Source of the DNA: a virus
Length of the DNA stretch: 64,000 nucleotides
IMG/VR virus record: IMGVR_UViG_3300021356_000015
Coordinates: 1 to 64,000 of that record
Direction: 5' to 3' (one strand)
Part shown: piece after piece, positions 1 to 64,000 of the stretch
Layout of the letters: the number at the start of each line of letters is the position of its first letter
How positions within the stretch are numbered: position 1 is the first letter of the stretch
The notes under the pieces: model-generated
Database searches by the model: none
What the model saw: only the letters and a program-made list of their open reading frames with translations
What the model was told of the DNA's origin: nothing
Program-made: the position numbers and the translations under genes

Positions 1-830
1 TGGAAACCTTGATCAGCTGCTTGACCAGCTTCACCTTGGAAACCTTGATCACCTTGGAAACCTTGATCACCTTGGAAACCTTGATCACCTTGGAAACCTT
101 GATCACCTTGGAAACCAACTCCATCGTTTCCTTGAGCGCCTTGGAAACCTTGTGCACCTGTATCACCTTGGAAGCCAACTCCATCGTTACCTTGAGCGCC
201 TTGGAAACCCTGGGCTCCATCTTGTGTGCCTCCTTGAGGATCTGCCCAATATACATTGTAGTTATTATTATCTACTTTTGTCAAGACTTGACCAGCAGAA
301 CCGCCATCTGGTAATTCAATCGGGTGCTCTAATAAGAACCAGCAATCATCTTCAACTTGTGCTTCAGGTAAAACATATTCAACTGGAGTTGGAGGAGGTC
401 CACCGGCCAATTGATCTGTATAAACAGTAGCACTGGGCTTCATTCTCTTTGCTTTTTCCCATTCTGGAAGTTGAGACCATACATCCCAACCTAAATTACC
501 ATCATTTCCAAAATAACCTAAGGGTAAAAGTACATATGTTTCAGGTTCTATACTCCCGTCACCAGCTGGGTCAATTACATGAACCATCATACCTAGCGAT
601 CTTCTACCTGTCGTTTTACCTTCGTCTCCTGAACTTGTAAATCCTTCATGAGCAGCTACTACTCCTTCATCATAAATTGGTATTGCGTTTCTATCTTCTA
701 AAGTGATTACGGTTTGATAACCGCCCTTTAAATACTGTGCTAGTAAGAGGCCCTCAAAAGAAGAATTATTTTGATCAGGGGATAGCCACGTGTTAAATGC
801 TATGTTAGAAATTGGATTATTAGTTGGCAT
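1..830 (-). CDS. Collagen-like virion/tail-fibre protein, C-terminus cut by window edge
   Basis: The gene runs off the left edge; start ATG is at 828-830. The first ~165 residues are nearly identical to those of the next gene (both begin MPTNNPISNIAFNTWLSPDQ), so the two arose by duplication of an N-terminal module, probably the part docking to the virion. From about residue 199 the protein becomes Gly-X-Y repeats (GFQGDQ, GAQGNDGVGFQ), as in collagen-like phage fibres, which form trimeric stalks. A late-promoter-like motif lies 31 bases upstream. It is probably a tail-fibre or adhesin subunit, but the tip is not visible and the receptor is unknown. Confidence 0.75.
   Translation of the reverse strand, partial: MPTNNPISNIAFNTWLSPDQNNSSFEGLLLAQYLKGGYQTVITLEDRNAIPIYDEGVVAAHEGFTSSGDEGKTTGRRSLGMMVHVIDPAGDGSIEPETYVLLPLGYFGNDGNLGWDVWSQLPEWEKAKRMKPSATVYTDQLAGGPPPTPVEYVLPEAQVEDDCWFLLEHPIELPDGGSAGQVLTKVDNNNYNVYWADPQGGTQDGAQGFQGAQGNDGVGFQGDTGAQGFQGAQGNDGVGFQGDQGFQGDQGFQGDQGFQGDQGFQGEAGQAADQGF
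35..117. repeat. 18-bp tandem repeat encoding GFQGDQ
   Basis: Four perfect copies plus a partial copy of an 18-base unit (ccttggaaaccttgatca on the plus strand). On the minus strand each unit reads as the hexapeptide GFQGDQ inside the collagen-like gene. A degenerate second array continues to about 235. Near-identity at DNA level suggests recent expansion or contraction by slippage or recombination. Confidence 0.9.
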
Positions 831-860
831 ATCTTAATTAATTTTTTTAAGATTCATTTT

Positions 861-871
861 ACTTATATATC
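861..871 (-). promoter_or_regulatory. Late-promoter-like motif before the collagen-like gene
   Basis: The minus strand reads GATATATAAG, 31 bases before the start at 830. It matches the motif repeated before the structural genes in this window. Confidence 0.5.
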
Positions 872-902
872 AAAAAAGGCCAAGCTAAATGCTTGACCTT
901 TT
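872..902 (-). terminator. Intrinsic terminator after the 651-aa fibre gene
   Basis: On the minus strand AAGGTCAAGC pairs with GCTTGGCCTT (one G-U) around a 5-base loop, followed by six T. It lies just past the stop at 931 and before the promoter motif of the next gene. Confidence 0.75.
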
Positions 903-930
903 AAAATTTATAGTAATTAGCATGTTTAGT

Positions 931-2886
931 TTATGGCAACCAAGTATTGTCTAAACTTGCTCTTCTCCATACGCCGTCTGCAACACAAATGTAAATGTAA
1001 TCCAAATCGAATCTAATGTCTCCTTTTAAACCGCCAGCAGGATCGTTTGGACCTGTAGGTGGAGTTTCATCTACACTAAAGTTAAGAGTGTTTTGTACCT
1101 TTGTTGAATTAAGCGGAACGTTATTATCTCCGAAGTAAACAGAGTTATCTGATAAGAATAAGTGTCTAATCTTATACTCGGCTGAACCCAAATCATATGC
1201 CGCATTAGTGTCAGGAATCATGCTACTTTGCATAACGTCACTTCTTAGAGTGGAAAGTTCACCTAAAAGATTAACAGTACCGCCCATACCTGAATGGTTC
1301 GTGCAATAGTAGAATAATTGATCTGGCCACGATGAAGGTACCTCTAATACGATTCTTTCTGCTATAATTCCTGTTTCATCGTACTTAATCATATTGTATG
1401 TAAGCAATGGTCCAAAAATAGTACCTCCATTATGAGTACCATCTTCAGTACTTGAAAATAAGAATGGGTGTGTGGCCCAATCTACTCCAGTAACATCGAA
1501 GATATATTTTTTACCCTTAGTTAAGAATAATTCTTTTTGTTCAACGCCATCGATTTCAAACTTACTATTAGCCGAAACAGTTATTGTAAAATTAGCAACG
1601 TCTTGAAGTTCTGAAGGAAATGATGTTACAACCGGTTCAAAATTAAGACCGTAATTTGCTAATAGATCCATTATAGGAGTTACGGCGTTTGTATCATCTG
1701 GAGTTTGAGGATGAGTCCATGAGTTTATAGCTACAAACGTGCCGTTTAATGGAGAAGAAGATGAATCTGGATCTGTAGGCATTATGACACTAAACATATC
1801 TCCTTCGGCAATTTCAACTGGGCCATCCACTGCTAAACCAGAAGCTGTACCGTTGGCGCCAGGAGTAAGAGGGTGAGTCCATAAATTACCTATGAAAGTA
1901 GTAGTCATATTACCAGTAAGTCCTTGTTCACCTTGTGGCCCTTGGTCACCAGTAACACCAGGTGCAGATGATAAGTTAATGTTCCAGATTTCATTGCCTG
2001 AATAACCTGGACCTCCACCGGTTGCTTGAACGTGATTGTATACTAAAGAGCCAGTACCATCACCGTTATCTGTGTAATCGACAACAATACCTACTTGAAC
2101 ATATTCTGGATTTGCATCTGATTGAACAGTAATGTATTCACCTCCAGTAAAAGACAATCCTCCGTCTACAGTCATTGCAGGGAATGTTGGGTCGTTAGGA
2201 ATACGACTTTCTTGAATATCATGAGGACCATCATATTGTGTAGAAAAGTTTACGCTAGCTCCTGGAGAACCCGCTTCTCCAGCTGGAATAGAAATCCAGC
2301 CTACGCTATAGTCATCATCATTAAATTTTGAAAGTACTTGACCAGCAAAGCCTCCAGGAGGTAAAGGATGCTCAGTGAACTGAATAAGTTCTACCCAACA
2401 ATCATCTTCAACTTGCGGTTCAGGTAAAACATATTCAACTGGGACTGGAGGAGGTCCACCGGCAACCTGATCTGTATAAACAGTAGCACTAGGCTTCATT
2501 CTCTTTGCTTTTTCCCATTCAGGAAGCTGAGACCATGAATCCCAACCTAAATTATCATTATTTCCAAAATAACCTAAGGGTAAAAGTACGTATGTTTTAG
2601 GTAAAATAGAACCATCTCCGGCTGGATCAATTACATGAACCATCATACCCAACGATCTTCTACCCGTTGTTTTACCTTCATCTCCTGAACTTGTAAATCC
2701 TTCATGAGCAGCTATTACTCCTTCATCATAAATTGGTATAGCATCTCTATCATCTAGGGTAGTTACAGTTTGATAACCGCCCTTTAAATATTGTGCTAGT
2801 AGGAGACCCTCAAAAGAAGAATTATTTTGATCAGGGGATAGCCACGTGTTAAATGCTATGTTAGAAATTGGATTATTAGTTGGCAT
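931..2886 (-). CDS. Virion adhesin/fibre protein with collagen-like and cupredoxin-like segments
   Basis: 651 aa. Residues 1-165 duplicate the N-terminus of the gene to its left. A short Gly-X-Y stretch (GDQGPQGEQGLTG) lies near 315-330, and two WTHPxTP motifs lie between about 330 and 400. Residues ~440-547 resemble a cupredoxin fold: a THPF segment, then YYCTNHSGMGG, giving a His/Cys/His/Met set of possible copper ligands. The C-terminal ~100 residues (NTAAYDLGSAEYKIRHLFLS) look like the short end domain common on phage structural proteins. No promoter motif precedes it and only 15 bases separate it from the upstream gene, so it is probably co-transcribed. The domain calls are inference. 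Confidence 0.65.
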   Translation of the reverse strand: MPTNNPISNIAFNTWLSPDQNNSSFEGLLLAQYLKGGYQTVTTLDDRDAIPIYDEGVIAAHEGFTSSGDEGKTTGRRSLGMMVHVIDPAGDGSILPKTYVLLPLGYFGNNDNLGWDSWSQLPEWEKAKRMKPSATVYTDQVAGGPPPVPVEYVLPEPQVEDDCWVELIQFTEHPLPPGGFAGQVLSKFNDDDYSVGWISIPAGEAGSPGASVNFSTQYDGPHDIQESRIPNDPTFPAMTVDGGLSFTGGEYITVQSDANPEYVQVGIVVDYTDNGDGTGSLVYNHVQATGGGPGYSGNEIWNINLSSAPGVTGDQGPQGEQGLTGNMTTTFIGNLWTHPLTPGANGTASGLAVDGPVEIAEGDMFSVIMPTDPDSSSSPLNGTFVAINSWTHPQTPDDTNAVTPIMDLLANYGLNFEPVVTSFPSELQDVANFTITVSANSKFEIDGVEQKELFLTKGKKYIFDVTGVDWATHPFLFSSTEDGTHNGGTIFGPLLTYNMIKYDETGIIAERIVLEVPSSWPDQLFYYCTNHSGMGGTVNLLGELSTLRSDVMQSSMIPDTNAAYDLGSAEYKIRHLFLSDNSVYFGDNNVPLNSTKVQNTLNFSVDETPPTGPNDPAGGLKGDIRFDLDYIYICVADGVWRRASLDNTWLP

Positions 2887-2901
2887 GTCTTGATTATTTT
2901 T

Positions 2902-4200
2902 TTAAGAAATTACACAGTTATATGATACTGTACCTCCGACTCCGTTTGCACCGGTGTTATAGATCCACCAGTCAGCTCCGTTCCAACTAAATGCCTTTCT
3001 AGAAGCAAAGGCTACGGCTACACCGTTATTCACGTCTGCAAAGGCCTGAACTGAAGTTAAATCAGTAGCTATATTTTGATTAACTATCATATAAAAACGC
3101 GCAGACTCACCATTAGACGTTGCCGGGAAATTAATAGTTCCATCTGGTATTTGAGTAGAATTTATAGCTGTAATATTAGGAATTTCAACTAGATCAGGTA
3201 CATATTGTGAACCTTGATTATCAAAGATATAGCCCATTGCATTTGTCAAAGCATTCGCAGTGCTATCTGTATCAAATGCTGCATTTACATAATATGTTGT
3301 AGCTGTTGTTATATCACTCACATATGGTAATTCAACACTGGATACACTTCCGCCGTGTAGTAAGTAGATAGAATCATTAGTTCCACCACCTGAAGTAGCT
3401 GTACCAGTAGCTGAACAATTTAAGACAGTTCCAGCGTTATCATAACTAGCCGGAGCTGTTATTTCAACCGAGTAAGTTGTAGTGCCGTTAACATATTGAG
3501 CTGGCGTAATAGCTCCTACTATACCGACAGTTGACGTTGCTGTTACATTTTGACCAACTGTTCCGTTTGGAATAGTAATGGTTGTATCGCTACAGCTAAA
3601 GTCATTACCGCCGCCAACGAGGCCAATCGAGTCATCTTGACAAGTATCTAACGTGGCTACGCCAGCACCTATGAATCCATTAGGTATTAAGATTGAAGCA
3701 GTGTATGTCGTTGCTCCAGCTTGAATCGTAGAAGGCGAAACAGACTGTAAAGTACCTTGTGAAACAGATGCAAAGTTAATAGAAGGTTGATCTATTTGAC
3801 CAGTAGTCGTAGCTTGCATGGTAAACCCTGCATCAGTACACGTGAACTCTGGATCACCTCCACCTCCGTCTGTGTAATCGTCTACGGTTCCTGTACCATC
3901 AACTACACCACATGATGGATCATTGACAGAACTGACTTCTACCTTATAAGTACCAGCGGGTAAACCCTGAGTACCATCTGTATTTTGATTTGGATCTTCA
4001 TCTTGGTTTCCGAAGACATAGGTTAATGCAGTTGTTGAAGGACTAGGGTTTGACCAAGAATTATCAAAATTGGTAATAGTATTTGTGTCAAATTGTACCC
4101 AACTGCCGTTTACATCTACAAAGAGCGTGTATATGTACGGTCCCGAAGTATTTCCAGCCTGAACATTAGCTCTTACGCTTCCATTATTATAACTAGGCAT
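2902..4200 (-). CDS. Secreted-adhesin-like virion protein, unknown
   Basis: 432 aa, rich in Thr, Ser, Gly and Asn, with no signal peptide. It holds several ~80-residue beta-type units with paired cysteines (FTCTDAGFTM, FSCSDTTITI) and a segment ending GTYKVEVSSVNDPSC, which resembles the SprB-type repeat of flavobacterial gliding adhesins. It sits between two other adhesin-like genes under a late-promoter-like motif, so a place on the tail fibre or virion surface is likely. The exact role is not recognised. Confidence 0.5.
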   Translation of the reverse strand: MPSYNNGSVRANVQAGNTSGPYIYTLFVDVNGSWVQFDTNTITNFDNSWSNPSPSTTALTYVFGNQDEDPNQNTDGTQGLPAGTYKVEVSSVNDPSCGVVDGTGTVDDYTDGGGGDPEFTCTDAGFTMQATTTGQIDQPSINFASVSQGTLQSVSPSTIQAGATTYTASILIPNGFIGAGVATLDTCQDDSIGLVGGGNDFSCSDTTITIPNGTVGQNVTATSTVGIVGAITPAQYVNGTTTYSVEITAPASYDNAGTVLNCSATGTATSGGGTNDSIYLLHGGSVSSVELPYVSDITTATTYYVNAAFDTDSTANALTNAMGYIFDNQGSQYVPDLVEIPNITAINSTQIPDGTINFPATSNGESARFYMIVNQNIATDLTSVQAFADVNNGVAVAFASRKAFSWNGADWWIYNTGANGVGGTVSYNCVIS

Positions 4201-4220
4201 TCTATATTGCTTTTATGTTT

Positions 4221-4231
4221 TTTTATATATC
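4221..4231 (-). promoter_or_regulatory. Late-promoter-like motif
   Basis: The minus strand reads GATATATAAAA, 20 bases before the start at 4200. Confidence 0.55.
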
Positions 4232-4240
4232 TTATTGATT

Positions 4241-5722
4241 TTACGCATTTACTGTAACCCTTTCTATATCTGTGCACTGATTATTAGATTCTTCCACTCT
4301 TATCCAAATATCTCCGCTTGAGTATCCGGATAGAAGGAATGTTCCGTCTTGGTTTATTGTAACATCTTCTGCATCTGTAAATATGGTAGAAGGGTCAGAA
4401 GGATCTGTAGTTGAATACTGGAACGTTAAATCTCCCCATGTTCCTTCAGGTAAAGTAACATAAATTCCAGTTTGGTTAGAGCTTAGTGAAATTTGAAAAT
4501 CTTGGCATATTGACGGAGGAGGTAATTGAGAAGTACCACCAACTTCAGCTGTAGAAATATTTACACCGAATCCAACACATGCATCGGGCTCTCCTCCTGA
4601 TTCAGTAGTACTCAATGTTACTCCAAAGTTACCGCAATCTAAAGTTTCTCCACCTGATGCTGTTGTACTTAACGTTACTCCAAAGTTACCGCAATCTAAA
4701 GTTTCTCCACCCGATGCTGTTGTAGTAACATTTACTGTAAATCCTTCACATGGATTTGGTTCAGAAGGTATGTCTATGACTACAAACTCTGCACAGAAAA
4801 CATCTGCTGCTGAATCAACAACATACACTGTGTACTCTCCGGCCTCTAAATTTTCAAATCTAAATGTAGGACCATTAGCCGTTTGAGGAGTAGGCGCTTT
4901 AACATCTCCATTAAATGTAAATACAAGTTGAGAAGAGTCAGTCCAAGATCCGGAAAGAGTTAATTCAACCCAACCGTCTGAAGATCCAAATTCTATAGGT
5001 TGTGAAACGTTTGCTAGAACAAGATCTTCAAGTTCACACGGAATAGGATCTCCTTCTCCTCCAGAATCAGAAGTTACTAGAGAAACTGAGAATCCTTCAC
5101 ATGGATTAAACTGCTCTGTAATATTAGCAACTAATGTTAAGTCACAAACATAATCATTAACACCGCTATCGATTACATAAATTTGATATGTTCCTTGACC
5201 ATATCCATTAAATACATATCTACCTGCATTATCGATACTATCCCAAGTAACCGGAGTATTGTTAATGTAAAACTGAGGTACACCTTGTAAACCAAATAGC
5301 GATACAAGTATGCTTACGTCGTTTTGACCAGGCGAAGCTTGTCCGCTAACACTAACAAAACCACTTATATTACAAGCCTCTCCAGAAGTTGTATCTCCAC
5401 AGCACGATGGAATCCAAATAAGTTCATTGTCACTAAAGTAACCATCTGCAGTATATCTAGCGTAATCTTCTGACTGTGGTGTAATTCTGTGTAAAACTAA
5501 AGACTTATCCACGTCTGCATCAGAAAGACTGGTATCAGCATTAGAACCAAATATCTTATATCCTCCCAAGGTCTGCTCCATATAGAGCATATTGTAGTCC
5601 ATCTCCTCATGAGTTAGTGGACGACCTAAAGTATGTGGTTGCAAAGAGTAGAACTTTCCTGTTGGATTGTCCCTGTGTAAACCGTGACTAAAATTATATT
5701 CTTCTATCCTTTTAATGTCCAT
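4241..5722 (-). CDS. Virion adhesin with SprB-like repeats
   Basis: 493 aa. The N-terminal ~80 residues (THEEMDYNMLYMEQTLGGYK) look like a phage tail-attachment segment. Two ~90-residue units follow, each ending in AGEYTVYVVDS or QGTYQIYVIDS before a Cys. This is the pattern of SprB repeats, known from the mobile gliding adhesin of Flavobacteria. Near residues 330-400 a short unit built on ASGGETLDCGNFGVTLSTT is repeated, with very similar DNA. A late-promoter-like motif precedes it. A receptor-binding or surface-adhesion role is inferred, not shown. Confidence 0.5.
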   Translation of the reverse strand: MDIKRIEEYNFSHGLHRDNPTGKFYSLQPHTLGRPLTHEEMDYNMLYMEQTLGGYKIFGSNADTSLSDADVDKSLVLHRITPQSEDYARYTADGYFSDNELIWIPSCCGDTTSGEACNISGFVSVSGQASPGQNDVSILVSLFGLQGVPQFYINNTPVTWDSIDNAGRYVFNGYGQGTYQIYVIDSGVNDYVCDLTLVANITEQFNPCEGFSVSLVTSDSGGEGDPIPCELEDLVLANVSQPIEFGSSDGWVELTLSGSWTDSSQLVFTFNGDVKAPTPQTANGPTFRFENLEAGEYTVYVVDSAADVFCAEFVVIDIPSEPNPCEGFTVNVTTTASGGETLDCGNFGVTLSTTASGGETLDCGNFGVTLSTTESGGEPDACVGFGVNISTAEVGGTSQLPPPSICQDFQISLSSNQTGIYVTLPEGTWGDLTFQYSTTDPSDPSTIFTDAEDVTINQDGTFLLSGYSSGDIWIRVEESNNQCTDIERVTVNA

Positions 5723-5746
5723 GCCTGGATTGCGTGTTTTTCATCT

Positions 5747-5758
5747 CTTTATATATTC
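5747..5758 (-). promoter_or_regulatory. Late-promoter-like motif
   Basis: The minus strand reads GAATATATAAAG, 25 bases before the start at 5722. Confidence 0.55.
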
Positions 5759-5761
5759 TCC

Positions 5762-6325
5762 TCACCCGCATGGATTTTTAGTTACTCTTGGCATATCAGC
5801 TCTTCTAGCATTGGCCATATAAAGTTCTATTAGATTAGCGTATTGTATGTTCTTAATTATCTCAATATATTCACATGGATCAGTATAAAGCTCTGGATCT
5901 TGAATATATGGGAAACAAACGTAGGATTCAAATAAACCCTTCATATAAACATTCTGCCTAAATAGATCTTTAAGAGCTTTTACACTTAAACCGTTTAATC
6001 TTGAACCTTTTCCAGATTCAAATTCTCTTCTTAAATTGTTAATGAACATTGAAGTATCTTCTATGTCCTTAACTTTAAAGTTTAATAGCTCGAAAAAACC
6101 TTCGTTGCATGTTAAACAACCACAATAGTTTTCACTTTTAGCAACAAATGGATAATTTTTATCTATGTAATCTTTAAGTTCTCTTGGGCTATTAAATCTG
6201 GGTAAAGTCTTAGTTCCGTATTTTGAGATGCGGTGAAGTAAGATAGATGAAACTCTATCGTCATTGTCATCTATTGTCTGTAAAGTATCATAGATGCCTA
6301 AGAGAGTCAATCTATCAAATATCAT
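5762..6325 (-). CDS. Hypothetical protein, 187 aa
   Basis: Not recognised. It is soluble, with five cysteines, including a CGCLTC cluster near residue 70 that could bind a metal or form a disulphide. It starts immediately after the stop of the membrane-anchored coiled-coil gene and ends just before the promoter motif of the SprB-like gene. It therefore belongs to the same late transcript as the kinase-like and coiled-coil genes upstream. Confidence 0.55.
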   Translation of the reverse strand: MIFDRLTLLGIYDTLQTIDDNDDRVSSILLHRISKYGTKTLPRFNSPRELKDYIDKNYPFVAKSENYCGCLTCNEGFFELLNFKVKDIEDTSMFINNLRREFESGKGSRLNGLSVKALKDLFRQNVYMKGLFESYVCFPYIQDPELYTDPCEYIEIIKNIQYANLIELYMANARRADMPRVTKNPCG

Positions 6326-6721
6326 TTATCCATTTATAATTTCGGTTAAAAGCCAAGTTAATATTGCACCTAAAGAGGTAATGATTGCTAAACCTACTCT
6401 TGTAAAGTTAGATTTCCATCTAACAAGAGCCTTATGTTCTTCGAGTATCTCATCATACTGCTCTTCTTTATCCTCATGATCCTTTCTATAATCCGTATTC
6501 TTTTGAATTTGTACAAAAGCTCCATCAAATGGATTTAATAGCATCTTTTTAAGCTCAGACATATCTTCTTTAATCTCCTTTTGATTCTCTGTTAATTGAT
6601 CAATAGAAGAACTCATTTGTAGATAAGTAGGATCCTCTAATTTTTGTCTTAAATTAGCAAAAGCCGCTATAAGCTCTTGTACCAGATCCTCGTTAGATTT
6701 CTTCTGGTCTTCGCTCATCAA
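6326..6721 (-). CDS. Membrane-anchored coiled-coil protein, possible holin/XhlA-like
   Basis: 131 aa. A charged, helix-forming N-terminal region (about residues 5-105, with heptad-like EIKEDMSELKKML) is followed by one C-terminal membrane span (VGLAIITSLGAILTWLL). A cytoplasmic coiled coil plus one terminal span is the layout of XhlA-type lysis proteins and some small holins, but this is not proof. The start overlaps the stop of the kinase-like gene by 4 bases (ATGA), indicating translational coupling. No endolysin was recognised nearby. Confidence 0.5.
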   Translation of the reverse strand: MMSEDQKKSNEDLVQELIAAFANLRQKLEDPTYLQMSSSIDQLTENQKEIKEDMSELKKMLLNPFDGAFVQIQKNTDYRKDHEDKEEQYDEILEEHKALVRWKSNFTRVGLAIITSLGAILTWLLTEIING

Positions 6722-7446
6722 AGCTTGCTATTTTTTTGAGAGTTAATCCAATCAATACCTATTCTATTTTGAACAGGTCTTCCTAGCTTACGCATTATAG
6801 ACTTTTCAACTGCATCGATTAAGTCAGCGTTATCATAGCTAGAATTATCAATTATCATCATATCGTTTTTACCAAAAAGCTTTTGGAATCTACCCATATT
6901 GTCTTGGACTTGTTGCCATAGATTTTTAACCAAATCGTCTGGCAGCTTTCTAGCTCTGTTACGATTTCTTTCCATAGCAACATCAAGTGAAGTATTTACA
7001 TAGACCATGTACGCGTCGTATCCTAAATCCTCATAAAGCTTCTTTAAACTTTCAATCTTGCCGTAATCTTTTCCTGTGCCATCGACAACTTGACCAAGTC
7101 TGCCAGCAATATAGTTATTTTGTTGAGTTTTAGTGATGCTCTTAGCTCTGTCTCTAATTTGCATAACTTTATCCCATTCTTGCTTATTCTTAGCATACTT
7201 TGCTAAATCACCAATGTGATAGCCTGCTTTCTTAAGCATGGTCTCAAATGCATTGTCATTGTTGACAAGCTTTAATCCTGTCGAATAAGACACTGATCCC
7301 ATTTCACCTTTAGGGAATCCAAATAGTTCTCCAGCTATGAAAGATTTGCCAGATCCTGGTCCTCCAGCCATAAAAAAGACTTTTAAGATACCTGGGTCGT
7401 TGACACCTTCATTCATAAACTGCTCTAGAGTCAATAAATGTTTCAT
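6718..7446 (-). CDS. P-loop kinase (zeta-toxin/polynucleotide-kinase-like) with capsid-targeting-like N-terminus
   Basis: 242 aa. Walker A is AGGPGSGKS at about residues 27-35. The middle holds LVNNDNAF and VVDGTGK, and an Arg-rich lid (MERNRNRARKLPDD) lies near 155-170, as in zeta-toxin or polynucleotide-kinase-type phosphotransferases. The first 14 residues, MKHLLTLEQFMNEG, match a leader shared by four other late proteins here and resemble the T4 internal-protein capsid-targeting sequence. A late-promoter-like motif is 20 bases upstream. It may be packaged and injected with the DNA. The substrate is unknown. Confidence 0.6.
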   Translation of the reverse strand: MKHLLTLEQFMNEGVNDPGILKVFFMAGGPGSGKSFIAGELFGFPKGEMGSVSYSTGLKLVNNDNAFETMLKKAGYHIGDLAKYAKNKQEWDKVMQIRDRAKSITKTQQNNYIAGRLGQVVDGTGKDYGKIESLKKLYEDLGYDAYMVYVNTSLDVAMERNRNRARKLPDDLVKNLWQQVQDNMGRFQKLFGKNDMMIIDNSSYDNADLIDAVEKSIMRKLGRPVQNRIGIDWINSQKNSKL

Positions 7447-7465
7447 ATTTAAACGCGTTTGTTTA

Positions 7466-7476
7466 CAATATATATC
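7466..7476 (-). promoter_or_regulatory. Late-promoter-like motif
   Basis: The minus strand reads GATATATATTG, 20 bases before the kinase-like gene and just past the upstream terminator. Confidence 0.5.
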
Positions 7477-7481
7477 AAACT

Positions 7482-7505
7482 AAAAAGGACCCAATGGGTC
7501 CTTTT
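7482..7505 (-). terminator. Intrinsic terminator
   Basis: A perfect stem AAAGGACCC / GGGTCCTTT with a 3-base loop is flanked by A and T runs. It ends the transcript of the oxygenase and small membrane protein genes. Confidence 0.8.
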
Positions 7506-7537
7506 ATGTCAATCTTCGTATTCTCCGCTCCAATAAT

Positions 7538-7645
7538 TCATGATGTTAAAATTAAAATCATTAAAGTAACTAAAAAGCCTATAAATCCAAAAGCGACGGC
7601 CTTTTCTGAAAAATCAGTTTGCTCTTTTCTACGACCTTGATTCAT
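7538..7645 (-). CDS. Small single-span membrane protein, 35 aa
   Basis: The start ATG overlaps the TGA of the oxygenase-like gene by 4 bases (ATGA), a typical coupled arrangement. A charged N-terminus (MNQGRRKEQTDFSEK) is followed by one hydrophobic segment (AVAFGFIGFLVTLMILIL). Its own stop overlaps another ATG opening a 10-codon frame (7509-7541) that is too short to call. The function is unknown; a small lysis or membrane-targeting protein is possible. Confidence 0.55.
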   Translation of the reverse strand: MNQGRRKEQTDFSEKAVAFGFIGFLVTLMILILTS

Positions 7646-8229
7646 CGTTCAGTGCTAAAAAAGAAAACTTGAAAAAGACGGCCATCGTTAATGTCTTGTC
7701 CAAAGTAGTCAAGTGAAGTGTGGAACAAATCTCCACGATACATGATAAGTTTGTTGAACTTGTTACCGATGAAATCTACCATCTCCCACTTAGTCATGTC
7801 TTGAGAGTCCTTGTAGATAATCTTCATCATATCTTCATCATAAGTTCCGTCTGGATTTCTTGGAGCTCTATCCAATCCAGTTGGTTTATGCTTAAATAAA
7901 CCAGTGCCTCCTGTAACTGGAGCATCTGGAGTCAAGTAAAGAACTCCAGCCCAATTATTGTGTTGATCTGCATGGACCCAGCTACGATCTCTAGAGGTAG
8001 TATATTGGAAAGAACCAGTATAAGTATCAGGCCAGTAAGTAATTTTGCCCGCTAGCGGTTCAATAGCTTGTTGAATTAGCTTATAGGCGCTGCCTCCTTT
8101 TTTAGCTACACTTTTTGTTCTTTTACCGGGATAATTTCCCTGAACTTCAAAATCCAAACCAAGAGCCATATTTCTGGTCTCCATAGGATCGTTGTAAAAT
8201 TCGTCGATTACTAGTGAATTAAGTCTCAT
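7642..8229 (-). CDS. DUF6445-like 2-oxoglutarate/Fe(II) oxygenase-type protein
   Basis: 195 aa. It carries the pattern of 2OG-Fe(II) dioxygenases: HADQHNNWAGVLYLTP near residue 85 supplies the His-X-Asp pair, FHTSLDYFG near 170 the distal His, and GRLFQVFFF the downstream Arg. Related small oxygenase-like proteins are common in marine T4-like phages. The substrate is unknown; candidates are amino acids, nucleic acid bases or virion proteins. The transcript continues into the 35-aa membrane protein and ends at the 7482-7505 hairpin. Confidence 0.65.
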   Translation of the reverse strand: MRLNSLVIDEFYNDPMETRNMALGLDFEVQGNYPGKRTKSVAKKGGSAYKLIQQAIEPLAGKITYWPDTYTGSFQYTTSRDRSWVHADQHNNWAGVLYLTPDAPVTGGTGLFKHKPTGLDRAPRNPDGTYDEDMMKIIYKDSQDMTKWEMVDFIGNKFNKLIMYRGDLFHTSLDYFGQDINDGRLFQVFFFSTER

Positions 8230-8253
8230 TATTTAGATATGTTTAATTAAAAC

Positions 8254-8355
8254 CTAAGACTTAGCGGGAATCTTTTTGTAGTGCCTTTCACAGCGTTGTT
8301 CTACAAAACCTACCCACTTTGATAGTTTATCTGAGAAGCCGGCGTTTCCTTTCAA
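8254..8355 (-). CDS. Possible 33-aa protein with a non-ATG (TTG) start
   Basis: The interval 8230-8425 has no ATG-started frame on the minus strand. One frame, open from 8364 to the TAG at 8254, reads like protein (SDKLSKWVGFVEQRCERHYK), with good codon-like composition and a balanced charge pattern. The only plausible start is TTG at 8353-8355. A late-promoter-like motif lies at 8399-8410, and a small hairpin (AGGCG/CGCCT) lies between motif and start. It could also be a remnant of a longer gene. The function is unknown. Confidence 0.4.
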   Translation of the reverse strand: MKGNAGFSDKLSKWVGFVEQRCERHYKKIPAKS

Positions 8356-8398
8356 TCTTAGGCGCTACTAAGCGACGTATCGCCTTTCGCGTTGCTCT

Positions 8399-8410
8399 AC
8401 TTATATAACC
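8399..8410 (-). promoter_or_regulatory. Late-promoter-like motif variant
   Basis: The minus strand reads GGTTATATAAGT just downstream of the exported 77-aa gene. It could drive the small TTG-started frame and the oxygenase gene. Confidence 0.35.
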
Positions 8411-8425
8411 TAAGATTTAAAAGTT

Positions 8426-8659
8426 TCAGTCTTCTATGCAAATAATTCCGCTATGTGTATCAACTATAGAGGAATCTTGAGTAGCAACTTCCAATACTGA
8501 TTCGGAGTGAGCTGCACACTTAATGCCAGAAGAAGAGTTAGATTCTTTCATGTCAGCAAATGCCTTAGCCTCTTGAATCATAGATTCACTAGGAGCACTG
8601 CAAGTTGTGCAAACCACACAAAAGAAAGCCGAAGCCGATAGTAAAGTTATCTTATTCAT
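8426..8659 (-). CDS. Small exported protein, 77 aa
   Basis: It begins with a short positive n-region and hydrophobic core (MNKITLLSASAFFCVVC) followed by TCSAPSES, consistent with a signal peptide or a weak lipobox. The mature part is short, acidic and Ser-rich, with two later cysteines. It starts one base after the stop of the next upstream gene, in one operon with the exported 121-aa protein and the metalloprotease. The function is unknown. Confidence 0.5.
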   Translation of the reverse strand: MNKITLLSASAFFCVVCTTCSAPSESMIQEAKAFADMKESNSSSGIKCAAHSESVLEVATQDSSIVDTHSGIICIED

Positions 8660-8660
8660 C

Positions 8661-9026
8661 TTACTGTTGCTTGTTTTTAAATTCTATCCACTCTTCAAGA
8701 TTATCTGAGTTTCCAGTTGGCTCATATACATTCACCTTAATGACTGTATCTTGTTGCTGGTTATATTTATCTTCGATCGACACTAAATCTACCGAAATTG
8801 CGATTTCTTTACCATGGACCTCTAAAATTAGATATTCTCCATTTACTGACATGCCAACATAATGAGCTACACTATCAGGTAAAGCTTCAGCTGTTTCTGG
8901 TTGATAAGGATTAGTTCCGTTAAAATAGCGAGGACTCCTTATCATAACCTGATTCTTACATGCGTAGAAACCAAATATGACGCTAAAGAAAGCTACCGCA
9001 GCTATCAATCTCTTAATTGCTTCCAT
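8661..9026 (-). CDS. Probable lipoprotein, 121 aa
   Basis: The N-terminus has a signal-type core (LIAAVAFFSVIFGFYAC) ending in Ala-Cys, which could be a relaxed Bacteroidota lipobox, followed by KNQ. The mature ~95 residues look like a small beta domain (YLILEVHGKEIAISVDLVS). It overlaps the end of the metalloprotease gene by 14 bases, so it is translationally linked to it. An outer-membrane or periplasmic partner of the protease is a guess from context only. Confidence 0.5.
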   Translation of the reverse strand: MEAIKRLIAAVAFFSVIFGFYACKNQVMIRSPRYFNGTNPYQPETAEALPDSVAHYVGMSVNGEYLILEVHGKEIAISVDLVSIEDKYNQQQDTVIKVNVYEPTGNSDNLEEWIEFKNKQQ

Positions 9027-10236
9027 TTACGTATATTTTAGTTACAGATCGAGTACCGTTGTGATACTCAATGCTTAACATATATATTCCGGAAATCATA
9101 GGTAAGTTTTCATTGACTTGCTTACCGTGAATATCATAGTAAACGTAATTTTTAACTTGTTCGTTTTGAGTTAACTCTTGAACATTAACAATAGGAGATC
9201 CAAAACAATCATAACCTGGATCAGCATATTCACAGCTACCGTCATCGTAAATTGCATCTTGATCGTAGTTACACGCTTCTGAATCTATACATCCTGTTTC
9301 AGTACCGTCGCAAAAATCATTGTCAATGTGCTGTTGTCTAAATGCCTCCATTCTTTCGTGCATTCTTTCAATCTGGCCTATAGTAAATCCGGTCCTACAA
9401 TTTCCGCTATAGTATCCCATCATATTAGTTGGACTTTCACCGCATGCTGAAGAACACCCAAACCAAGGTATAGTTGGCTCAGTATCACATATGTAATCAC
9501 CCTGTGTATCACAATTAGTTTCGGTTTGTGCTTCTTCGCAATTACTGTATGTGGACCACCCATTTGCAAAGGTATGCAATAATCCACACCAATGGCCTAC
9601 TTCATGTGATAAAGTTGTATTTTGATTACTTGAATTTGTAATATGATCTCCAAAACCAAAACGCCCGGTTCTAATCCATATGCCAAGATTAGAAGGAGGA
9701 GTACTTGTAAATCCAGAAAAACCAGATGTCCATGGAGCAACAAATATTTCCATGTAATTACTTACACTATAACTATGTGCATTTTGAAGGCCAATATAGA
9801 AATTATTATCTGTTATATTTCCAAGTGAACCATCATATGGTTCATAATCATTTAAATCGTGATATAGTATACCGAACGATTGAGCACCAGTAAGTGTCTC
9901 GTTAGAGATACAAAAATCAATAAATGTATCATTATCATCTTCTGTCAAGCCTGAAAAAACTTGATTTAAGTGATCGATAGCTTCAATGACTATTTCTTGA
10001 GTTAAGTGTGATCCTTCTCCATATGCTTCACCTTCGTGAAATATATGGACGATCACTGGTATCGTTTTTTGTTCAAAGGAAGATCTGGAATATGTGATTC
10101 CAGGTAACGCTCGCATTGCGAAGGTGCTATCAGCTGATATGTCTTTAAGAATCATATGCTCATGGCCACACGGTGACTGAGACATAAGATTAAATGTAGC
10201 CAATAGAATTGTTAAGAGAAGTGTTAAACGTTTCAT
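9013..10236 (-). CDS. Secreted M43-type (pappalysin/cytophagalysin) metalloprotease with T9SS-like C-terminus
   Basis: The start MKRLTLLLTILL was chosen because it gives a clean signal peptide ending near MSQ; an upstream ATG at 10251 would add five residues. The zinc site HEVGHWCGLLH (near residue 210) fits HExxHxxGxxH, and NMMGYY (~273) is the Met-turn, both typical of M43 metzincins. A Cys-containing unit GCIDSEACNYDQDA (~315) follows. The last ~45 residues (VYYDIHGKQV, SGIYMLSIEYHNG) resemble a type IX secretion sorting domain. The predicted product is an active protease exported by the infected cell, which is unusual for a lytic phage. Confidence 0.75.
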   Translation of the reverse strand: MKRLTLLLTILLATFNLMSQSPCGHEHMILKDISADSTFAMRALPGITYSRSSFEQKTIPVIVHIFHEGEAYGEGSHLTQEIVIEAIDHLNQVFSGLTEDDNDTFIDFCISNETLTGAQSFGILYHDLNDYEPYDGSLGNITDNNFYIGLQNAHSYSVSNYMEIFVAPWTSGFSGFTSTPPSNLGIWIRTGRFGFGDHITNSSNQNTTLSHEVGHWCGLLHTFANGWSTYSNCEEAQTETNCDTQGDYICDTEPTIPWFGCSSACGESPTNMMGYYSGNCRTGFTIGQIERMHERMEAFRQQHIDNDFCDGTETGCIDSEACNYDQDAIYDDGSCEYADPGYDCFGSPIVNVQELTQNEQVKNYVYYDIHGKQVNENLPMISGIYMLSIEYHNGTRSVTKIYVNGSN

Positions 10237-10294
10237 GGTACAATATACCATATTTATTTCAATCCTGAAAATATTTTAACACTTTTAACATTTG

Positions 10295-10365
10295 AGGTTC
10301 GGGATGGACTTGCACCACCGTAAAAGGCTTTGCGAGCCTTCACCTAACTACTCGGACACCGAACC
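10295..10365 (-). tRNA. tRNA-Cys (GCA)
   Basis: The acceptor GGTTCGG/CCGAACC is perfect, the anticodon arm is AAGGC-TCGCAAA-GCCTT with anticodon GCA, and position 73 is U as in bacterial tRNA-Cys. The D-stem is weak and the T-loop is TGCAAGT (G at 55 instead of U). Its 5' 18 bases overlap the 3' end of the methylglyoxal synthase gene. No CCA is encoded. Confidence 0.7.
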
Positions 10366-10752
10366 GTTTTCGATCTTAGATCTATGCTTATACCACTTAA
10401 CTAAGTGAGAAGCTGTGCTATAATTTGTAGCTAATGGACAGTTATGCACATCACATACTCTCATCAACATAGAGATATCAACATCATGAGCATGTTTACC
10501 AAGAGGATCTCTAAAGAAAATAACCAAATCGATTTCAGATCTGGTGACCATAGCTGCAATTTCAGCGTCTCCTCCCATTGGACCACTAGCAACTCTTTCT
10601 ACCTTCTCAATACCGGCGTGAGCGACGTGATTACCTGTTGTTCCAGTTGCAACTATAGAGACACCTTCTGCATTAAAGAAATTAAGTCTCTTTGAAACGA
10701 AGGCGACCATATCTGCCTTCTTATTATCATGTGCTATAAGTGCTATCTTCAT
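10348..10752 (-). CDS. mgsA: Methylglyoxal synthase
   Basis: 134 aa, close to the bacterial enzyme in length. It matches MgsA along its length: IALIAHDNKK, the phosphate-binding ATGTTGN, SGPMGGDAEIAAMV with the catalytic Asp, IFFRDPL, and HDVDISMLMRVC followed by LATNYSTA. The enzyme converts dihydroxyacetone phosphate to methylglyoxal and releases phosphate, bypassing lower glycolysis. In a phage it would be an auxiliary metabolic gene, possibly freeing phosphate or diverting carbon. The stop lies inside the tRNA-Cys gene. A tRNA-Val lies just upstream. Confidence 0.85.
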   Translation of the reverse strand: MKIALIAHDNKKADMVAFVSKRLNFFNAEGVSIVATGTTGNHVAHAGIEKVERVASGPMGGDAEIAAMVTRSEIDLVIFFRDPLGKHAHDVDISMLMRVCDVHNCPLATNYSTASHLVKWYKHRSKIENGSVSE

Positions 10753-10765
10753 AGAGGTAGTATTG

Positions 10766-10840
10766 TGGGCGATGAGGGATTCGAACCCCCGACCTCCTCG
10801 GTGTAAACGAGATGCTCTGAACCAACTGAGCTAATCGCCC
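10766..10840 (-). tRNA. tRNA-Val (UAC)
   Basis: A full cloverleaf: acceptor GGGCGAT/ATCGCCC, anticodon loop TTTACAC giving UAC, and T-arm with TTCGAAT. It sits between the IMPDH-family gene and mgsA. No CCA is encoded. Confidence 0.93.
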
Positions 10841-10849
10841 TCCTAAGCC

Positions 10850-11887
10850 TTAGCTTATAAGATGCGGCTTTGCCTCTGCAAGACCCGCATTAGTTACTGC
10901 GTTGTACTCAACCTTGGACCAGTACTCGCTAGTAGTAGATGCTCCAGTGTATGAGAATGCTGACTTAATACCATCGATAAGACCAGCAAGGATAAACTTA
11001 ACTCCACCCTTGAAAGGTACAGTAGTAGATTCTCCTTCAACGTTACGTTGCTTTTGATTGTGAGTAATCTTAGTCTCAAGAGATGCAGATCCTCTGTAAC
11101 GCTTGTAAAGACCACGTGCATTTTCTAAGATAGCACCTGGTGATTCCTTAGTTCCTGAAATTAAGGATCCAACCATTACGCAATCTGCTCCAACTGCGAG
11201 TGCCTTAGCAATATCACCAGAGGACTTAATACCTCCATCTGCCATGATAGGCACATCTCTAAAGTTACCTTCGACGCAGTCAAGGATTGAGGTCACGTTT
11301 GGAACACCGAATCCAGTCTGAACTCGAGTTGTGCATAGAGAACCACCTCCGATACCAACGCGAAGGCCATCAGCTCCCCAATTAACTAAGTCTCTTGCTG
11401 CCTCTTCGGTTGCAACGTTGCCTGCGATTACATCGACAGTTGTGTGTAGGTTTTCCTTAAGCGTTGCGATTGCAGTGCGTACGTTAGCGTGGTGACCGTG
11501 CGCAACGTCGATTAAGATGATTTGGCATCCAGCTGCGCAAAGCGCTTGTGCGCGCTCAAGATAATCATCGACTGCCCCAACTGCAGCCATGATCGGAAGA
11601 TCCCAGCAAGATTCAGGTGAGTTTTGTTGAAAGTGCTTGACTTTTGCGACTTCAGCTGCTTGATCTTCGATGCTCATAAAACGGTGAATACATCCAACAC
11701 CTCCCATCTCCATCATTGCGATAGCCATCTCGCTTTCACAGACAGTGTCCATGCAAGATGCTACGATAGGAACTCGAATCTTATAATTACGAGAAACGTT
11801 GGTTGTTAGATCAATATCTTGGCGTGTGACAATATCAGAGAACTTGGGAATCAACTGAATATCATCGTATGTTAGTGCTTGCTTCAT
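10850..11887 (-). CDS. IMP dehydrogenase / GMP reductase family protein
   Basis: 345 aa TIM-barrel without CBS domains, the length of GMP reductase and short IMPDH forms. The catalytic loop is GIGGGSLCTTR with its Cys. MADGGIKSSGDIAKALAVGA and MVGSLISGTKESPG form the phosphate site, and YTGAS lies near the end. The TTRVQTGFGVPN stretch is nearer to GMP reductase, so direction (IMP to XMP or GMP to IMP) cannot be settled by eye. With the guanylate kinase at 22867 it suggests the phage tunes the guanine nucleotide pool. A late-like motif precedes it and an upstream terminator separates it from the tRNAs. Confidence 0.8.
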   Translation of the reverse strand: MKQALTYDDIQLIPKFSDIVTRQDIDLTTNVSRNYKIRVPIVASCMDTVCESEMAIAMMEMGGVGCIHRFMSIEDQAAEVAKVKHFQQNSPESCWDLPIMAAVGAVDDYLERAQALCAAGCQIILIDVAHGHHANVRTAIATLKENLHTTVDVIAGNVATEEAARDLVNWGADGLRVGIGGGSLCTTRVQTGFGVPNVTSILDCVEGNFRDVPIMADGGIKSSGDIAKALAVGADCVMVGSLISGTKESPGAILENARGLYKRYRGSASLETKITHNQKQRNVEGESTTVPFKGGVKFILAGLIDGIKSAFSYTGASTTSEYWSKVEYNAVTNAGLAEAKPHLIS

Positions 11888-11905
11888 GCTTTATTTAATT
11901 TGAAA

Positions 11906-11916
11906 TTTATATATGG
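11906..11916 (-). promoter_or_regulatory. Late-promoter-like motif before the IMPDH-family gene
   Basis: The minus strand reads CCATATATAAA, ~19 bases before the start. GAAACAAACTA lies just upstream, also present before the motif at 12965, suggesting a second conserved box. Confidence 0.5.
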
Positions 11917-11935
11917 TTGATTTAGTTTGTTTCAT

Positions 11936-11962
11936 AAAAAAGGAGCCAATTTCTTGACTCCT
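11936..11962 (-). terminator. Intrinsic terminator after the tRNA cluster
   Basis: On the minus strand AGGAGTCAA pairs with TTGGCTCCT (one G-U) around a 4-base loop, followed by six T. It closes the tRNA transcript before the IMPDH-family promoter. Confidence 0.75.
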
Positions 11963-11989
11963 ATAAGCTGATCGCTTGCATGGCATGTG

Positions 11990-12060
11990 TTCCCCGACCA
12001 AGACTCGAACTCAGACTAGCTGGACCAAAACCAGATGTGCTACCATTACACCATCGGGGA
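11990..12060 (-). tRNA. tRNA-Gln (UUG)
   Basis: The acceptor TCCCCGA/TCGGGGA is perfect, the anticodon loop TTTTGGT gives UUG, and the T-loop is TTCGAGT. 71 bases, no encoded CCA. Confidence 0.93.
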
Positions 12061-12074
12061 ATTCAATGTATCTA

Positions 12075-12314
12075 TCACTGAACGAATGTCACTTCGTTGA
12101 TCTGAACAAAAACATCTTCAATCTCCTCGTCTGTCGTCTGATCGAATACGACTGATTCCCATTTCATTCCTCGTGGGGAGACAGGAGCATTGAATCGAAT
12201 GTAGAATTCATCAAACTCAACAAAGCCTTCCATAGGGTGACCATATTGATTAGTGAATTCGGCCGTGGTCTTGTGACCATCTTTAAGTTGATAATTAACT
12301 TTAGTGACGTACAT
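12075..12314 (-). CDS. Hypothetical protein, 79 aa
   Basis: A small, mostly beta protein lying between tRNA-His and tRNA-Gln (VEFDEFYIRFNAPVSPRGMK in the middle). No known family is recognised. The leader contains GTAAACAAAACAAA directly before the ATG, an A-rich leader like those of several genes here. It is expressed within the tRNA transcript. Confidence 0.6.
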   Translation of the reverse strand: MYVTKVNYQLKDGHKTTAEFTNQYGHPMEGFVEFDEFYIRFNAPVSPRGMKWESVVFDQTTDEEIEDVFVQINEVTFVQ

Positions 12315-12365
12315 TTTGTTTTGTTTACGATACTTATACTTAATGATACTTATTTGTTTCTCTTT

Positions 12366-12441
12366 GGGTGGCTAATCGGTTTCGAACCGACGACCTCCGG
12401 AACCACAATCCGGCGCTCTAACCAGCTGAGCTATAGCCACC
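12366..12441 (-). tRNA. tRNA-His (GUG), without encoded G-1
   Basis: The acceptor GGTGGCT/AGCCACC and anticodon loop TTGTGGT give GUG, with a TTCGAAA T-loop. The discriminator is C73 as expected, but the base before position 1 is U, not the G-1 that bacterial tRNA-His genes usually encode. Confidence 0.9.
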
Positions 12442-12442
12442 A

Positions 12443-12628
12443 TTAACCAAGAATATACCAAGGCGGAATTTGACTCTTACGCTTTGGTAGTCTCTTGAAC
12501 TTTCTTACGTGAGGATATTTAATACCTTTGACTTCAATGTCAACTGTACGATTGCTGTTCTTTTTGATAATGACGCCTTCTTCCAAAGCGCCAAATACGT
12601 AGAACTCTATTTTATCTCCTACCTTCAT
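12443..12628 (-). CDS. Hypothetical small basic protein, 61 aa
   Basis: A short beta-rich, Lys/Arg-rich protein (MKVGDKIEFYVFGALEEGVI) resembling a small SH3-like barrel. The family is not recognised. It lies within the tRNA cluster, ending one base before tRNA-His and starting 14 bases after tRNA-Tyr. A nucleic-acid-binding role is possible from charge alone. Confidence 0.55.
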   Translation of the reverse strand: MKVGDKIEFYVFGALEEGVIIKKNSNRTVDIEVKGIKYPHVRKFKRLPKRKSQIPPWYILG

Positions 12629-12642
12629 CGTATTAAATTTAG

Positions 12643-12724
12643 TGGGGGTAGATGGACTCGAACCACCGATGTCTTACGACGGCTGATTTACAGTCAGCTG
12701 CAATAGCCACTATGCGATACCCCC
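12643..12724 (-). tRNA. tRNA-Tyr (GUA)
   Basis: The acceptor GGGGGTA/TACCCCC is perfect, anticodon loop CTGTAAA gives GUA, and the long variable arm is typical of class II tRNA-Tyr. 82 bases, no CCA. Confidence 0.93.
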
Positions 12725-12801
12725 GGATCCGCAGCTTAGTTTTGGGTCGTTCTCAAACTAAGCCACTTGACAGACAGCGCGACCAGTACTTCTGCCCATT
12801 T

Positions 12802-12878
12802 TGGCGTCCCCTCTAGGGCTTGAACCTAGGACCCTCTGATTAACAGTCAGATGCTCTAACCAACTGAGCTAAGGAGAC
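12802..12878 (-). tRNA. tRNA-Asn (GUU), CCA encoded
   Basis: The acceptor is GTCTCCT/AGGGGAC with one G-U, and anticodon loop CTGTTAA gives GUU. The 3' end reads G then CCA, the only tRNA in this window with genomic CCA. Confidence 0.92.
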
Positions 12879-12884
12879 GTTTTG

Positions 12885-12958
12885 AGCCGCTAGAGGGATT
12901 CGAACCCCCGACCCGCTGATTACAAATCAGCTGCTCTGGCCAACTGAGCTATAGCGGC
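12885..12958 (-). tRNA. tRNA-Thr (UGU)
   Basis: The acceptor GCCGCTA/TAGCGGC is perfect, and anticodon loop TTTGTAA gives UGU. A TATATATAAA motif ends about 7 bases before its 5' end. Confidence 0.93.
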
Positions 12959-12964
12959 ATGGTC

Positions 12965-12975
12965 TTTATATATAC
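12965..12975 (-). promoter_or_regulatory. Late-promoter-like motif inside the tRNA cluster
   Basis: The minus strand reads GTATATATAAA, preceded by GAAACAAACTAGATC, immediately upstream of tRNA-Thr. It could give the downstream tRNAs a second promoter. Confidence 0.45.
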
Positions 12976-12998
12976 ACGATCTAGTTTGTTTCGATGCC

Positions 12999-13054
12999 GG
13001 GGCCCGAAAGCGGTGCGTAATGCTTCCGGACCCCTGCGTTCGCCTCACACGCAG
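12999..13054 (-). ncRNA. GC-rich structured RNA between tRNA-Lys and tRNA-Thr
   Basis: Two adjacent hairpins. CTGCGT/ACGCAG (13034-13054) abuts the 3' end of tRNA-Lys. A strong 13-bp stem, GGGGTCCGGAAGC with GCTTTCGGGCCCC (12999-13034, G-U pairs allowed), follows. It is far richer in GC than its surroundings and is not a tRNA cloverleaf. It has no T run, so it is not a standard terminator. It may be a processing signal or a small RNA. Confidence 0.45.
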
Positions 13055-13128
13055 TAGCCCCTCTGGGACTCGAACCCAGGACCCTCTCATTAAAAGTGAG
13101 ATGCTCTAACCAACTGAGCTAAGAGACC
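13055..13128 (-). tRNA. tRNA-Lys (UUU)
   Basis: The acceptor GGTCTCT/AGGGGCT contains G-U pairs, including G1-U72, and anticodon loop CTTTTAA gives UUU. The T-loop is TTCGAGT. Confidence 0.92.
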
Positions 13129-13178
13129 ATGATCGAGATAAGCTGCACCTGTCGGCTCAGATCAGTGGCATACGTGTC

Positions 13179-13268
13179 TTACCTATCTCTACCTTGATTG
13201 TTATGACTCCACAAGGTATCGGAGCTGCCTATCATATAACAAACTTTAGGAATTACCTTAATAGACAT
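13179..13268 (-). CDS. Possible 29-aa protein between tRNA-Ile and tRNA-Lys
   Basis: The 217-base gap 13129-13345 holds one short minus-strand frame beginning MSIKVIPKVCYMIGSSDTLW, with GGGAGG about 13 bases before the ATG. It looks protein-like but is very short, and the spacer could instead be an untranslated or processed RNA. The function is unknown. Confidence 0.25.
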   Translation of the reverse strand: MSIKVIPKVCYMIGSSDTLWSHNNQGRDR

Positions 13269-13345
13269 AGCAATTCTTGCAACCTCCCTTATATTGTCGC
13301 CTTAAGATCTATATGAGGTATCAACCTTAGGCCTTTAAATATTAG

Positions 13346-13419
13346 TAGGGACGACGGGATTTGAACCCATGACCTTGACTGTATAAGAGTCCTGCTCTAA
13401 CCAACTGAGCTACGTCCCC
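13346..13419 (-). tRNA. tRNA-Ile (UAU)
   Basis: The acceptor is GGGGACG/CGTCCCT with G1-U72, and anticodon loop CTTATAC gives UAU, which reads AUA. AUA is usually a rare codon in hosts but common in AT-rich phages. The first tRNA of the cluster in transcription order. Confidence 0.9.
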
Positions 13420-13479
13420 ATGTTGATCGCACCTGATGAATTTGTAGAGGTGCAAGACTCGAAAAAAACTAGACCGAGA

Positions 13480-13490
13480 TGTCAAAGAAC
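13480..13490 (-). promoter_or_regulatory. boxA-like antitermination element before the tRNA cluster
   Basis: The minus strand reads GTTCTTTGACA in the leader ~60 bases before tRNA-Ile. It matches the boxA element found before Bacteroidota rRNA genes. The same GTTCTTTGA precedes the other tRNA cluster at 25555-25563. Confidence 0.5.
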
Positions 13491-13563
13491 TTTCGTTCGA
13501 TAGATACAAGGCTAATATACTAAACCTTGCCTAAAGTTTAAAATTTTGGAGTGTTAAAATTTG

Positions 13564-14169
13564 TTAAATTTTAGCCATAGCCTCCATGATAAGCATCTTA
13601 CCGCGGCGAATACGATTCTTAACGGTTTGGAGGTTGACACCATGCTTGATAGCGATGTCTTCGTACTTCATGTTATTGAGAAGACGATCTTCAATGATGT
13701 CTCGGTACATTGGCTTGAGACCTTTAATGCAAGTCAAGGCCAAAGCATATTGTTCCATCAGTTGATTCTCTTCTTCGAGATAGTCTTTCTCGGTACGTTG
13801 CTCATAATCGTTGAGCAACTCGTCGATGGTTTCGTTAACGCCATTAGAGGCAGAGACTTCTACGCCGAAGTCTTTCATACCATCGATACTGTACTTGCGA
13901 TTGCGCTCGCGAATCCATCCAAGAGACTCGTTGAAGGCAATGCGATACAGCCAAGTAGTAATTTGATATTTAGGATCGTATTGATCGATCTTAGTCCACA
14001 TCTTGATCAGAGTATTAGCCAAGATGTCTTCGGCTGCTTCTGCATCTTTAACTACATTCATAATATAGTTACGAAGACCTGGTTGAACTCGCTTGTACAG
14101 CAAGTTAAAGTCTTTTTCAGATCGAGTAGCCAAGAAGTTTTCTGCAAGTTCGCGATACGTGCTCTGCAT
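13564..14169 (-). CDS. ECF-like sigma-70 family sigma factor
   Basis: About 201 aa with start MQSTYREL; an upstream in-frame ATG at 14214 would add 15 residues. Sigma region 2 covers about residues 10-90 (DILANTLIKMWTKIDQYDPK, TTWLYRIAFNESLGWIRERN), and region 4 with a helix-turn-helix lies near 150-195 (YEDIAIKHGVNLQTVKNRIR). This is the two-domain layout of ECF sigma factors. No anti-sigma gene is adjacent. It is separate from the gp55-like late sigma at 52172, so this phage may redirect host polymerase in two stages. It lies just upstream of the boxA/tRNA cluster. Confidence 0.85.
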   Translation of the reverse strand: MQSTYRELAENFLATRSEKDFNLLYKRVQPGLRNYIMNVVKDAEAAEDILANTLIKMWTKIDQYDPKYQITTWLYRIAFNESLGWIRERNRKYSIDGMKDFGVEVSASNGVNETIDELLNDYEQRTEKDYLEEENQLMEQYALALTCIKGLKPMYRDIIEDRLLNNMKYEDIAIKHGVNLQTVKNRIRRGKMLIMEAMAKI

Positions 14170-14242
14170 GTAAGTTTGTTTAGAGGGGTGAAAGTTACAT
14201 GGTAAATATACCACAAAAAATTTAAACGGGAAACTTTAAATG

Positions 14243-14758
14243 TTAAAAATCGTTAAAAGTTTCCAAAAGTCGCTGTAGTTCTTGAGGCTTATAGCCCCAA
14301 AGATCGGTAGACGCATTGATAATTCGCTTCTTAGGATCTGACTTGTACTTTTTACCGGGATAGCCAATAACTGAGTAGTACCCATTGGATGACCCTGGCC
14401 ATTCCTGCATGGGCCAATAAGACAAGCTACACTCATAATCCTTAAGAGGAGTAATGCGATTCATTAAGTATGTCTTGGTCGGTAGAAGCTTTTTATTATT
14501 CAACAACATAACTGCTTCATCGTGCTCCGCAGGCAATAGTCTAATAGTTCCCTTGAGTCGTTGTAGTGCGTCTTGTGCAGTCTTGGGATCCCAAGCGAAG
14601 TTTCCTAAGTGATAAACTAAATCTTCGTCTGTGACCACTGAATTCCAATTGCCAATCAACTCGTTAGTCATATTGTCAACGTCCTTAAATGGCCTCTTAA
14701 ACTTAGAGATTGCGTTGGGTCGACCCAACTGTAAGTTAGAAGTCACATATACTTTCAT
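14243..14758 (-). CDS. Degenerate calcineurin-like phosphoesterase
   Basis: 171 aa. It follows the plan of small metallophosphoesterases, but the metal-binding motifs are altered: TSNLQLGR where S-D-x-H-x-G-H is usual, YHLGNF where G-D-F is usual, PAEHDE in place of GNHD, SYWPMQEWPG for the S-H-Y-P segment, and NASTDLWG where N-x-H-G-H is usual. Nearly every metal ligand is missing, so catalysis is unlikely. It may be a binding protein derived from a phosphoesterase, or it may have lost its function. Confidence 0.6.
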   Translation of the reverse strand: MKVYVTSNLQLGRPNAISKFKRPFKDVDNMTNELIGNWNSVVTDEDLVYHLGNFAWDPKTAQDALQRLKGTIRLLPAEHDEAVMLLNNKKLLPTKTYLMNRITPLKDYECSLSYWPMQEWPGSSNGYYSVIGYPGKKYKSDPKKRIINASTDLWGYKPQELQRLLETFNDF

Positions 14759-14788
14759 GTATTGTTATATAAAAATATTGAGGTATGT

Positions 14789-15448
14789 TTATGAAACGCT
14801 TAAAGATTCTAATGAATAGTCTAAACTTCTTGGATCTTTATCACCATATTCTGTGATGTAATTATAGTAACACAATACATCTTTCTCAAATGCAAATTCT
14901 TGGGGAGCTAAGCTAAAAAGTTTAGTTATAAAGAATCCATCTGCACAATAGCCGTCTCCATAAAAACAATCGTGTTTTACTATTAAGTCTCTGTCAACAA
15001 AATATTGTGCGCAATCAATTTTTCCGACTTTTACGTTTTCGGGTTTAGCTGTTCTGATGTCTAGGCCTGAAAAATCAAATCCTCCTACCCACTGAGAAAA
15101 AATCAAAACTTTTTTATCAGAATATTCTAAAACCTTTTCATAAAAGTTCTCATGAATAATATTATCGTCGTCTAGTATGTAAATATATCCCAAATCTATC
15201 ACGTCAGCGATAAGCTTATTAGTATAATAGTGCTGACATTTAAAATCACCGCAATGATTGAAATACAGATAAATGTTTTCTTTCAATAGACTCTGCATTA
15301 ATTGCTTATCTATTGTATTAATTTTTGCCGTATCAAAAATGATATGCCAATCTATGCTTATTTGATCTGGCACATTGCTGAAAATTGATTTTTTAACCTG
15401 TTCTAGGTTTTCAGCCCTTGTGCATCGTGTAATAATGTTTATCTTCAT
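14789..15448 (-). CDS. GT-A fold glycosyltransferase
   Basis: 219 aa. It starts with a beta strand typical of nucleotide-sugar transferases (MKINIITRCTRAENLEQVK) and has an acidic DDD motif in YIYILDDDNII near residue 93, the metal and sugar-nucleotide site of GT-A enzymes. The rest (FSQWVGGFDFSGLDIRT, GYCADGFFITKLF) fits a small GT2-like transferase. The target could be host surface glycan, phage DNA or the secreted proteins encoded next door; the sequence does not decide. Confidence 0.6.
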   Translation of the reverse strand: MKINIITRCTRAENLEQVKKSIFSNVPDQISIDWHIIFDTAKINTIDKQLMQSLLKENIYLYFNHCGDFKCQHYYTNKLIADVIDLGYIYILDDDNIIHENFYEKVLEYSDKKVLIFSQWVGGFDFSGLDIRTAKPENVKVGKIDCAQYFVDRDLIVKHDCFYGDGYCADGFFITKLFSLAPQEFAFEKDVLCYYNYITEYGDKDPRSLDYSLESLSVS

Positions 15449-15478
15449 GTAATGTTATACGTAAACTGTAAAATAAGT

Positions 15479-17434
15479 TTATTGTACATCATAGATGCAA
15501 CGAACCGACATGCCATGGCCTTTAGAATTACTTGTTTGCCAAAGGTCATTATATCTAGCAATACCATTCTTTGTATCTAAAATGGCTCTTGACCAAGCAC
15601 TTTCTCTTCTATTTCTTTTTAGTGAGAAATGTGAGTCTGAAGTCCAATAAGTTGCTATTAAGTCTTGGCCGTAATAAGCACCGTCAATATCTTTGATAAC
15701 TCCAGCATAAACTGGATTGAAATCACTAGCGAAGATAATACTATGCATATCTTGTGCTTCGCCTCTATTTCCAGTAGCATTAAGTTCAGCTGCATTCATA
15801 CCTATATTCTCTTCAAGTAATTTCCAATCTAAATCACTAGGAACTCTCCAACCTATAGGACACACGCCTTCATCAATAGCATACCAATTATACAAGAAAC
15901 CTAAAGTATCTACATCACTTAGAGGATTGTAATATGCTCCTACTTCATCGTTTCTCCATTCAGATCCCTGTCCTAACTCGTTAATAGAAGCTCCAGAAGT
16001 GTATGTTGTTGTTCTTAAGTTTTCAGCAAACCAACATTGATTTCCCACTAGAGTTAAATCGTAAGTGTAGCCATTATAATTTTCAGTAACGCAATCTTCG
16101 GTGTTATCACATATACCATTGTTATTTAAATCTTCTGCGCAGTCTCCGCCACAAACACCAATTGCATCTAGTTGGTTACCGTTGCAGTCGCAGTCGCCTA
16201 CAGGAATATCAGTGCATCCACACTGATATATTGCGCCCTGGCCATTACAAACCCCACATGCATCAAAAGAACCTATACAATCATCTACATCGTCGCAAAT
16301 ACCGTCGTCGTCTGAATCAGATTGACAAGTTCCATTACAAACTCCCAAAGCATCTAATTCTCCAACGCAGTCGTCTACATCGTCGCAAATACCATCTGAA
16401 TCAGCGTCGGTTTGACAAGATCCTCCGCAAACACCTATAGCATCTTCATAAAGACATGACCCATCATCAACGGTTGCTAATGCGTTATAATTACATGCGT
16501 TGGAGTCAGTACAACCTTCGTTTGACCCATACAAATTATTACCGTTTGCAAACATAGCTTGCCTATATTGATCTCCCCACGTGTGCATTCTGTCTATTTG
16601 ACCATCTGTAAACTTTAAATTAGAGCATCCATGATATGACATTATATTTTCAGGATCTGCACCTTCATTATTAGTACCAACATACCCTAAACACACAACG
16701 CTACATCCTCCTAAAACCCCAATTTGAGGAGGGGTGTCACAAACCAAGTCTCCTTGAGTTAAACAATTACTTTCTTGACTAGCTTCTAAACATGAAGGAT
16801 AACCATAATAATAAGTATCATATGTTTGCCCTTGGGAAGTTTGTTTGTGAAAAGAATGATATAATCCTAAAAAATGACCTACCTCATGGGCATTGGTTTT
16901 ACTAGTCGTACTTTTAAAATACAGAGGATCTACAAAATATCCAGGTACATAGGTAGGATGCAAAAATGTAAATCCAGCAGCGCCCCCAGACATTTCAATA
17001 ATATAAACGTTTAAATATTGAGAATTTAAATAACCAAACGTATTCCAGAAATATCCAGCTGAATCAGCAATAGTCAAATAAGAAGCATTCACATAGAATT
17101 CTGTACCGTAATCGTTTAGATCTATGTTTCTATATCCATTAAAAGTTTGATTAGTTAATGGATCTACAAATGTATTTCCATCTGGATTACGATCAGCTAA
17201 TACAAATGTTATTTCTGAATCAGTTTGATCTGTTGTACCTATTCCTGATTGAAATTGAATATTTAAAAGATCTACAGCATCAACTACCTGAGAGTAGCTA
17301 ACGTTAGACCCATACCCTAGAGTACTTGTGTTATCATGTAGTACATTTACAACAAGAGGTATTATTCTTTCTTGAGAAAGAATTGAATTACACATCGTTA
17401 AGCAAAACAATGCAAGTGTAGTTAGATTTTTCAT
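15479..17434 (-). CDS. Secreted M43-type metalloprotease with Ca-binding-like repeats and FISUMP domain
   Basis: 651 aa with signal peptide [20 protein letters not shown]. The protease domain (about residues 25-300) carries [11 protein letters not shown] and Met-turn NIMSYHG, so it should be active. Residues ~308-448 hold [20 protein letters not shown] and [14 protein letters not shown]-type units, Asp-rich and Cys-rich like thrombospondin type 3 calcium-binding repeats. Residues ~450-651 form a FISUMP domain ([32 protein letters not shown], ending GMSVRCI). These parts are typical of marine Bacteroidota secreted proteins. A terminator at 17449-17473 separates it from the gene upstream. Confidence 0.75.
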
Positions 17435-17448
17435 AGTATTTTACAAAA

Positions 17449-17473
17449 ATAAAGCGGGTTTAATCCCGCTTTA
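17449..17473 (-). terminator. Intrinsic terminator
   Basis: A perfect stem AAAGCGGG / CCCGCTTT with a 6-base loop is followed on the minus strand by ATTTTTG. It lies between the pseudo-protease stop and the start of the 651-aa protease gene. Confidence 0.8.
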
Positions 17474-17498
17474 TTTATCTTGTTTTTATAAGTTTATC

Positions 17499-20400
17499 TT
17501 AGTCTTCTAAAATACATCTAACTGAAAGACCGTGACCCTTACCCTCACTAGTCTGCCATAGATCGTGATATCTGCCAATAGCTGATAGATCTTGATCTGC
17601 AAAAATAGCTCTAGACCATGCGCTTTCACTGTATCTTGGTCGTGTAGTAAAGAAAGAGCTTTGCGTCCAGTAATAGCCTGCATTTCCAAGTTGTCTAAAT
17701 TGACCGTCAATGTCAACTCTTAAACCTCCAAAATCACCAGACCAACCTGTTGTTCCATTTGGACCAATAGCATCGCCAGTTAATGTAGAAATACCTCTAT
17801 ATCCGGTTGAATTTAATTCAGCTCTAGGCATACCTGTAAAGTCTTCAAGGTCTTTAAAGTCTTTATCAGTAGGAACTCTCCAACCTGCTGGACATACACC
17901 TTGTTCAACTGCATACCAATTGTATAAGTATCCATATTGATCATCATTACTAATATCATTATTATATCTCGAGAATGCTCCAGAAGTTGCATCTGACCAA
18001 GCTTGATTGCCTGTTATTTCGGGAATTGGTTGACCCGAGGTGTACTGGCGAGTTCTTAGGTTTTCAGTAAACCAACATTGGTCTCCTATTTGTTCAACGT
18101 CGTAAGTATAGTTATCCCAAGTTGGAGATAAACAGCTTAGAAGTTCAGCTTGTTGAGCAACGTCACAAATGCCGTCACCGTTTACGTCAAACGCACAATC
18201 ACCTCCACAGATACCTATTGCGTCTTCAACTTGACCAGCACAGTCGCAAGCGCCTTCAGGTATGCCATTACCTCCGCAGACACCACACTCATCACGTACT
18301 AGAATAGCACCATCGCTAACGTTAGCAGTAGGATCAAAATTACAAAGTAAAATTGGATTTAAAGAAGTAGATTCTTCATTAATGTCTTGATAAGGCAAAG
18401 AGTATATAGTTCCACCTACTCTAACTTCGGGGGCTTCAGCTCCAGAAACACATCTAACAGGGTAATAAGAAGTTACCCATGCGCCATAAATTTCGGAACG
18501 AGTACAATAAGGCGGTTGGCCACAAGATGGTGTAAAGCTATTATATGTAAGACCATCTGAATAATAATCAACAGCACGACCGTTACTTATAAAATTAGGT
18601 TCTTCATATTGAGGAAAATTAAATCCTGGAACAGCATTACCCGATAGTAATTGAGTAGCTGGAAAATACCAATTTCTTCTTCCATCTATGTCTTTCCATG
18701 CTCCCACTGCACCCCAGCCGTCTCGACCAGCGGTCTTAGAAATTTGATACGGATCTGATCCAAATCCATCTGGATCACTGACTTGAAGCGCACTATTATA
18801 TGTACCGTTAAATCCAAATTCATTTTGACCATAAAATGTGTTACCTGATGGGCCCCCCCAGCCCCATTCTACAACATCAGCTGCGGATACAGTTAAAGCG
18901 CTACGAGGAGATTGACCAACTGCATCAGCAAGCAATTGAAAGTCAGAAACACTGGCTACTCTAAATCCTTCTGGGCAAATATTCTTTTGGTTAGGATCGT
19001 TAGGGTTATCATAAGCCAAGTAGTTGTAATAGAAGCCCCAGAAATTATCTCTACTGTTAGGTGCATCCCATTCTTCTTGACTAACGAATGCATTATATGG
19101 ATTCGTTGTTGAGTTGGTAGCTAATCTTGGGTCTATATAAGCTGCAAAAAGACTATCTGTGTCTCTAAAAACTTCAGCGTATGTCGACATGTCAGTTGAA
19201 TCCATTCTCATGATGGGAGTTCCGTCACTATATACTGATGTCTTAAGATTTTCTGCAAACCAGCATTGATTACCAATAGATACCAAATCATGATCTGTTC
19301 CATCAACAGTTATAAATGTTATAGGATTTCCGTTTACGTCTACACAGTTATTTGCAGCTGAGACGGTATCAATAGCAGCACTAGGATAGCCCGGTGTGTT
19401 TATTTTTGCCCAGTATCTTTGTCCTTCTTGAAGACCGTCAAACCTGGTTTCAGTAACAGCCTTTCTGTATATGTGTTCGTCATGAACATAAGATAAAGAT
19501 ATTATTGTATCTTTAACAACATTAGCAAAATTTTCATCTGAGGCTAAAAGTATGTTTATATCCCCGGCCTCTACTGTTCCTTGAGACACTGCTTCTATTG
19601 AAGTAGTTATAGTACCGGGTTCTGAAACTTCAAAATCAAAATTTACATCTGCTAATGCAAAAGGATCATTTAAATTAGCATCGTCGCAAAATCCATTATT
19701 TCCTCCAGTATAACACTGCTCATTAGATACAAAGCCTTCAGGAACATCAAATCTATACATGAGAGGATACGGTAAAGTATCAGGTTGAGTTGTTAGATAA
19801 ACATCAGTATCTATAGAAGTAATCTTTGAACCCATGCCATTAAATCCTACAAAATCAACTCCATTTTGAGGATTACTAAGGTGATCTAACCATGTATCAT
19901 CCATGGAATAAAGAACATCCGTTCCATTCAAGAGAACGTTAAAGTTACACCCGTCTAAACAAGATTCGTAGACTAAGTGAGAAACTTGACCTGCTCCAGG
20001 ACCATCAGTTAGCGCGTATCCATCAAAGAATCTAAGAACGTATTCTCCTGGCTCTAAATACCAAGTATTAACAACTTCCCATGAATCATTTGATCCTGTT
20101 GCATTATAATATGTAATAAACGGGTACGTATTTCCATAGACATCGTTGCCATACTTATCAAACTTATAGGTTTCTGATGCTTTGGTTTTATTTGTAAGAA
20201 ATGAGTTAGACCACCATTTTCTACCATCCATAACTATTTCATCAGTATCTACATTATAAATGTCAAATTGCTTAAACATCCAAAACGCTCGCTTATAGTT
20301 AGAGGTTATAGATATAGAACCATCAGCTTGTCTATCCAGTTGATATGTCTTTGTATTATCTCCTAAGTATGAATCAACAGGAGATTGAGAAACAGAGGCC

Positions 20401-21764
20401 GTAATTGACCAAGTTCCTACATCCTTTATTTGTACTTCTGGAAAAGAAACGTTAAATACTTGCCCTGCTCCAATTGCCACTAAATCGTCTTGGTTATATG
20501 AATATTGAAATGATTCAGATCCATTAGTTACTTGTAAATCAATTGAATATTGAGATTCTGTAAAATCTCCGCTATTTTCTAGTACGACGATAGGCTTAAA
20601 TTTATTGATTCCCGTTCTGTCTATAGAAACGTCTACTCCAAGGTTGTTTACAGCCACTGCTGTGGTAATCCAAGCTTGATTGGCCAATTCGGTTCTTACA
20701 TTTTGTAGAGTTGCTCTCATTCTACAAACTTGATCTTGAGTGAAATGACGCTTACACTGCGGAGAAGTATCGTCCATGTAATTGTGAACGTCTGGATACT
20801 CATCTAACTCTGTGTCATAAAAGTTTTGAGTTTGACCCCCTCCAACAACAGGAGCTCTAGATGAACAAACATTACTACAGTTTCTAGGAGTGGGAGGAGT
20901 ATCACAGCATCTATCACCCTCTGTATTACAATCTACCTCATTATTAGCATCTTCTGGGGTAGAAGTATCGTACCATGTTTGATAAAGTCCTAAATAACTA
21001 CCTACTGCTTCAGTAAGGCCAGCATTCAAGCCTGTTGGGGTAGATGAAGCCAAATTTCCATAGCCGAATCTATTTGCTTGAATTACAATTCCGTCTAGGT
21101 CAGATAAATTAACGGAAGGAAATGTTCCAAACATCATTGTTCCACAACCCGCATCGTTATTGTCAATTTCTGGAACTACCCAAATATTCAAATAATTTTC
21201 TCTAGGCCAACCTGTTGCTTGTTTTATAGCTAGTTCATTAGCCGCCATCCCTGGAGATTCTGCAGCTTCTCTGACTAAACCATTTTCTACAAAACCAGCA
21301 TCAAAAGAAAAGTCATGTCTAATAATACCAGTTGTTGGATTTCCATCTGCATCACGATGTGCTAAAACAAATCTTATACCAGCATCTAGGGATGTGGCTA
21401 CTCTATCATCCCCTTCCAACCAATAAGGAACCCAAGTATTATCAAATCTGTCATTTAAATTTTGCAAAGTTGTTAATACATGCTCTCTTGCCACATTGGC
21501 TGTTAGAGAAGGCTGAAGAGCATAATTTTCTTTCCATTGCACTTCTGCATAATTAGCAGTTAAGTCAACGGGTTCTCCTTTATGAATAATATGAAATACT
21601 ACAGGAATTTCATAAATATCTGAACCATCTCCGCAATTCTCAAAATTTTGAGATATTAAGTTTTCAGCGGCTTGTATGCCAACATCATACGTTAATCTAT
21701 CAACTTGAGAATAACCCGAGATGGCTAAAATCATTATCAAGAGTAAATTTAATACTTTTTTCAT
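17499..21764 (-). CDS. Large secreted pseudo-metalloprotease (M43-like, inactive) with two FISUMP domains
   Basis: 1421 aa with signal peptide MKKVLNLLLIMILAISGYS. Residues ~45-360 align by pattern with the M43 domain of its neighbours, but the zinc site reads TEAVGSYLGLYQ, losing all three His ligands, although Met-turn-like HNYMDD and the Cys pattern (VDCNTEGDRCCDTPP) are kept. A beta region follows (~370-825). FISUMP domain 1 is at ~830-1105 and domain 2 at ~1225-1421, ending GLSVRCI. A calcium-repeat-like linker (DECGVCGGNG, DVNGDGICD) lies between them. It is probably a secreted or surface binding protein, not an enzyme. Confidence 0.7.
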   Translation of the reverse strand: MKKVLNLLLIMILAISGYSQVDRLTYDVGIQAAENLISQNFENCGDGSDIYEIPVVFHIIHKGEPVDLTANYAEVQWKENYALQPSLTANVAREHVLTTLQNLNDRFDNTWVPYWLEGDDRVATSLDAGIRFVLAHRDADGNPTTGIIRHDFSFDAGFVENGLVREAAESPGMAANELAIKQATGWPRENYLNIWVVPEIDNNDAGCGTMMFGTFPSVNLSDLDGIVIQANRFGYGNLASSTPTGLNAGLTEAVGSYLGLYQTWYDTSTPEDANNEVDCNTEGDRCCDTPPTPRNCSNVCSSRAPVVGGGQTQNFYDTELDEYPDVHNYMDDTSPQCKRHFTQDQVCRMRATLQNVRTELANQAWITTAVAVNNLGVDVSIDRTGINKFKPIVVLENSGDFTESQYSIDLQVTNGSESFQYSYNQDDLVAIGAGQVFNVSFPEVQIKDVGTWSITASVSQSPVDSYLGDNTKTYQLDRQADGSISITSNYKRAFWMFKQFDIYNVDTDEIVMDGRKWWSNSFLTNKTKASETYKFDKYGNDVYGNTYPFITYYNATGSNDSWEVVNTWYLEPGEYVLRFFDGYALTDGPGAGQVSHLVYESCLDGCNFNVLLNGTDVLYSMDDTWLDHLSNPQNGVDFVGFNGMGSKITSIDTDVYLTTQPDTLPYPLMYRFDVPEGFVSNEQCYTGGNNGFCDDANLNDPFALADVNFDFEVSEPGTITTSIEAVSQGTVEAGDINILLASDENFANVVKDTIISLSYVHDEHIYRKAVTETRFDGLQEGQRYWAKINTPGYPSAAIDTVSAANNCVDVNGNPITFITVDGTDHDLVSIGNQCWFAENLKTSVYSDGTPIMRMDSTDMSTYAEVFRDTDSLFAAYIDPRLATNSTTNPYNAFVSQEEWDAPNSRDNFWGFYYNYLAYDNPNDPNQKNICPEGFRVASVSDFQLLADAVGQSPRSALTVSAADVVEWGWGGPSGNTFYGQNEFGFNGTYNSALQVSDPDGFGSDPYQISKTAGRDGWGAVGAWKDIDGRRNWYFPATQLLSGNAVPGFNFPQYEEPNFISNGRAVDYYSDGLTYNSFTPSCGQPPYCTRSEIYGAWVTSYYPVRCVSGAEAPEVRVGGTIYSLPYQDINEESTSLNPILLCNFDPTANVSDGAILVRDECGVCGGNGIPEGACDCAGQVEDAIGICGGDCAFDVNGDGICDVAQQAELLSCLSPTWDNYTYDVEQIGDQCWFTENLRTRQYTSGQPIPEITGNQAWSDATSGAFSRYNNDISNDDQYGYLYNWYAVEQGVCPAGWRVPTDKDFKDLEDFTGMPRAELNSTGYRGISTLTGDAIGPNGTTGWSGDFGGLRVDIDGQFRQLGNAGYYWTQSSFFTTRPRYSESAWSRAIFADQDLSAIGRYHDLWQTSEGKGHGLSVRCILED

Positions 21765-21777
21765 TTTTATGTGTGAT

Positions 21778-22320
21778 TTATTTAATTACAAATTTAATAT
21801 TGAAATCCTTCCACAGGAGATCTATAAATTCTGATTCATTGGTACTACCTACTGAATTAGCAATACGCTTATCATCGGTGGTATCAATAAACAGATAAAT
21901 GACAAAATCAAAGTGAGTTGAGTAAATCATAGATTGGCCAATACCAGACCTGAGCGCTGATCCGCTCTCTCCTTTCTTGAATTCAATACCAATCTTAAGA
22001 CCATCGGTTTCTAAAACCATATCGGGTCTATTCTGTGTACCCATAAATAAAACGTGATTCACAGTAGTATTTACGTTTCCTTCCCACTTTAAGTTCTTCT
22101 TAACAACTTCCTTAGCTCGATCCTTAGAAAGGCCTTTTTCTTCGACCATTCTTTCAGCTAAAGCGTCAACAAGATGAGGATAGATGAACTGCTTGATACT
22201 GTCCTCGTTCTTGTTTCTATAGTTTATAGTATGAAAGATATCGTTGTGGGTCATAGCCTCACTGACCATGTCCAACAACGATACTCTCTTCTTACTCTTA
22301 CTTGCTTGTCTCATCTGCAA
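21778..22320 (-). CDS. PD-(D/E)XK nuclease-like protein
   Basis: 180 aa. The core reads RPDMVLETDGLKIGIEFKKG near residues 95-115, giving the Asp and Glu-X-Lys pattern of restriction-enzyme-like nucleases, followed by a helix (ALRSGIGQSMIYS) and strand FVIYLFID as in that fold. A basic N-terminus and a helical region precede it. It could be a homing, repair or host-DNA-degrading enzyme. It overlaps the upstream coiled-coil gene by 23 bases. Confidence 0.55.
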   Translation of the reverse strand: MQMRQASKSKKRVSLLDMVSEAMTHNDIFHTINYRNKNEDSIKQFIYPHLVDALAERMVEEKGLSKDRAKEVVKKNLKWEGNVNTTVNHVLFMGTQNRPDMVLETDGLKIGIEFKKGESGSALRSGIGQSMIYSTHFDFVIYLFIDTTDDKRIANSVGSTNESEFIDLLWKDFNIKFVIK

Positions 22321-22828
22321 TAAGTTCTACGTCTTCTTCGCTGATTTCTTCAGCTCTAGACGCTTTATCTATCTCTGCATCTATCTTTGCAAGTTCAGCG
22401 TGTACTTCTTGAATCTCAGCGTTCATCTCAGCAAGCTCAGACATAGCAGAAGTAACGGTCTCTCCGACAACGGTCAACATCTTGATAAACTTTCTAGCAC
22501 TCTCAACGCCTGAACCTTCAACATTCAATAAAGCCTGATACAAACCGTTAAGCTCGTGACCTCTAAGAGAAACTTCAACTACTCCATCGCTATCGGACTT
22601 CGCCAGTGCCGTAGATTGCTCCTTAAGCTTATCATACAATGTAACTAGAACGGCTGCGTTCTGAGTCTTCCATGTATATCCCTTGTTAAGGTGATCCATA
22701 ATAGTTTTAAGCATTTTTCTGTCTTCTAAGTTGATAACGAAGGCATGCTCTGCCTGGTGGACTTGAAGCTCTTCAGCTTTCTTTTCAAGCTCTGTCCTAC
22801 GAGCCTTTAAATCTTCTAGATTTTCCAT
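22298..22828 (-). CDS. Coiled-coil hypothetical protein, 176 aa
   Basis: Helix-rich, with coiled-coil segments at both ends (LKARRTELEKKAEELQVHQA; MNAEIQEVHAELAKIDAEID) and an acidic tail. The family is not recognised. Late-promoter-like motif 28 bases upstream. Coupled to the nuclease-like gene, so the two may act together. Confidence 0.55.
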   Translation of the reverse strand: MENLEDLKARRTELEKKAEELQVHQAEHAFVINLEDRKMLKTIMDHLNKGYTWKTQNAAVLVTLYDKLKEQSTALAKSDSDGVVEVSLRGHELNGLYQALLNVEGSGVESARKFIKMLTVVGETVTSAMSELAEMNAEIQEVHAELAKIDAEIDKASRAEEISEEDVELIADETSK

Positions 22829-22855
22829 TTTTTTAAAATTTTAAAAAATTAACTT

Positions 22856-22868
22856 TTTATATATTCTC
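22856..22868 (-). promoter_or_regulatory. Late-promoter-like motif
   Basis: The minus strand reads GAATATATAAAAA, 28 bases before the start at 22828, between it and the guanylate kinase gene. Confidence 0.45.
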
Positions 22869-23340
22869 AAAAATCATCGTTCTTGATACGAATATCGAAA
22901 TCACTAAATTTATCGAACTGATCGTCGTCAGTTGACATTCTACGCCAGATAGAGTCGTTAATATCATTTCTATCATTTAGTCTTTTGACTCTTGTCATTC
23001 TAGGAATATCTAAGTAGATGACAATACATCTATCTCTATATTCTTTAGGTAACATGTCCAAACCATCTTTGGACATAATCATAACGTCGGCCTTTTCAAA
23101 CTCTTCAATTGAAAGACCATACTTCCAATTATTGAATTCCATCCACTCTAACATTTTGCCAGATTCTATGATCTGGTCAAATTGTTCTTCTGATACAAAA
23201 TAATAATCCTCGCCTTCTTTTTCATTTTGACGAGGTTGTCTAGTAGTGTAACTAATACCAGACACAAATCCTTTACTTTCTATCTTCTTCTTTAAGTGGT
23301 CCTTTCCAGATGCTGCTTTCCCTACTAAAATAAGTTTCAT
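22867..23340 (-). CDS. gmk: Guanylate kinase-like (d)NMP kinase
   Basis: 157 aa, shorter than the ~200 aa of bacterial Gmk because the C-terminus is trimmed. P-loop VGKAASGKD; GMP-binding region SYTTRQPRQNEKEGEDYYFV and EWMEFNNWKYG; lid-type RVKRLNDRND near residue 120. It would phosphorylate GMP/dGMP for DNA synthesis, working with the IMPDH/GMP-reductase-family protein encoded at 10850-11887. The T4 counterpart by role is the gp1 dNMP kinase. Confidence 0.8.
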   Translation of the reverse strand: MKLILVGKAASGKDHLKKKIESKGFVSGISYTTRQPRQNEKEGEDYYFVSEEQFDQIIESGKMLEWMEFNNWKYGLSIEEFEKADVMIMSKDGLDMLPKEYRDRCIVIYLDIPRMTRVKRLNDRNDINDSIWRRMSTDDDQFDKFSDFDIRIKNDDF

Positions 23341-23369
23341 TGCTTAAGTTTGTATTTTTATGGACTGCG

Positions 23370-23777
23370 TTACTCACTGTTTAACGCACCATAAACTTCT
23401 CGCAAAAAACCTATTTCTTCCTTGTCTTCGAAGCCTATTATTCGAAGATCTTGATTTAACTCGTCGACAATAGGCTCTAGAAAGCCTTTGTCTATTAGCT
23501 GAGGCCAAATTTCATTTAACCGCTGCTTTTCGAAAGTTTCAGTGTTGTTCAACATGTCACGCTTCATGCGCTCCAAATCGTAACCTTGCCCATAAGTATA
23601 TGGATTGATTATATCAGCGAGGCGTTGAGCAGCCTCCTCATTATCTAAAGTTTCAATTAGAGATTGTATGTCATCGATCATAATTTCACTGATCGAATCA
23701 TTAAACTCATGCATCTCCTTTGACCACGGCTTTGTAATCTCAATGCCGTATTTGTAAATCTTAGGTATCTTAGACAT
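23370..23777 (-). CDS. Hypothetical protein, 135 aa
   Basis: An acidic, helical protein (SEIMIDDIQSLIETLDNEEA) of unrecognised family. It overlaps the upstream 78-aa gene by 8 bases and is followed by the guanylate kinase, in a run of small early-type genes without late-promoter motifs. Confidence 0.6.
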   Translation of the reverse strand: MSKIPKIYKYGIEITKPWSKEMHEFNDSISEIMIDDIQSLIETLDNEEAAQRLADIINPYTYGQGYDLERMKRDMLNNTETFEKQRLNEIWPQLIDKGFLEPIVDELNQDLRIIGFEDKEEIGFLREVYGALNSE

Positions 23778-24006
23778 TTTTACTTGATGATACTACGTAA
23801 GTTTGAATCGCTTCCGGATCATTTATAACTCTTTCAATGTCTATCTTAGTAAAGCCAAGCTCAGCTAAGAATTGACAAGCCCTATCGAACGCTGGTTCAG
23901 GTATACATCCCCAAACAACATTGTCATTAACAATACTGTTTACATACAGGTGTTTAAATTTGTCTTCAGACATACCTGTATAATCTATCTGGTTAAATGT
24001 ATTCAT
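23770..24006 (-). CDS. Hypothetical protein, 78 aa
   Basis: A small soluble protein (IPEPAFDRACQFLAELGFTK) of unrecognised family. It overlaps the 48-aa basic gene upstream by 14 bases and the 135-aa gene downstream by 8 bases, showing a tightly packed operon. Confidence 0.55.
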   Translation of the reverse strand: MNTFNQIDYTGMSEDKFKHLYVNSIVNDNVVWGCIPEPAFDRACQFLAELGFTKIDIERVINDPEAIQTYVVSSSKNV

Positions 24007-24139
24007 CTTCGTCTTCGATCCAGTCTTGCCAATTATTGGACTTCTTCTTGGGCTTTTGATTATTCTTCTTCTCGCTCAGTTTTCGTTTGCGATCTACAGG
24101 ATCCACATCGAAGTTGCGAGTCTTTCCCTTCTTCTTCAT
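23993..24139 (-). CDS. Small, strongly basic protein with acidic tail, 48 aa
   Basis: Starts MKKKGKTRNFDVDPVDRKRK and ends NNWQDWIEDEDEYI. The charge split (basic front, acidic end) suggests nucleic-acid or protein binding. The function is unknown. Overlap with the 78-aa gene and operon position support that it is real. Confidence 0.5.
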   Translation of the reverse strand: MKKKGKTRNFDVDPVDRKRKLSEKKNNQKPKKKSNNWQDWIEDEDEYI

Positions 24140-24154
24140 TTTTAACTAAGTTTT

Positions 24155-24313
24155 TTAGCTAATGGTTGAATACCAAATTCCTTTGTTTTCTTGGTTATTT
24201 ATATGATAAGGAACTGTCACTGTTTCCTTGGTTTCTTGTAAAAGAATAACAGCCTCTTCTGCTGTAACTTGATTTTGTTCAATTAGTCTTTGAACTATCT
24301 TTGCCCTTGTCAT
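24155..24313 (-). CDS. Small hypothetical protein, 52 aa
   Basis: A frame starting MTRAKIVQRLIEQNQVTAEE, with a helical N-terminus that reads like a small helix-turn-helix or regulator fragment. It fills the gap between the methyltransferase gene (stop at 24323) and the 48-aa gene. The function is unknown. Confidence 0.5.
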   Translation of the reverse strand: MTRAKIVQRLIEQNQVTAEEAVILLQETKETVTVPYHINNQENKGIWYSTIS

Positions 24314-24322
24314 TACGCTATA

Positions 24323-24985
24323 TTATGGTTTTCTAATTATGTAACTTGAATTCCAGTCACTTGTTAAATCCATTTGTAATTCTTTGAATTCTATAAATTC
24401 ATTTACTGCTGGATTAACTCCAAAAACACCGGCATATTTAATATCTTCATTACCATCAATGCTTGATTTTGCCATCCATCTTTCTCCGTCTGCAAATATG
24501 TACTTGTTTTTAGTATTTGGTATATTTGGACTTGCATTCCAATCAAAAAGTAAATAATCATGTCCACACATAAAACCACCGGATTTAAGTTTTGGCCACC
24601 ATATTTCTAAATCTTGTTTAACATATTCATATGCATGATTTCCATCAACATATACAAAATCTAAAGAATTATCAGAAAATAGATCAACTGCTTGATGGCT
24701 AAAAGATCTAATCATAATTGCTCGGTCTTCATATCCTTCAATAGAGTTTACCGTATCTTGTAGAGGAGATTCATGATGTCTATTATTAGTTGAATCTAAA
24801 TAATCATCTTCATCAATACTTCTCCAAGGATCTACCAAAAATAAAGTTCCATCCCAACCGTCTAATAGTGTTTTTGAAAAATGGCCTTTAAAAACTCCAA
24901 TTTCTACGCCAATAGATGCGCCTGAATCTTGTAAAAGATGAGGAATATACTCTTCTCTTGTTTGATTTAGTCTATTGTTTTTCAT
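24323..24985 (-). CDS. Class I SAM-dependent methyltransferase (Methyltransf_24-like)
   Basis: 220 aa. The SAM-binding motif I is VGIEIGVFKGHFSK, motif II ends LFLVDPW, and YVDGNHAYEYVKQDLEIWWP followed by SGGFMCGHDYL matches the Methyltransf_24/cephalosporin-hydroxylase-type family. Such enzymes modify sugars or small molecules. In a phage they may act on glycan or capsid modification; the substrate is unknown. The start lies 23 bases from the tRNA-Ser 3' end. Confidence 0.7.
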   Translation of the reverse strand: MKNNRLNQTREEYIPHLLQDSGASIGVEIGVFKGHFSKTLLDGWDGTLFLVDPWRSIDEDDYLDSTNNRHHESPLQDTVNSIEGYEDRAIMIRSFSHQAVDLFSDNSLDFVYVDGNHAYEYVKQDLEIWWPKLKSGGFMCGHDYLLFDWNASPNIPNTKNKYIFADGERWMAKSSIDGNEDIKYAGVFGVNPAVNEFIEFKELQMDLTSDWNSSYIIRKP

Positions 24986-25007
24986 CTATAAATTGTGTTA
25001 AATTATG

Positions 25008-25092
25008 CGGAGAGGGAGGGATTCGAACCCCCGGTACCTTGCGGTACGCCGGTTTTCAAGACCGGTGCAATCGACCACTCTGCCACCTCTCC
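25008..25092 (-). tRNA. tRNA-Ser (UGA)
   Basis: The acceptor GGAGAGG/CCTCTCC is perfect, anticodon loop CTTGAAA gives UGA, and a long variable arm and G73 are typical of tRNA-Ser. No CCA. Confidence 0.94.
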
Positions 25093-25104
25093 GTAATGTA
25101 TATA

Positions 25105-25347
25105 TTACTCGCCTTCGCCTACCACATAGACAGTTTTAGAGCTAACTAAACCTATCATGTTTTCCTTCTCAATTGCAGTATTTATTCTCTTTGCTGCTTC
25201 CTTAGCATTTTTAAGAGACGTAAATCGACCAGCGTGTTCTTCTTTTACTAGTCTAATGCCCAAAACATAACGCTTTTCTACTAACGTATAAACCTTTTGA
25301 CCATTTTCAAACGTATACTCCTTTACTTCTACTTTGTGCGAATTCAT
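25105..25347 (-). CDS. Hypothetical protein, 80 aa
   Basis: A small basic protein (RFTSLKNAKEAAKRINTAIE) lying between tRNA-Arg and tRNA-Ser in one transcript. The family is not recognised. Starts 24 bases after tRNA-Arg. Confidence 0.55.
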   Translation of the reverse strand: MNSHKVEVKEYTFENGQKVYTLVEKRYVLGIRLVKEEHAGRFTSLKNAKEAAKRINTAIEKENMIGLVSSKTVYVVGEGE

Positions 25348-25370
25348 TGTAGTTAAGTGATAATAATTAG

Positions 25371-25444
<74 letters not shown>

Positions 25445-25459
25445 ATTTTGTAAGGTTTG

Positions 25460-25539
25460 TACGGGCGGAGAGACTCGAACTCTCACTCCTAGGAACTAGT
25501 GCCTAAAACTAGCGCGTCTACCAATTCCGCCACGCCCGC
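25460..25539 (-). tRNA. tRNA-Leu (UAG)
   Basis: The acceptor is GCGGGCG/CGCCCGT with G1-U72, the anticodon loop TTTAGGC gives UAG, and the variable arm is long. First tRNA of the second cluster in transcription order. Confidence 0.92.
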
Positions 25540-25554
25540 ATTTTGTCATCATTT

Positions 25555-25563
25555 TCAAAGAAC
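25555..25563 (-). promoter_or_regulatory. boxA-like element before the second tRNA cluster
   Basis: The minus strand reads GTTCTTTGA, 16 bases before tRNA-Leu, the same core as at 13480-13490. A TATATAAGA sequence (25567-25576) just upstream is a possible promoter. Confidence 0.5.
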
Positions 25564-25566
25564 ATA

Positions 25567-25578
25567 TCTTATATAGTG
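25567..25578 (-). promoter_or_regulatory. Possible promoter of the second tRNA cluster
   Basis: The minus strand reads CACTATATAAGA, a variant of the late motif, directly upstream of the boxA-like element and tRNA-Leu. Confidence 0.35.
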
Positions 25579-25602
25579 TCCTTTGACCAAGTTTCAAAAA
25601 TA

Positions 25603-28600
25603 TTAAGACAACTTAGATTGAGCCGCTGGTTCCAAGTCTGTAATAGTAATCTTAGCTTGACCAGATACCAATAGATCGACGAGCTCTTGCATTGCAGCTG
25701 CACCGTCTCCAGATCCAGAAGAAGAACCTCCACTGCCAGAAGTAAGGCCAAGTTTGTTAGAGAAGCCATCAACTGCTTTAGCCATAGCTTGACCAACAGT
25801 TTTACTACCTTCAGCTTGTGCATTTACTGTACCTTCAAAATCAGCTATCATTGCTGCCAATTCTTGAATAGCCTCGGTTAATTTTTCACCAAGCTCTTCC
25901 ATTGCGTTCTTTCTGCCATTTTGGTATAGATATGCAAGCGCTTTAAACATGTCTGTCGTGGCATTAATAGCTTCAACATCCATTGTATTACTAGAGTTAG
26001 AGATATCGGCATATGATTTGGCTATCTTTTCTAGTGCAGTAGCCTGAGAGTTAAATGAAGATCTAGCTAACTGACGAGCCATCTTATGTGCCCATTCAAT
26101 ACCATCTATATTAACTTTGCCCATCTTATCCATTGCTGAAGCAATTTGTGTCATAGGCTTGGACATAGCTACTATAGCTTCACTACTTGCGGCCATCACT
26201 TCAAACATTCTAACAAATGCATCAGATCTCATTAACAACATAGAAGCTGATATGCTAACTATCGCAGGTGCAATGCCCAGTAACATAGCATTGCCCTGAT
26301 TAGTTAATTCAGACGCTGCTATAGCATTAAAGACCTTAGCGATTTCTTGTAATATTTCAGCGGGTAAAGCCGACATAGTAACCAACGCTGCTGCAGCCAT
26401 TTTCATGCCTAATCCCATTTCCATAGCTTTAACTGACATACGGTGCATTGAAATAGATATTGCATCAATAGGATCTACTAAAACTCTCCAATCTACTTCA
26501 TTGAATAGTTTTATAACTGAATCGATATACTCTTTCTTTAAGGAATTTAAGGCTGCGACCATTCTTTCCATTCCAGCAGCTACCTTAGTAACTCCCATTC
26601 CAGCTAAATTAGCGTTAACCGCAAGAATAGTCATAGAGCTAGCAACTGATGCAACTGGAGTAAAGATTGAACTCCAAGAAACATTAGCAAATAAAGCTTC
26701 TAGTCTTTTGGGTGCATTGGGATCTAAATTGCTAAGAGCTGAAACCATATCTCTTATAGGAGGTGCCATCTCTTGAACAGCTTTTACGTTAGCTTGCTTT
26801 GGGGTTAGTTGCATCAATGAGAAGAACTTGTTAAGAACTTCCATATTTTGACCCCCTTGTAAGAATGAGAATGCATCTCCTAATATTCTAATAGGCTTAG
26901 CAACTTTTTGAAGTTGAGGAGCCATCCTAACTATATCTTCTAAAATATCTAAAGGACCTTTTGACTTTTCTCCGCCAAAAAACTCTGCAACTCCATCAAA
27001 GAAAGCTTTACCTACATTTGCTACCGAAGCAAATAGTCCTCCAGCCGCTACACCTGCAGTTGCACCCGCTAAAGCTAGTAGAGAAACTGAAATTGCTATG
27101 ATGCCACCTGCCAACGGGAGTAAATTCTCCACACCTATCTCATTCTTAAGTCTAGCTAAAATATCAACTATGCCATTCACGGGAGCTAACATAGCTTCAG
27201 TAAGCATCTTAGCAACTCCTGATATATCGGGCATTTTACTAAAGATCCAAGCTACAACCCAAATACCAGCTGCGATAACTATCATACCAACCACGCCAAG
27301 AAGTATAGCTGCAGCTCCTATGCCCGACATGGCAATAGCTCCTAATATCAAAACAGGTATACTAAATAAAACTATGCCCAATGCAACACCCATTGACCAA
27401 CCAATAGGCAACTCTGTAAAATTACTAGGAACTGCGCTTAAAATCCAAGCTATGGCCAAAATACCTATTGAAATAACTATGGCTCCTAATACACCTTGAA
27501 TCATGGTTCCCATACTAACAGCCTTTGTTAAAATACCAATTAAGGAAATACTAACACCAAATACTATTAAAGCTAAACCTGTTTTTAAGGTCCATGTGGC
27601 ATCAGGGGGAGCTCCATATCCTCCTCCTAATCTCTCATATACATCAAATATAAATGCAGTGCCGACTATACCTAAAGCCACGAAAATAGAAGCAGCAGCT
27701 GCCTTTGCTAAGTCTTTTAAGGAAGTACCCCTAATTCCTCTTACCAAACCAACAAATGGTAAAGAAAATACTAATAGGGCTAAACCAGCTTGTAAAGACC
27801 ATCTCCAATCTGGAACTTTCATGTCCTTTGGAAGAAATTGGAATATTAAAGCTGTTAATACTATTGCACCGGCAATAAAGACCATAGCTCCAGCTGCCAT
27901 CGCAACTTCTTTAGGCCCAGCTCCCTTAACTGAATCTATAATTAATTTAAAGCTATATGCTGCGCCAACCAAAGCTAATCCGATTAAGAAAACAGTGGCA
28001 TAAACCCATCCATCTTTTATAGGAATTACGCCTTGTAATAACACGGATGCTACTACTATTCCAAGCGCAATAAGAGGAATTGCTGCTGATGCCATAAGAA
28101 CATCTTTAAAGGATTTACCTTCTATCTTTTCTAAAATTTGAGCATATGCCCATGCCGCCCCGGTTAAAGCTATACCAACTAAAAATGCTGTTACTAATTT
28201 CTCACCAGCAACTGGCATTACAAGTTGGAAAATCCAAGAAGCTGCTGCAATACCAGCAGCAAGACCAACTATAGAAATTAAAGTTGCGCCCATTAAAGTC
28301 CATATTCCGCTAAAGTTAGTCGCTGAAAGAGACCCTAATTCACCGGCATCAACTGAATCTGTTGATTTCATTTTACCCAAGGCATCAGCTATTTTAACGA
28401 ACGCAGGAGCCATAACTAATAAAGCTGCAGCCATAAGAACGCCAGTTAGTAGTTGCATAGGAGACACGGGCATAATTAATTGCATTATCCAAGAAGATAT
28501 AGTTAGCGCCGCTACCATACCCAACATAGAAAGTAGAGTTGCTCCAGCTGTGGCAAATATAGCCGAAGGATCAGTTTTAGAAGCTGTAATTCCTTCATAC

Positions 28601-29076
28601 GATACACTTGCTTCTCCGCTTAATTTACCAAGTGTTTCTACCATCTTAACAAACCCAGGAGTTAATAGCGCTATAGTTGCACCAACTACCACCGCAGTTC
28701 CCAATTGTGCAAGAGATACTTTAGCTATTAAGCTAAATAAGCTTGCAGAAGCTACAAGTGCTGCAGATAAACTAACCATCATAAAGGCAGCTAATCCTGT
28801 ATCTTTTATATCAAGTGGTTTAAATCTAGCGGCTTGATCTAGGTCGTCTGTTTGTTTACCTCCTCCACTATCGTTCTTAACCTGATCCTTCATTATACTC
28901 TTAATATCTCCAAGAATAGTGGTTTGCTTTTTAAGCTCATCTACTGTTTCTTTTTGAAGAGACTTAACGTCAACAGTTAACATTTCTATACTAGTCATTT
29001 GCTGAGTTCTCTCCTCAGCCACTGCTTCTAGTCTGTAAATAGGGCTTAAGATAGCCTGAAACTGCTTTTCTGTCAT
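25603..29076 (-). CDS. Probable tape measure / tail-lumen protein with many hydrophobic segments
   Basis: 1157 aa, Ala/Ile/Met-rich. The first ~60 residues are helical (VDELKKQTTILGDIKSIMK). Residues ~85-640 contain more than a dozen hydrophobic segments of membrane-span length (e.g. GLAAFMMVSLSAALVASASL), and the C-terminal part is helical and amphipathic, ending in a Gly/Ser-rich linker and short tail. It is the longest protein of the late tail cluster and directly follows the gp26/gp51 genes, the position of a tape measure after tail assembly chaperones. So many span-like segments is unusual but known for tape measures that insert in the host membrane. T4 gp29 is much shorter. Confidence 0.55.
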   Translation of the reverse strand: MTEKQFQAILSPIYRLEAVAEERTQQMTSIEMLTVDVKSLQKETVDELKKQTTILGDIKSIMKDQVKNDSGGGKQTDDLDQAARFKPLDIKDTGLAAFMMVSLSAALVASASLFSLIAKVSLAQLGTAVVVGATIALLTPGFVKMVETLGKLSGEASVSYEGITASKTDPSAIFATAGATLLSMLGMVAALTISSWIMQLIMPVSPMQLLTGVLMAAALLVMAPAFVKIADALGKMKSTDSVDAGELGSLSATNFSGIWTLMGATLISIVGLAAGIAAASWIFQLVMPVAGEKLVTAFLVGIALTGAAWAYAQILEKIEGKSFKDVLMASAAIPLIALGIVVASVLLQGVIPIKDGWVYATVFLIGLALVGAAYSFKLIIDSVKGAGPKEVAMAAGAMVFIAGAIVLTALIFQFLPKDMKVPDWRWSLQAGLALLVFSLPFVGLVRGIRGTSLKDLAKAAAASIFVALGIVGTAFIFDVYERLGGGYGAPPDATWTLKTGLALIVFGVSISLIGILTKAVSMGTMIQGVLGAIVISIGILAIAWILSAVPSNFTELPIGWSMGVALGIVLFSIPVLILGAIAMSGIGAAAILLGVVGMIVIAAGIWVVAWIFSKMPDISGVAKMLTEAMLAPVNGIVDILARLKNEIGVENLLPLAGGIIAISVSLLALAGATAGVAAGGLFASVANVGKAFFDGVAEFFGGEKSKGPLDILEDIVRMAPQLQKVAKPIRILGDAFSFLQGGQNMEVLNKFFSLMQLTPKQANVKAVQEMAPPIRDMVSALSNLDPNAPKRLEALFANVSWSSIFTPVASVASSMTILAVNANLAGMGVTKVAAGMERMVAALNSLKKEYIDSVIKLFNEVDWRVLVDPIDAISISMHRMSVKAMEMGLGMKMAAAALVTMSALPAEILQEIAKVFNAIAASELTNQGNAMLLGIAPAIVSISASMLLMRSDAFVRMFEVMAASSEAIVAMSKPMTQIASAMDKMGKVNIDGIEWAHKMARQLARSSFNSQATALEKIAKSYADISNSSNTMDVEAINATTDMFKALAYLYQNGRKNAMEELGEKLTEAIQELAAMIADFEGTVNAQAEGSKTVGQAMAKAVDGFSNKLGLTSGSGGSSSGSGDGAAAMQELVDLLVSGQAKITITDLEPAAQSKLS

Positions 29077-29112
29077 AAAAGTAAACGGAATCTCCGTATA
29101 TTATTTTAATCT

Positions 29113-29124
29113 AATTATATATCC
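29113..29124 (-). promoter_or_regulatory. Late-promoter-like motif before the tape measure gene
   Basis: The minus strand reads GGATATATAATT, ~37 bases before the start at 29076 and just after the upstream terminator. Confidence 0.5.
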
Positions 29125-29156
29125 AAAAAGAAAGGGGCTTTAAGCCCCTTTCTCTT
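29125..29156 (-). terminator. Intrinsic terminator after gp51-like
   Basis: The stem AGAAAGGGGCTT / AAGCCCCTTTCT is perfect and is followed by TTTT on the minus strand. Confidence 0.85.
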
Positions 29157-29451
29157 ATAGTTTAGGAACCGATAGATTTGGTACCTTCATATTTGGAATC
29201 TTAGGCATGCTTGTATTATATGCCTCATTTTGTTTTTCATTTTGCTTATTCTCTTCCTTAAGATGTTCAACTAAGTCTTTGACTAAATAATGGAATTCAT
29301 AATACTCCAAGTTGTCAAGTTCTGACGGTTGAATGTGTAACTTAAGATAAAGATAGAACTTAGTTTTAAAGAAGTTCTCCAGAGAAATCTTGAATAATGA
29401 AAATAGATTTGATGCCGTCGCGAAAGTTAATAGGTACAGAGGCCTCCTCAT
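29155..29451 (-). CDS. 51: gp51-like baseplate hub/tail assembly chaperone, probably made by +1 frameshift from gp26
   Basis: The frame opens with an ATG at 29451 inside the gp26-like gene, but the part upstream of ~29372 (RRPLYLLTFATASNLF) looks like an out-of-frame shadow. The recognisable part starts at KTKFYLYLKLHIQPSELDNL followed by YYEFHYLVKDLVEHLKEENK, the small helical segment of gp51-type chaperones. No credible start codon precedes it. The gp26-like frame ends CUU-UAA with GGAG five bases before that CUU, so a +1 slip would join the two. It sits directly upstream of the tape measure gene, like other frameshifted tail chaperones. Confidence 0.6.
   Translation of the reverse strand: MRRPLYLLTFATASNLFSLFKISLENFFKTKFYLYLKLHIQPSELDNLEYYEFHYLVKDLVEHLKEENKQNEKQNEAYNTSMPKIPNMKVPNLSVPKL
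29366..29380 (-). promoter_or_regulatory. Candidate +1 programmed frameshift site (gp26-gp51)
   Basis: The minus strand reads GGAGAACTTCTTTAA: a Shine-Dalgarno-like GGAG, then CTT immediately followed by the TAA stop. This is the architecture of the prfB (RF2) +1 site, where CUU precedes UGA. Slipping to UUU reads on into the gp51 frame with AAA. Confidence 0.5.
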
Positions 29452-30334
29452 CCTCTACGACAACCTTCATTTCTGGTTGGATGCCGATTTTCATTTTTTC
29501 AGCCAATCTATATAATAGAGTGTACTTTTTATTGTCCCAACCATTCATATCTACCTCGATATCAAATATCTTCTTTTGATTAAAGTTTCTCCAATCTGTA
29601 GAAATAAATGGAATAATTTGAATAAGAGATTGATCGATATTAATTCCTTTCTCTTGTCTTTCTTTAATATACTTTGTAACTTCTTGCATAACGCCAATTG
29701 AAGGTGGCTTCATGAAAATTTCACCGTATGATCTGGTTTGAATTACAAATCCTCTGGCAGCCTCATCGTAATACTTTTCAATATCTCCTGGAATCTCAAA
29801 GTATCTAAAGTAATCTCTCTTAATTTCAATATCATGAGAATTACCGCTTGGTGCCGTGAAATTAACCTTTAATGCATTTTCAGGTTCTGGAAAAGTTAAG
29901 TCTCTAACCGATAAGATAATAAAAAATCTATCTTCTTCACAAATGTCTTTAAAAGAAACTCTTTTACTAGCGCATGACACGTTTGTACAAGACTGAACAA
30001 TAGAATTCAATTTTTCATCTATATCAAGTAAATTATTCTCATCCATTGTTGAGAAGTGTCTAATTTCTGCAACCTTAGCAGATCTAATTTTTATTTCCAT
30101 ATCCTTTGGGTAAAATCTGCCTCTTGATGGTAAGTCTTCCATGCTTAGATTATACCATCCCAAGTGAATATCAGAAGGCGCTGCTTTTTCAGGTCCATAG
30201 TTGTCCATATTTACAGAACCTAAACCTTGATTGGTTATAGTTTCTTCAATAACATCAGCCTCTTCGACTGTAGTGGCCTGTGCTTCTTTTTCGGCTAGTA
30301 TTCTTTCTAGCTCTTTTTCGTTATTATCGCTCAT
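29366..30334 (-). CDS. 26: gp26-like baseplate hub protein (T4 base plate family)
   Basis: 322 aa. After a ~50-residue acidic N-terminus it carries the T4 baseplate hub pattern: MEDLPSRGRFYPKDMEIKIR, an initial hydrophilic strand region, a TNVSCAS segment, DICEEDRFFIILSVRDLTF, and a C-terminal helical part. The T4 gp26/gp51 family acts in hub assembly. Its stop at 29366 is part of a candidate +1 frameshift site (see gp51-like). Confidence 0.65.
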   Translation of the reverse strand: MSDNNEKELERILAEKEAQATTVEEADVIEETITNQGLGSVNMDNYGPEKAAPSDIHLGWYNLSMEDLPSRGRFYPKDMEIKIRSAKVAEIRHFSTMDENNLLDIDEKLNSIVQSCTNVSCASKRVSFKDICEEDRFFIILSVRDLTFPEPENALKVNFTAPSGNSHDIEIKRDYFRYFEIPGDIEKYYDEAARGFVIQTRSYGEIFMKPPSIGVMQEVTKYIKERQEKGINIDQSLIQIIPFISTDWRNFNQKKIFDIEVDMNGWDNKKYTLLYRLAEKMKIGIQPEMKVVVEDEEASVPINFRDGIKSIFIIQDFSGELL

Positions 30335-30339
30335 TTCCT

Positions 30340-30567
30340 TTATTTTGATTTAAGGTTTTTAATGTTTTCTCTAGTTATAGACATTTGTTGTGGAGTTCTT
30401 TGCTTAATCTCGCGCTGTATTAATTCTCTGATAAATGCACTAACAGATATAGGCCTTGACTCACTTTCAATTGCTTCATTTAATATGATTCTATTAACTA
30501 GATTTACCTCGTCCTCAGTTAAGAGAACTTGTAATTTCTTTGTTAATTTATCTCGCTTATTCGACAT
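30340..30567 (-). CDS. Ribbon-helix-helix DNA-binding protein
   Basis: 75 aa. A beta strand KKLQVLLTEDE followed by two helices (EVNLVNRIILNEAI; SVSAFIRELIQREIKQR) is the RHH (Arc/MetJ-like) layout. It probably binds DNA as a dimer to repress or tune transcription. It is located between the tail tube and gp26-like genes, with its own A/T-rich upstream region (TAAATATATTA) after the tail tube terminator. Confidence 0.65.
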   Translation of the reverse strand: MSNKRDKLTKKLQVLLTEDEVNLVNRIILNEAIESESRPISVSAFIRELIQREIKQRTPQQMSITRENIKNLKSK

Positions 30568-30596
30568 AATATATTGATATTGTAATATATTTATTC

Positions 30597-30643
30597 TTCA
30601 AAAGAATAGGAGAAGCCTCAAGGACCTCTCCTTATTCTTTTGA
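30597..30643 (-). terminator. Intrinsic terminator after the tail tube gene
   Basis: A long hairpin: CAAAAGAATA pairs with TATTCTTTTG, continued by GGAGA/TCTCC. It lies 6 bases past the tail tube stop. Confidence 0.75.
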
Positions 30644-30648
30644 CTTTA

Positions 30649-31209
30649 TTAGTTTAGCTCTTCGCTAAAGACGTCAGCTCTCCAAGTTACTTCTAGAGTT
30701 TGAGCATCTGCTGAGCCATAATCTAGAGTACCTGTGAATCCAAGGCCTGATGTCATAAAGCAATCTTCAAGAGTTACCTTTCTGTAAATATCACCCTTTC
30801 TGTCGAATTGAACGATAATTATAGTACCTGTGTAATCTCTCTTTAGACCCATTTCACCAGTATCTGGGTTGTATTGAGCTCTGTACCATTGTCTTAGCGT
30901 TTTGTAAACGTAAGCTTGGTTAGAATCATTTAAATTTAGTGAGAAGTTAACCGTAACGTCAAGCGCAGTTCCATCTGGCATACCAGCATATGATCTGGTA
31001 GCAAACTTATACTTTTGCTCAATTGCTGCGACTTCTCTATGAATACCTTCTAGTCCTGAGATTGAATTAACATGCTGTAGTAACATATCAGTTCCATCGA
31101 CGACATCTGGTGCAAGTATAGTAACCTCAAATAGGTTAGCCTGTACTGGCTCAAATTGTCTGCCTTTCTTACTAGTTTGGTCTTCTCTATAGTGTGGTAA
31201 ACCTGCCAT
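30649..31209 (-). CDS. 19: Tail tube protein gp19
   Basis: 186 aa, close to T4 gp19 (163 aa). It begins with the short leader MAGLPHYRED and has the tube fold pattern with VTVNFSLNLNDSNQ and TLRQWYRAQYN, then GTIIIVQFDRKGDIYRKVTL and a final WRADVF strand. It polymerises into the rigid inner tail tube within the sheath. It directly follows the sheath gene, as in T4, with its own promoter motif and terminator, which suits a highly expressed product. Confidence 0.88.
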   Translation of the reverse strand: MAGLPHYREDQTSKKGRQFEPVQANLFEVTILAPDVVDGTDMLLQHVNSISGLEGIHREVAAIEQKYKFATRSYAGMPDGTALDVTVNFSLNLNDSNQAYVYKTLRQWYRAQYNPDTGEMGLKRDYTGTIIIVQFDRKGDIYRKVTLEDCFMTSGLGFTGTLDYGSADAQTLEVTWRADVFSEELN

Positions 31210-31228
31210 TTTTAATTTGTATATTTTG

Positions 31229-31240
31229 TTTTATATATCA
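31229..31240 (-). promoter_or_regulatory. Late-promoter-like motif before the tail tube gene
   Basis: The minus strand reads TGATATATAAAA, 20 bases before the start at 31209. Confidence 0.6.
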
Positions 31241-31244
31241 CAGA

Positions 31245-34196
31245 TTATGAGAAGTTGCCTGTTGCAATCTCACCAGTGTTTAGAACAGTGACTCTAGATA
31301 CTAGAATCTCTAGACCTTTAACTGGCTCGACGTAGGTATCTAGGATACCCATGTTTGCATCAATTACCTCATTTGTGTTATTTGTTGTGTCCATAATGTT
31401 ACGGTAGTCGTAAACGCCTCCGTCCTTCTTGATCGCCTCCATAAATGCGTCAGCTAGAGTCTTGATCTCAAGTCTAGTTTGAGCAGTATTGAACTCGAAC
31501 AAGTAGTTTTGTAGAATTGCAGCTAGACCGTCCTCAATGTAGATAAGAGCCTCTCTAACGTGAGCTGAAGAAAGAGCTGAAGTAATCTTCTGCTGTGCAG
31601 TCTTGTTGCCTTTAACAACTAGACCAACTCCTCTCTCAAATACAATTGGGTTAATACCGAATGGCTCAACTACGTCTCTATCAAGCTTGTCGAATGAGTA
31701 TTCAACGCTTTGAACGTCAACGCCTGTTACAACGCCTCTTCTTGGGCCTGCAACGATAGACCAAGGCAATGCATTGGTGTACTTATCGATGAAGTTGTTA
31801 GAAACATATGCCGCTGGTGGAATAATCTTTCTCTTACCGTTCTCAATAACGACTAGACCGGGACCATAGTAGAATCCATAGTTAGCGCCTTCTAGAACCT
31901 CAGGCATCTTATATAGCCTTGATGGGTTTTGATCTAGATTACCTCCAGTTCCGATGTACTTAGTCTTAAATACGTCGTTACCATCAACAAATGATGGGTT
32001 AGAGCACTTTCTAAGTTCTGTAACCATAGGTGCGTTCAAGATAGCAGAAGCATTCTGTCTCTCTCTAGCAAGTTGGCAGAACTCAACCTTATTGAAAATT
32101 TCATTGTTCTCTAAAGAGCCGAAAGTATCAACTAGGTATCTGTAAGTGATAGCATCTTTATCTACTAAAGTATTAGCAAATCCTTTATCATCGCCAGGAA
32201 CTAGCATTTCTAGTAGATCTTTGATCAATTTTGTTTGAATTACACTACCTGATAGAGGGAATGTCTTATAAGAAGCTGTAGCTTCGTCATATGACTTGAA
32301 TGCAAAAGTTGGATATTGACCTTGAGTAAAGCCGTGGTCTCTATGACCAACGATTGTTACGGTGTGTAATGTATTCTCAGGTACATCTGCATCAGGAGCT
32401 GACTCTCTTACTATTTGAAGTATTCTAGATAGCTTACTTCCATTTGTAGTAAAGTATTGTCCAACTTTTATATTGTCATTAAATTCAGGAATTGAAGAAG
32501 AAGGTAACTGAATTGTAGAAAACTTCAATACACCTGCAGCCATTGGCTCACAAGTCCAACCTAATAGTGGATCTTCGACTATTTCTGGGAATTCAATTGC
32601 TCTGGTATTTAATCCAATAGAATAGTAGAGAATTTGAGCAGCTTGAGCGTTTCTAACATTAGAACCAGCAGGTAAACCTCCGCTAACATCAAGAGCTCCT
32701 AGAATTACATCTAAACCAGTGGTAACATCTACTTCTAATACGATTTGAATAGTACCTGCGTTATTATTAGAATTTACTACTCTATAGTAATCTCCTTGAC
32801 CTGTAAAATCTATAAATTGACCCACTGTTGGTACAGCATTTTCTCCAACGACGTTGGTAAATCTAACTGTGTTATTATCTGGGAAGCTTACATTAGCATC
32901 AGCTGATTGGAATGAAAACGGGGTAGCTGCTGCTCCATTATCTAAGTTTTGAATAACAGGCTGACCTGATAGAGTAATTTCAGTAAAATTGCCGTTTGCA
33001 TTGTATGATACATCATCTATTTGAGCGTATTCTCCGCCAACAGATGAATCTAAGAATTTACCATTTGGTAAATTAGCTAAAGAACCATCGTTTTCTAAGT
33101 TACGACCATATACCGTGATGGATGTATCACTATTAGTAACAATAAGTGCTGAATTAACATCTATAGCAGTAGATGCAATTGTATTGTTTGCAACATCTAA
33201 ATCAGTAGCTTGTTCTATAATATGAGAAAGTACCTCATAGTCTTGATAAACATCAAATGAATCTCCTACTAAATCTACATAAGATGTAGCATCTTCGTTA
33301 ATTGCACAGAAAAGACCCGTCTTTCTAGTTTCTAGGTTAATTAGAGCTTCAATGTACATTTGTCTACCTTCTAGATCTATAAAATCGGGTATTAATGAAC
33401 CTGTATAGTTAGCAATTAAAGAAACTTCTCTTAAATTAGCAAATGCAGCTAGCTTATCCTTTTCCAATCCGTTTTCATCAAAATATGCTCCGTAAACTGG
33501 ATCGTTATTTAATTCAGAAGCTTCGAATCTGCCTTTAAAAACAAGAACGTCAACCATGTATTCTGAGATGTAGTCTAATGGATCAACTCCTTCTGGTTGA
33601 TTACCTTCGCCATACCATTCTCTTGCTGTAATTTCAAAACCTCTTGTATCAGCAGCTTGTCTTACAATAACTGTGATTGGATCTTGCTTAATATTGACAA
33701 AGTTTAAAGTTCTGTCCTGCATACCGGCAGTAGCATCTCCTAAACCATATGATTCTTCAACGACTTTTAGAAGTTTATCGTCAGTTGGAACCCAAAATCT
33801 TTCTGTGTCGTGGAAGCTTGCAAAGGTAGAATCTCCATTAGTAGAAGAAAGACCTTGCTTAGAACCGTTTGTAACGATAGACGCCCAAGAAGCCGTGTCT
33901 GTTTCTGCGACGTTAAGTAGGTTAACTGCTAGGATTGGTCCTCTTGAAAGAGCCTCTAGAGCAGATCTGTGGAAGTACATTCCTCTTCTCTCTAGGTTCT
34001 TATCTACTGAACCGAAAGCTTGGATAAACTGCTCTGTGTTTTCAATGAATACTGGAGTATTATAAGGACCAGTTAGTGAGTGACCAACGACCAATCTAAT
34101 AGTCTCCTGAGGAACATTTACCGTTTGTGATTTATCAAACTCTAGTCTGTAAACACCAGAGCTCTTAAACTGTTGTAGTTCGGGACTTATTGCCAT
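31245..34196 (-). CDS. 18: Tail sheath protein gp18, enlarged
   Basis: 983 aa against 659 in T4. The N-terminal part (VNVPQETIRLVVGHSLTGPY, FGSVDKNLERRGMYFHRSAL) and C-terminal part (KITSALSSAHVREALIYIED, RLEIKTLADAFMEAIKKDGG) are typical sheath. The extra ~300 residues lie mainly in the middle (about 330-650) and read as beta-rich surface domains (ALIVTNSDTSITVYGRNLEN; GQFIDFTGQGDYYRVVNS). The sheath contracts to drive the tube through the cell envelope. A late motif precedes it. Confidence 0.88.
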   Translation of the reverse strand: MAISPELQQFKSSGVYRLEFDKSQTVNVPQETIRLVVGHSLTGPYNTPVFIENTEQFIQAFGSVDKNLERRGMYFHRSALEALSRGPILAVNLLNVAETDTASWASIVTNGSKQGLSSTNGDSTFASFHDTERFWVPTDDKLLKVVEESYGLGDATAGMQDRTLNFVNIKQDPITVIVRQAADTRGFEITAREWYGEGNQPEGVDPLDYISEYMVDVLVFKGRFEASELNNDPVYGAYFDENGLEKDKLAAFANLREVSLIANYTGSLIPDFIDLEGRQMYIEALINLETRKTGLFCAINEDATSYVDLVGDSFDVYQDYEVLSHIIEQATDLDVANNTIASTAIDVNSALIVTNSDTSITVYGRNLENDGSLANLPNGKFLDSSVGGEYAQIDDVSYNANGNFTEITLSGQPVIQNLDNGAAATPFSFQSADANVSFPDNNTVRFTNVVGENAVPTVGQFIDFTGQGDYYRVVNSNNNAGTIQIVLEVDVTTGLDVILGALDVSGGLPAGSNVRNAQAAQILYYSIGLNTRAIEFPEIVEDPLLGWTCEPMAAGVLKFSTIQLPSSSIPEFNDNIKVGQYFTTNGSKLSRILQIVRESAPDADVPENTLHTVTIVGHRDHGFTQGQYPTFAFKSYDEATASYKTFPLSGSVIQTKLIKDLLEMLVPGDDKGFANTLVDKDAITYRYLVDTFGSLENNEIFNKVEFCQLARERQNASAILNAPMVTELRKCSNPSFVDGNDVFKTKYIGTGGNLDQNPSRLYKMPEVLEGANYGFYYGPGLVVIENGKRKIIPPAAYVSNNFIDKYTNALPWSIVAGPRRGVVTGVDVQSVEYSFDKLDRDVVEPFGINPIVFERGVGLVVKGNKTAQQKITSALSSAHVREALIYIEDGLAAILQNYLFEFNTAQTRLEIKTLADAFMEAIKKDGGVYDYRNIMDTTNNTNEVIDANMGILDTYVEPVKGLEILVSRVTVLNTGEIATGNFS

Positions 34197-34220
34197 ATCT
34201 TTTGATTTGTTTTTTTACTT

Positions 34221-34233
34221 TTTGTATATATCC
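34221..34233 (-). promoter_or_regulatory. Late-promoter-like motif before the sheath gene
   Basis: The minus strand reads GGATATATACAAA, 25 bases before the start at 34196. Confidence 0.6.
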
Positions 34234-34253
34234 GTCTTCTTAGGTGTTTTTAC

Positions 34254-36080
34254 TTATATCAAGTCATAGATATCATATTGTAAATCACCTGCATCCTGAG
34301 AGTCTCTATATAAAACTTCTTCCATCTTAGCATGTTTACTTTCATCAATAAAGTCTAGTAATTCTTCTATATAGTCTGCATAGTCAGTAGTATTAAAAAA
34401 CTCAGTGGCTGTAATAGCTGTCATTATAATGTCGTCGTTGCCCATTTGAGCGCCATAAGAACCGTTAGGCAACGTACCAAATAGACTTGCTTCTTTAACA
34501 GTTTCTTCATCAGTAAGCTTAATTCTATTTGTTTTATGTAGTTTAGCAAAATTTTGACAAAAGATAGCTTTATTATCAGAACGTAATTTAATACCAGGCT
34601 TTAAAGTTTTAGAGTCATGTCTATGCTTAAAACGAACTATCATATCATCGTCAAAGTCATTTCTTTGAGGGAAAATAGATCTTAAGTATTGCAAGAGAAC
34701 AGTACCATATGTATTGTATTCGATTATCATCTTAACGTTCTCAAAGTAAAATATATCTATAGCTAAAACATATAGTATTTTGGCAAAATCTTCAATAACG
34801 TGTTCGTTAGATCTAAAAACACACACTTGTTCTAATTTAAAGAAATCGTACATAGCACCGGGATTATTAGAATGCTCAATTTCTCTATCGTCCATGGGAT
34901 TTACTTTAAAAACATTAATGACTGAATAGTCACCTCCATTACCTTCTGCAATATCAACTGTAAATAACCAATAGTTTTCACTATATCTAGCATCTTCGGT
35001 ATCAAAATCAGGGTGGAAGCCTAAGAATCCTTTAGTATCAAGCTTAGCAGCATCAAATTCTTCCATATCATGCCAAACATACTTTTGCATTCCCTTACGC
35101 ATGACCTTCATGTCAGCTGGATCCAATAATAGATTAGATGAACTAACGAACTCATTACCATATTGACGATTAAACGCCTCTATAGAACCTAAGTTCTTAA
35201 GTTCCCTTTCATACCAAGCGTCATCTCTATCAGGGTGTTGCCACCAATCAATACGCATCGGCGTATACTCATTATCTCCTCTTTCAGCTGCACTATAAAT
35301 TTGATAGAACTTGTTAAAGCCGTTAGGAGTTGAAGTAATATTAATTCTTGAAATCTTAGAAGCCGAAAGCGTAGGATAAACGTTTTCGTAGAAAGTATCA
35401 ACAATCGTATGGTGAATATGTGCAAACTCGTCTAAGTACAAGTTGTGAATGGTAAAACCAATACCGGCCTTAGCTGTTGTGGCTTGACCAACTAATCGAC
35501 ATCCATTATCACACTTGACGTTCATAACATCATACTTGATGATACCTGGCTTCATAAAGAAAGGTAAGTTCTCAATAACAACTTTGGCTTTATCTATGAT
35601 TTCCTTGGTTGTCTCACTCTTGTTAGCAAGTAACAGTGTATTCTTATCATTATGAAAAGTTAAATACCATGCATTAAAGATAGATGCCGTGACTGTCTTA
35701 CCCATTTGTCTAGATGCCAAAACAATATTGAATCTATCATGTTGAAAGTTCTTAAGCATGACCTTTTGGTAATCACGAAGCTTAACTCGTTGAATACCCT
35801 CGTCAGTCATAACCACTGCATACTTTTCTGCAAAGTAATTGATATCAGCTGCACATCTGGCTAACTCAGCTATTTCTTCATCAGTATACTCAAAGACGAT
35901 GTTGCCCTTCTTTAAGAATTGCTTACCTTCATAAAAAGGCATCTTGACCTTGGGTCTGTAACCCTGATCAAGCGCAAGCATAAGGTCATTGATCTGCTTT
36001 GTCGACCATATAATTCTTTCTGAGTCTACAGAGCTTTCTCCCTTTGGAATCCATTTATTATCTCCAACGTAATCGCTCAT
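34254..36080 (-). CDS. 17: Large terminase subunit gp17
   Basis: 608 aa, as in T4 gp17 (610). The ATPase domain has the adenine-binding QKVMLKNFQ segment and Walker A ASRQMGKT near residue 127, with Walker B/catalytic region NLYLDEFAHI near 217. The nuclease domain has LFTVDIAEGNGGDYSV near 375 and a late Asp (NDDIIMTAI) near 565. It packages DNA into the prohead and cuts it. Start overlaps the gp16-like stop by one base. Confidence 0.92.
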   Translation of the reverse strand: MSDYVGDNKWIPKGESSVDSERIIWSTKQINDLMLALDQGYRPKVKMPFYEGKQFLKKGNIVFEYTDEEIAELARCAADINYFAEKYAVVMTDEGIQRVKLRDYQKVMLKNFQHDRFNIVLASRQMGKTVTASIFNAWYLTFHNDKNTLLLANKSETTKEIIDKAKVVIENLPFFMKPGIIKYDVMNVKCDNGCRLVGQATTAKAGIGFTIHNLYLDEFAHIHHTIVDTFYENVYPTLSASKISRINITSTPNGFNKFYQIYSAAERGDNEYTPMRIDWWQHPDRDDAWYERELKNLGSIEAFNRQYGNEFVSSSNLLLDPADMKVMRKGMQKYVWHDMEEFDAAKLDTKGFLGFHPDFDTEDARYSENYWLFTVDIAEGNGGDYSVINVFKVNPMDDREIEHSNNPGAMYDFFKLEQVCVFRSNEHVIEDFAKILYVLAIDIFYFENVKMIIEYNTYGTVLLQYLRSIFPQRNDFDDDMIVRFKHRHDSKTLKPGIKLRSDNKAIFCQNFAKLHKTNRIKLTDEETVKEASLFGTLPNGSYGAQMGNDDIIMTAITATEFFNTTDYADYIEELLDFIDESKHAKMEEVLYRDSQDAGDLQYDIYDLI

Positions 36081-36739
36081 TAAGTTTCGATATCTTCTAT
36101 TTCAGCGTCTTCTATATCTTCACCTGATTTGGCAATACCAGCTTGAATTTGTGCCATCAAGTCTTTTGTACCTCTCATAATATTTGAGTTATCACTACTT
36201 CCACCCGCTTCTTCTATTTCAGCCTCGCCAACTCTCTTGTTATAAATCTCTACGTCACGTGCAATTCTTTTAGTAGCCTCTTCAGCTGCCATCAAATACA
36301 TGGTTTGTGACTTAATGATATCAAGCATTGATTTTTGTAGAGTAGCTAAAACTTCGAACATTCTTGGAGCTAATTCACCACCATCGATGGTCTCAAGTAA
36401 AGTAGTCAAAGCTCTTTCGCCAGCTTGTAACTGATAGATGAGAGAAGCCATCGTCATCTCGTCCATTTTCTTCTTAGCTGCGATGTACTCATCTTTCTCG
36501 ATGATATCTGCATCAAGATAAAACTTCATCAAGCTAGTGATAGTCTTTTGAGCTTGCTTACTAGCTTTGCCCTTCATTTCAGTATAGTTTACCGATGGCA
36601 TTAATGGTTGATTCATCATAGGCAAATCAGTAGGATCAGAATCTATGTCAAGCTCATCGCCTCCTCCACCTATTAAATCATCTAACTCCTTCCGTATCTC
36701 GTCAGCTTGTTCAGAGATTGTTTTCTTGTTCTCGCTCAT
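36080..36739 (-). CDS. 16: Small terminase subunit gp16-like
   Basis: 219 aa. The central helical region (YTEMKGKASKQAQKTITSLM; MASLIYQLQAGERALTTLLE; LDIIKSQTMYLMAAEEATKR) matches the gp16 DNA-recognition/oligomerisation core by pattern, with acidic N- and C-terminal tails. It is immediately upstream of gp17, as in T4. A late motif is ~16 bases before the start. Confidence 0.8.
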   Translation of the reverse strand: MSENKKTISEQADEIRKELDDLIGGGGDELDIDSDPTDLPMMNQPLMPSVNYTEMKGKASKQAQKTITSLMKFYLDADIIEKDEYIAAKKKMDEMTMASLIYQLQAGERALTTLLETIDGGELAPRMFEVLATLQKSMLDIIKSQTMYLMAAEEATKRIARDVEIYNKRVGEAEIEEAGGSSDNSNIMRGTKDLMAQIQAGIAKSGEDIEDAEIEDIET

Positions 36740-36754
36740 ATTATGATATTATAT

Positions 36755-36765
36755 TCTATATATCC
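36755..36765 (-). promoter_or_regulatory. Late-promoter-like motif before gp16/gp17
   Basis: The minus strand reads GGGATATATAG, 16 bases before the start at 36739. Confidence 0.55.
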
Positions 36766-36797
36766 CTAGTTACCAAACTAAGAGAATATAGATTAAA

Positions 36798-38819
36798 TTA
36801 TCTGCCTTGGCTATACTTTCTAAGCATGATGCTTGGTATAGCGTTGTCAGTTAAAATGTTAAGGTGTGAATCTCTAACAACATATTGCTGTAATACGTTT
36901 GTGTGTTGTTCAGCTCCAATAGTTTTGGTAAAGATTCTGATGTTAGTCATATGCATGTAACCACCTCTTAGAGTGTATTGCTTATTGGTTTCCCAAGTTA
37001 GGCCAGCAGGAATAGTCGTAGTTTCATTAAACATTAGTTCTAACCTATTAGGCGCATTTTGTGGTAAACCTTCGTTGACTTCATCGTTTAGTCTGTAAAT
37101 ATTTACAGACATTTCATTGTATTGATTACTTATGTTGATAACCATAGAGAACCACATGGTATCTGTAGCCTCAAAGAATGGATTATTAGGATCGTCTATG
37201 GCTCCAAAATCATATGTGTAAACTTGATCGTTAAGCGTCACCCTAAACTCAACTCTTGAAGTTTCGATCATGATGCCCTTATCACCATCTAAACCATCTA
37301 ATATAGTTTGATGTGTATTTGCAAATGTAGTGTTTAAGGTTGGCTTAAACCATCCGGTATAGGCTAAATTATTATCAGCTGCCAGCGAGGAGTTTAGGTT
37401 GTAGATAATGGCTTCATCAAATTCAAATGCGTATGAACCATCCTGTTGTTCTACTTTGTCGCCCGCCGTTGTTAGGTCATAATAGTTTCTAGAAATGACT
37501 GTCCATCTATTTCTTAAATCTATGTCAGCGATCTTTAGCTTTTTATGAATAGCTGATCTGATTCCGTCTTGTACAACGTGGAATACTGTTTTATATTGTT
37601 GAGGCTTTGTAACCTTCTCATACTCTTCTTGAATCTCTTCACCAAATACTTCTTCTACACCAACGACTAAATCATCAACTGTTTGCTCGACAACTTCGTC
37701 AGTATGGATGCTAGAAGTTCTGTCCTCGTATTTCTTAAGTTGAACTCTCCAATATGTTAAGCTTCTATTGAACTCATCCGCAAACGTAACAGAGACAACT
37801 TCATACATTCTATTATTGAATGGGAAAAATAAGTAGTCTCTACTTCTGGGCGACGGTCCAATGCCAAATGCATTGTTGAATTCAGTCTTGGTAATATGAA
37901 TCTCAAAGTTCTCGAAGCCCATACCAAAGATATCATAGCTAAACTCTTCAGTTGGGAATTCGTTATCGGGCACCATAATCTTAACCATGCCCTCCTCTAC
38001 CACATTGTAAAGAGAATACTCCATTAAGATTACGTCCTTAGACCTTTGATCTGGCTCTACTCTAAAGTAACGCACTTCATGACCCCATATAGAAGTAGAA
38101 ATATCTGTGATTTGCTTGTAAAGATTAACTGGTCTTTGTAGCTCGTATGGATTGAATATGTTAGTCTCGCATTCAACTGTAATGCCTTCACAGCCTACAA
38201 AAGCCCAAGGATCTTCACAATCTGCACAGAATTGAGGACATGCTTCTATCGTTCCATCAGCAGTTTCAAGTTCATATGTTACACTCAATATACTCAACGA
38301 TTTAGTAGCACCGCCAACGGACATTCTATCGACAGTAGCTCTAACATCCAACCAAAGAGGTAGAGTAGAATTAAAGTTTAGAGTAAATAAGTCACCTGGG
38401 TTTGAATCTTCTGTCAAAGGTCTAAACTCAGACATTTCTCCACCATTGGCATCTTTATTTTGAGACCACCTGTATTCGTAAACAAACTTATTGTTTTCGT
38501 TAGTCTCTTCATAGAACTTGAGGTCACCTGCTGTAAAAGTAGGAATCTCTTCAACTTCAAATTGAGTACCGTTGACAGAAGCAATAGTAAAATACTGGTT
38601 ACCTACGATGATTCTTTCTCCAACATTCATCGTAATGTTTTGAGTAGCTTGAACCGTCGTAGAGCCTTGTGTAAATAATAGGGTTATACCATCAGTCCTA
38701 GTTGTAGTTAAACCCGCAACTATTTGCCAACCTAAAACTCTTAGAATGCCGTTATACGGCTCCTTAAGTCTAGCTATTAAAACGTCTCCTACTTCATTTG
38801 CTGTAAAGCCAGTTACCAT
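36798..38819 (-). CDS. gp14-like neck protein with C-terminal LamG-like domain
   Basis: 673 aa. The middle (about residues 255-370: FENFEIHITKTEFNNAFG, DYLFFPFNNRMYEVVSVTF, YWRVQLKKYED) resembles T4 gp14-type neck protein, and the location just upstream of gp16 fits. The N-terminal ~200 residues hold Fn3-like beta segments and a Cys pattern (CPQFCADCEDPWAFVGCE). The C-terminal ~200 residues (NNLAYTGWFKPTL, TMWFSMVINISNQ) look like a LamG/concanavalin-type jelly roll that could bind glycans. Assignment is tentative; it may combine several virion roles. Confidence 0.5.
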   Translation of the reverse strand: MVTGFTANEVGDVLIARLKEPYNGILRVLGWQIVAGLTTTRTDGITLLFTQGSTTVQATQNITMNVGERIIVGNQYFTIASVNGTQFEVEEIPTFTAGDLKFYEETNENNKFVYEYRWSQNKDANGGEMSEFRPLTEDSNPGDLFTLNFNSTLPLWLDVRATVDRMSVGGATKSLSILSVTYELETADGTIEACPQFCADCEDPWAFVGCEGITVECETNIFNPYELQRPVNLYKQITDISTSIWGHEVRYFRVEPDQRSKDVILMEYSLYNVVEEGMVKIMVPDNEFPTEEFSYDIFGMGFENFEIHITKTEFNNAFGIGPSPRSRDYLFFPFNNRMYEVVSVTFADEFNRSLTYWRVQLKKYEDRTSSIHTDEVVEQTVDDLVVGVEEVFGEEIQEEYEKVTKPQQYKTVFHVVQDGIRSAIHKKLKIADIDLRNRWTVISRNYYDLTTAGDKVEQQDGSYAFEFDEAIIYNLNSSLAADNNLAYTGWFKPTLNTTFANTHQTILDGLDGDKGIMIETSRVEFRVTLNDQVYTYDFGAIDDPNNPFFEATDTMWFSMVINISNQYNEMSVNIYRLNDEVNEGLPQNAPNRLELMFNETTTIPAGLTWETNKQYTLRGGYMHMTNIRIFTKTIGAEQHTNVLQQYVVRDSHLNILTDNAIPSIMLRKYSQGR

Positions 38820-39211
38820 TACTTTTTAGCAATATTTTTCTTGACTTCGTCCTCTGGCTTATAAACTTCTCCCAAAATCCAGCTTGTTACAAAACCAGAT
38901 AGAGAAACAAAATAGACTGTCAAATCATTTAAGTTTTGATTGTACCACATGGTCAATCCACCAGCAAGAGCCCATAACAGCGTTACTATGTATATCATAG
39001 CCTCTCTTCTTGAAGTTGGACCCTTTTTAAAAACACTAGTTTTAACAGAAGGTTTCTTAGTCTCTGACCAAACATAGACACCAACATAAGCAGTTAGTGA
39101 ACCGAAATAGACTGAAAGCTCAGATAGAGTTGTATCTCTAAAAGCCCCTAAAGCTCCTAATATAACCCAAAGAGCAACTACTAAATAAACAAGACCTTCG
39201 CGTTTTCCCAT
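38819..39211 (-). CDS. Four-span membrane protein from a duplicated two-span unit (holin candidate)
   Basis: 130 aa. Two similar halves: REGLVYLVVALWVILGALG with LSELSVYFGSLTAYVG, then REAMIYIVTLLWALAGGLT with LNDLTVYFVSLSGFVT, joined by a basic linker. Each half gives two membrane spans. A small multi-span protein with basic C-terminus, late promoter motif and no enzymatic motif is a holin candidate. Alternatives are a membrane anchor or superinfection-exclusion protein. Confidence 0.5.
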   Translation of the reverse strand: MGKREGLVYLVVALWVILGALGAFRDTTLSELSVYFGSLTAYVGVYVWSETKKPSVKTSVFKKGPTSRREAMIYIVTLLWALAGGLTMWYNQNLNDLTVYFVSLSGFVTSWILGEVYKPEDEVKKNIAKK

Positions 39212-39225
39212 AGTGTTCGACTTTC

Positions 39226-39236
39226 TTTTATATATC
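39226..39236 (-). promoter_or_regulatory. Late-promoter-like motif
   Basis: The minus strand reads GATATATAAAA, 15 bases before the start at 39211. Confidence 0.6.
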
Positions 39237-39878
39237 TTAGTCGAAATCAGTCACTAATAGCAATTCTGGGTTATCCGTGTGGTATTGATCTATTTCTGCC
39301 AAAATGGCATTAACCGGAGTTGCGATTTCACTAGAGTTGTTCTTGGCCAAAAGAATATCAAGCTTGGTCATCAAATCCTCAACCTTAATGATTGTGAACT
39401 GTTGGTTTTGCTTTAATATATGTGCCTTATGCAATATAGTATTGATAAGAGGCAATTGAGCTGGATTAAAGATATCAAACATTCTCAATGTACCTCTAAC
39501 AACCTTGACAGAATACTTGATCGTTTTCATATCATCGATATCAACAACGCGATTATAAGCTACGTTAGAGTTAAGCGTAAACTTAACCCATCTTAGTCCT
39601 AAAAGATCTTCCAACATTTTCCATAAGAAGTAAACTGAAGTTGCCTCTTTGTGGACTATGGAACTGTGCAAAGATTCAACTCTATTAATCTCCTTTCTAA
39701 AGTGAGCTAATAGAATCTCTTTAAGTGAATCGCTGGAAACTAGAATAGAATGCTTACTCAATTTTTTATGAGCTTCGCTATTCTTAAGTATAGCCCAAAT
39801 GCGATTATCTACTGAGTTGTACCGATATAGAGTAATATCAACTACCTCAGCGAAAGTATCCTTATTTTCCGTAAACAT
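39237..39878 (-). CDS. Hypothetical protein, 213 aa
   Basis: Helix-rich soluble protein (DSLKEILLAHFRKEINRVES) of unrecognised family, ending acidic. It overlaps the gp62-like gene by 17 bases and thus belongs to the clamp-loader operon rather than the late genes downstream. A replication-linked role is inferred only from position. Confidence 0.55.
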   Translation of the reverse strand: MFTENKDTFAEVVDITLYRYNSVDNRIWAILKNSEAHKKLSKHSILVSSDSLKEILLAHFRKEINRVESLHSSIVHKEATSVYFLWKMLEDLLGLRWVKFTLNSNVAYNRVVDIDDMKTIKYSVKVVRGTLRMFDIFNPAQLPLINTILHKAHILKQNQQFTIIKVEDLMTKLDILLAKNNSSEIATPVNAILAEIDQYHTDNPELLLVTDFD

Positions 39879-40290
39879 TGATTTGCTCCTCTATCTTTTT
39901 AAGATCGGAGTAAAGCTGATCCTTTGCAAACATAATGAGTTCTTGATACTCTCGCTTGCCTATCTCATTCTTATCTAAGTATAGTTGGACTGCTTCTTCC
40001 GATGGAATATATTTATCAGGCTTCTGTTTAGCAGCTTTTTTGGTTTTGGTGTAAAACCAACCTGGAACCGATTTAAATCTACTAGCAACCATAGACCAAC
40101 AATCAACGACTGAAGCTCCATTGATCCCATTAACGTTGAATTCGTTTGCATTAGCTGGATACTTAATAGCAAAGAAGCGATTAATCATAAAGTGATGTCG
40201 CTTCTTACTATGTTGCTTAAGTTTATTATAATCGGCTCGCTTCGTGAACATGATTTTCACGAAGTCAAAGAGTTTAGTTTCGTCTAGCAT
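39862..40290 (-). CDS. 62: Clamp loader small subunit, gp62-like (phage clamp A family)
   Basis: 142 aa. TKLFDFVKIMFTKR followed by HHFMINRFFAIKYPANANEF near residues 30-50 matches the pattern of phage clamp-loader A subunits (FMINRFLS). A basic stretch (YTKTKKAAKQKPDKY) follows, and a C-terminal helical part ends the protein. With gp44 it would load the sliding clamp. The order gp44-nuclease-gp62 differs from T4, where 44 and 62 are adjacent. Confidence 0.6.
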   Translation of the reverse strand: MLDETKLFDFVKIMFTKRADYNKLKQHSKKRHHFMINRFFAIKYPANANEFNVNGINGASVVDCWSMVASRFKSVPGWFYTKTKKAAKQKPDKYIPSEEAVQLYLDKNEIGKREYQELIMFAKDQLYSDLKKIEEQINVYGK

Positions 40291-40439
40291 TATTTAACCC
40301 ATTCGTGATATGCAAAAGTATAAGCTTCTACTTCGTTAAGCTGAGGATTATCTTGCATCATCTTATTGGCCCAAACTTTAACTTCAGTTTGAAGACCATA
40401 AGCAGATGCTTCTTTCAAGATAAGCTCTATCGTTTCCAT
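40290..40439 (-). CDS. Small hypothetical protein, 49 aa
   Basis: METIELILKEASAYGLQTEV at the N-terminus and AYTFAYHEWVK at the C-terminus. It fills the gap between the FEN-type nuclease and the gp62-like gene, with its stop overlapping the next ATG by one base (TAATG). Helical, function unknown, probably coupled in the operon. Confidence 0.6.
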   Translation of the reverse strand: METIELILKEASAYGLQTEVKVWANKMMQDNPQLNEVEAYTFAYHEWVK

Positions 40440-40449
40440 ATCTTTATAC

Positions 40450-41718
40450 TTAGAATAAGTCACTTAGTTTCTTGGTCTTAGGGTTAGAGTCATGTGGCTT
40501 CTTGGCATCAACCTTCTTGATAGGCTCTTCAGGAATTTCCATGTTAGCGAAAGGATCAACCGAAGCTGGAGCTGAGCTACCCTTCAACCAATCAGTGCCT
40601 TCAAGAATCTTATCTTTGTCGAGCAAGACCTCAATGTTATCAACAGCACCTTCCCATTCTCGATCGATAGTCTCATAGATGGCATTTTGAATGGCATCTG
40701 GAATAGTCTTAGTGTGAAGCAACATAAGAGAGATGTTACTGTTTAGATTTGCTTGAATCAAAGCCAAGTTACTATGACCAACAACTCGATAGATGATATC
40801 ACCAATAGACTCTTTGACTTCTTTAGAGAAAAGATAGTCGATCTTAAAATCATCGTTCTCTTTCAAGAACTGAGAAATAATCTTATCTGCAGTCTTGTCA
40901 GTGATAGAGTAGTTGCGAAGCTTGCCGTTCTTCATCTCCTTTTGCCAAGTAACAACCGAAGGAATATTGTCTGACTTATCGCCGACCAAGATCTTCTTCA
41001 AGATAAACAAGTCACAGTCAACCTCGGTGATTTCAACCTTGTTGTCTTTGACCCACTGTAAGATATCGCCTTGATAACGATCGCGCATCATATGTTGACC
41101 GCCCATATTGAAGAGCATATCATCATTTGACAGATCAGAAGAAGCTGAAGCTTCCATAGCTTGAGTAAAGCCTTCGAAGGCATATAAGCTCTTCTTTGTA
41201 TTGTAGTACCAAATGGTATGAGCATCATTGGCCTCAGAATAATTAACCAACTGAATCAAGTCACGGTCACCAGTCCAAACGATACATGATTTACCACGGC
41301 CATTAAGCATTGTTGACCAACCAAAAAGTACATCGTCTGCCTCAGCGCCTTGAGTCTGGTGGATAGTAACACCCTTGCTCTTTAGAATCTCTTGGAACTG
41401 CTCGTAAGTACCGTAGACTGCATTCCAATCTACATCAGATGATTGCTTTCTAGTGCCTTTATAATCACTCTCAGGATATAGATCCTTACGCCACGATTTA
41501 GAGTCAACTGCAATGACAACATCGTCAACGAAGGCGTTAAGCTTGCGCATCTCAGAGGCAAAGTCAATGCACAACTTGCGCATAAATTGAGCGCGAGCTT
41601 TATCATCTCCTAAGAGCTTACCTGATTTTGGTTTAGGCATCACAAAGAGCCTGCTAAAGACGAAGTAGTTTCCGTCTATTAATAGAGTATGTTTTCCCAC
41701 CTTCATTTCTTCTTTCAT
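40450..41718 (-). CDS. rnh: FEN/RNase H-type 5'-3' exonuclease with clamp-binding-like tail
   Basis: 422 aa. Motifs of the 5'-nuclease (T4 RNase H) family: LLIDGNYFVFSR, FVDDVVIAVDS, QGAEADDVLFGW, WTGDRDLIQLV, and GDKSDNIPS (helix-hairpin-type region). It would remove RNA primers and 5' flaps. The C-terminal ~40 residues are Pro/Lys-rich and end KLSDLF, resembling a sliding-clamp binding peptide. It is longer than T4 RNase H (305 aa) because of an insertion in the middle and this tail. Confidence 0.8.
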   Translation of the reverse strand: MKEEMKVGKHTLLIDGNYFVFSRLFVMPKPKSGKLLGDDKARAQFMRKLCIDFASEMRKLNAFVDDVVIAVDSKSWRKDLYPESDYKGTRKQSSDVDWNAVYGTYEQFQEILKSKGVTIHQTQGAEADDVLFGWSTMLNGRGKSCIVWTGDRDLIQLVNYSEANDAHTIWYYNTKKSLYAFEGFTQAMEASASSDLSNDDMLFNMGGQHMMRDRYQGDILQWVKDNKVEITEVDCDLFILKKILVGDKSDNIPSVVTWQKEMKNGKLRNYSITDKTADKIISQFLKENDDFKIDYLFSKEVKESIGDIIYRVVGHSNLALIQANLNSNISLMLLHTKTIPDAIQNAIYETIDREWEGAVDNIEVLLDKDKILEGTDWLKGSSAPASVDPFANMEIPEEPIKKVDAKKPHDSNPKTKKLSDLF

Positions 41719-41766
41719 TTAAATATAACGAATTCAAGATTAACTTGAAAGCATTTTAACATTTTT

Positions 41767-42723
41767 TTACGAACGAATTATCGTTTGTATGTCATAAACA
41801 CAACTTAACATTGTAATTACCGGGTCGATCACATCAACTCTTTGAGCCTGGTGTTTAGCAACCGAAATAATGACTTGTGGAATATGTTTATTACTTTGAG
41901 TTTGTTCTTGATTTATGTATTCAATAAATTCTTCTCCAAGTGACTGAAGGACATCATCGACTCGATTAGCATAATTGCTAACCAACATTTGATAGTTTTT
42001 AGCTGGATCAGTCTCATTAAATATCAACTCAAATACATCTTTAAAGACTGAGTTGAATCGCTTGACGTCATCGACCGCAATCGTAGTAGTGCCTTGAGTC
42101 TTAAAACCTTGTAGCTTATTGAGAGTACTTCTAAGGTCAGGGAAGTTTCTACGAACGAACTCGACAAGAGCATCCTTCTCGATAGTCAAGCCTTCTTCCT
42201 TACAGATGTGATAGACTCGCTTGATATACTTCTTGGTCAACTCAGATTCTTCTTGCTTGTCGAAGTCAAAGTTAATGACCTCGAATCGACTCAAGACAGG
42301 ATCTGGAATCTTGTTGATGTAGTTACAAGTAGCAATGAATCGACTGTTAGAAGCAAACTGCTCCATCGTAGCACGCAAAGCCTTAAAGAATTGATCAGAA
42401 ACTCCGTCAACCTCATCGAGAATTACAACCTTAAATGCACCCGGATCATCCATAATAGAGACAGTAGAACAAAAGTCAATGATACGTGTACGAATCACAT
42501 CGACCGAAGTATCGGTTGATGCGTTAATGTAAAGATACGGTAGATTAAATTGATTAACGACTGCTTTAGCTGTTGAAGTCTTACCAGTACCAGGTGAACC
42601 TGCAAAAAGCATGTTTTGAACTAGGCCATCTTTAAACTTAGTCATAACTCGATCTGGCAAAATGAGATCGTCTAGATTTTTAGGTCGGTACTTTTCTGTA
42701 AAGAGCTGATTGATCGATTGCAT
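41767..42723 (-). CDS. 44: Clamp loader large subunit gp44
   Basis: 318 aa AAA+ ATPase, like T4 gp44 (319). TEKYRPKNLDDLILP at the start, Walker A FAGSPGTGKTSTAK near residues 40-53, Walker B VVILDEVDGVSD near 105-116, sensor 1 FIATCNYINKIPDPVLSRFE near 135-150 with the SRF arginine-finger motif. It opens and loads the sliding clamp onto DNA. No late-promoter motif precedes it; a plus-strand gene diverges ~60 bases away. Confidence 0.92.
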   Translation of the reverse strand: MQSINQLFTEKYRPKNLDDLILPDRVMTKFKDGLVQNMLFAGSPGTGKTSTAKAVVNQFNLPYLYINASTDTSVDVIRTRIIDFCSTVSIMDDPGAFKVVILDEVDGVSDQFFKALRATMEQFASNSRFIATCNYINKIPDPVLSRFEVINFDFDKQEESELTKKYIKRVYHICKEEGLTIEKDALVEFVRRNFPDLRSTLNKLQGFKTQGTTTIAVDDVKRFNSVFKDVFELIFNETDPAKNYQMLVSNYANRVDDVLQSLGEEFIEYINQEQTQSNKHIPQVIISVAKHQAQRVDVIDPVITMLSCVYDIQTIIRS

Positions 42724-42783
42724 ATTTATAGCTTTGTAAGTTATATGCTTAAAGGCACAAATTGTTTACGTGATAGATATTAT

Positions 42784-43290
42784 ATGATAGATTGGAGAAG
42801 GATTAAGATAGAAAGGACAAATGGGCCTTACCCAAAAAATCGTTACGGTGTTATACTAAGAAACTTGTTGAAGGTTCATAGAAAGTTTCTAGTTGAACAT
42901 AGACACATAAAAAGATGGGCCGAAAGCGATCAGTTTATAGAGTGTGCCATAAAAATGCAAAGACCTGGGCAGCGCGATGCCGCCTCAGTTAGGCTTTACT
43001 ATGACTGGGAAAATGAGAAGCCTGTCAGCTTAGAAGAGTTTAAGGAAGTGACCAACTACATAGATTGGCAATGCGCTATAAGCCTAAGACCCATCAAAGC
43101 CAAGTTTATGAATTTTGATTTAGAAAACTTTGTCCATCCAGAGTATCACGATACTTTGAACGCCCCAATGGTGGACAGTCGTATACTTAAAAGTTCAATT
43201 GAGTTTCGCAAGAAATGCAAAGAACTCCTGCTCAATGAGAGACAGGAGTTCCTTAAAGTTGCAAAGAAAGGCGCTAAACGCCGTCTTTAA
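42784..43290 (+). CDS. Hypothetical protein on the opposite strand, 168 aa
   Basis: The only convincing plus-strand gene in the window. The frame is open from 42718, but ATG 42784 (MIDWRRIKIERTNGPYPKNR) avoids overlap with the gp44 start. Composition is normal (WAESDQFIECAIKMQRP, VTNYIDWQCAISL), with basic N- and C-termini. No minus-strand gene competes. It diverges from gp44 and converges on the coiled-coil gene at 43294, three bases away. The family is not recognised. Confidence 0.75.
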   Translation: MIDWRRIKIERTNGPYPKNRYGVILRNLLKVHRKFLVEHRHIKRWAESDQFIECAIKMQRPGQRDAASVRLYYDWENEKPVSLEEFKEVTNYIDWQCAISLRPIKAKFMNFDLENFVHPEYHDTLNAPMVDSRILKSSIEFRKKCKELLLNERQEFLKVAKKGAKRRL

Positions 43291-43293
43291 TAT

Positions 43294-44967
43294 TTATAGT
43301 AATCTTTTAAATCTATCAGCAATAGAGCCTGATTTAAATGCATATGATTCTGTAACGTTTTCATAATTAAAAGATTCTTGAGGTAAATCTCTAAGTTCTT
43401 GTTGCTTTTCGGTTTTTTGATTTTTTAAAGATTCTATCTCTGATTCAAGCGCGGTCATTTCTTGACCTAATGAATCGTTTTCTCTAAAATCTTGTTCTAT
43501 TTGATCCATTTGATCTCTAAGAGCTTGCAATTGCTCTTGATGATCGTCTGCTCGATCTGCTTCTGGAGTCGACCTTAAAGAGTCATATTCTGACTGAACC
43601 CTTGCATATTCTTGACCAGCTTCTGAATTTTGCATTTCTTCTCTTTTAGAGTCTAAATCTGCTTCTTTATCAGTTATTTGTTGATCTAGATCGTCAATTT
43701 CCTGTTGTATTTGTTCTGCTGTACGCTCTTCGCCGCCATCGTCTGCTGGATCTGGTTCTGAACTTGAATCATCTTCTTCATCGTCTGATGATCTTACGCC
43801 TGCTTCTGCTTTAATAGCCTTATATTTTGACTTTAACTCCTCTGCTCTCTCATTAAATTCAGCCAGTGCATTTGAAGCATCGACGTCGTCTTCATATCCA
43901 AAAGCGTCCTTCATTGTCTTTTTGCTTAAAGCTTGGTCTGCATTGATAAATCTAGTACTAGCATCGCTCGCTGCTTTCTTTTCTTCAGAAGTAGATTCTT
44001 TAGTTAGATTCATCTTATCGGAGAAATCAAGATATGCATCATTAAATTCCTTAAGTTTATCCAAAGCATCTTTTTCATCCCCTTGAGCATTTGCTATTTT
44101 ATCGTCTAATTCAGCCTGAGCTTCTTCAGCATCAGCCTTAGCTTGTGCTAGACGCTCATCGGCTTCTTTAGCATCCTTTTTAGATCTTTCTAGTTGATCT
44201 GCTTCTAACCTCTTTATTCTATCTTCGTCCTCTATAAATTCATCCCATGCATTTCTTTCTGCCTCAATATTTGCATCCTCTATATTTCTATCTATAGTTA
44301 GCTTTTGAGCCTCCCATCTAGCTGACATTATAGGAGACGTAATTTTATTATCTCCCAATAATTTGGTAATTGCAGACTGTGCATCTGCAGAGTCTCTATC
44401 AAATTTTTTGTCTTTATCTTGCTTTTCTCTGTCTATCTTAGCTGAAACTTGAGTCTTTAATGTTTCTAATTTTTTATCTCTTTGCATTCTTAGCCTTTGT
44501 TTCTTAGCTGGATCTTTCTCGGCCTTAATCGCATCATTAAGCTTATCTTTAATTTTATCAAGAGCCACCTCTACCTTTTCTGGCTTCTCTTCAGCAAATT
44601 TTAAAGCAAATACTTTTTTATCAGTATCTATAGACGCTTTGGTAGCCGCCATTTTTTTGTAAGATGCACCTAGTTTTGCAGCAGCTCCCATATCTTTAAA
44701 CATTTGCATCATCATTTCACCAGCTGTGGCTTCATTAAGAGCATTATTTAAAAAATCATTAGTAATAGAATCAATAGCTTCGTCTATATTCTCATCAATT
44801 TGCTTGGACAATGTCTCTAGATTACCTAAAATATTGTCTACGTCATCTAAGATAGAAGTAGTGTTTGATGGAGTAGTTACTGCTCCCTTTGAATCGATTG
44901 TAGTTTCAGTGTTCTTCTCTGCAGAAGTAAACTCCTCAAACATTTTTAGCTTGTTCTTTAGTTTCAT
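43294..44967 (-). CDS. Large charged coiled-coil protein with capsid-targeting-like N-terminus
   Basis: 557 aa, Glu/Lys/Asp-rich, predicted almost entirely as long coiled coil (EADERLAQAKADAEEAQAEL; LDQQITDKEADLDSKREEMQ). The start MKLKNKLKMFEEFTSAEKN resembles the MKxLxLFEQF leader shared by other late proteins here. The C-terminus (NVTESYAFKSGSIADRFKRL) is basic. A late motif precedes it and it directly follows the capsid gene. A prohead core or internal head protein is a reasonable guess. Confidence 0.55.
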   Translation of the reverse strand: MKLKNKLKMFEEFTSAEKNTETTIDSKGAVTTPSNTTSILDDVDNILGNLETLSKQIDENIDEAIDSITNDFLNNALNEATAGEMMMQMFKDMGAAAKLGASYKKMAATKASIDTDKKVFALKFAEEKPEKVEVALDKIKDKLNDAIKAEKDPAKKQRLRMQRDKKLETLKTQVSAKIDREKQDKDKKFDRDSADAQSAITKLLGDNKITSPIMSARWEAQKLTIDRNIEDANIEAERNAWDEFIEDEDRIKRLEADQLERSKKDAKEADERLAQAKADAEEAQAELDDKIANAQGDEKDALDKLKEFNDAYLDFSDKMNLTKESTSEEKKAASDASTRFINADQALSKKTMKDAFGYEDDVDASNALAEFNERAEELKSKYKAIKAEAGVRSSDDEEDDSSSEPDPADDGGEERTAEQIQQEIDDLDQQITDKEADLDSKREEMQNSEAGQEYARVQSEYDSLRSTPEADRADDHQEQLQALRDQMDQIEQDFRENDSLGQEMTALESEIESLKNQKTEKQQELRDLPQESFNYENVTESYAFKSGSIADRFKRLL

Positions 44968-44991
44968 ATTGATAGTTTATTATATTATCGT

Positions 44992-45004
44992 TTTTGTATA
45001 TATC
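44992..45004 (-). promoter_or_regulatory. Late-promoter-like motif
   Basis: The minus strand reads GGATATATACAAA, 25 bases before the start at 44967. Confidence 0.6.
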
Positions 45005-45029
45005 CTCTCGTCTGGCCTAAATTTGAAGC

Positions 45030-45059
45030 AAAAAGAAAGCCCGCATTCGCGGGCTTTCC
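45030..45059 (-). terminator. Intrinsic terminator after the major capsid gene
   Basis: A perfect stem AAAGCCCGC / GCGGGCTTT with loop GAAT, then CTTTTT on the minus strand. Confidence 0.88.
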
Positions 45060-45089
45060 TTATAATGTATTGAATTCTAATCTTTAAGA

Positions 45090-46562
45090 TTATAGCTCTA
45101 GATTATTAACATTGAATGAGATGTACTGAGTCTCTGGGTGGAAGCCAGCCTCAACTAGTGCGTAGCGAGACTTAACTGCAACCTTAGGAGCCATAGTACC
45201 CTCAGCGATAGTCTGTACTGATTCAGCCATCAAGTAAGGCATGAATACTAGACCAGGACCGTTACCGTCGCCCTTACGACCGACTAGAACGTTGTGACCT
45301 TGAGCGTCGCCTTCGAATGGTAGTAGAGGATCAGTGTAAACATTGATACCTGCAACAGATCCAACTGGGTAGATTGCACCTGCAACCTGGTTGAATGTGT
45401 TAGCCATTGGGTTTGGTACGAAACCAGCAACACCTTGTAGAGCTGAAGCCAATTTAGCGTCAACAACTGCGAAGTTACCAGCACCTCTTCTGCCTCTGTT
45501 AGCAATCAAGTTAGCAGCAGCTAGAATGTTAGTTAGAACTCTTCTGTGTGCTTCACCTCTGGTTTCACCAGGGTATGCAGCAGCTGCAGCAGTTAGATTT
45601 AGTGTGCCTTCAGCGTTTGCTGTAGCGTTTAAGAATCCAGCAGCACCTGCGTTAGTGATAGCAAGAGCTCTCATAGCACCAAGGATGTGAGAGTTGATAG
45701 ACTGAGTTAACTCGTTAGTTAGAACTGACTCAACCTGAGCAACAGCGTCAACGCCGAACTGCTTTAGGTCTTGAACCTGCTCACGAGTAACAGCAGCTGC
45801 AACTTGGAAAGTTTCAGCAGCAACTGACTTGCTGAATAGGCTCATGCCCATTAGTCTGTCAGCTGTTGATTCACCAGTGTTTCTGTCGTATGGAGTAGCG
45901 AATCCAGGCTCGTTAGCTCCACCTGCGTTAGCACCAGAGAAACCGATGATGTGATCGTCAAGAGCCTTAACTAGCTCAACTGCATCATCAAATAGATTAG
46001 CAACTGTAGTGATACCCGCCTGAGCTGGATCGTCAATAGCATCTTGACCAGCAGCCTCAACTCTGTAGATGTCCTTACCGTCGATTCTTGATGCACCAAC
46101 TAGAGTACCGTAAGATGGGTCAACAGGAGCACCGTCAGTCTTGATGTAAGATGGCGCTTCAGCGTTATCAGTTCTACCTCCAGCGTAAGTGAAGTCTAGG
46201 TAAGATAGAAGACCCATAGGACCTGCCATAGGAACAACAGGAACTAGATCAAGACCGATAGTCTGAGCAGCTACCTGCATTGCCAATGGTAGTAGGGTTG
46301 GAGCCTTATCTCCTGAGCCAGGAGTACCTGCTGCTGCACCAACGTTGGCACCTTGAGTAGGTAGAACTACGTCTCCCATACCTGTTAGGTTCATTGGACC
46401 TGGGTTGTTTGACAAGGACATGATGTTTGCGTCCTCGTATAGCTTGTGATTGTGGCAGTATTCGCTCATCCAAGCTAGCTTGTTGGAATCAGTGATACCA
46501 GTAGCCTCCTCGATAATTGGAGCCCAAGTATTTCTGATTTCCGCTTCATTAATTCTTTGCAT
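45090..46562 (-). CDS. 23: Major capsid protein gp23
   Basis: 490 aa, T4 gp23 is 521. The start MQRINEAEIRNTWAPIIEEA and the following TGMGDVVLP are typical of the gp23 family N-terminus removed by the prohead protease. LVPVVPMAGPMGLLSYLDFTY, the EQVQDLKQFGVDAVAQVESV region and the C-terminal PKVAVKSRYALVEAGFHPE are characteristic. It forms the head shell. Its messenger has a long (~75 base) leader containing a small hairpin, and a strong terminator, both fitting high expression. Confidence 0.93.
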   Translation of the reverse strand: MQRINEAEIRNTWAPIIEEATGITDSNKLAWMSEYCHNHKLYEDANIMSLSNNPGPMNLTGMGDVVLPTQGANVGAAAGTPGSGDKAPTLLPLAMQVAAQTIGLDLVPVVPMAGPMGLLSYLDFTYAGGRTDNAEAPSYIKTDGAPVDPSYGTLVGASRIDGKDIYRVEAAGQDAIDDPAQAGITTVANLFDDAVELVKALDDHIIGFSGANAGGANEPGFATPYDRNTGESTADRLMGMSLFSKSVAAETFQVAAAVTREQVQDLKQFGVDAVAQVESVLTNELTQSINSHILGAMRALAITNAGAAGFLNATANAEGTLNLTAAAAAYPGETRGEAHRRVLTNILAAANLIANRGRRGAGNFAVVDAKLASALQGVAGFVPNPMANTFNQVAGAIYPVGSVAGINVYTDPLLPFEGDAQGHNVLVGRKGDGNGPGLVFMPYLMAESVQTIAEGTMAPKVAVKSRYALVEAGFHPETQYISFNVNNLEL

Positions 46563-46660
46563 AATTAATTTTTTCTTTTTTTGCGGTTTATTTGAATTTC
46601 GACATTTACTTGGGCTTTCTGCTTCTGTCGCCCTATCGTCGATAGTTTATTATATATTCT
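46563..46660 (-). promoter_or_regulatory. Late promoter and long leader of the capsid gene
   Basis: The motif AGAATATATAATAAA (46647-46660 on the minus strand) lies ~85 bases before the ATG, unlike 15-40 elsewhere. The leader contains CTATCGACGATAG, a small perfect hairpin near the expected messenger 5' end that could stabilise it. Confidence 0.55.
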
Positions 46661-46662
46661 TA

Positions 46663-47112
46663 TTATTTTTCTCTACGGGCTTTATATTCACTTTCAGCCT
46701 TTTTCTGTAGCTTAGCAATTAATTTAATTGCATCAGCCAAAAGAAGATTATCCCAATCAACCTTAACTCGATGTGAATCGCCATAAGGATCTGAAAACCA
46801 CTCTATGAAACCTTTACCCCAGCCTGCTATACCATAATCAAATGGGCCATCATCTGTATTGATTCCCATTGCGCCTTGGATGGCATCCATGGTATTAAAG
46901 GTAAACAAAGGGCCGTCCCAATCAGGAGGATTAGTTTGAACTGTATAATTTGTTTGATACATTTGCTTGCCGTCAGCATCTTCTTCGGCAGCATATTGTA
47001 ACATTTTCTTAGCAAACCCCGGATTGGATTTTACTTTATCATTAACGTCTACTGTCTTTTCAGTAATAAGATGCTCTTTAGTAAACTGTTCAAAAAGTTT
47101 TACGTATTTCAT
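46663..47112 (-). CDS. Late protein with capsid-targeting-like N-terminus, 149 aa
   Basis: Begins MKYVKLFEQFTKEHLITE, almost the same leader as the 112-aa gene at 49117. The mature part (AGWGKGFIEWFSDPYGDSHR) is a small mixed fold, unrecognised, with a basic helical end. It lies between the protease-scaffold fusion (one-base overlap) and the capsid gene, in the T4 position of gp22. A packaged or core protein is likely. Confidence 0.55.
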   Translation of the reverse strand: MKYVKLFEQFTKEHLITEKTVDVNDKVKSNPGFAKKMLQYAAEEDADGKQMYQTNYTVQTNPPDWDGPLFTFNTMDAIQGAMGINTDDGPFDYGIAGWGKGFIEWFSDPYGDSHRVKVDWDNLLLADAIKLIAKLQKKAESEYKARREK

Positions 47113-49058
47113 TACTTTTTAAATCTCTTCTTTAGTTCGTCAGCGTAAGTAGAAACGTCGTACATTGGCTTAGTCTCTTCTTGAACTGACTTGTTTTCGT
47201 TGACCATCTCTAACTTCTGCATAACAGCCTTAGACTCTCTTAGGTCTCTAGTCTGCCAGAAGTTTGAAACTTGATACTCGGTATTTAGAGTAAAGTACTT
47301 AGACTGTGCTAGGATCTGTGCCTGCTTAGACTCAGATAGTGCCTCCCACTGTTCTTTGTACTCAGATGGCATCGCCTGTAGAACGAAAGGCTCAGCGTTT
47401 CTGTTCTCAACGATCAACTGTGAAGACTCGATTAGAGAAACAATCTGTGCTTCAGTCATGAAGCCACGCTTTGCAACAGCTTGTCTAACCTCCTTCTTAG
47501 CATCCTCGTTCAACTCGTTGTACTTAGACTGAGTAGAACCTGAAACGATTCTAAAGAATGATGGGTTCTCGTTCTCTTTGATTAGCGCCTTCTCAACTAG
47601 AGTGTCAAGCTTAGAGCTGATCTCAGTCTTGTAAGCCTCTAGCGGATCGTGAGCACCTTCTTCACCAACATCGGACTTAGCCGGATCTTCTCCGTCCTTA
47701 GTTTCATCTTCAACCTCAGAGTCTGACTTCTTAAGGTCAGCCTTTAGATCCTCAGCATCTGTTGTTGCATCTTTAATATCATCAGAAACTTCACCTTCTT
47801 TAGAGTTATCTCCGATCTTGTCGTCGTCAAGCTCATCGATGTCCTTACCAGCTTCAGTACCTTCTTCTTCAGTAACTAGGTTCTCGTTGATAGACTCAGC
47901 AATGTACTGTGCGTATTCAGTAACTGACTCCAAGTTCTCTTTCAAGTAGTCAACGTACTCGATCAACTTGTCATTCTCAGTGAAACCTTCGTTGCTAGCC
48001 TCAGCGATGTAGTTAGCGTACTCCTTCAACTTGTTTACTGACTCAGCAACAGTCTCAGTGTAACTAATGGACTCTTCAACCTTCTCAGCGATTTTCTCAG
48101 AGTATTGAATACCTTGATCTGCCTTCTCAGCAATGTGCTCTGAATATTGAATAGACTGATCTAACTTCTCAGCAACGTGCTCAGCGTATTGAATACCGTT
48201 GTCAGCTTGTTCAGCTACATATTCGGTGTACTGAATGTTCTTGTCTAATTGCTCTGCCAAGTATTGTGTATACTCAGAGATTCTATTAACGTTCTCAACT
48301 AAATGATCGTTGTGAGCGATAACTTCTTGGATTTGTTCTGTAATTGAAGTGTTATCAGAACCAGTCTTGACTTCGTCGATAGAGTCCTTTAGAGTCTTAA
48401 TCTCTTCAGCCAAGTACTCTGTATACTTATTGAAGTCATTTGCGTTTACAAATTCTTCCATTTTTTCTGTATTGTTTTGATTTGAGTTTGTTGTTTCTAA
48501 TACTTGAGGTGTTCCGATTTCGTAGATGAATAGATTATCATCGTTAGAAAAGCCGTAAGACTCATTTACTCTTGAGAGTTCGGCATTCTCGAAACCAGGA
48601 TCTGCAACTAGATCGTATGTAAATAGCTGCTTGATTTTTACCTTTCCGCTAGACTCCACAGTACCTGCAGCTCTAGAAGAAATTTGCAACGGAACACCTG
48701 CATCAACCAAAGCCTTAGCTTGTCTACCAGCGTCAGTATCAAGTAGTCTAATTCTACCTCTTACTTGCTTAGAGTCTCCATCATAAAAAAGTTCCTCGAT
48801 CACATGAGAAACATTCTTCAATGAGATATCAAATTGTTGCGGGTGGTCCAATTCGCCTAGAAGTTTAGACGACTTGATTTTATTTTGTAGTGCTTCAATT
48901 TGGGGAACGTATTCATCCTCTGTATAAATACGATTATTCTTGTTCTTAGAGTCAATCTCTCCAAAAACACCCTCTAGCACATAGTCTTTAGATTCACCAG
49001 CAACTGCTAAGCTACCAGACGATCTCTCGACTATCAATAAATTTTTTAAATCTGCCAT
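47112..49058 (-). CDS. 21: Prohead protease gp21 fused to scaffold-like repeat region
   Basis: 648 aa. Residues 1-~185 are the gp21-type serine protease: EGVFGEIDSKNKNNRIYTED, GELDHPQQF with the catalytic His and LQISSRAAGTV with the catalytic Ser. From ~200 to 405 a repeat of about 14 residues built on (I)QYxExxAExxDxG recurs roughly ten times and should form a long helical or coiled-coil rod. An acidic part follows, then a helical C-terminus (KAVMQKLEMVNENKS). T4 gp21 has ~212 aa and gp22 scaffold is a separate gene, so this looks like a protease-scaffold fusion. Confidence 0.8.
   Translation of the reverse strand: MADLKNLLIVERSSGSLAVAGESKDYVLEGVFGEIDSKNKNNRIYTEDEYVPQIEALQNKIKSSKLLGELDHPQQFDISLKNVSHVIEELFYDGDSKQVRGRIRLLDTDAGRQAKALVDAGVPLQISSRAAGTVESSGKVKIKQLFTYDLVADPGFENAELSRVNESYGFSNDDNLFIYEIGTPQVLETTNSNQNNTEKMEEFVNANDFNKYTEYLAEEIKTLKDSIDEVKTGSDNTSITEQIQEVIAHNDHLVENVNRISEYTQYLAEQLDKNIQYTEYVAEQADNGIQYAEHVAEKLDQSIQYSEHIAEKADQGIQYSEKIAEKVEESISYTETVAESVNKLKEYANYIAEASNEGFTENDKLIEYVDYLKENLESVTEYAQYIAESINENLVTEEEGTEAGKDIDELDDDKIGDNSKEGEVSDDIKDATTDAEDLKADLKKSDSEVEDETKDGEDPAKSDVGEEGAHDPLEAYKTEISSKLDTLVEKALIKENENPSFFRIVSGSTQSKYNELNEDAKKEVRQAVAKRGFMTEAQIVSLIESSQLIVENRNAEPFVLQAMPSEYKEQWEALSESKQAQILAQSKYFTLNTEYQVSNFWQTRDLRESKAVMQKLEMVNENKSVQEETKPMYDVSTYADELKKRFKK
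47900..48440 (-). repeat. ~14-residue (42-bp) degenerate repeats in the protease-scaffold fusion
   Basis: About ten imperfect copies, e.g. QYTEYVAEQADNGI, QYAEHVAEKLDQSI, QYSEHIAEKADQGI, QYSEKIAEKVEESI. The period of 14 equals two heptads, suggesting an extended coiled coil grown by unit duplication. Confidence 0.75.
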
Positions 49059-49075
49059 TATATGGGTCTATTTTT

Positions 49076-49086
49076 GTTATATATCT
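49076..49086 (-). promoter_or_regulatory. Late-promoter-like motif before gp21
   Basis: The minus strand reads AGATATATAAC, 18 bases before the start at 49058. Confidence 0.6.
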
Positions 49087-49116
49087 GCTTTCTTTGTAGT
49101 AAAAATCACTAAATGA

Positions 49117-49455
49117 TTAGATACCTAATCCGCCGTCATCTTCCTCTGCCTCTTTCTCTTCTTTCTCTTTCTCTTTTTCTTCTTCAGCCTGTTCGGCACC
49201 ATAGTCGTTAAAGGCTTTTTTTATAGCCGACATAGCCTCTATAGAGAAAGATCCCTCACCATACTTATCGTAAAAATATTGCTCGATTTCCTTCTCTGTA
49301 TCAGAAGAAATAATGGCTCCTAGAATCTCTTGAGCAGAAATCTTTTTACCCTTTACAGTAATAACTGAATCTACTTCTACCTTAGAGTCATCTCCTGCCA
49401 AAACTGAATCTTTGGTCTCTTTTATAAATTGTTCAAATAATCTTAAGTATTTCAT
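49117..49455 (-). CDS. Prohead core/internal protein, gp67/gp68 position, 112 aa
   Basis: Begins MKYLRLFEQFIKETKDSVLA, a capsid-targeting-like leader, and ends in a highly acidic Glu-rich tail (EEEKEKEKEEKEAEEDDGG). Small acidic genes lie between portal and protease in T4 (67, 68), and this one occupies that place, 11 bases after the portal stop. It probably helps form the prohead core and is cleaved on maturation. Confidence 0.55.
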   Translation of the reverse strand: MKYLRLFEQFIKETKDSVLAGDDSKVEVDSVITVKGKKISAQEILGAIISSDTEKEIEQYFYDKYGEGSFSIEAMSAIKKAFNDYGAEQAEEEKEKEKEEKEAEEDDGGLGI

Positions 49456-49466
49456 GTTTAGTTAGG

Positions 49467-51065
49467 TTAGAAGCCTAAACCCATGTCATCATCGGGTACT
49501 GGTGCTTCAGCGTCTTTTTTGCTTGTTTTTGATTTAGCAGCATCGTTAGCCGCAATATCGTCAGGTGTTAAGTTGAGGTAACGCTTAACCAAGAATTCCA
49601 TATCGAAGTAATATTCTTCTTCCATAGTTTCTTGGTTAGTTATCATCAAGCTGTCTCTCATAGATGAGATAAAGTCAAGTCTGCGCTCCATGATTTCCAT
49701 GGTCTTAAGTTCTGCAAATGCATTATCCTCGTTAAATTTCATAGAAACTTGAGTTTTAAACTGAGGATCCTCAGCAAATTCAGGATACTTCAAGCACATT
49801 TGAATATAAAGCGGCTTGACAAGAATCTCTTGGAATACAGAGCGAAGTCTATTGATGAACTTACTAAACTTAATCTCGTCTCTAATCATACCATCGGCCG
49901 CTAAGTTAAAGTCTCCGCCTCCATCTTCATACAAGAATCTAGAGTAAGGAATCTTAGAAACATGCTTTAGTTTATCTGAGAAGTACTTAAGTGCCTCAGT
50001 GTCTGATAAGTCTGGACCCTCACCTCCAAGAGTTTCGATCTCTGGTTGGTCTCCGTCTTTAGAAGGTAACCAATACTCTTTGTTGAACTGAAGCATAGGC
50101 TTGCCATCAGTGGCCAATGTACCTGAATCCCAATCAAAGTCAACTGTCTCTTTATATGAGTTCATAAGTTGAGCAAGTGATTGCTTAGCACGAGTCTTAG
50201 ACTTACCTCCAACTGGAATAATAAACTTCATTCTAAATGAAGCGTTTGTTACAGCCCAGATAACTCTAGTATGCTCCATAATTCTTAGTAGGTTAAACGC
50301 CCTAATCAAACGCTCAACGTAAGAAACTCTAGAGGCGGTAGTGATCGAAGAATATGACAAGTAAATGATTTGTGAATCATAAAGCTTTCTCTCTTTCATT
50401 GGGTCATCCTTAAACTGAACCCAAACTTTCTTACCATCGTCTTGATTATATCCAGGGATCAAGGTCGTTGGATCTAACTCTTTAAATCCAATAATCTCAG
50501 TTTGATCTTGATTATAAACTATCTCAAATGCCAAATAACCATCTATCAAAAATTTTCTAAAGAAATACCAAGCCGATTGGTCTTGGTTAAAGCCAAAGTA
50601 ATGATAAATCTGATTAAAGTATCTAACTAAATCCTTATCGACTTTGTCAGAAACTTCCATACCTAAAATTTCAGGTCTTGCGAAGAAGTTTTTCTCGTCA
50701 TACACGATGGTTTCATCACATAGAATATCTAAAATATCTTCAATCTCATCGTGCAATGAAAACTCTCTAAGCTCGTCTCTTTTAGCAACATAGTCTTGGT
50801 CAAAGAATGGAATATTCTTTCTAAGCTGCATGTCAGTAAGCGACATAGCCGCAAATGCCGAGTAGATATCATCATTATCTACACCTAATGGGTTAATTTG
50901 ACCGTAGCCGAAAAGATCCTCCATAGGACCTATAGCTTGCGATTGACGTATGACAAGGTCATCGTACCTCATACCAAAGGACGATAGCGTCTTTAGTGAG
51001 TCACGCAACCTAAATGGCCTTCTGCCAGTGCTCAAAGGCCCGTTTCTGTCTGTAAATCCTGCCAT
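49467..51065 (-). CDS. 20: Portal protein gp20
   Basis: 532 aa, as in T4 gp20 (524). Recognisable family segments: KNIPFFDQDYVAKRDELREF, CDETIVYDEKNFFARPEI, AWYFFRKFLIDGYLAFEIVY, WAVTNASFRMKFIIPVGG, RFLYEDGGGDFNLAADGMIR. It forms the dodecameric DNA gate of the head and the docking point for terminase. A late motif is 20 bases upstream. Confidence 0.93.
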   Translation of the reverse strand: MAGFTDRNGPLSTGRRPFRLRDSLKTLSSFGMRYDDLVIRQSQAIGPMEDLFGYGQINPLGVDNDDIYSAFAAMSLTDMQLRKNIPFFDQDYVAKRDELREFSLHDEIEDILDILCDETIVYDEKNFFARPEILGMEVSDKVDKDLVRYFNQIYHYFGFNQDQSAWYFFRKFLIDGYLAFEIVYNQDQTEIIGFKELDPTTLIPGYNQDDGKKVWVQFKDDPMKERKLYDSQIIYLSYSSITTASRVSYVERLIRAFNLLRIMEHTRVIWAVTNASFRMKFIIPVGGKSKTRAKQSLAQLMNSYKETVDFDWDSGTLATDGKPMLQFNKEYWLPSKDGDQPEIETLGGEGPDLSDTEALKYFSDKLKHVSKIPYSRFLYEDGGGDFNLAADGMIRDEIKFSKFINRLRSVFQEILVKPLYIQMCLKYPEFAEDPQFKTQVSMKFNEDNAFAELKTMEIMERRLDFISSMRDSLMITNQETMEEEYYFDMEFLVKRYLNLTPDDIAANDAAKSKTSKKDAEAPVPDDDMGLGF

Positions 51066-51085
51066 TTTTACAATATTGTATTCAG

Positions 51086-51097
51086 TTTTATATATTC
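51086..51097 (-). promoter_or_regulatory. Late-promoter-like motif before the portal gene
   Basis: The minus strand reads GAATATATAAAA, 20 bases before the start at 51065. Confidence 0.6.
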
Positions 51098-51699
51098 TTC
51101 TTTCCGAGGTGGTTTCTAAACCTCCACTTTATTGAACCAACCGTAGCTCCATTTAAATCTATGAAATCACAAAGAGTTATTCTAGGCCATTCTTCATATG
51201 CTACGACGGCTTGATTAGCCTTTCTATTTGGAATGTATTTTCTAATAGCAAAATCAAACCCAAATTGCTCTAAAAATGCAGAAGCTCCTTCATATGTTAA
51301 GGAAAGATGTCCTTGAGCCATAGCATTATTTGCTCCTACTCCCATAGTTTTTGATTTTATTGATCCTTCTAATCGATCATATACAAAGTCTAATAATTCT
51401 TCTTTTACCATCACCGGCAATAAATTTAAGTTTATACCTAAATCATTATTATCCTTTGAGTTTAAAGCTAAAACTACTGGATTTCTATCCCACCATTCTA
51501 AACTATCTTTATATTTAGGGTCGTCATATCTAAAAACATATATCTTACCAGGTAAAAATCTAGATGATGTCTTAGCCACAGCCCTCTCATTCATTTTTTT
51601 TCTGGAAGTCTCAAACCAATCTTCAGCCTCTTTTCTAGCTAATCTTTTGCCTCCAGCCTCTCTAGATAATTGCTTTATTGTTTTTTTGATATATCCCAT
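51088..51699 (-). CDS. Hypothetical late protein, 203 aa
   Basis: After a basic N-terminus it carries a pattern seen in many phage proteins of unknown role: GKIYVFRYDDPKYKDSLEWW, DRNPVVLALN and GINLNLLPVMVKEELLDFVY. It starts with a one-base overlap with the gp4-like stop and lies between gp4 and portal genes, so a head role is plausible. Its 3' end overlaps the portal promoter motif. Function not known. Confidence 0.6.
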   Translation of the reverse strand: MGYIKKTIKQLSREAGGKRLARKEAEDWFETSRKKMNERAVAKTSSRFLPGKIYVFRYDDPKYKDSLEWWDRNPVVLALNSKDNNDLGINLNLLPVMVKEELLDFVYDRLEGSIKSKTMGVGANNAMAQGHLSLTYEGASAFLEQFGFDFAIRKYIPNRKANQAVVAYEEWPRITLCDFIDLNGATVGSIKWRFRNHLGKKNI

Positions 51700-52172
51700 T
51701 ACTTCAAGCTATTTTCAGTAAGAACGATGAATCTCCATCCTCTATCTTCTGCCCATCTTTTGGCATATGCATATTTATCTCTATTCTTGATGTATTGCTC
51801 TGCCAAAAACTTGTATGACTTGAGAGCTTTCTTAGAGTTCTTCTTAGGAGGTTCTGGTTTCTTGATTTGGGCTTCCGGTTTTATCTCTACCAAAAAGTCT
51901 TCATATGAATCTCCTTTTTTAACTCTCATAAAGAAATCTGGATAATACCTATGCTCTTTACTGTCTAAACTTGACCAATATTTAATCTCTACTGGTTCAC
52001 TAGACCATGTCAAAACCTCATCCTTAGTATCGCACATAATCATAAACTTTCTTTCCCAAGAGGATCTATAGATGATAGGTGTTTTACCAGAATATTTTTC
52101 AGGGTTCTTAGGGTTAAAGTAACCTTGTATGAACCCTGAATTTTTGGTAGGCTTGACATTCTTGATAGACAT
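51699..52172 (-). CDS. 4: Head completion protein gp4-like (TnsA-type nuclease fold)
   Basis: 157 aa, T4 gp4 has 150. YRSSWERKFMIMCDTKDEVL followed by VEIKYWSS and HRYYPDFFMRV then FLVEIKPEAQ gives the E-D-ExK arrangement of the TnsA/PD-(D/E)XK fold used by gp4-type head completion proteins. The end (WAEDRGWRFIVLTE) fits. It acts on the packaged head before tail joining. Confidence 0.8.
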   Translation of the reverse strand: MSIKNVKPTKNSGFIQGYFNPKNPEKYSGKTPIIYRSSWERKFMIMCDTKDEVLTWSSEPVEIKYWSSLDSKEHRYYPDFFMRVKKGDSYEDFLVEIKPEAQIKKPEPPKKNSKKALKSYKFLAEQYIKNRDKYAYAKRWAEDRGWRFIVLTENSLK

Positions 52173-52543
52173 CAGATGTTGAATAATCCTCCTTCACCAT
52201 CTGATGAATTGGATCTATCGATTGAAAGAGTGTCTTTGTATTTTTGAGGATGAATCTTATTCCATCCTTTAGCATAGCCTCGCTTAGCTATCTCTGTGAA
52301 GTAAGCGAATGCATTAGGGTAATCTGGATTGAAGTTTCTCCAGTACTTGAGTAAATCTAAAATAGCAAACTGAAGACAATCTTGTCTATCATCTTCGTTT
52401 AAGTAACTTAGTTTTCTGATAGCTCTTTCTGCTATCATGACCAACATCTTTTCAGCCTTCGGCGTCAGTTTCTCTTGTTCCTTTGATTTTACTATCTCGT
52501 CATATAAGTCCCTATTGTTTAAGTAATTCTTTTTTCTAGGCAC
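52172..52543 (-). CDS. 55: Late sigma factor gp55-like
   Basis: 123 aa, T4 gp55 has 185. NYLNNRDLYDEIVKSKEQ corresponds to the gp55 start, RKLSYLNEDDRQDCLQFAIL to its sigma-2-like helices, and FNPDYPNAFAYFTEIAKRGY to the FDETKYKNPHAYIT region. The end, GEGGLFNI, resembles the clamp-binding tail by which gp55 engages the sliding clamp. It would direct host polymerase to the TATATAA-type late promoters found throughout this window. One-base overlap with the gp4 gene downstream. Confidence 0.75.
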   Translation of the reverse strand: MPRKKNYLNNRDLYDEIVKSKEQEKLTPKAEKMLVMIAERAIRKLSYLNEDDRQDCLQFAILDLLKYWRNFNPDYPNAFAYFTEIAKRGYAKGWNKIHPQKYKDTLSIDRSNSSDGEGGLFNI

Positions 52544-52575
52544 GTTGATATTGTTAATTTCATTTAATATTATAC

Positions 52576-52608
52576 GAAAAAAGGCCGATTTGTTTAAAAC
52601 CGGCCTTT
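52576..52608 (-). terminator. Intrinsic terminator
   Basis: AAAGGCCG pairs with CGGCCTTT around a 13-base loop, followed by TTTTTTCG on the minus strand, after the stop of the 390-aa virion-type gene. Confidence 0.75.
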
Positions 52609-52628
52609 AACATAATCTTGTTTATAGC

Positions 52629-53801
52629 TTAAACTGTTTCACCAACTGCTAGCTCAATAAATCTTTTTTCAACTTTGAATGGTCTATCTTCTACAAAGAA
52701 GGTAATTGGATCTTCTGATCCGGCTGCAGCATATGCAACTGCATCAACCATAACTTCATCTCCAGCCGAAAGTCCCTCGATTTCGACTTCAATTGTACCT
52801 GGAACATATCCATCGTTTCTAGTAATACCTTCAGTTTCTAGAACTTCGATCTCTTTTGTTAATCTTTCAATCTCTTGGTTAATCATGTGATCTGCTTCTT
52901 TAATCTCTTGAATAGCCTTATTAGCTCCTGCTAAATCACCTCTTTTATCTTTCAAGAAAGAAATCATTTCATATAGGTTAGAAATCTTTTCATCAATTTC
53001 TGCCTTATTTTGATTAGCTGCATCTATAACATCTTCAAAAAGGTTGGTAACATCAACTCCAGTATTTTCTAAAACATATTCTATTGCTTCAGTAATCGCC
53101 ATATTTGTCAATTTTGAAATCTTAGTAGCAGAATTAAATCTATAAACATATGCTGTGTTATCTTTTCTCATAACCGAATAAGAAACGGTACCTTCTGTAA
53201 TCTCTGTAACAAATGGTAATTCTTGATATGCCTTAAAGTTTCTAGCTGCAATTTCAAATAGGCTTAAATATTGCTTATGTTCGTACACAACGTGGCCGGT
53301 TGCAAAAATATGCTCTGCAATGTTTTCATCTAAAATCTCAGTTGTATTAATATATGCTTTATTGTTAGACGCGTCATACGTAAAACTTGTTACCATAGGC
53401 ATTCTGTTAGACTCTGATAGCTTATTGTCGACTTCTGCTAATTCATTTTCTATATCTTCTAGAACTGATGTGTTGTTAGCTAATTTAACCTCTTTCTTCT
53501 TTTCAGTCAAGAACTGCTTCATCTCTGTTAACTTAAAGAAGTTATCAGAGTTATCTAAGCTGGTTTGGTCAGCTTGCTTAACAAACATGTTGTTACGTAG
53601 GTCATAGTATGCTTTAATTCCTGATTCGCTAACATCAAACGTATACATTGCTTCCACTAATGCTTCAAAAGTTCTATCAGTGTTTCTTACTTGTACTATT
53701 TGATTTTCATTAACGGCGAAACTTGTTCCAGAAGTGTGGAATTGAGCTATACCTTGATCTCCTAAAACTGGAGAAAATACTCTATTATTTGAATTAGTCA
53801 T
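52629..53801 (-). CDS. Hypothetical late (probably virion) protein, 390 aa
   Basis: Contains two coiled-coil stretches (FLTEKKKEVKLANN; EADHMINQEIERLTKEIEVL) and beta-rich parts (VSYSVMRKDNTAYVYRFNSA; GTIEVEIEGLSAGDEVMVDA). Family not recognised. It has its own late motif and terminator, a sign of a strongly expressed structural product. Located between gp15 and gp55. Confidence 0.55.
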   Translation of the reverse strand: MTNSNNRVFSPVLGDQGIAQFHTSGTSFAVNENQIVQVRNTDRTFEALVEAMYTFDVSESGIKAYYDLRNNMFVKQADQTSLDNSDNFFKLTEMKQFLTEKKKEVKLANNTSVLEDIENELAEVDNKLSESNRMPMVTSFTYDASNNKAYINTTEILDENIAEHIFATGHVVYEHKQYLSLFEIAARNFKAYQELPFVTEITEGTVSYSVMRKDNTAYVYRFNSATKISKLTNMAITEAIEYVLENTGVDVTNLFEDVIDAANQNKAEIDEKISNLYEMISFLKDKRGDLAGANKAIQEIKEADHMINQEIERLTKEIEVLETEGITRNDGYVPGTIEVEIEGLSAGDEVMVDAVAYAAAGSEDPITFFVEDRPFKVEKRFIELAVGETV

Positions 53802-53820
53802 ATCTTAAATTTTATGATTT

Positions 53821-53832
53821 TCTATATATATC
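53821..53832 (-). promoter_or_regulatory. Late-promoter-like motif
   Basis: The minus strand reads GATATATATAGA, 20 bases before the start at 53801. Confidence 0.55.
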
Positions 53833-54682
53833 AACCGAAATAGTTCTTCTTATCGAACGGGAGTCTAGTAGCAACTACTTTATACTTTTCTCCAACTGGA
53901 GGTAATTGCTCATCTGGTACATCACCGTTTGTAGAAACTTTTCCAGTAGGACCTCCTGCCGTCTCTGCACCAATAGAGAACATTCTATTTCCAACATGTC
54001 TTTCAGTTGAGTAATCAAAAGATGGAATAAATGAATTAACTTCTAGCGAGAATGTAACTTTATGATTTCCTTTATCATCAAACCCATACTCTATGGGTCT
54101 TTCTATACTATAATCATCTGGCATAGCATAGTAAGCCGCGAGTCTATAAAGCCCCTCTTCGATGTGGCCAACTTCTACGTTATAGTAATTAGACTTATAC
54201 ATTTTTTTAACTATAGCCTCAGTCACTTTAAAAAGGTCCAATTGACTTGATAGAAGTAGTTCAACGTCCATACCTATAACAACAGGAATCATCTCAAACT
54301 CTGAGACGAAGCCCTGCATCTCTCCGTTAGCATCTAACTTTGAGTAGTGGCCAATGTTTCTCTTGTTAACCAATTTACTTGGATCAATATTAAGAGAAGT
54401 TAAGTTAACCAAACCTCTTGGCACCTTATCATAGTTACCGTCTGCCTTATCTAAATCAGGGTCACAACCAACGCCGTTGATTGTTGAAAACAAAAAATTA
54501 TCTCTTAAAAAGTTCTCATCGCCCGTAATAGAGTAAAAGAAAGGCACATCGACAATTACCCTCTCATCATTGGATATTTGCCTAAAGAAGCTTAACTTGT
54601 CGTTTAAATCTGAAAGTAGTCCAATAATAAGATGCCTGACAACTGAATCGTCCTTGTTAAATTTAAGGTTATAGCTGGCCAT
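53831..54682 (-). CDS. 15: gp15-like tail terminator / sheath stabiliser
   Basis: 283 aa, T4 gp15 has 272. The pattern fits gp15: IGLLSDLNDKLSFFRQ, then VDVPFFYSITGDENFLRD, PRGLVNLTSLNIDPSKL, a strand series FVSEFEMIPVVIGMDVELLL, helix LFKVTEAIVKKMYKS and KVTFSLEVNSFIPSFDY. It should cap the tail tube and sheath. It follows the AAA+ gene by 15 bases in the same late transcript. Confidence 0.65.
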   Translation of the reverse strand: MASYNLKFNKDDSVVRHLIIGLLSDLNDKLSFFRQISNDERVIVDVPFFYSITGDENFLRDNFLFSTINGVGCDPDLDKADGNYDKVPRGLVNLTSLNIDPSKLVNKRNIGHYSKLDANGEMQGFVSEFEMIPVVIGMDVELLLSSQLDLFKVTEAIVKKMYKSNYYNVEVGHIEEGLYRLAAYYAMPDDYSIERPIEYGFDDKGNHKVTFSLEVNSFIPSFDYSTERHVGNRMFSIGAETAGGPTGKVSTNGDVPDEQLPPVGEKYKVVATRLPFDKKNYFG

Positions 54683-54697
54683 GCATTTTTGTTAATA

Positions 54698-56071
54698 TTA
54701 TAGGTAGCGTTGAGCCATTCTCTTCCAGTTAGAAAGTCCGGCCATCTTAAAGCCAGCAGCCTTAACGAAGGTTCTCATAGAAACGTCATCAGCCTCTTTC
54801 ATAAACTCATAGATTTCTTCCTTCTCATTGATAGGCATATCCTTAGGCTCTAAGTGTGGTAGAAGCTTTCTCATTCTTTCCATCAAAGTAGCGTCGTCTG
54901 GGTTAACGTCAACTAGAATAGATCTAGATCTGATGGCCCCGTCAGGGTCAGCCTTATCTTTGTCCAAGTTAGAGATGAAGATGACTCTACCTGAGAACTC
55001 GAAGTATGCTGGCACTAGGCCGTTTTCAAGTGCTTCATATTCACCCTGTGGGTCAAGCTCGAAATCCTTTGGATCGAAAACCAAGCTAGACTTCTTTAAG
55101 TATGAAATCTTTCTAATCTTCTTGGTGTCAAGAGCAGCCTTCAACATGTTACGACCGTTCTCGTCCCTAAACACAGCGTCACAGTCATCAAAGATAAGAG
55201 TTTTATCTCTATATTGGTACATCTTCTTGTACATCATAATAACTGAAACAGCACCTGAGATTAACATAAAGTCGTCTTCTTCAACTAGACCTTCATCCTT
55301 CATTGCTCTCTCAACGTTATAGGTCTTACCTGTACCTGCTCTACCTGAAATGAATAGAGAGTTAAATGCTCCAGCTGCAACTTTTCTTGAGATTTGGTAG
55401 ATATCCTCCATAGTCTCTTCCAAGAACTTAACTTTATCAGATAAAGTCTCTTCGTTTACCGCAACCACTGGGTGATCCTTAGTAGTTACAGGTGCATTCT
55501 TTCTGATGTTAAGAATCTTATAGTAAGGAACTCCGAGATCGACCGAAATTTGCTTAGCCGATTTTCCAGCCTTAAGCTGCTGAGAAACCATTTTAACTTC
55601 TTCTGTAGTTAGCTTAGCAGAAGCTTCGTTTACCATAGACTCGTTCATTGCAGCCTCAGCTTCAGCAGCATACTTTTTATCGCTGATAATTTTTGCTGTC
55701 TCGGTAACTAGCTGTACGATTGGAAAGTTCTCTGATGAAAATACAAAATCACACTTAGTGTTAGGTCCAATTTGAGAGTAGTACTCAATTTGGCCAACAA
55801 TTCCAGGTCTATTAGCGTTGCTATTTGCAACAACTCTTATTGCTGGAAAGCTACCCTTATCACTAACAGCTATATTTCCCACGGTCTCAGCACCGTCAAA
55901 TAAAGCTATTTCGTCAAATTGAATAGCTTTAAAGTTCATCTTAGTATGCTTGTTCATGTAAGCAAAAATAAGATCAGCAGCTTTACGTAGTTTTGGGTCT
56001 GAAGCCATAGTGATAGCTTCGTTAACTGAATTTGATTCGTTTACAAATTGATTAAAGTCTAAATAACGCAT
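54698..56071 (-). CDS. AAA+ ATPase with capsid-targeting-like N-terminus
   Basis: 457 aa. Walker A FISGRAGTGKTYNVE (near 245), Walker B TLIFDDCDAVF (near 300), sensor 1 RVIFISNLD (near 370) and a following RSRSILVDV. Residues 1-~150 form a separate domain starting MRYLDFNQFVNESNSVNEAI, which resembles the leader of other late proteins here. A short helix-turn-helix (SAKQISVDLGVPYYKILNIR) lies near 175-195. It is transcribed from a late motif and may be packaged in the head or act in assembly. It is distinct from the clamp loader. Confidence 0.7.
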   Translation of the reverse strand: MRYLDFNQFVNESNSVNEAITMASDPKLRKAADLIFAYMNKHTKMNFKAIQFDEIALFDGAETVGNIAVSDKGSFPAIRVVANSNANRPGIVGQIEYYSQIGPNTKCDFVFSSENFPIVQLVTETAKIISDKKYAAEAEAAMNESMVNEASAKLTTEEVKMVSQQLKAGKSAKQISVDLGVPYYKILNIRKNAPVTTKDHPVVAVNEETLSDKVKFLEETMEDIYQISRKVAAGAFNSLFISGRAGTGKTYNVERAMKDEGLVEEDDFMLISGAVSVIMMYKKMYQYRDKTLIFDDCDAVFRDENGRNMLKAALDTKKIRKISYLKKSSLVFDPKDFELDPQGEYEALENGLVPAYFEFSGRVIFISNLDKDKADPDGAIRSRSILVDVNPDDATLMERMRKLLPHLEPKDMPINEKEEIYEFMKEADDVSMRTFVKAAGFKMAGLSNWKRMAQRYL

Positions 56072-56092
56072 TTATGTTATATTCTTTGTTTG

Positions 56093-56103
56093 CTTTATAT
56101 ATC
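56093..56103 (-). promoter_or_regulatory. Late-promoter-like motif before the AAA+ gene
   Basis: The minus strand reads GATATATAAAG, 21 bases before the start at 56071, separating late genes from the early replication operon. Confidence 0.6.
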
Positions 56104-56974
56104 AAAGACACGACATGTATCTTTCACCTCTATCACACAGGATAGTCACTATAAAGTCAATATCATGGCTTTTAGCATATCTTACTGAAGCAAGAACATT
56201 TGCGCCAGCTGAAATGCCAACAAAGTACCCCATTTTTGCCAACGTTTTAGCCATTTCTTTGGCATCTTCTGTAGATACAACTTCAATGTCATCAACCTCA
56301 TCCAATTCAACTAGGTATTTAGAGCCATCACCAATTCCTTGAATGCCATGAATGTTGGGTTCTCCTCCTGACATGACAGGAGACTCAGCAGGCTCAACAG
56401 CTACAACTTTAATGTCATGGTACCACTCCTTTAAGTATCTTCCTGTTCCCATGATGGTACCTCCGGTTCCAGTGCCCGCAACAAATGCTTGAGGGATCCA
56501 GTCACTTGCATCAACTTCTTTTCTAATTTCAGGACCTGTCGTATCATAATGAGCATCGATATTCCACTGAGTATGGAATTGATTACAGTTAAACCAACCG
56601 TGTTCTTCTGCTAATTGGTCTCTAACAACAATGGCCCCTTCAAAGTCACCTGCTCCAACTTCAATCAATTCTGCGCCATAGTATCTAAACATCTGCTTAC
56701 GCTCTTCACTCATGTTAGAAGGCATAACGATCTTCATCTTATAACCTCTTAAAGCCGCAAACATAGCAAAGGCAATGCCTGTATTTCCACTAGTGGCTTC
56801 AACTAGAGTATCACCTTGAAAGATTAGACCTCTTTCTTCAGCCTCTGTAATAACTCGTGAAACCAATCGATCCTTAACAGATCCGCTTGGATTTAAAAAC
56901 TCTGCCTTGCCCAAGATGGTGACACCATCTACTTTGAACTTGATAATGGGGGTGTTTCCTACGTATTCAATCAT
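56102..56974 (-). CDS. cysK: Cysteine synthase (O-acetylserine sulfhydrylase family)
   Basis: 290 aa, PLP fold type II. PLP-lysine motif NPSGSVKDRL near residue 33, EATSGNTGIAFAMFAALRG with the substrate loop near 64, and the phosphate-binding GTGTGGT near 170. The end is short (FIVTILCDRGERYMSCL). It makes cysteine from O-acetylserine (or a phosphoserine-type substrate) and sulphide. In a phage it is an auxiliary metabolic gene. It starts right after gp46, as the last gene of the replication operon. Confidence 0.85.
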   Translation of the reverse strand: MIEYVGNTPIIKFKVDGVTILGKAEFLNPSGSVKDRLVSRVITEAEERGLIFQGDTLVEATSGNTGIAFAMFAALRGYKMKIVMPSNMSEERKQMFRYYGAELIEVGAGDFEGAIVVRDQLAEEHGWFNCNQFHTQWNIDAHYDTTGPEIRKEVDASDWIPQAFVAGTGTGGTIMGTGRYLKEWYHDIKVVAVEPAESPVMSGGEPNIHGIQGIGDGSKYLVELDEVDDIEVVSTEDAKEMAKTLAKMGYFVGISAGANVLASVRYAKSHDIDFIVTILCDRGERYMSCL

Positions 56975-58645
56975 TTATTCTATTGTTTCTATTGCGAACT
57001 TTGAAAAACCATTCTCACGGTAGATCTGCAGTTTCTTATCGAAGATCTCGTGTGGTAGAACCGTGTGGTTGATAACGAATGTATTTATCTTGTGTTCCGT
57101 GATGACCTGTTTGAGTATCTTGAGTATGTTGTGTACTCCGTCATGGTCTACGGAACTTAGTAGCTCGTCTAAGAACAATAGGTTGATTTGAGGGAACCTT
57201 AGCTTAAGTATTTTTATGATGGCTATAACGATGATAAAGTCCGCCTTCTTTCTCTCTCCAGTCGAAAGAGTCATGGGGTTAATCTCCTCACCCAAATGAT
57301 TGATGATACAATTGAACTTCTCGTCGAATCGCATCTGAAATGGCAAGTGCATGGTCTGAGCCATAGCTGCAATGTTAGTGTTGAGACCTGGCAAAATAGT
57401 CTTGACTGCAAGGTTCTTGACGCCATCGTCTCCTAAGACCTCTTCAACTATTTCCATAAAATTGAACTCTCCGTCCAGCTCGTCTCTCTTAGTAGACTTT
57501 TCCTTTTCTTTTTCTTCGAACTCCTTTATTAGGTTCTTAAGGTGCTGAAACTCTTCTTCATCAGTAGAAGTAGAAAGCTTAGTGAACTCAGCCTTCATAC
57601 TCTTCATCTGATACTTAATATCAGAAACTTTAGATTCGATACTACTCTTCGAATCTTTTAACCCCTTCATATTATTAGATAAAGCGTCCATAACCTGCTT
57701 AAGCTGCTTGATATCATTGGTCTTATCCTCGATCTGTGAGTTAAAGTCTTCTAATCTTTGATTGTGCCAATCACTATCAAGCTTAGTCTCGCAAGCTGGA
57801 CAGTGTCCCTTCTCATACAGATCTACCTTCTTCTTCAAGTAATCTATGTCATGCTTAATATAAACAGCTTCTGCTCGACTTGACTCGTACTGATCCTTAT
57901 CATCTCCGAGCTGTTTCTCAATCTTTGATTTATCATCGAGCATAGACTTGACTTCTTCTCCCATAGAAAGCAACATCTCTCTAAGAGACTCCAGCTTCTT
58001 CTTGTTCTTCTCGCTCGATTCTTCAATGAGAGTATTAAGCTTAAACTTAACTGATGATATAGAATCTAAAATTTGGTTAAGCTCTGCTTCATGTGCGTCT
58101 ATGTCTATCCTAACAGACTTTCTCTCTTCCTTAATGTTCTTTTGCATGTCATTAAGTATTGAGAAGCCGAACATTCTATCGATAATCTGCTTCTTATCAG
58201 AAGGCGTCATAGTCAAGAAAGACTTAAAGTCGTTGATAGAAAGGATAATGATATTCTTGAAGACATGGTATGGTATACCGTAAACTTCTTCCTCTAAGTA
58301 ATCTTGAACCGATCTCTTACCTGCTTTGTCGAACTCTACCCCATTGATAAGAACCTCGAATCGACTTGGATCCAAACCTCTTTCTATCTCAACATGAGAG
58401 TTGCCACACTGTAGCTTGATTCTAACCCAAAGGTCACCGTTAATCCTGTTAGGTAAGTCAGAAAGTCTTACGCCTTCGACTTTACCATACAGTGCAAATA
58501 TAATAGCGTTGGCAACCGTAGTCTTACCGTCGCCATTCTTACCAAGTGTCAAGAATAACTCTGACTTATCCTTGTCGAAATTTAAGGATTGAACTTGATT
58601 ACCATATGATGCAAAATTTTTAAACTCTATGGAAGATATTCTCAT
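56975..58645 (-). CDS. 46: Recombination nuclease ATPase subunit gp46 (Rad50/SbcC-like)
   Basis: 556 aa, T4 gp46 has 560. Walker A LGKNGDGKTTVANAI near residues 35-48, long coiled coil with the zinc hook CPAC (GHCPACETKL) near 285, the ABC signature LSTGERKKADF and Walker B INLLFLDELLSSVD near 480. With gp47 it processes DNA ends for recombination-dependent replication. The start overlaps the gp47 stop by 4 bases. Confidence 0.93.
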   Translation of the reverse strand: MRISSIEFKNFASYGNQVQSLNFDKDKSELFLTLGKNGDGKTTVANAIIFALYGKVEGVRLSDLPNRINGDLWVRIKLQCGNSHVEIERGLDPSRFEVLINGVEFDKAGKRSVQDYLEEEVYGIPYHVFKNIIILSINDFKSFLTMTPSDKKQIIDRMFGFSILNDMQKNIKEERKSVRIDIDAHEAELNQILDSISSVKFKLNTLIEESSEKNKKKLESLREMLLSMGEEVKSMLDDKSKIEKQLGDDKDQYESSRAEAVYIKHDIDYLKKKVDLYEKGHCPACETKLDSDWHNQRLEDFNSQIEDKTNDIKQLKQVMDALSNNMKGLKDSKSSIESKVSDIKYQMKSMKAEFTKLSTSTDEEEFQHLKNLIKEFEEKEKEKSTKRDELDGEFNFMEIVEEVLGDDGVKNLAVKTILPGLNTNIAAMAQTMHLPFQMRFDEKFNCIINHLGEEINPMTLSTGERKKADFIIVIAIIKILKLRFPQINLLFLDELLSSVDHDGVHNILKILKQVITEHKINTFVINHTVLPHEIFDKKLQIYRENGFSKFAIETIE

Positions 58646-59760
58646 ACGTCACTTATATCATAATCATACACACATCTAGTGTATAAATCTTTTAACTTTT
58701 CCTTAAGCCTTTGTTTCATATCATCATCATGCGACATACTATCAACATATGCGTTACATAAAGTCATGATATTGTAGTTTTTGTACATCTCTTCTATCTC
58801 ATCGATGTCGTAGAAGTCCTTGTCAATATAATCTTCTTCATTGTAGATTGTTGGATCAAGGCGACGACTTATGTCTTGAATCTTATTGACTAAATGAGAT
58901 AGTGAGTTAGTAGTGGCTATACTGGATGGCACAAATAGATCCACAAAGTTATTCTCAATTTGGCTCTTGAATTGACCCAAAGGCATATCAAAGATCTGGG
59001 TTATATTGTACTTAAGAAACTTAGGTGAAATATGATTCTCATAGAAAGTCTCTTCCATGGTCTCTAAATCAACCATGTAGAAGCCCTTTATATTACCTCT
59101 ATCTGACCTGGTTAATTGGTATGGCGTTCCAACTAAAAGTACTTTACCTTGTTCTTGTCTATAGTGAATGTGGCCTGAGTAAACTCTTGTAAACTTAGCA
59201 TACGCGTTAGCTGATGTACCATGTTCGTTTTTAACCTTTGCGTTTAGTTTAGCACCAGCTACTTCTGAGTGGCAAAATACTATATCTGATGTCATATGAT
59301 CTGCCAAAGTTTCTGCCTCATGTTCTTCATCTCTTCTCCATGGCATCAACAAAATCTTTTTATCATGCCACTCATAAGTTTGACAATCAGTGTAAACGTG
59401 AACGTTAGGGATCCACTTAAGAGAATCAATAGACGTTATCTCATTCGACTTCTTAGCCCAAATATCATGGTTGCCTACGATGACGTGAACTGGCAATATT
59501 TGACCAAGTCTTTCGAATAGGTTAACCGCATAGTTTAAGACTCGGATGTTGATCGATTGTCTATTATCGAAAGTGTCACCTACTTGAACTAATACATCAC
59601 CGGGCTGAACATGCTTCTCAAGAGTTGGGATAAAGTGATTCTCAAAGAAATCCCTTTGAATATCTAGCCACTCTAAAGAGTTTGCTCTAACACCAAAGTG
59701 AATATCTCCAAGTATCCAAACTCTCTTTACTGGTTTACTTAAAGTAGAGTTGTCTATCAT
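58642..59760 (-). CDS. 47: Recombination nuclease gp47 (Mre11/SbcD-like)
   Basis: 372 aa, T4 gp47 has 339. Metallophosphoesterase motifs in order: GDIHFGVR, QVGDTFDNRQ, IVGNHDIW, VFCHSEV and YSGHIHYRQ. It is the nuclease partner of gp46. Overlaps the upstream 145-aa gene by one base, showing a tight replication operon. Confidence 0.93.
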   Translation of the reverse strand: MIDNSTLSKPVKRVWILGDIHFGVRANSLEWLDIQRDFFENHFIPTLEKHVQPGDVLVQVGDTFDNRQSINIRVLNYAVNLFERLGQILPVHVIVGNHDIWAKKSNEITSIDSLKWIPNVHVYTDCQTYEWHDKKILLMPWRRDEEHEAETLADHMTSDIVFCHSEVAGAKLNAKVKNEHGTSANAYAKFTRVYSGHIHYRQEQGKVLLVGTPYQLTRSDRGNIKGFYMVDLETMEETFYENHISPKFLKYNITQIFDMPLGQFKSQIENNFVDLFVPSSIATTNSLSHLVNKIQDISRRLDPTIYNEEDYIDKDFYDIDEIEEMYKNYNIMTLCNAYVDSMSHDDDMKQRLKEKLKDLYTRCVYDYDISDV

Positions 59761-60197
59761 TAGAATAGCTTTTTAATGTTCTTCTTATCAAGAATGTTTG
59801 TCTTTTTGTCAAGCTCTGCAACAAGTTCCTCCTTGTATGCGTTTGACAAAGAGTTGTAGAATTTAGATGGGTTGATATCGAAGTAAACGCACATCTCGCT
59901 AAAGATGTCAATAAGTGTGTAGTCTTTGGCTATCTCGTCAATGATATACCCATAAACTTCGTTAATGTCGACCTTCTTAAGTTTGGCTGTTTTACCCTGT
60001 TCATCAACTTCGTTAAAAACCTTAAATCTAGAAACCTCGATTAACTCGTGAATGTCTCTAGCTATCATCTCAACCTGTATCTTCTCCTCTTCAGATCTTA
60101 GGTCCTTGTGGACTGGATCCAGATCGAATGTAAAATTGGACAAGTACTCAAACTCTGGACTGTCGAAGTTATTGTCAAATATTTTATCTCTTCTCAT
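59760..60197 (-). CDS. Hypothetical protein, 145 aa
   Basis: Helical and acidic, with a basic end (NILDKKNIKKLF). Family not recognised. It sits between helicase gp41 (two bases apart) and gp47, so a replication or recombination accessory role is likely from position alone. Confidence 0.6.
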   Translation of the reverse strand: MRRDKIFDNNFDSPEFEYLSNFTFDLDPVHKDLRSEEEKIQVEMIARDIHELIEVSRFKVFNEVDEQGKTAKLKKVDINEVYGYIIDEIAKDYTLIDIFSEMCVYFDINPSKFYNSLSNAYKEELVAELDKKTNILDKKNIKKLF

Positions 60198-60198
60198 T

Positions 60199-61515
60199 TT
60201 AAATACTGTGTAAATTGCTGTTCGTTATATCGTCGGTCTCGGTCAATCTCATGTAGTTGTAATTAATATTCAACTTACACTTGACACCTTTGCCTTCTCC
60301 ATCTCTAATCTTCAAGATCTTCAACCAATATTCCTCGCTCGCTCTCATCAAATCATCTTGAATAATACCTAACATAACATCTGCTGTATGAGATAGACCT
60401 GCTGATTCTGCAATGTCTGTCATAGTGATATCAGATGCGTTATAGCCAGATCGAGTAATCTGAGTAGCTGTAACTATAAGCCAGTTATTTCTGATGCCCA
60501 TAGCTCTCAAATCCTCTGCAATCTGCTTGATTTTCATATATGTGTTTTCAGTATTTTGGTTTCTGTAGTTAGCCAAAATATTGATGTAGTCAATAACCAC
60601 TGCGCCCAACTTGATTTGTCTCTCCTCCTCAATTTGATTTAGATAAGCTTCAATGTCAAGAACAGTAGCTTGAGAAGTTGGAAATTGCTTAACGAATAGT
60701 TGACCAGGCGGAGTAAAGCCATCGCCCACAGTTTCTAGCCTTCTCTTAATGTATTCAGAGTTCTTGGCCTTCTCAGCATAGTCATTAATAGGTACACTAA
60801 GTAGGTTAGAACCGATACGCTTGACAAACTTGTGAGCTGCCATCTCAGCAGTAATCACTGCTGTATTTGTACCCATCTTGACAAAGTTAGCTGCGTCATT
60901 GGCCAAGTAAATCGACTTACCAATGTTTTGCTCACCTGCATAAACGATTAGATTTCCACCCTTATCATAGCCTCCTCCCAAAACTCTATCCAAGAAGTTG
61001 TAGCCTGTAGAAACTTTCTCTTCTTCTCTTTGTGAGTGTGATTCTACATCAAAGAAGTCAAGACCAAGGTCAGAGTTAAAGTTAAGGTTGTTGCGATCGT
61101 TGATGAGTCCCTTAACTTTGGTAATAATCGACTCGGCGTTCTCTGGAGTTACCTTAGTTGTCTTGATAAACTCAATAGTGTCAATAAGAGATGTGTCAAA
61201 GTTTCTCCACTTGATCCATGATTCTGCCGTACCAGTTAGCCATTCTTCATCATATTGATCGAGGTCTACATCGAATATCATGTTTAAGATATCCTCACTT
61301 ACCTTTTCTCTAGCTTTATCTGACCTTTGAATAAGTAGCTTAAGTTGGTCCTTCGAAGGAGTCTCGTTAAACTTAGCATAAAATGCATTGGCCAAGTAAC
61401 TTAACGTGTCAATTTCATCAGACGTATAGAATCCCGTCTTAATAGACTGCAAGTACTTTGGCTTTTCAAGTGAAAGCCTAAAGAATGTCTTTTCAAAGTC
61501 TTGACCGAACTGCAT
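60199..61515 (-). CDS. 41: Replicative DNA helicase gp41 (DnaB-like)
   Basis: 438 aa, T4 gp41 has 475. The RecA-type core has Walker A YAGEQNIGKSIYLAND near residue 195, Walker B VVIDYINIL near 310, and ATQITRSGYNASDIT with the Arg finger region near 355. The N-terminal ~150 residues are a helical hub. It unwinds DNA ahead of gp43 on the lagging strand. One-base overlap with the upstream 99-aa gene. Confidence 0.9.
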   Translation of the reverse strand: MQFGQDFEKTFFRLSLEKPKYLQSIKTGFYTSDEIDTLSYLANAFYAKFNETPSKDQLKLLIQRSDKAREKVSEDILNMIFDVDLDQYDEEWLTGTAESWIKWRNFDTSLIDTIEFIKTTKVTPENAESIITKVKGLINDRNNLNFNSDLGLDFFDVESHSQREEEKVSTGYNFLDRVLGGGYDKGGNLIVYAGEQNIGKSIYLANDAANFVKMGTNTAVITAEMAAHKFVKRIGSNLLSVPINDYAEKAKNSEYIKRRLETVGDGFTPPGQLFVKQFPTSQATVLDIEAYLNQIEEERQIKLGAVVIDYINILANYRNQNTENTYMKIKQIAEDLRAMGIRNNWLIVTATQITRSGYNASDITMTDIAESAGLSHTADVMLGIIQDDLMRASEEYWLKILKIRDGEGKGVKCKLNINYNYMRLTETDDITNSNLHSI

Positions 61516-61814
61516 TATTCAAATGGGTTTATTAGTATTTTATATGACTCCTTACCTTCTTCTTGATTGACTTGTTCGATCAATCCTTCATTTAAGAGAT
61601 CCTCAATAGAAGCTTTGAGATGCTCTCTTTCTGTATCGGGAAAATGATACTTGTTTACTGCGTGAAGAGTAAACTTACCTTTATATCTGTCTGGGTGCCT
61701 TTGACATAAAGTCACCTCGTGATGCAGAACATCTAGTCCAGTTGGATAACCGTCAAGCGTTGATTCTATACCGAGGATATACTTTATAGGCAGCTTATCC
61801 TCATTAATTCTCAT
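61515..61814 (-). CDS. Winged-helix-like small protein, 99 aa
   Basis: A helix-helix-wing pattern appears in HLKASIEDLLNEGLIEQVNQ followed by SYKILINPFE. Family not recognised. It lies between uvsX (11-base overlap) and gp41. It may regulate or load the helicase, since T4 has gp59 for that task, but sequence similarity to gp59 is not visible. Confidence 0.5.
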   Translation of the reverse strand: MRINEDKLPIKYILGIESTLDGYPTGLDVLHHEVTLCQRHPDRYKGKFTLHAVNKYHFPDTEREHLKASIEDLLNEGLIEQVNQEEGKESYKILINPFE

Positions 61815-62916
61815 CTTCAGCTTCGATTAACTCGTCTACATCAATCTCAGTGTTTGTACTGTAGTTGAATAGATTGTGAATCTTCTCATCAATCTTTTGT
61901 AGAATCTCTTGTGTAAATACTTTTTCAGTGAAGAACTCCGAGTTAGGAACTGTCTCATCAAGGTGCTTACAGATCCAATTGCGAGCTGACTTCTTAGGAA
62001 CCTTTTGGCCCTTTTCAATCACTCCTTTAGTAATACCAATATCTTCCCAGTCAATGTAGTTTTCAAGACCAACAAAGCGATTCATGCCTTCTGTGTAGTG
62101 AAGGTGGAACTTGATGTTTTGTGGCTTGGCAAAACGATTCTTATTTGGTTTTGCAGTTACAATGATACCTGCTTTATCTCCACTTGAGTCCTTAAGTTGT
62201 GCCTTGTTCAAGAATAGAACGATAGAAGCTGCGTATTCTGGTCCTGTTCCACCACCAGCAACTTGACGTGAAATAAAGTCTTGTGTTTGGTATGTGTGAT
62301 TCGTAAAGATAAACGGAATCTTAAGATCGGCCATCGGCGTCATAATAATTCTAAAGATAGACTTAAGAATCTTAGAGCGGGTCATGTCAGCCTTCTCATT
62401 ACCTGAAACAGCATCGTCAATTTCCTTTTGAGTTGCCAAGTTGCCTGCTGAGTCAAGGATAATCATGACCTTTGGAATATCAGCTCCATCTCTTTTAGCT
62501 TCTTGCATGCGACGCGTAATAGTCGTAACTGATTGTCTAAACTCTTGAACTGTATTGACAGGTTGATAGTTAACCTTAGTTGTATCAATACCAAACTTGG
62601 TCATGGTTGACTTATCGACAGCGGCCTCAGAATCATAGTAAATGATACTATAACCCATATCGATTGCTCGCTTGATTGAGTTTAGAACTAGGAATGTCTT
62701 ACCAGTTCCTGAAGGACCAGCAACTGAGCAAGATCTGTTGTTTGGCCAGCCTCCAAAAAGAGACCCTGAAATACATGCATTTAGATGATAGTTGCCAGTG
62801 TCAATCCATTCAGTAACTTCACTAAAATTAGATTGTTCCATAACAGAGCCTAGCGGGTTCAAATTAGCTAGTTCACTGTTAATATCATCGAAGCTAAATT
62901 CTTTTTTCTTTGCCAT
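61804..62916 (-). CDS. uvsX: RecA-like recombinase UvsX
   Basis: 370 aa, T4 UvsX has 391. Walker A VAGPSGTGKTFLVLNSI near residue 67, Walker B VMIILDSAGNLAT near 150 and a conserved loop DFISRQVAGGGTGPEYAAS near 215-233. The end is acidic (DVDELIEAEDEN). It carries out strand exchange in recombination-dependent replication. Two small genes and gp43 precede it. Confidence 0.93.
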   Translation of the reverse strand: MAKKKEFSFDDINSELANLNPLGSVMEQSNFSEVTEWIDTGNYHLNACISGSLFGGWPNNRSCSVAGPSGTGKTFLVLNSIKRAIDMGYSIIYYDSEAAVDKSTMTKFGIDTTKVNYQPVNTVQEFRQSVTTITRRMQEAKRDGADIPKVMIILDSAGNLATQKEIDDAVSGNEKADMTRSKILKSIFRIIMTPMADLKIPFIFTNHTYQTQDFISRQVAGGGTGPEYAASIVLFLNKAQLKDSSGDKAGIIVTAKPNKNRFAKPQNIKFHLHYTEGMNRFVGLENYIDWEDIGITKGVIEKGQKVPKKSARNWICKHLDETVPNSEFFTEKVFTQEILQKIDEKIHNLFNYSTNTEIDVDELIEAEDEN

Positions 62917-62923
62917 GATTTTA

Positions 62924-63097
62924 TTATTTTTGTAGAGACTGTTCGTAATCTCTTAATTGTTGTAGTTCTTCTATTAATACTTGAGAACGTTCGTTTAGTT
63001 TCTTTATATCTGATTCAATAGAACCCAATTCATCATGGATTCTCTTGTATTTAGCTATAATTTTAACTTGTTCAGGAGTTAATTTGCTGAGATCCAT
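62924..63097 (-). CDS. Small coiled-coil protein, 57 aa
   Basis: A frame starting MDLSKLTPEQVKIIAKYKRI, with a heptad pattern (LGSIESDIKKLNERSQVLIE) over most of its length. It overlaps the upstream 55-aa gene by 26 bases and ends 7 bases before uvsX. Too short for family assignment; function unknown. Confidence 0.6.
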   Translation of the reverse strand: MDLSKLTPEQVKIIAKYKRIHDELGSIESDIKKLNERSQVLIEELQQLRDYEQSLQK

Positions 63098-63239
63098 CGA
63101 ATAAGTTTAATTGGCCTTTGACCATGTTTTGACTCTCGAGAGCCTTTTTCTTTTCATAGTACATCATTCTAATCACTTGACCCAACTCCATGTTGTTTGG
63201 GTACTTGAGTACTAGCTGTTCTAATTCTTGTAAATCCAT
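63072..63239 (-). CDS. Small protein with clamp-binding-like QLNLF motif, 55 aa
   Basis: MDLQELEQLVLKYPNNMELG begins a helical protein that ends KGQLNLFDGSQQINS. QLNLF fits the bacterial sliding-clamp binding consensus QL[SD]LF. The ATG follows the gp43 stop directly. It may bind the phage or host sliding clamp as a replication accessory or inhibitor; this is inference. Confidence 0.6.
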   Translation of the reverse strand: MDLQELEQLVLKYPNNMELGQVIRMMYYEKKKALESQNMVKGQLNLFDGSQQINS

Positions 63240-63240
63240 G

Positions 63241-64000
63241 TTAAAAAAGTGATGTTGCGTATATTAGGTTTGTGTCTAGGGTCTGAAGACCAATAGCTTT
63301 CAAGACTCGGTTGAGTGGATCGATCATAGACTTCTCAAACTGTACATCATAATCTACTGGAGGTGCAAACTCATATGGAAAATCACCTGGCAAATAAGAG
63401 AACATATCACTCAAAGCTGTGTCTGCACTGTGATAAATCTTAAGCTTCTCACCGTTACCTATTAAGCGATACTTATTCTTGTACTTCTTGTTTTGGTTGA
63501 GAAGATAGTTGTAGTAACCAGCGGCTTTCACGTTTGGCGGACACTTTAGGCCAAACTGAAGCTCGATCTGGTCATCAACGATATACTTGTCAATGTTATT
63601 GGTTCTCTTATTGAAAGAGATATCATCTACATTACAAAGCTTAAATTGCTTCTTGGTTTCTTTCATAAACTGAACCAACTCTTGTAGATCCTCGGGCGAA
63701 GGCTTATCTTGCTTCTTAAATAGAATCTTAAGTGCTTCAACTAATTTTTCACGAGCAAACTTAGGAGTTGATGATTGAATAGTGTCGAAACCAATCGTCT
63801 TAACCTTCTTAAGTGGAGTGTGACGATCAGTTGTTTCAAGCTTATCATCCCATGCAATGTTTTGAATGTACTTTTTCTTGCTCATCCAAATACCGTTATA
63901 TGCAATCGTTTCAAGCTCAAAGACTAGGAAGTTATCAGTGTTACGTGCATCTGCATATTTTTCCATACACTTAACAATATAGTCCTTAAGTCTAAAAGCA
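63241..64000 (-). CDS. 43: DNA polymerase gp43, C-terminal part (5' end off window)
   Basis: The frame is open through the right edge (AFRLKDYIVKCMEKYADARN), so ATG 63966 is internal. It contains the family B thumb region (YNGIWMSKKKYIQNIAWDD, the counterpart of the T4 KKRYA segment), ...VGFDTIQSS-type palm-thumb residues and the long C-terminal thumb. It ends NLIYATSLF, like the clamp-binding tail of T4 gp43. As the first gene of the operon in this window it leads into uvsX, gp41 and gp46/47. Confidence 0.85.
   Translation of the reverse strand, partial: AFRLKDYIVKCMEKYADARNTDNFLVFELETIAYNGIWMSKKKYIQNIAWDDKLETTDRHTPLKKVKTIGFDTIQSSTPKFAREKLVEALKILFKKQDKPSPEDLQELVQFMKETKKQFKLCNVDDISFNKRTNNIDKYIVDDQIELQFGLKCPPNVKAAGYYNYLLNQNKKYKNKYRLIGNGEKLKIYHSADTALSDMFSYLPGDFPYEFAPPVDYDVQFEKSMIDPLNRVLKAIGLQTLDTNLIYATSLF

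Follow-up and report, generated by a model that had tools for sequence, protein, structure and literature searches.

The window analysed here is a stretch of 64,000 nucleotides (positions 1 to 64,000) of IMG/VR virus record IMGVR_UViG_3300021356_000015, a record of 66,623 bases (66.6 kb). On its minus strand lies a gene for a predicted zinc metalloprotease whose C-terminal tail resembles the type A sorting domain of the type IX secretion system (T9SS). The features to which we refer are these:

9013..10236, minus strand: M43 metalloprotease gene, 407 aa (PF05572, 42.2 bits, cut-off 23)
10177..10236, minus strand: predicted Sec signal peptide MKRLTLLLTILLATFNLMSQ (hydropathy 2.77, KR n-region)
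9574..9606, minus strand: zinc-binding motif HEVGHWCGLLH (HExxHxxGxxH), residues 211-221 (from the sequence)
9265..9294, minus strand: GCIDSEACNY linker motif, from the catalytic domain to the tail (from the sequence)
9016..9195, minus strand: short T9SS type A-like C-terminal tail, ~50 residues (profile, shuffle and model evidence)
9025-9135, minus strand: core of the tail with D-x-x-G, G-x-Y and a late K (alignment of 22 phage tails)
8661..9026, minus strand: downstream gene, 121 aa, overlapping the M43 gene by 14 bases
15479..17434, minus strand: paralogous M43 protease with a C-terminal FISUMP domain in place of the tail (family profiles)
17499..21764, minus strand: second, larger M43 and FISUMP paralogue (family profiles)

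Family profiles identify genes for a T4-type portal (PF07230), gp23 capsid protein (PF07068), terminase (PF03237) and sheath (PF17482), and with all four present the source is a T4-like phage; the gene content suggests that its host belongs to the Bacteroidota. The window also holds 12 tRNA genes, as well as MGS-like, IMP dehydrogenase/GMP reductase-like and cysteine synthase-like genes (10348-11887 and 56102-56974), and the stretches fetched for the IMPDH relatives contained no M43 gene of the window protease's type. The motif GATATATAa, which looks like a late promoter, occurs ~30 bases 5' of several structural genes (minus-strand starts 4200, 29076, 31209, 34196, 49058 and others), and an ECF-type sigma factor gene at 13564-14187 (Sigma70 r2 and r4) is a candidate late regulator. 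The two FISUMP-bearing paralogues (15479-21764) are conserved in the relatives L003-L005; we take their ends (W...GxSVRC) to resemble the variable proteins of diversity-generating retroelements, although no reverse transcriptase was noticed.

The open reading frame of the protease spans 9013-10251 (minus strand), and an ATG at 10251 would give 412 aa, but translation more probably begins with the ATG at 10236 (MKRL...). Both the PF05572 score and the intact HExxHxxGxxH motif assign the predicted enzyme to peptidase family M43, the pappalysins, and its nearest solved structures are ulilysin and mirolysin; the description of the gene in the earlier note as a phage protease is borne out. The signal peptide is called by a hydropathy rule only, a test passed by 21 of the 22 tailed viral homologues, the window protein among them. 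A tblastn search of a phage collection with the protease gave a single weak match, and PHROGs searches with the protease and with the tail returned nothing significant. A full-length AlphaFold2 model built from 5 sequences was set aside (pLDDT 31). The 121-aa gene downstream, possibly encoding a lipoprotein, sits at the position held in other phages by a gene with a type B sorting domain; family profiles gave it no match above cut-off, and a search of viral contigs for its relatives found none.

The tail lies at the extreme C-terminus, with G-x-Y and a lysine in its last strand, and the residues singled out in the earlier note (VYYDIHGKQV...TKIYV) do stand in frame at the end of the open reading frame (DIHG at 9124-9135, GIYML at 9076-9090, TKIYV at 9028-9042). 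Across the 22 phage tails, D-x-x-G, G-x-Y and the late lysine are invariant or nearly so. That note had likened the tail to a type A domain and proposed a search with the two curated profiles, both of which do match at the C-terminus but below their cut-offs: TIGR04183 gives 13.2 bits with the whole protein and 18.5 bits (E 0.0015) with the isolated 61-aa tail, against a cut-off of 23, and PF18962 gives 13.4-15.6 bits (E 0.02 at 15.6), against 27. In a six-frame scan of the whole record with TIGR04183, the sole match at E<=10 was the M43 C-terminus (14.1 bits, E 0.0027; profile positions 30-71 of 72). All matches of the window tail to either profile finish at the profile end, and what the tail lacks are the N-terminal strands and the PNP motif, a part that is present in bacterial M43 tails. 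Since the curated cut-offs are missed and the N-terminal part is missing, we regard the tail as a short, non-canonical form, whose sequence is related to the T9SS type A domain but divergent from it and outside the curated family. Among the phage tails, 16 of the 22 individually match TIGR04183 at E<=0.1 and four have weak matches to the type C model, these being the only families that recur.

Homology to type A domains, as distinct from canonical membership, is well supported by profile comparisons. An HMM made from four other phage tails, with the window excluded, was searched against 9,201 ORF C-termini; leaving aside its training set, the best match was the window tail (27.1 bits, E 1.5e-6), and after it came C-termini of Bacteroidota M43 loci that resemble classical type A domains; none of 20,000 composition-preserving shuffles reached the window tail's score (best shuffle, 14.5). 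When the HMM was made solely from 12 bacterial type A tails, the window tail was not significant, 331 of 20,000 shuffles scoring as well, so that it is the phage intermediates, together with the curated models, that carry the case for homology. Compared profile to profile, the 22 phage tails and the 12 bacterial M43 type A tails are related with 95% probability. When the window tail was modelled by AlphaFold2 on an input of phage tails alone (pLDDT 73), the top three VIA matches among 1000 chains were HBP35 (Z 5.3), RemZ (4.4) and RemA (4.3), all of them T9SS cargo, with Z scores that are modest; RgpB, NucA and PorZ are also among the structural matches. Foldseek alone places ordinary Ig domains as high as T9SS tails.

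Tails of the same pattern recur in other phages, and there they have a partner. A scan with the M43 alignment led to 64 viral loci, in which such tails were seen in L001/L007, L009/L010/L012, L019 and L066; a type B domain scores above cut-off in all six tailed-protease records of this M43-first set and in none of the other 35 M43 records. A separate scan from the type B domain gave 282 viral relatives, of which 80 were fetched, and in many of these a tailed M43 gene lies directly upstream of the type B gene, the two usually overlapping by 4 to 37 bases. Among non-redundant viral M43 proteases, 21 are tailed and have a type B neighbour, one (the window's) is tailed and has none, and 36 of 37 untailed proteases have no such neighbour, the remaining one lying beside a type B gene, a division owed in part to sampling, many loci having been reached by way of the type B gene. 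In the M43-first subset alone, the partner accompanies four of four tailed lineages and none of the untailed ones. Open reading frames of four contigs with the paired genes match terminase, portal, primase, holin and tail families. The window's record has no match to PF13585 (type B, CHU_C), and its protease has no adjacent type B gene. None of the 36 phage records searched for PorP/SprF (TIGR03519) gave a match, and no T9SS component from this family was thus seen in a phage. When the short-tail alignment itself served as the query, L001's contig alone came back, since a stretch of 60 aa gives tblastn little to confirm. T9SS domains of types A and B also occur in proteins of two 635-642 kb records of uncultured huge phages, L323 (LR745206) and L324 (LR756502), and a large untailed viral M43 clade (L008-L065) has dockerin-like repeats together with a CFGAELDPFYREE that is conserved close to the C-terminus.

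In close relatives the tail is under purifying selection: pN/pS is 0.17 over the last 40 codons and 0.13 in the catalytic domain (ten pairs, not independent), figures that come from the relatives, as the window tail itself has no close relative. A tree groups the window protein with L001 (98/68), close to L284 and to its own FISUMP paralogue, on a long branch whose placement is unsure; it and the other phage proteins branch apart from the 45 bacterial sequences sampled.

Taken together, a phage source, a zinc protease and a type A-related tail make export through the host T9SS the best reading, and we think it likely that Sec exports this M43 metalloprotease and that a host system, reading the short, type A-derived tail, then moves it through the outer membrane. 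In such a pathway, the predicted signal peptide would take the protease out of the cytoplasm by the Sec route, the host's T9SS translocon would recognise the tail, PorU would remove it, and the enzyme would be displayed on, or released from, the infected cell. The role that seems most likely to us is the trimming of that cell's surface proteins, which might, for example, block superinfection, stop progeny from sticking to the cell or to debris, or ease their spread. Related enzymes are tailed in this way in at least 21 other phages, and such phages probably use the host exporter to act on the cell surface. It is also possible, though we suggest it tentatively, that many Bacteroidota phages carry a surface-remodelling pair, a short-tailed M43 protease and its type B partner, both exported by the T9SS, of which the window's gene would be a stand-alone derivative in a T4-like phage.

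The export route may instead serve nutrition, the protease digesting environmental protein for the infected cell in an auxiliary metabolic role; bacterial M43 proteases secreted by the T9SS, such as mirolysin and cytophagalysin, are usually extracellular digestive or virulence enzymes. We consider this role unlikely, a judgement that overlaps with our preferred explanation, as the route is common to both and only the role differs. Another alternative is that the gene derives from an M43 T9SS cargo of bacterial or phage origin and that its tail has stopped working in this phage, so that the protease acts in the periplasm or is freed at lysis. The strong divergence of the tail, the absence of its N-terminal half, its scores under the cut-offs and the missing type B partner would all fit a vestige, but the tail has kept its C-terminal strands along with the G-x-Y and the late lysine, and the relatives' tails are under purifying selection; we hold this alternative to be quite improbable.

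It is less probable still that the protein is a virion component, a tail-tip or fibre enzyme, and that a generic Ig-like fold accounts for its likeness to T9SS tails. One relative, L005, does fuse M43, FISUMP and fibre-like repeats, and the unrelated Ig domains among the Foldseek matches point the same way; yet sequence profiles pick out T9SS domains specifically and not Ig domains generally, the protein has a predicted signal peptide, and the motif GATATATAA, found 5' of several structural genes, is absent upstream of the M43 gene (9013-10236). If export by the host is correct, it would show that phages infecting a major bacterial phylum use the host type IX system as a matter of routine to send out enzymes, with a minimal sorting tail that escapes standard annotation by lying under the model cut-offs. 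The short tail also offers a natural test of the minimum domain needed by the translocon.

Among known systems, the closest in sequence are the type A domains themselves (TIGR04183/PF18962; HBP35, RgpB, RemA), which like the phage tail are C-terminal, have the G-x-Y and late-lysine strands and are frequent on Bacteroidota M43 proteases; their fold, a compact Ig-like beta-sandwich, may be that of the modelled phage tail too. They are 72-80 residues long, whereas the phage tail has ~50, lacks the PNP motif and scores under the cut-offs. The type C signal (NF033708, ChiA) is likewise a short tail, to which the four weak matches above were made, but the type A model fits the window tail and more of the phage tails. 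The catalytic domain, with its HExxHxxGxxH motif, is that of mirolysin, ulilysin and cytophagalysin; these are cellular enzymes, mirolysin being a T9SS cargo, and the phage proteins branch separately from the bacterial ones sampled. In HBP35 the T9SS signal has been located in the last 22 residues (PMC11285876), so that truncation need not abolish function and, in principle, a domain cut short can still work.

The idea that a phage uses the T9SS, of which the earlier note knew no instance, is already in the literature. The 2020 Cryophage report describes three type A cargo proteins encoded by that phage and has the phage 'presumably hijack' the host's secretion machinery (PMC7468147). A year earlier, in 2019, crAss-like BACON phages had been noted to have T9SS sorting domains (PMC6949934). 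These phages are like the window's in having genes with T9SS sorting domains and in that use of the host system is presumed. The cargoes differ, being an endoglucanase, a GH39 protein and a PA14 protein in Cryophage and BACON proteins in the crAss-like phages, against an M43 protease here, and the setting differs as well, with a short tail in a T4-like phage in the window and, in other phages, a recurrent pair with a type B partner. As far as the open-access literature searched goes, what is new is an M43 protease as the cargo, a short sorting tail that scores below the curated cut-offs and its recurrent pairing with a type B protein.

Follow-up and report, generated by a model that had tools for sequence, protein, structure and literature searches.

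The window, a stretch of viral DNA of 64 000 nucleotides, carries on its minus strand a T4 gp26-like gene (29366..30334) that probably yields two proteins. These would be a short form of 322 aa and a form of 392 aa reached by a +1 shift of the ribosome at UUU_CGC, with help from a Shine–Dalgarno (SD)-like AGGAGG. A probability of about 0.78 is assigned to this reading, which draws on the comparison of sequences amongst relatives. The unshifted ORF (phrog_36717) ends, as the original prediction had it, GGA GAA CTT CTT TAA, and the +1 frame at this end is open to 29155. The domain encoded in the +1 frame matches phrog_634, 'baseplate hub assembly catalyst' (E=1.2e-4), in agreement with the gp51-like character already claimed for it. 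Upstream of the gene is a tail tube gene (30649..31209, minus strand; phrog_4542 and phrog_45 tail tube), and directly downstream is a probable tail tape-measure gene (25603..29076, minus strand; 1157 aa), which was assigned by position and length and is without a family match. This is a G/GT-type location, and the earlier placement of the domain just upstream of the tape measure holds. The +1 fusion of gp26 to gp51, the core of the original prediction, is well supported by comparative evidence. The shift appears to take place earlier than was then proposed, and for this reason the predicted fused product, with the shift at UUU_CGC, is 392 aa in length.

In the mechanism proposed here, the majority of ribosomes would end at the TAA and release the short gp26-like form. 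Some would be delayed by the rare CGC codon while tRNAPhe occupies the P site on UUU (UUU_CGC, 29420..29425, minus strand), and would move +1 to UUC. In the +1 frame they would then translate an extension of 88 codons plus the stop at 29155 (29155..29421, minus strand), generating the 392-aa form with its helical, gp51-like C-terminal domain. The AGGAGG (GAG GAG G; 29443..29448, minus strand), 17 nt 5' of the slip codon, probably helps; the whole element, AGGAGG – 17 nt – UUU_CGC, occupies 29448-29420 on the minus strand. One gene would in this way provide two N-terminally identical proteins, putative hub or tail assembly chaperones, and T4 gp26 and gp51 would represent the short and long forms made from separate genes.

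A total of 293 sequences, in which 186 different junctions are represented, came from scans of IMG/VR and from phage records; the tree comprised 161 representatives and its main clade 149. The downstream domain is in the +1 frame throughout all 186 distinct junctions. CTT TAA is present at 160/186, preceded by a codon that varies synonymously (CTT, TTA, CTA), and CTT TAA R is invariant in 135/149 main-clade representatives. In the other 14/149, all from one clade, the sequence is TTA TAA, which needs several changes on the tree, and the +1 domain is unchanged. Conservation of the CUU-stop in relatives, which had been expected, is thus seen at most junctions and fails in these 14. No matches were obtained from scans that started from a single MA9V or Lak protein, or from the widest gp26 alignment. 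In the huge phage L042 (LR756501), an extended linker places the gp51 motif further 3' of the gp26 stop, and no +1-frame start codon was found ahead of it.

Comparison of these relatives clearly indicates protein-level selection on the +1 frame, starting approximately 12 nt downstream of the proposed slip site. Right after the gp26 stop, pN/pS in the +1 frame is 0.09 (53 independent pairs), even in genes without any ATG there, and at -32..-2 (signed positions are relative to the gp26 stop) pN is 0.008 and pS 0.069. In the gp26 frame, the synonymous rate falls from a mean of approximately 0.41 upstream to 0.10, 0.06 and 0.03 over the last 60 nt of gp26. Position-3 changes in this frame drop at codon -57, and the changes in the last 60 nt are at gp26 codon position 1, which is position 3 of the +1 frame. 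This pattern points to a dual-coding stretch, the C-terminal 18 codons of gp26 under the +1 extension (29369..29421, minus strand). A modest synonymous dip is already found 5' of the slip site, with pS passing from 0.29 to 0.17 between -120 and -60, and counts against the proposed mechanism. A conserved +1 peptide, S-x-[LV]-[FYCS]-S-L-F-[KQ]-I-S-L-x-N-F-F-K, is read 5' of CTT TAA, contrary to the earlier view that the +1 domain begins at that point. Upstream, +1 stops come no closer than -62, where 22 genes have one, and constraint is evident by about -44; entry into the +1 frame must therefore occur between these points. No start codon is conserved for the +1 frame, and the arrangement is that of G/GT, with overlapping frames of which the second lacks a conserved start.

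Between -62 and about -44, good re-pairing is possible at one codon only, the UUU at -57, after which comes a C; this site is 18 sense codons 5' of CUU_UAA. In the 149 representatives the site reads TTT_CCC (48), TTT_CGT (37), TTT_CGC (28), TTT_CCA (10), TTT_CCT (4), TTT_CAA (2) or TTC_CCA (20). UUU_C, with a slow A-site codon, is accordingly found in 129/149 at the start of the selected +1 frame. Codon choice following UUU is unusual: Arg at the site is encoded by CGT or CGC in 65/65 cases, compared with 12.6% elsewhere in these genes (AGA, 79%), and CCC represents 48/82 Pro codons at the site (59%), compared with 2.8% elsewhere. In-frame TTT_CGY or TTT_CCC is present at this codon in 113 genes and at no other place in the 149 genes. 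Among the 18,874 codons of the window there is a single TTT_CGC; the sole other in-frame TTT_CCC among the 53 window ORFs is at 61515-61814. TTT_C is also present at the matching place in the PAU, pT24, Lak, MaF61 and LR756501/502 phages. Downstream of the site, no signal of stable RNA structure was detected (mean z -0.24). The window encodes 12 tRNA genes (10294-13419 and 25007-25539), including tRNA-Arg(UCU), tRNA-Leu(UAG) and tRNA-Lys(UUU). None of the 12 is for Phe or for CGN/CCC codons, so the slow A-site codons would not be relieved by the phage. The host is presumed, from the hosts of named relatives, to be a member of the Bacteroidota.

The AGGAGG encodes Glu-Glu as GAG GAG, though GAA is the usual Glu codon. 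It is found in 53/65, 33/48 and 10/10 genes of the three main UUU_C classes (96/123 for the UUU_CGY, CCC and CCA rows), against a background of 0.35% of sequence windows, and in 0/20 of the class that lost UUU. That both are missing from the same genes is an argument for their acting in concert. Comparison of the relatives strongly indicates selection on AGGAGG, on UUU_C and on the rare A-site codon, and all three disappear together. AGGAGG is too far from any +1 start to be of use there and, where the +1 stop at -62 lies between, cannot serve an internal start. SD spacers are 3 nt in prfB and approximately 10 nt in dnaX; the 17 nt found here is longer than both. In Flavobacterium johnsoniae, prfB uses AGGAGGUAUCUUUGAC, and the SD is rarely used at starts (PMC8710568).

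A conserved slippery site under selection, as in G/GT, is therefore present with the exception of the TTC_CCA class (20/149; L111, L122, L223-L292). In this class the re-pairing P-site codon and AGGAGG are gone and the +1 domain is kept. All 20 have a GTG at -50 in the +1 frame, and the class may have switched to independent initiation at this codon. The aligned TTT_C and AGGAGG are also both absent from MA9V and PTm1. These groups, like the TTC_CCA class, are without the slip site and must use another route, possibly a GTG start. Where UUU_C would align, the Chryseobacterium phages MA9V-2 (L037) and MA9V-1 (L045) have GGG_A (GGG ATT) in its stead, which could be a +1 slip site. The hosts of the MA9V phages are Weeksellaceae, which are reported to possess an altered anti-SD and to lack the prfB frameshift.

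The original prediction placed the slip at the end of the gp26 frame (CTT TAA, 29366..29371, minus strand) in an RF2-like design, in which tRNALeu would slip from CUU to UUU with UAA waiting in the A site. This site re-pairs well, and the invariance of CTT TAA R in most of the main clade would suit it, as would a last Leu codon that is fixed while the penultimate Leu codon varies. In addition, CUU_UGA is present in prfB of the host class (PMC8710568). However, the +1 frame is selected 40 nt 5' of this site, and the conserved peptide encoded there would never be translated by such a shift; CUU_UAA is therefore rejected as the site, and an RF2-like shift there appears very improbable. The TTA_TAA representatives keep the +1 domain unchanged. 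The GGAG proposed as the SD is present in 106/160 and is otherwise TCTG, ACTG, GGCG, CAAG etc., so that the conserved SD 3 nt 5' of a CUU-stop, characteristic of RF2-type sites, is lacking. Conservation of CTT TAA is explained by coding in both frames: gp26 keeps its Leu and the +1 frame its Phe, which TTA would change to Tyr.

It is also unlikely, though less so, that a small gp51 protein is started independently inside gp26 from a codon that differs by lineage (ATG at -83, GTG at -53, GTG at -50 or TTG at -29). Some +1-frame ATG, GTG or TTG is present in most genes, the GTG at -50 is universal in the TTC_CCA class, and some independent product could come from the GTG at -53, present in 37 genes, or from the ATG that the window has at -83. 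The ATG of the window, at 29451, is in frame, which weakens the earlier claim that the gp51 domain has no credible start; the claim stands in so far as this ATG is kept only in near relatives. Against such starts, no ATG, GTG or TTG precedes the conserved peptide in 35/149 genes, including genes with the +1 stop at -62. AGGAGG would be unusable in the genes with TAA at -62. Furthermore, T4 gp51 is a single chain, and in cyanophage and KVP40 relatives a canonical slippery heptamer for a -1 shift is found instead. As for a frameshift elsewhere in the region, CUU_UUC at codon -36, homologous to the cyanophage -1 heptamer with which it aligns, has in its favour that CTT/ATT TTC is present in most UUU_CGY genes. 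This codon is CTA, CTC, CTG or TTA in many UUU_CCC genes, however, and the +1 frame is already under constraint at its codons -44 and -38, as well as -50 in the CGY class. A -2 slip would be without re-pairing at UUU, and little credence is given to either event. A -2 slip at CUU, which requires UUC upstream, was rejected as it is broken in 13 TTA/CTA CTT TAA genes. Restart downstream of the TAA was rejected since selection acts on +1..+34 in genes that have no ATG in that region.

PF12322 is the family of both T4 gp26, which matches it from end to end, and T4 gp51, which is longer by a C-terminal extension of 48 aa. The PF12322 cut-off of 24.5 bits is exceeded by two proteins related to that of the window (L033, 29.2 bits; PAU gp93, 33.9 bits), and a profile search gave no PF12322 match for the window protein itself. 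The model of its short form (pLDDT 74) matches predicted T4-like baseplate hub assembly proteins, and a PDB fold search gave no matches. The model is folded up to about residue 301 and the slip would be at residue 304, which suggests that the two tails are alternative endings. The extension, modelled separately, is predicted to form two long helices with a short one between, and shares phrog_634 profile positions with T4 gp51. Comparison by hhalign of gp26, the fusion or the extension with T4 gp26/gp51 was not significant (extension, E about 0.01). Homology with T4 therefore rests on the Pfam/PHROG family hits of relatives and on the fold matches. The idea that T4 gp26 and gp51 are the parts of a split fusion was rejected, as they are paralogs on opposite strands.

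In cyanophage Syn9, phrog_150 positions 4-233 are encoded in one ORF, which ends TCT TTT TTC GGG TAG, and positions 231-277 in the -1 frame. In 77/77 distinct cyanophage-type sequences (L306:1079-1801, L307-L386), T_TTT_TTC is found shortly before the stop and the -1 frame encodes the long-form domain; nearly all have a GAGGG or GAAGG element approximately 10 nt 5' of the heptamer. The heptamer U_UUU_UUC is also present in KVP40, Stenotrophomonas YB07, Desulfovibrio 7757, Citrobacter Ci1 and S-PM2, again with the gp51 domain in the -1 frame. Where -1-type records are annotated, the two parts are listed as separate genes; gp51 genes are probably mis-annotated in many T4-like genomes. It seems reasonably likely from these comparisons that the short and long pair is general in the T4 superfamily. 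In most lineages it would be produced by a -1 shift at U_UUU_UUC; T4-like phages that infect Bacteroidota would use a +1 shift at UUU_CGY/CCC, stimulated by an SD-like element, and T4 itself two diverged genes (26 and 51). This three-form G/GT reading of the T4 superfamily was not found stated in the literature searched, which mostly excluded subscription journals, so priority is uncertain.

Frameshifting between the lambda tail assembly chaperones gpG and gpGT (Xu, Hendrix and Duda) has been reviewed, and G-T frameshifting is reported to be widely conserved in long-tailed phages, T4 excepted (Atkins, 2016; PMC5009743). The gene described here resembles lambda G/GT in that a short chaperone and a longer, frameshifted form would be made from one gene directly 5' of the tape measure. 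It differs in belonging to the T4 superfamily, in encoding a T4 gp26/gp51-type protein (PF12322) and in the proposed +1 shift at UUU_C. A T4 review describes gp51 as essential and of unknown function (PMC3004832). If the reading is correct, its role would be that of a GT-type chaperone, and T4 would no longer be an exception to the tail-chaperone frameshift rule; this may answer why T4 lacks the tail-chaperone frameshift of most tailed phages. T4 gp26 and gp51 share with the present gene the PF12322 family and the relation of a short protein to one with an extra C-terminal domain, but are two genes on opposite strands, whereas here a single frameshifted gene is proposed. In cyanophages, KVP40 and other T4-like phages, a short ORF is again accompanied by a long-form domain in another frame, but this is the -1 frame behind U_UUU_UUC with GAGGG/GAAGG, rather than +1. 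The prfB (RF2) site CUU_UGA has in common with the present site the +1 direction and an SD-like element upstream. The slip here would be on UUU rather than CUU, with a sense codon rather than a stop in the A site and the SD at 17 nt rather than 3. Slippage of +1 on UUU_C is established for influenza PA-X, and a wider class of UUU_C stimulators has been predicted (Firth, 2012; PMC3498833). Influenza A PA-X (UCC_UUU_CGU) and the plant amalgaviruses (UUU_CGN) share with the phage site UUU_C followed by a CGN codon and the +1 direction (PMC3498833, PMC5052127). In the phages, the ribosome is bacterial, an SD-like AGGAGG lies upstream, CCC is also used in the A site and there is no conserved UCC upstream. 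This may be a natural bacterial use of a PA-X-type UUU_C +1 site, in hosts whose ribosomes mostly hide the anti-SD.
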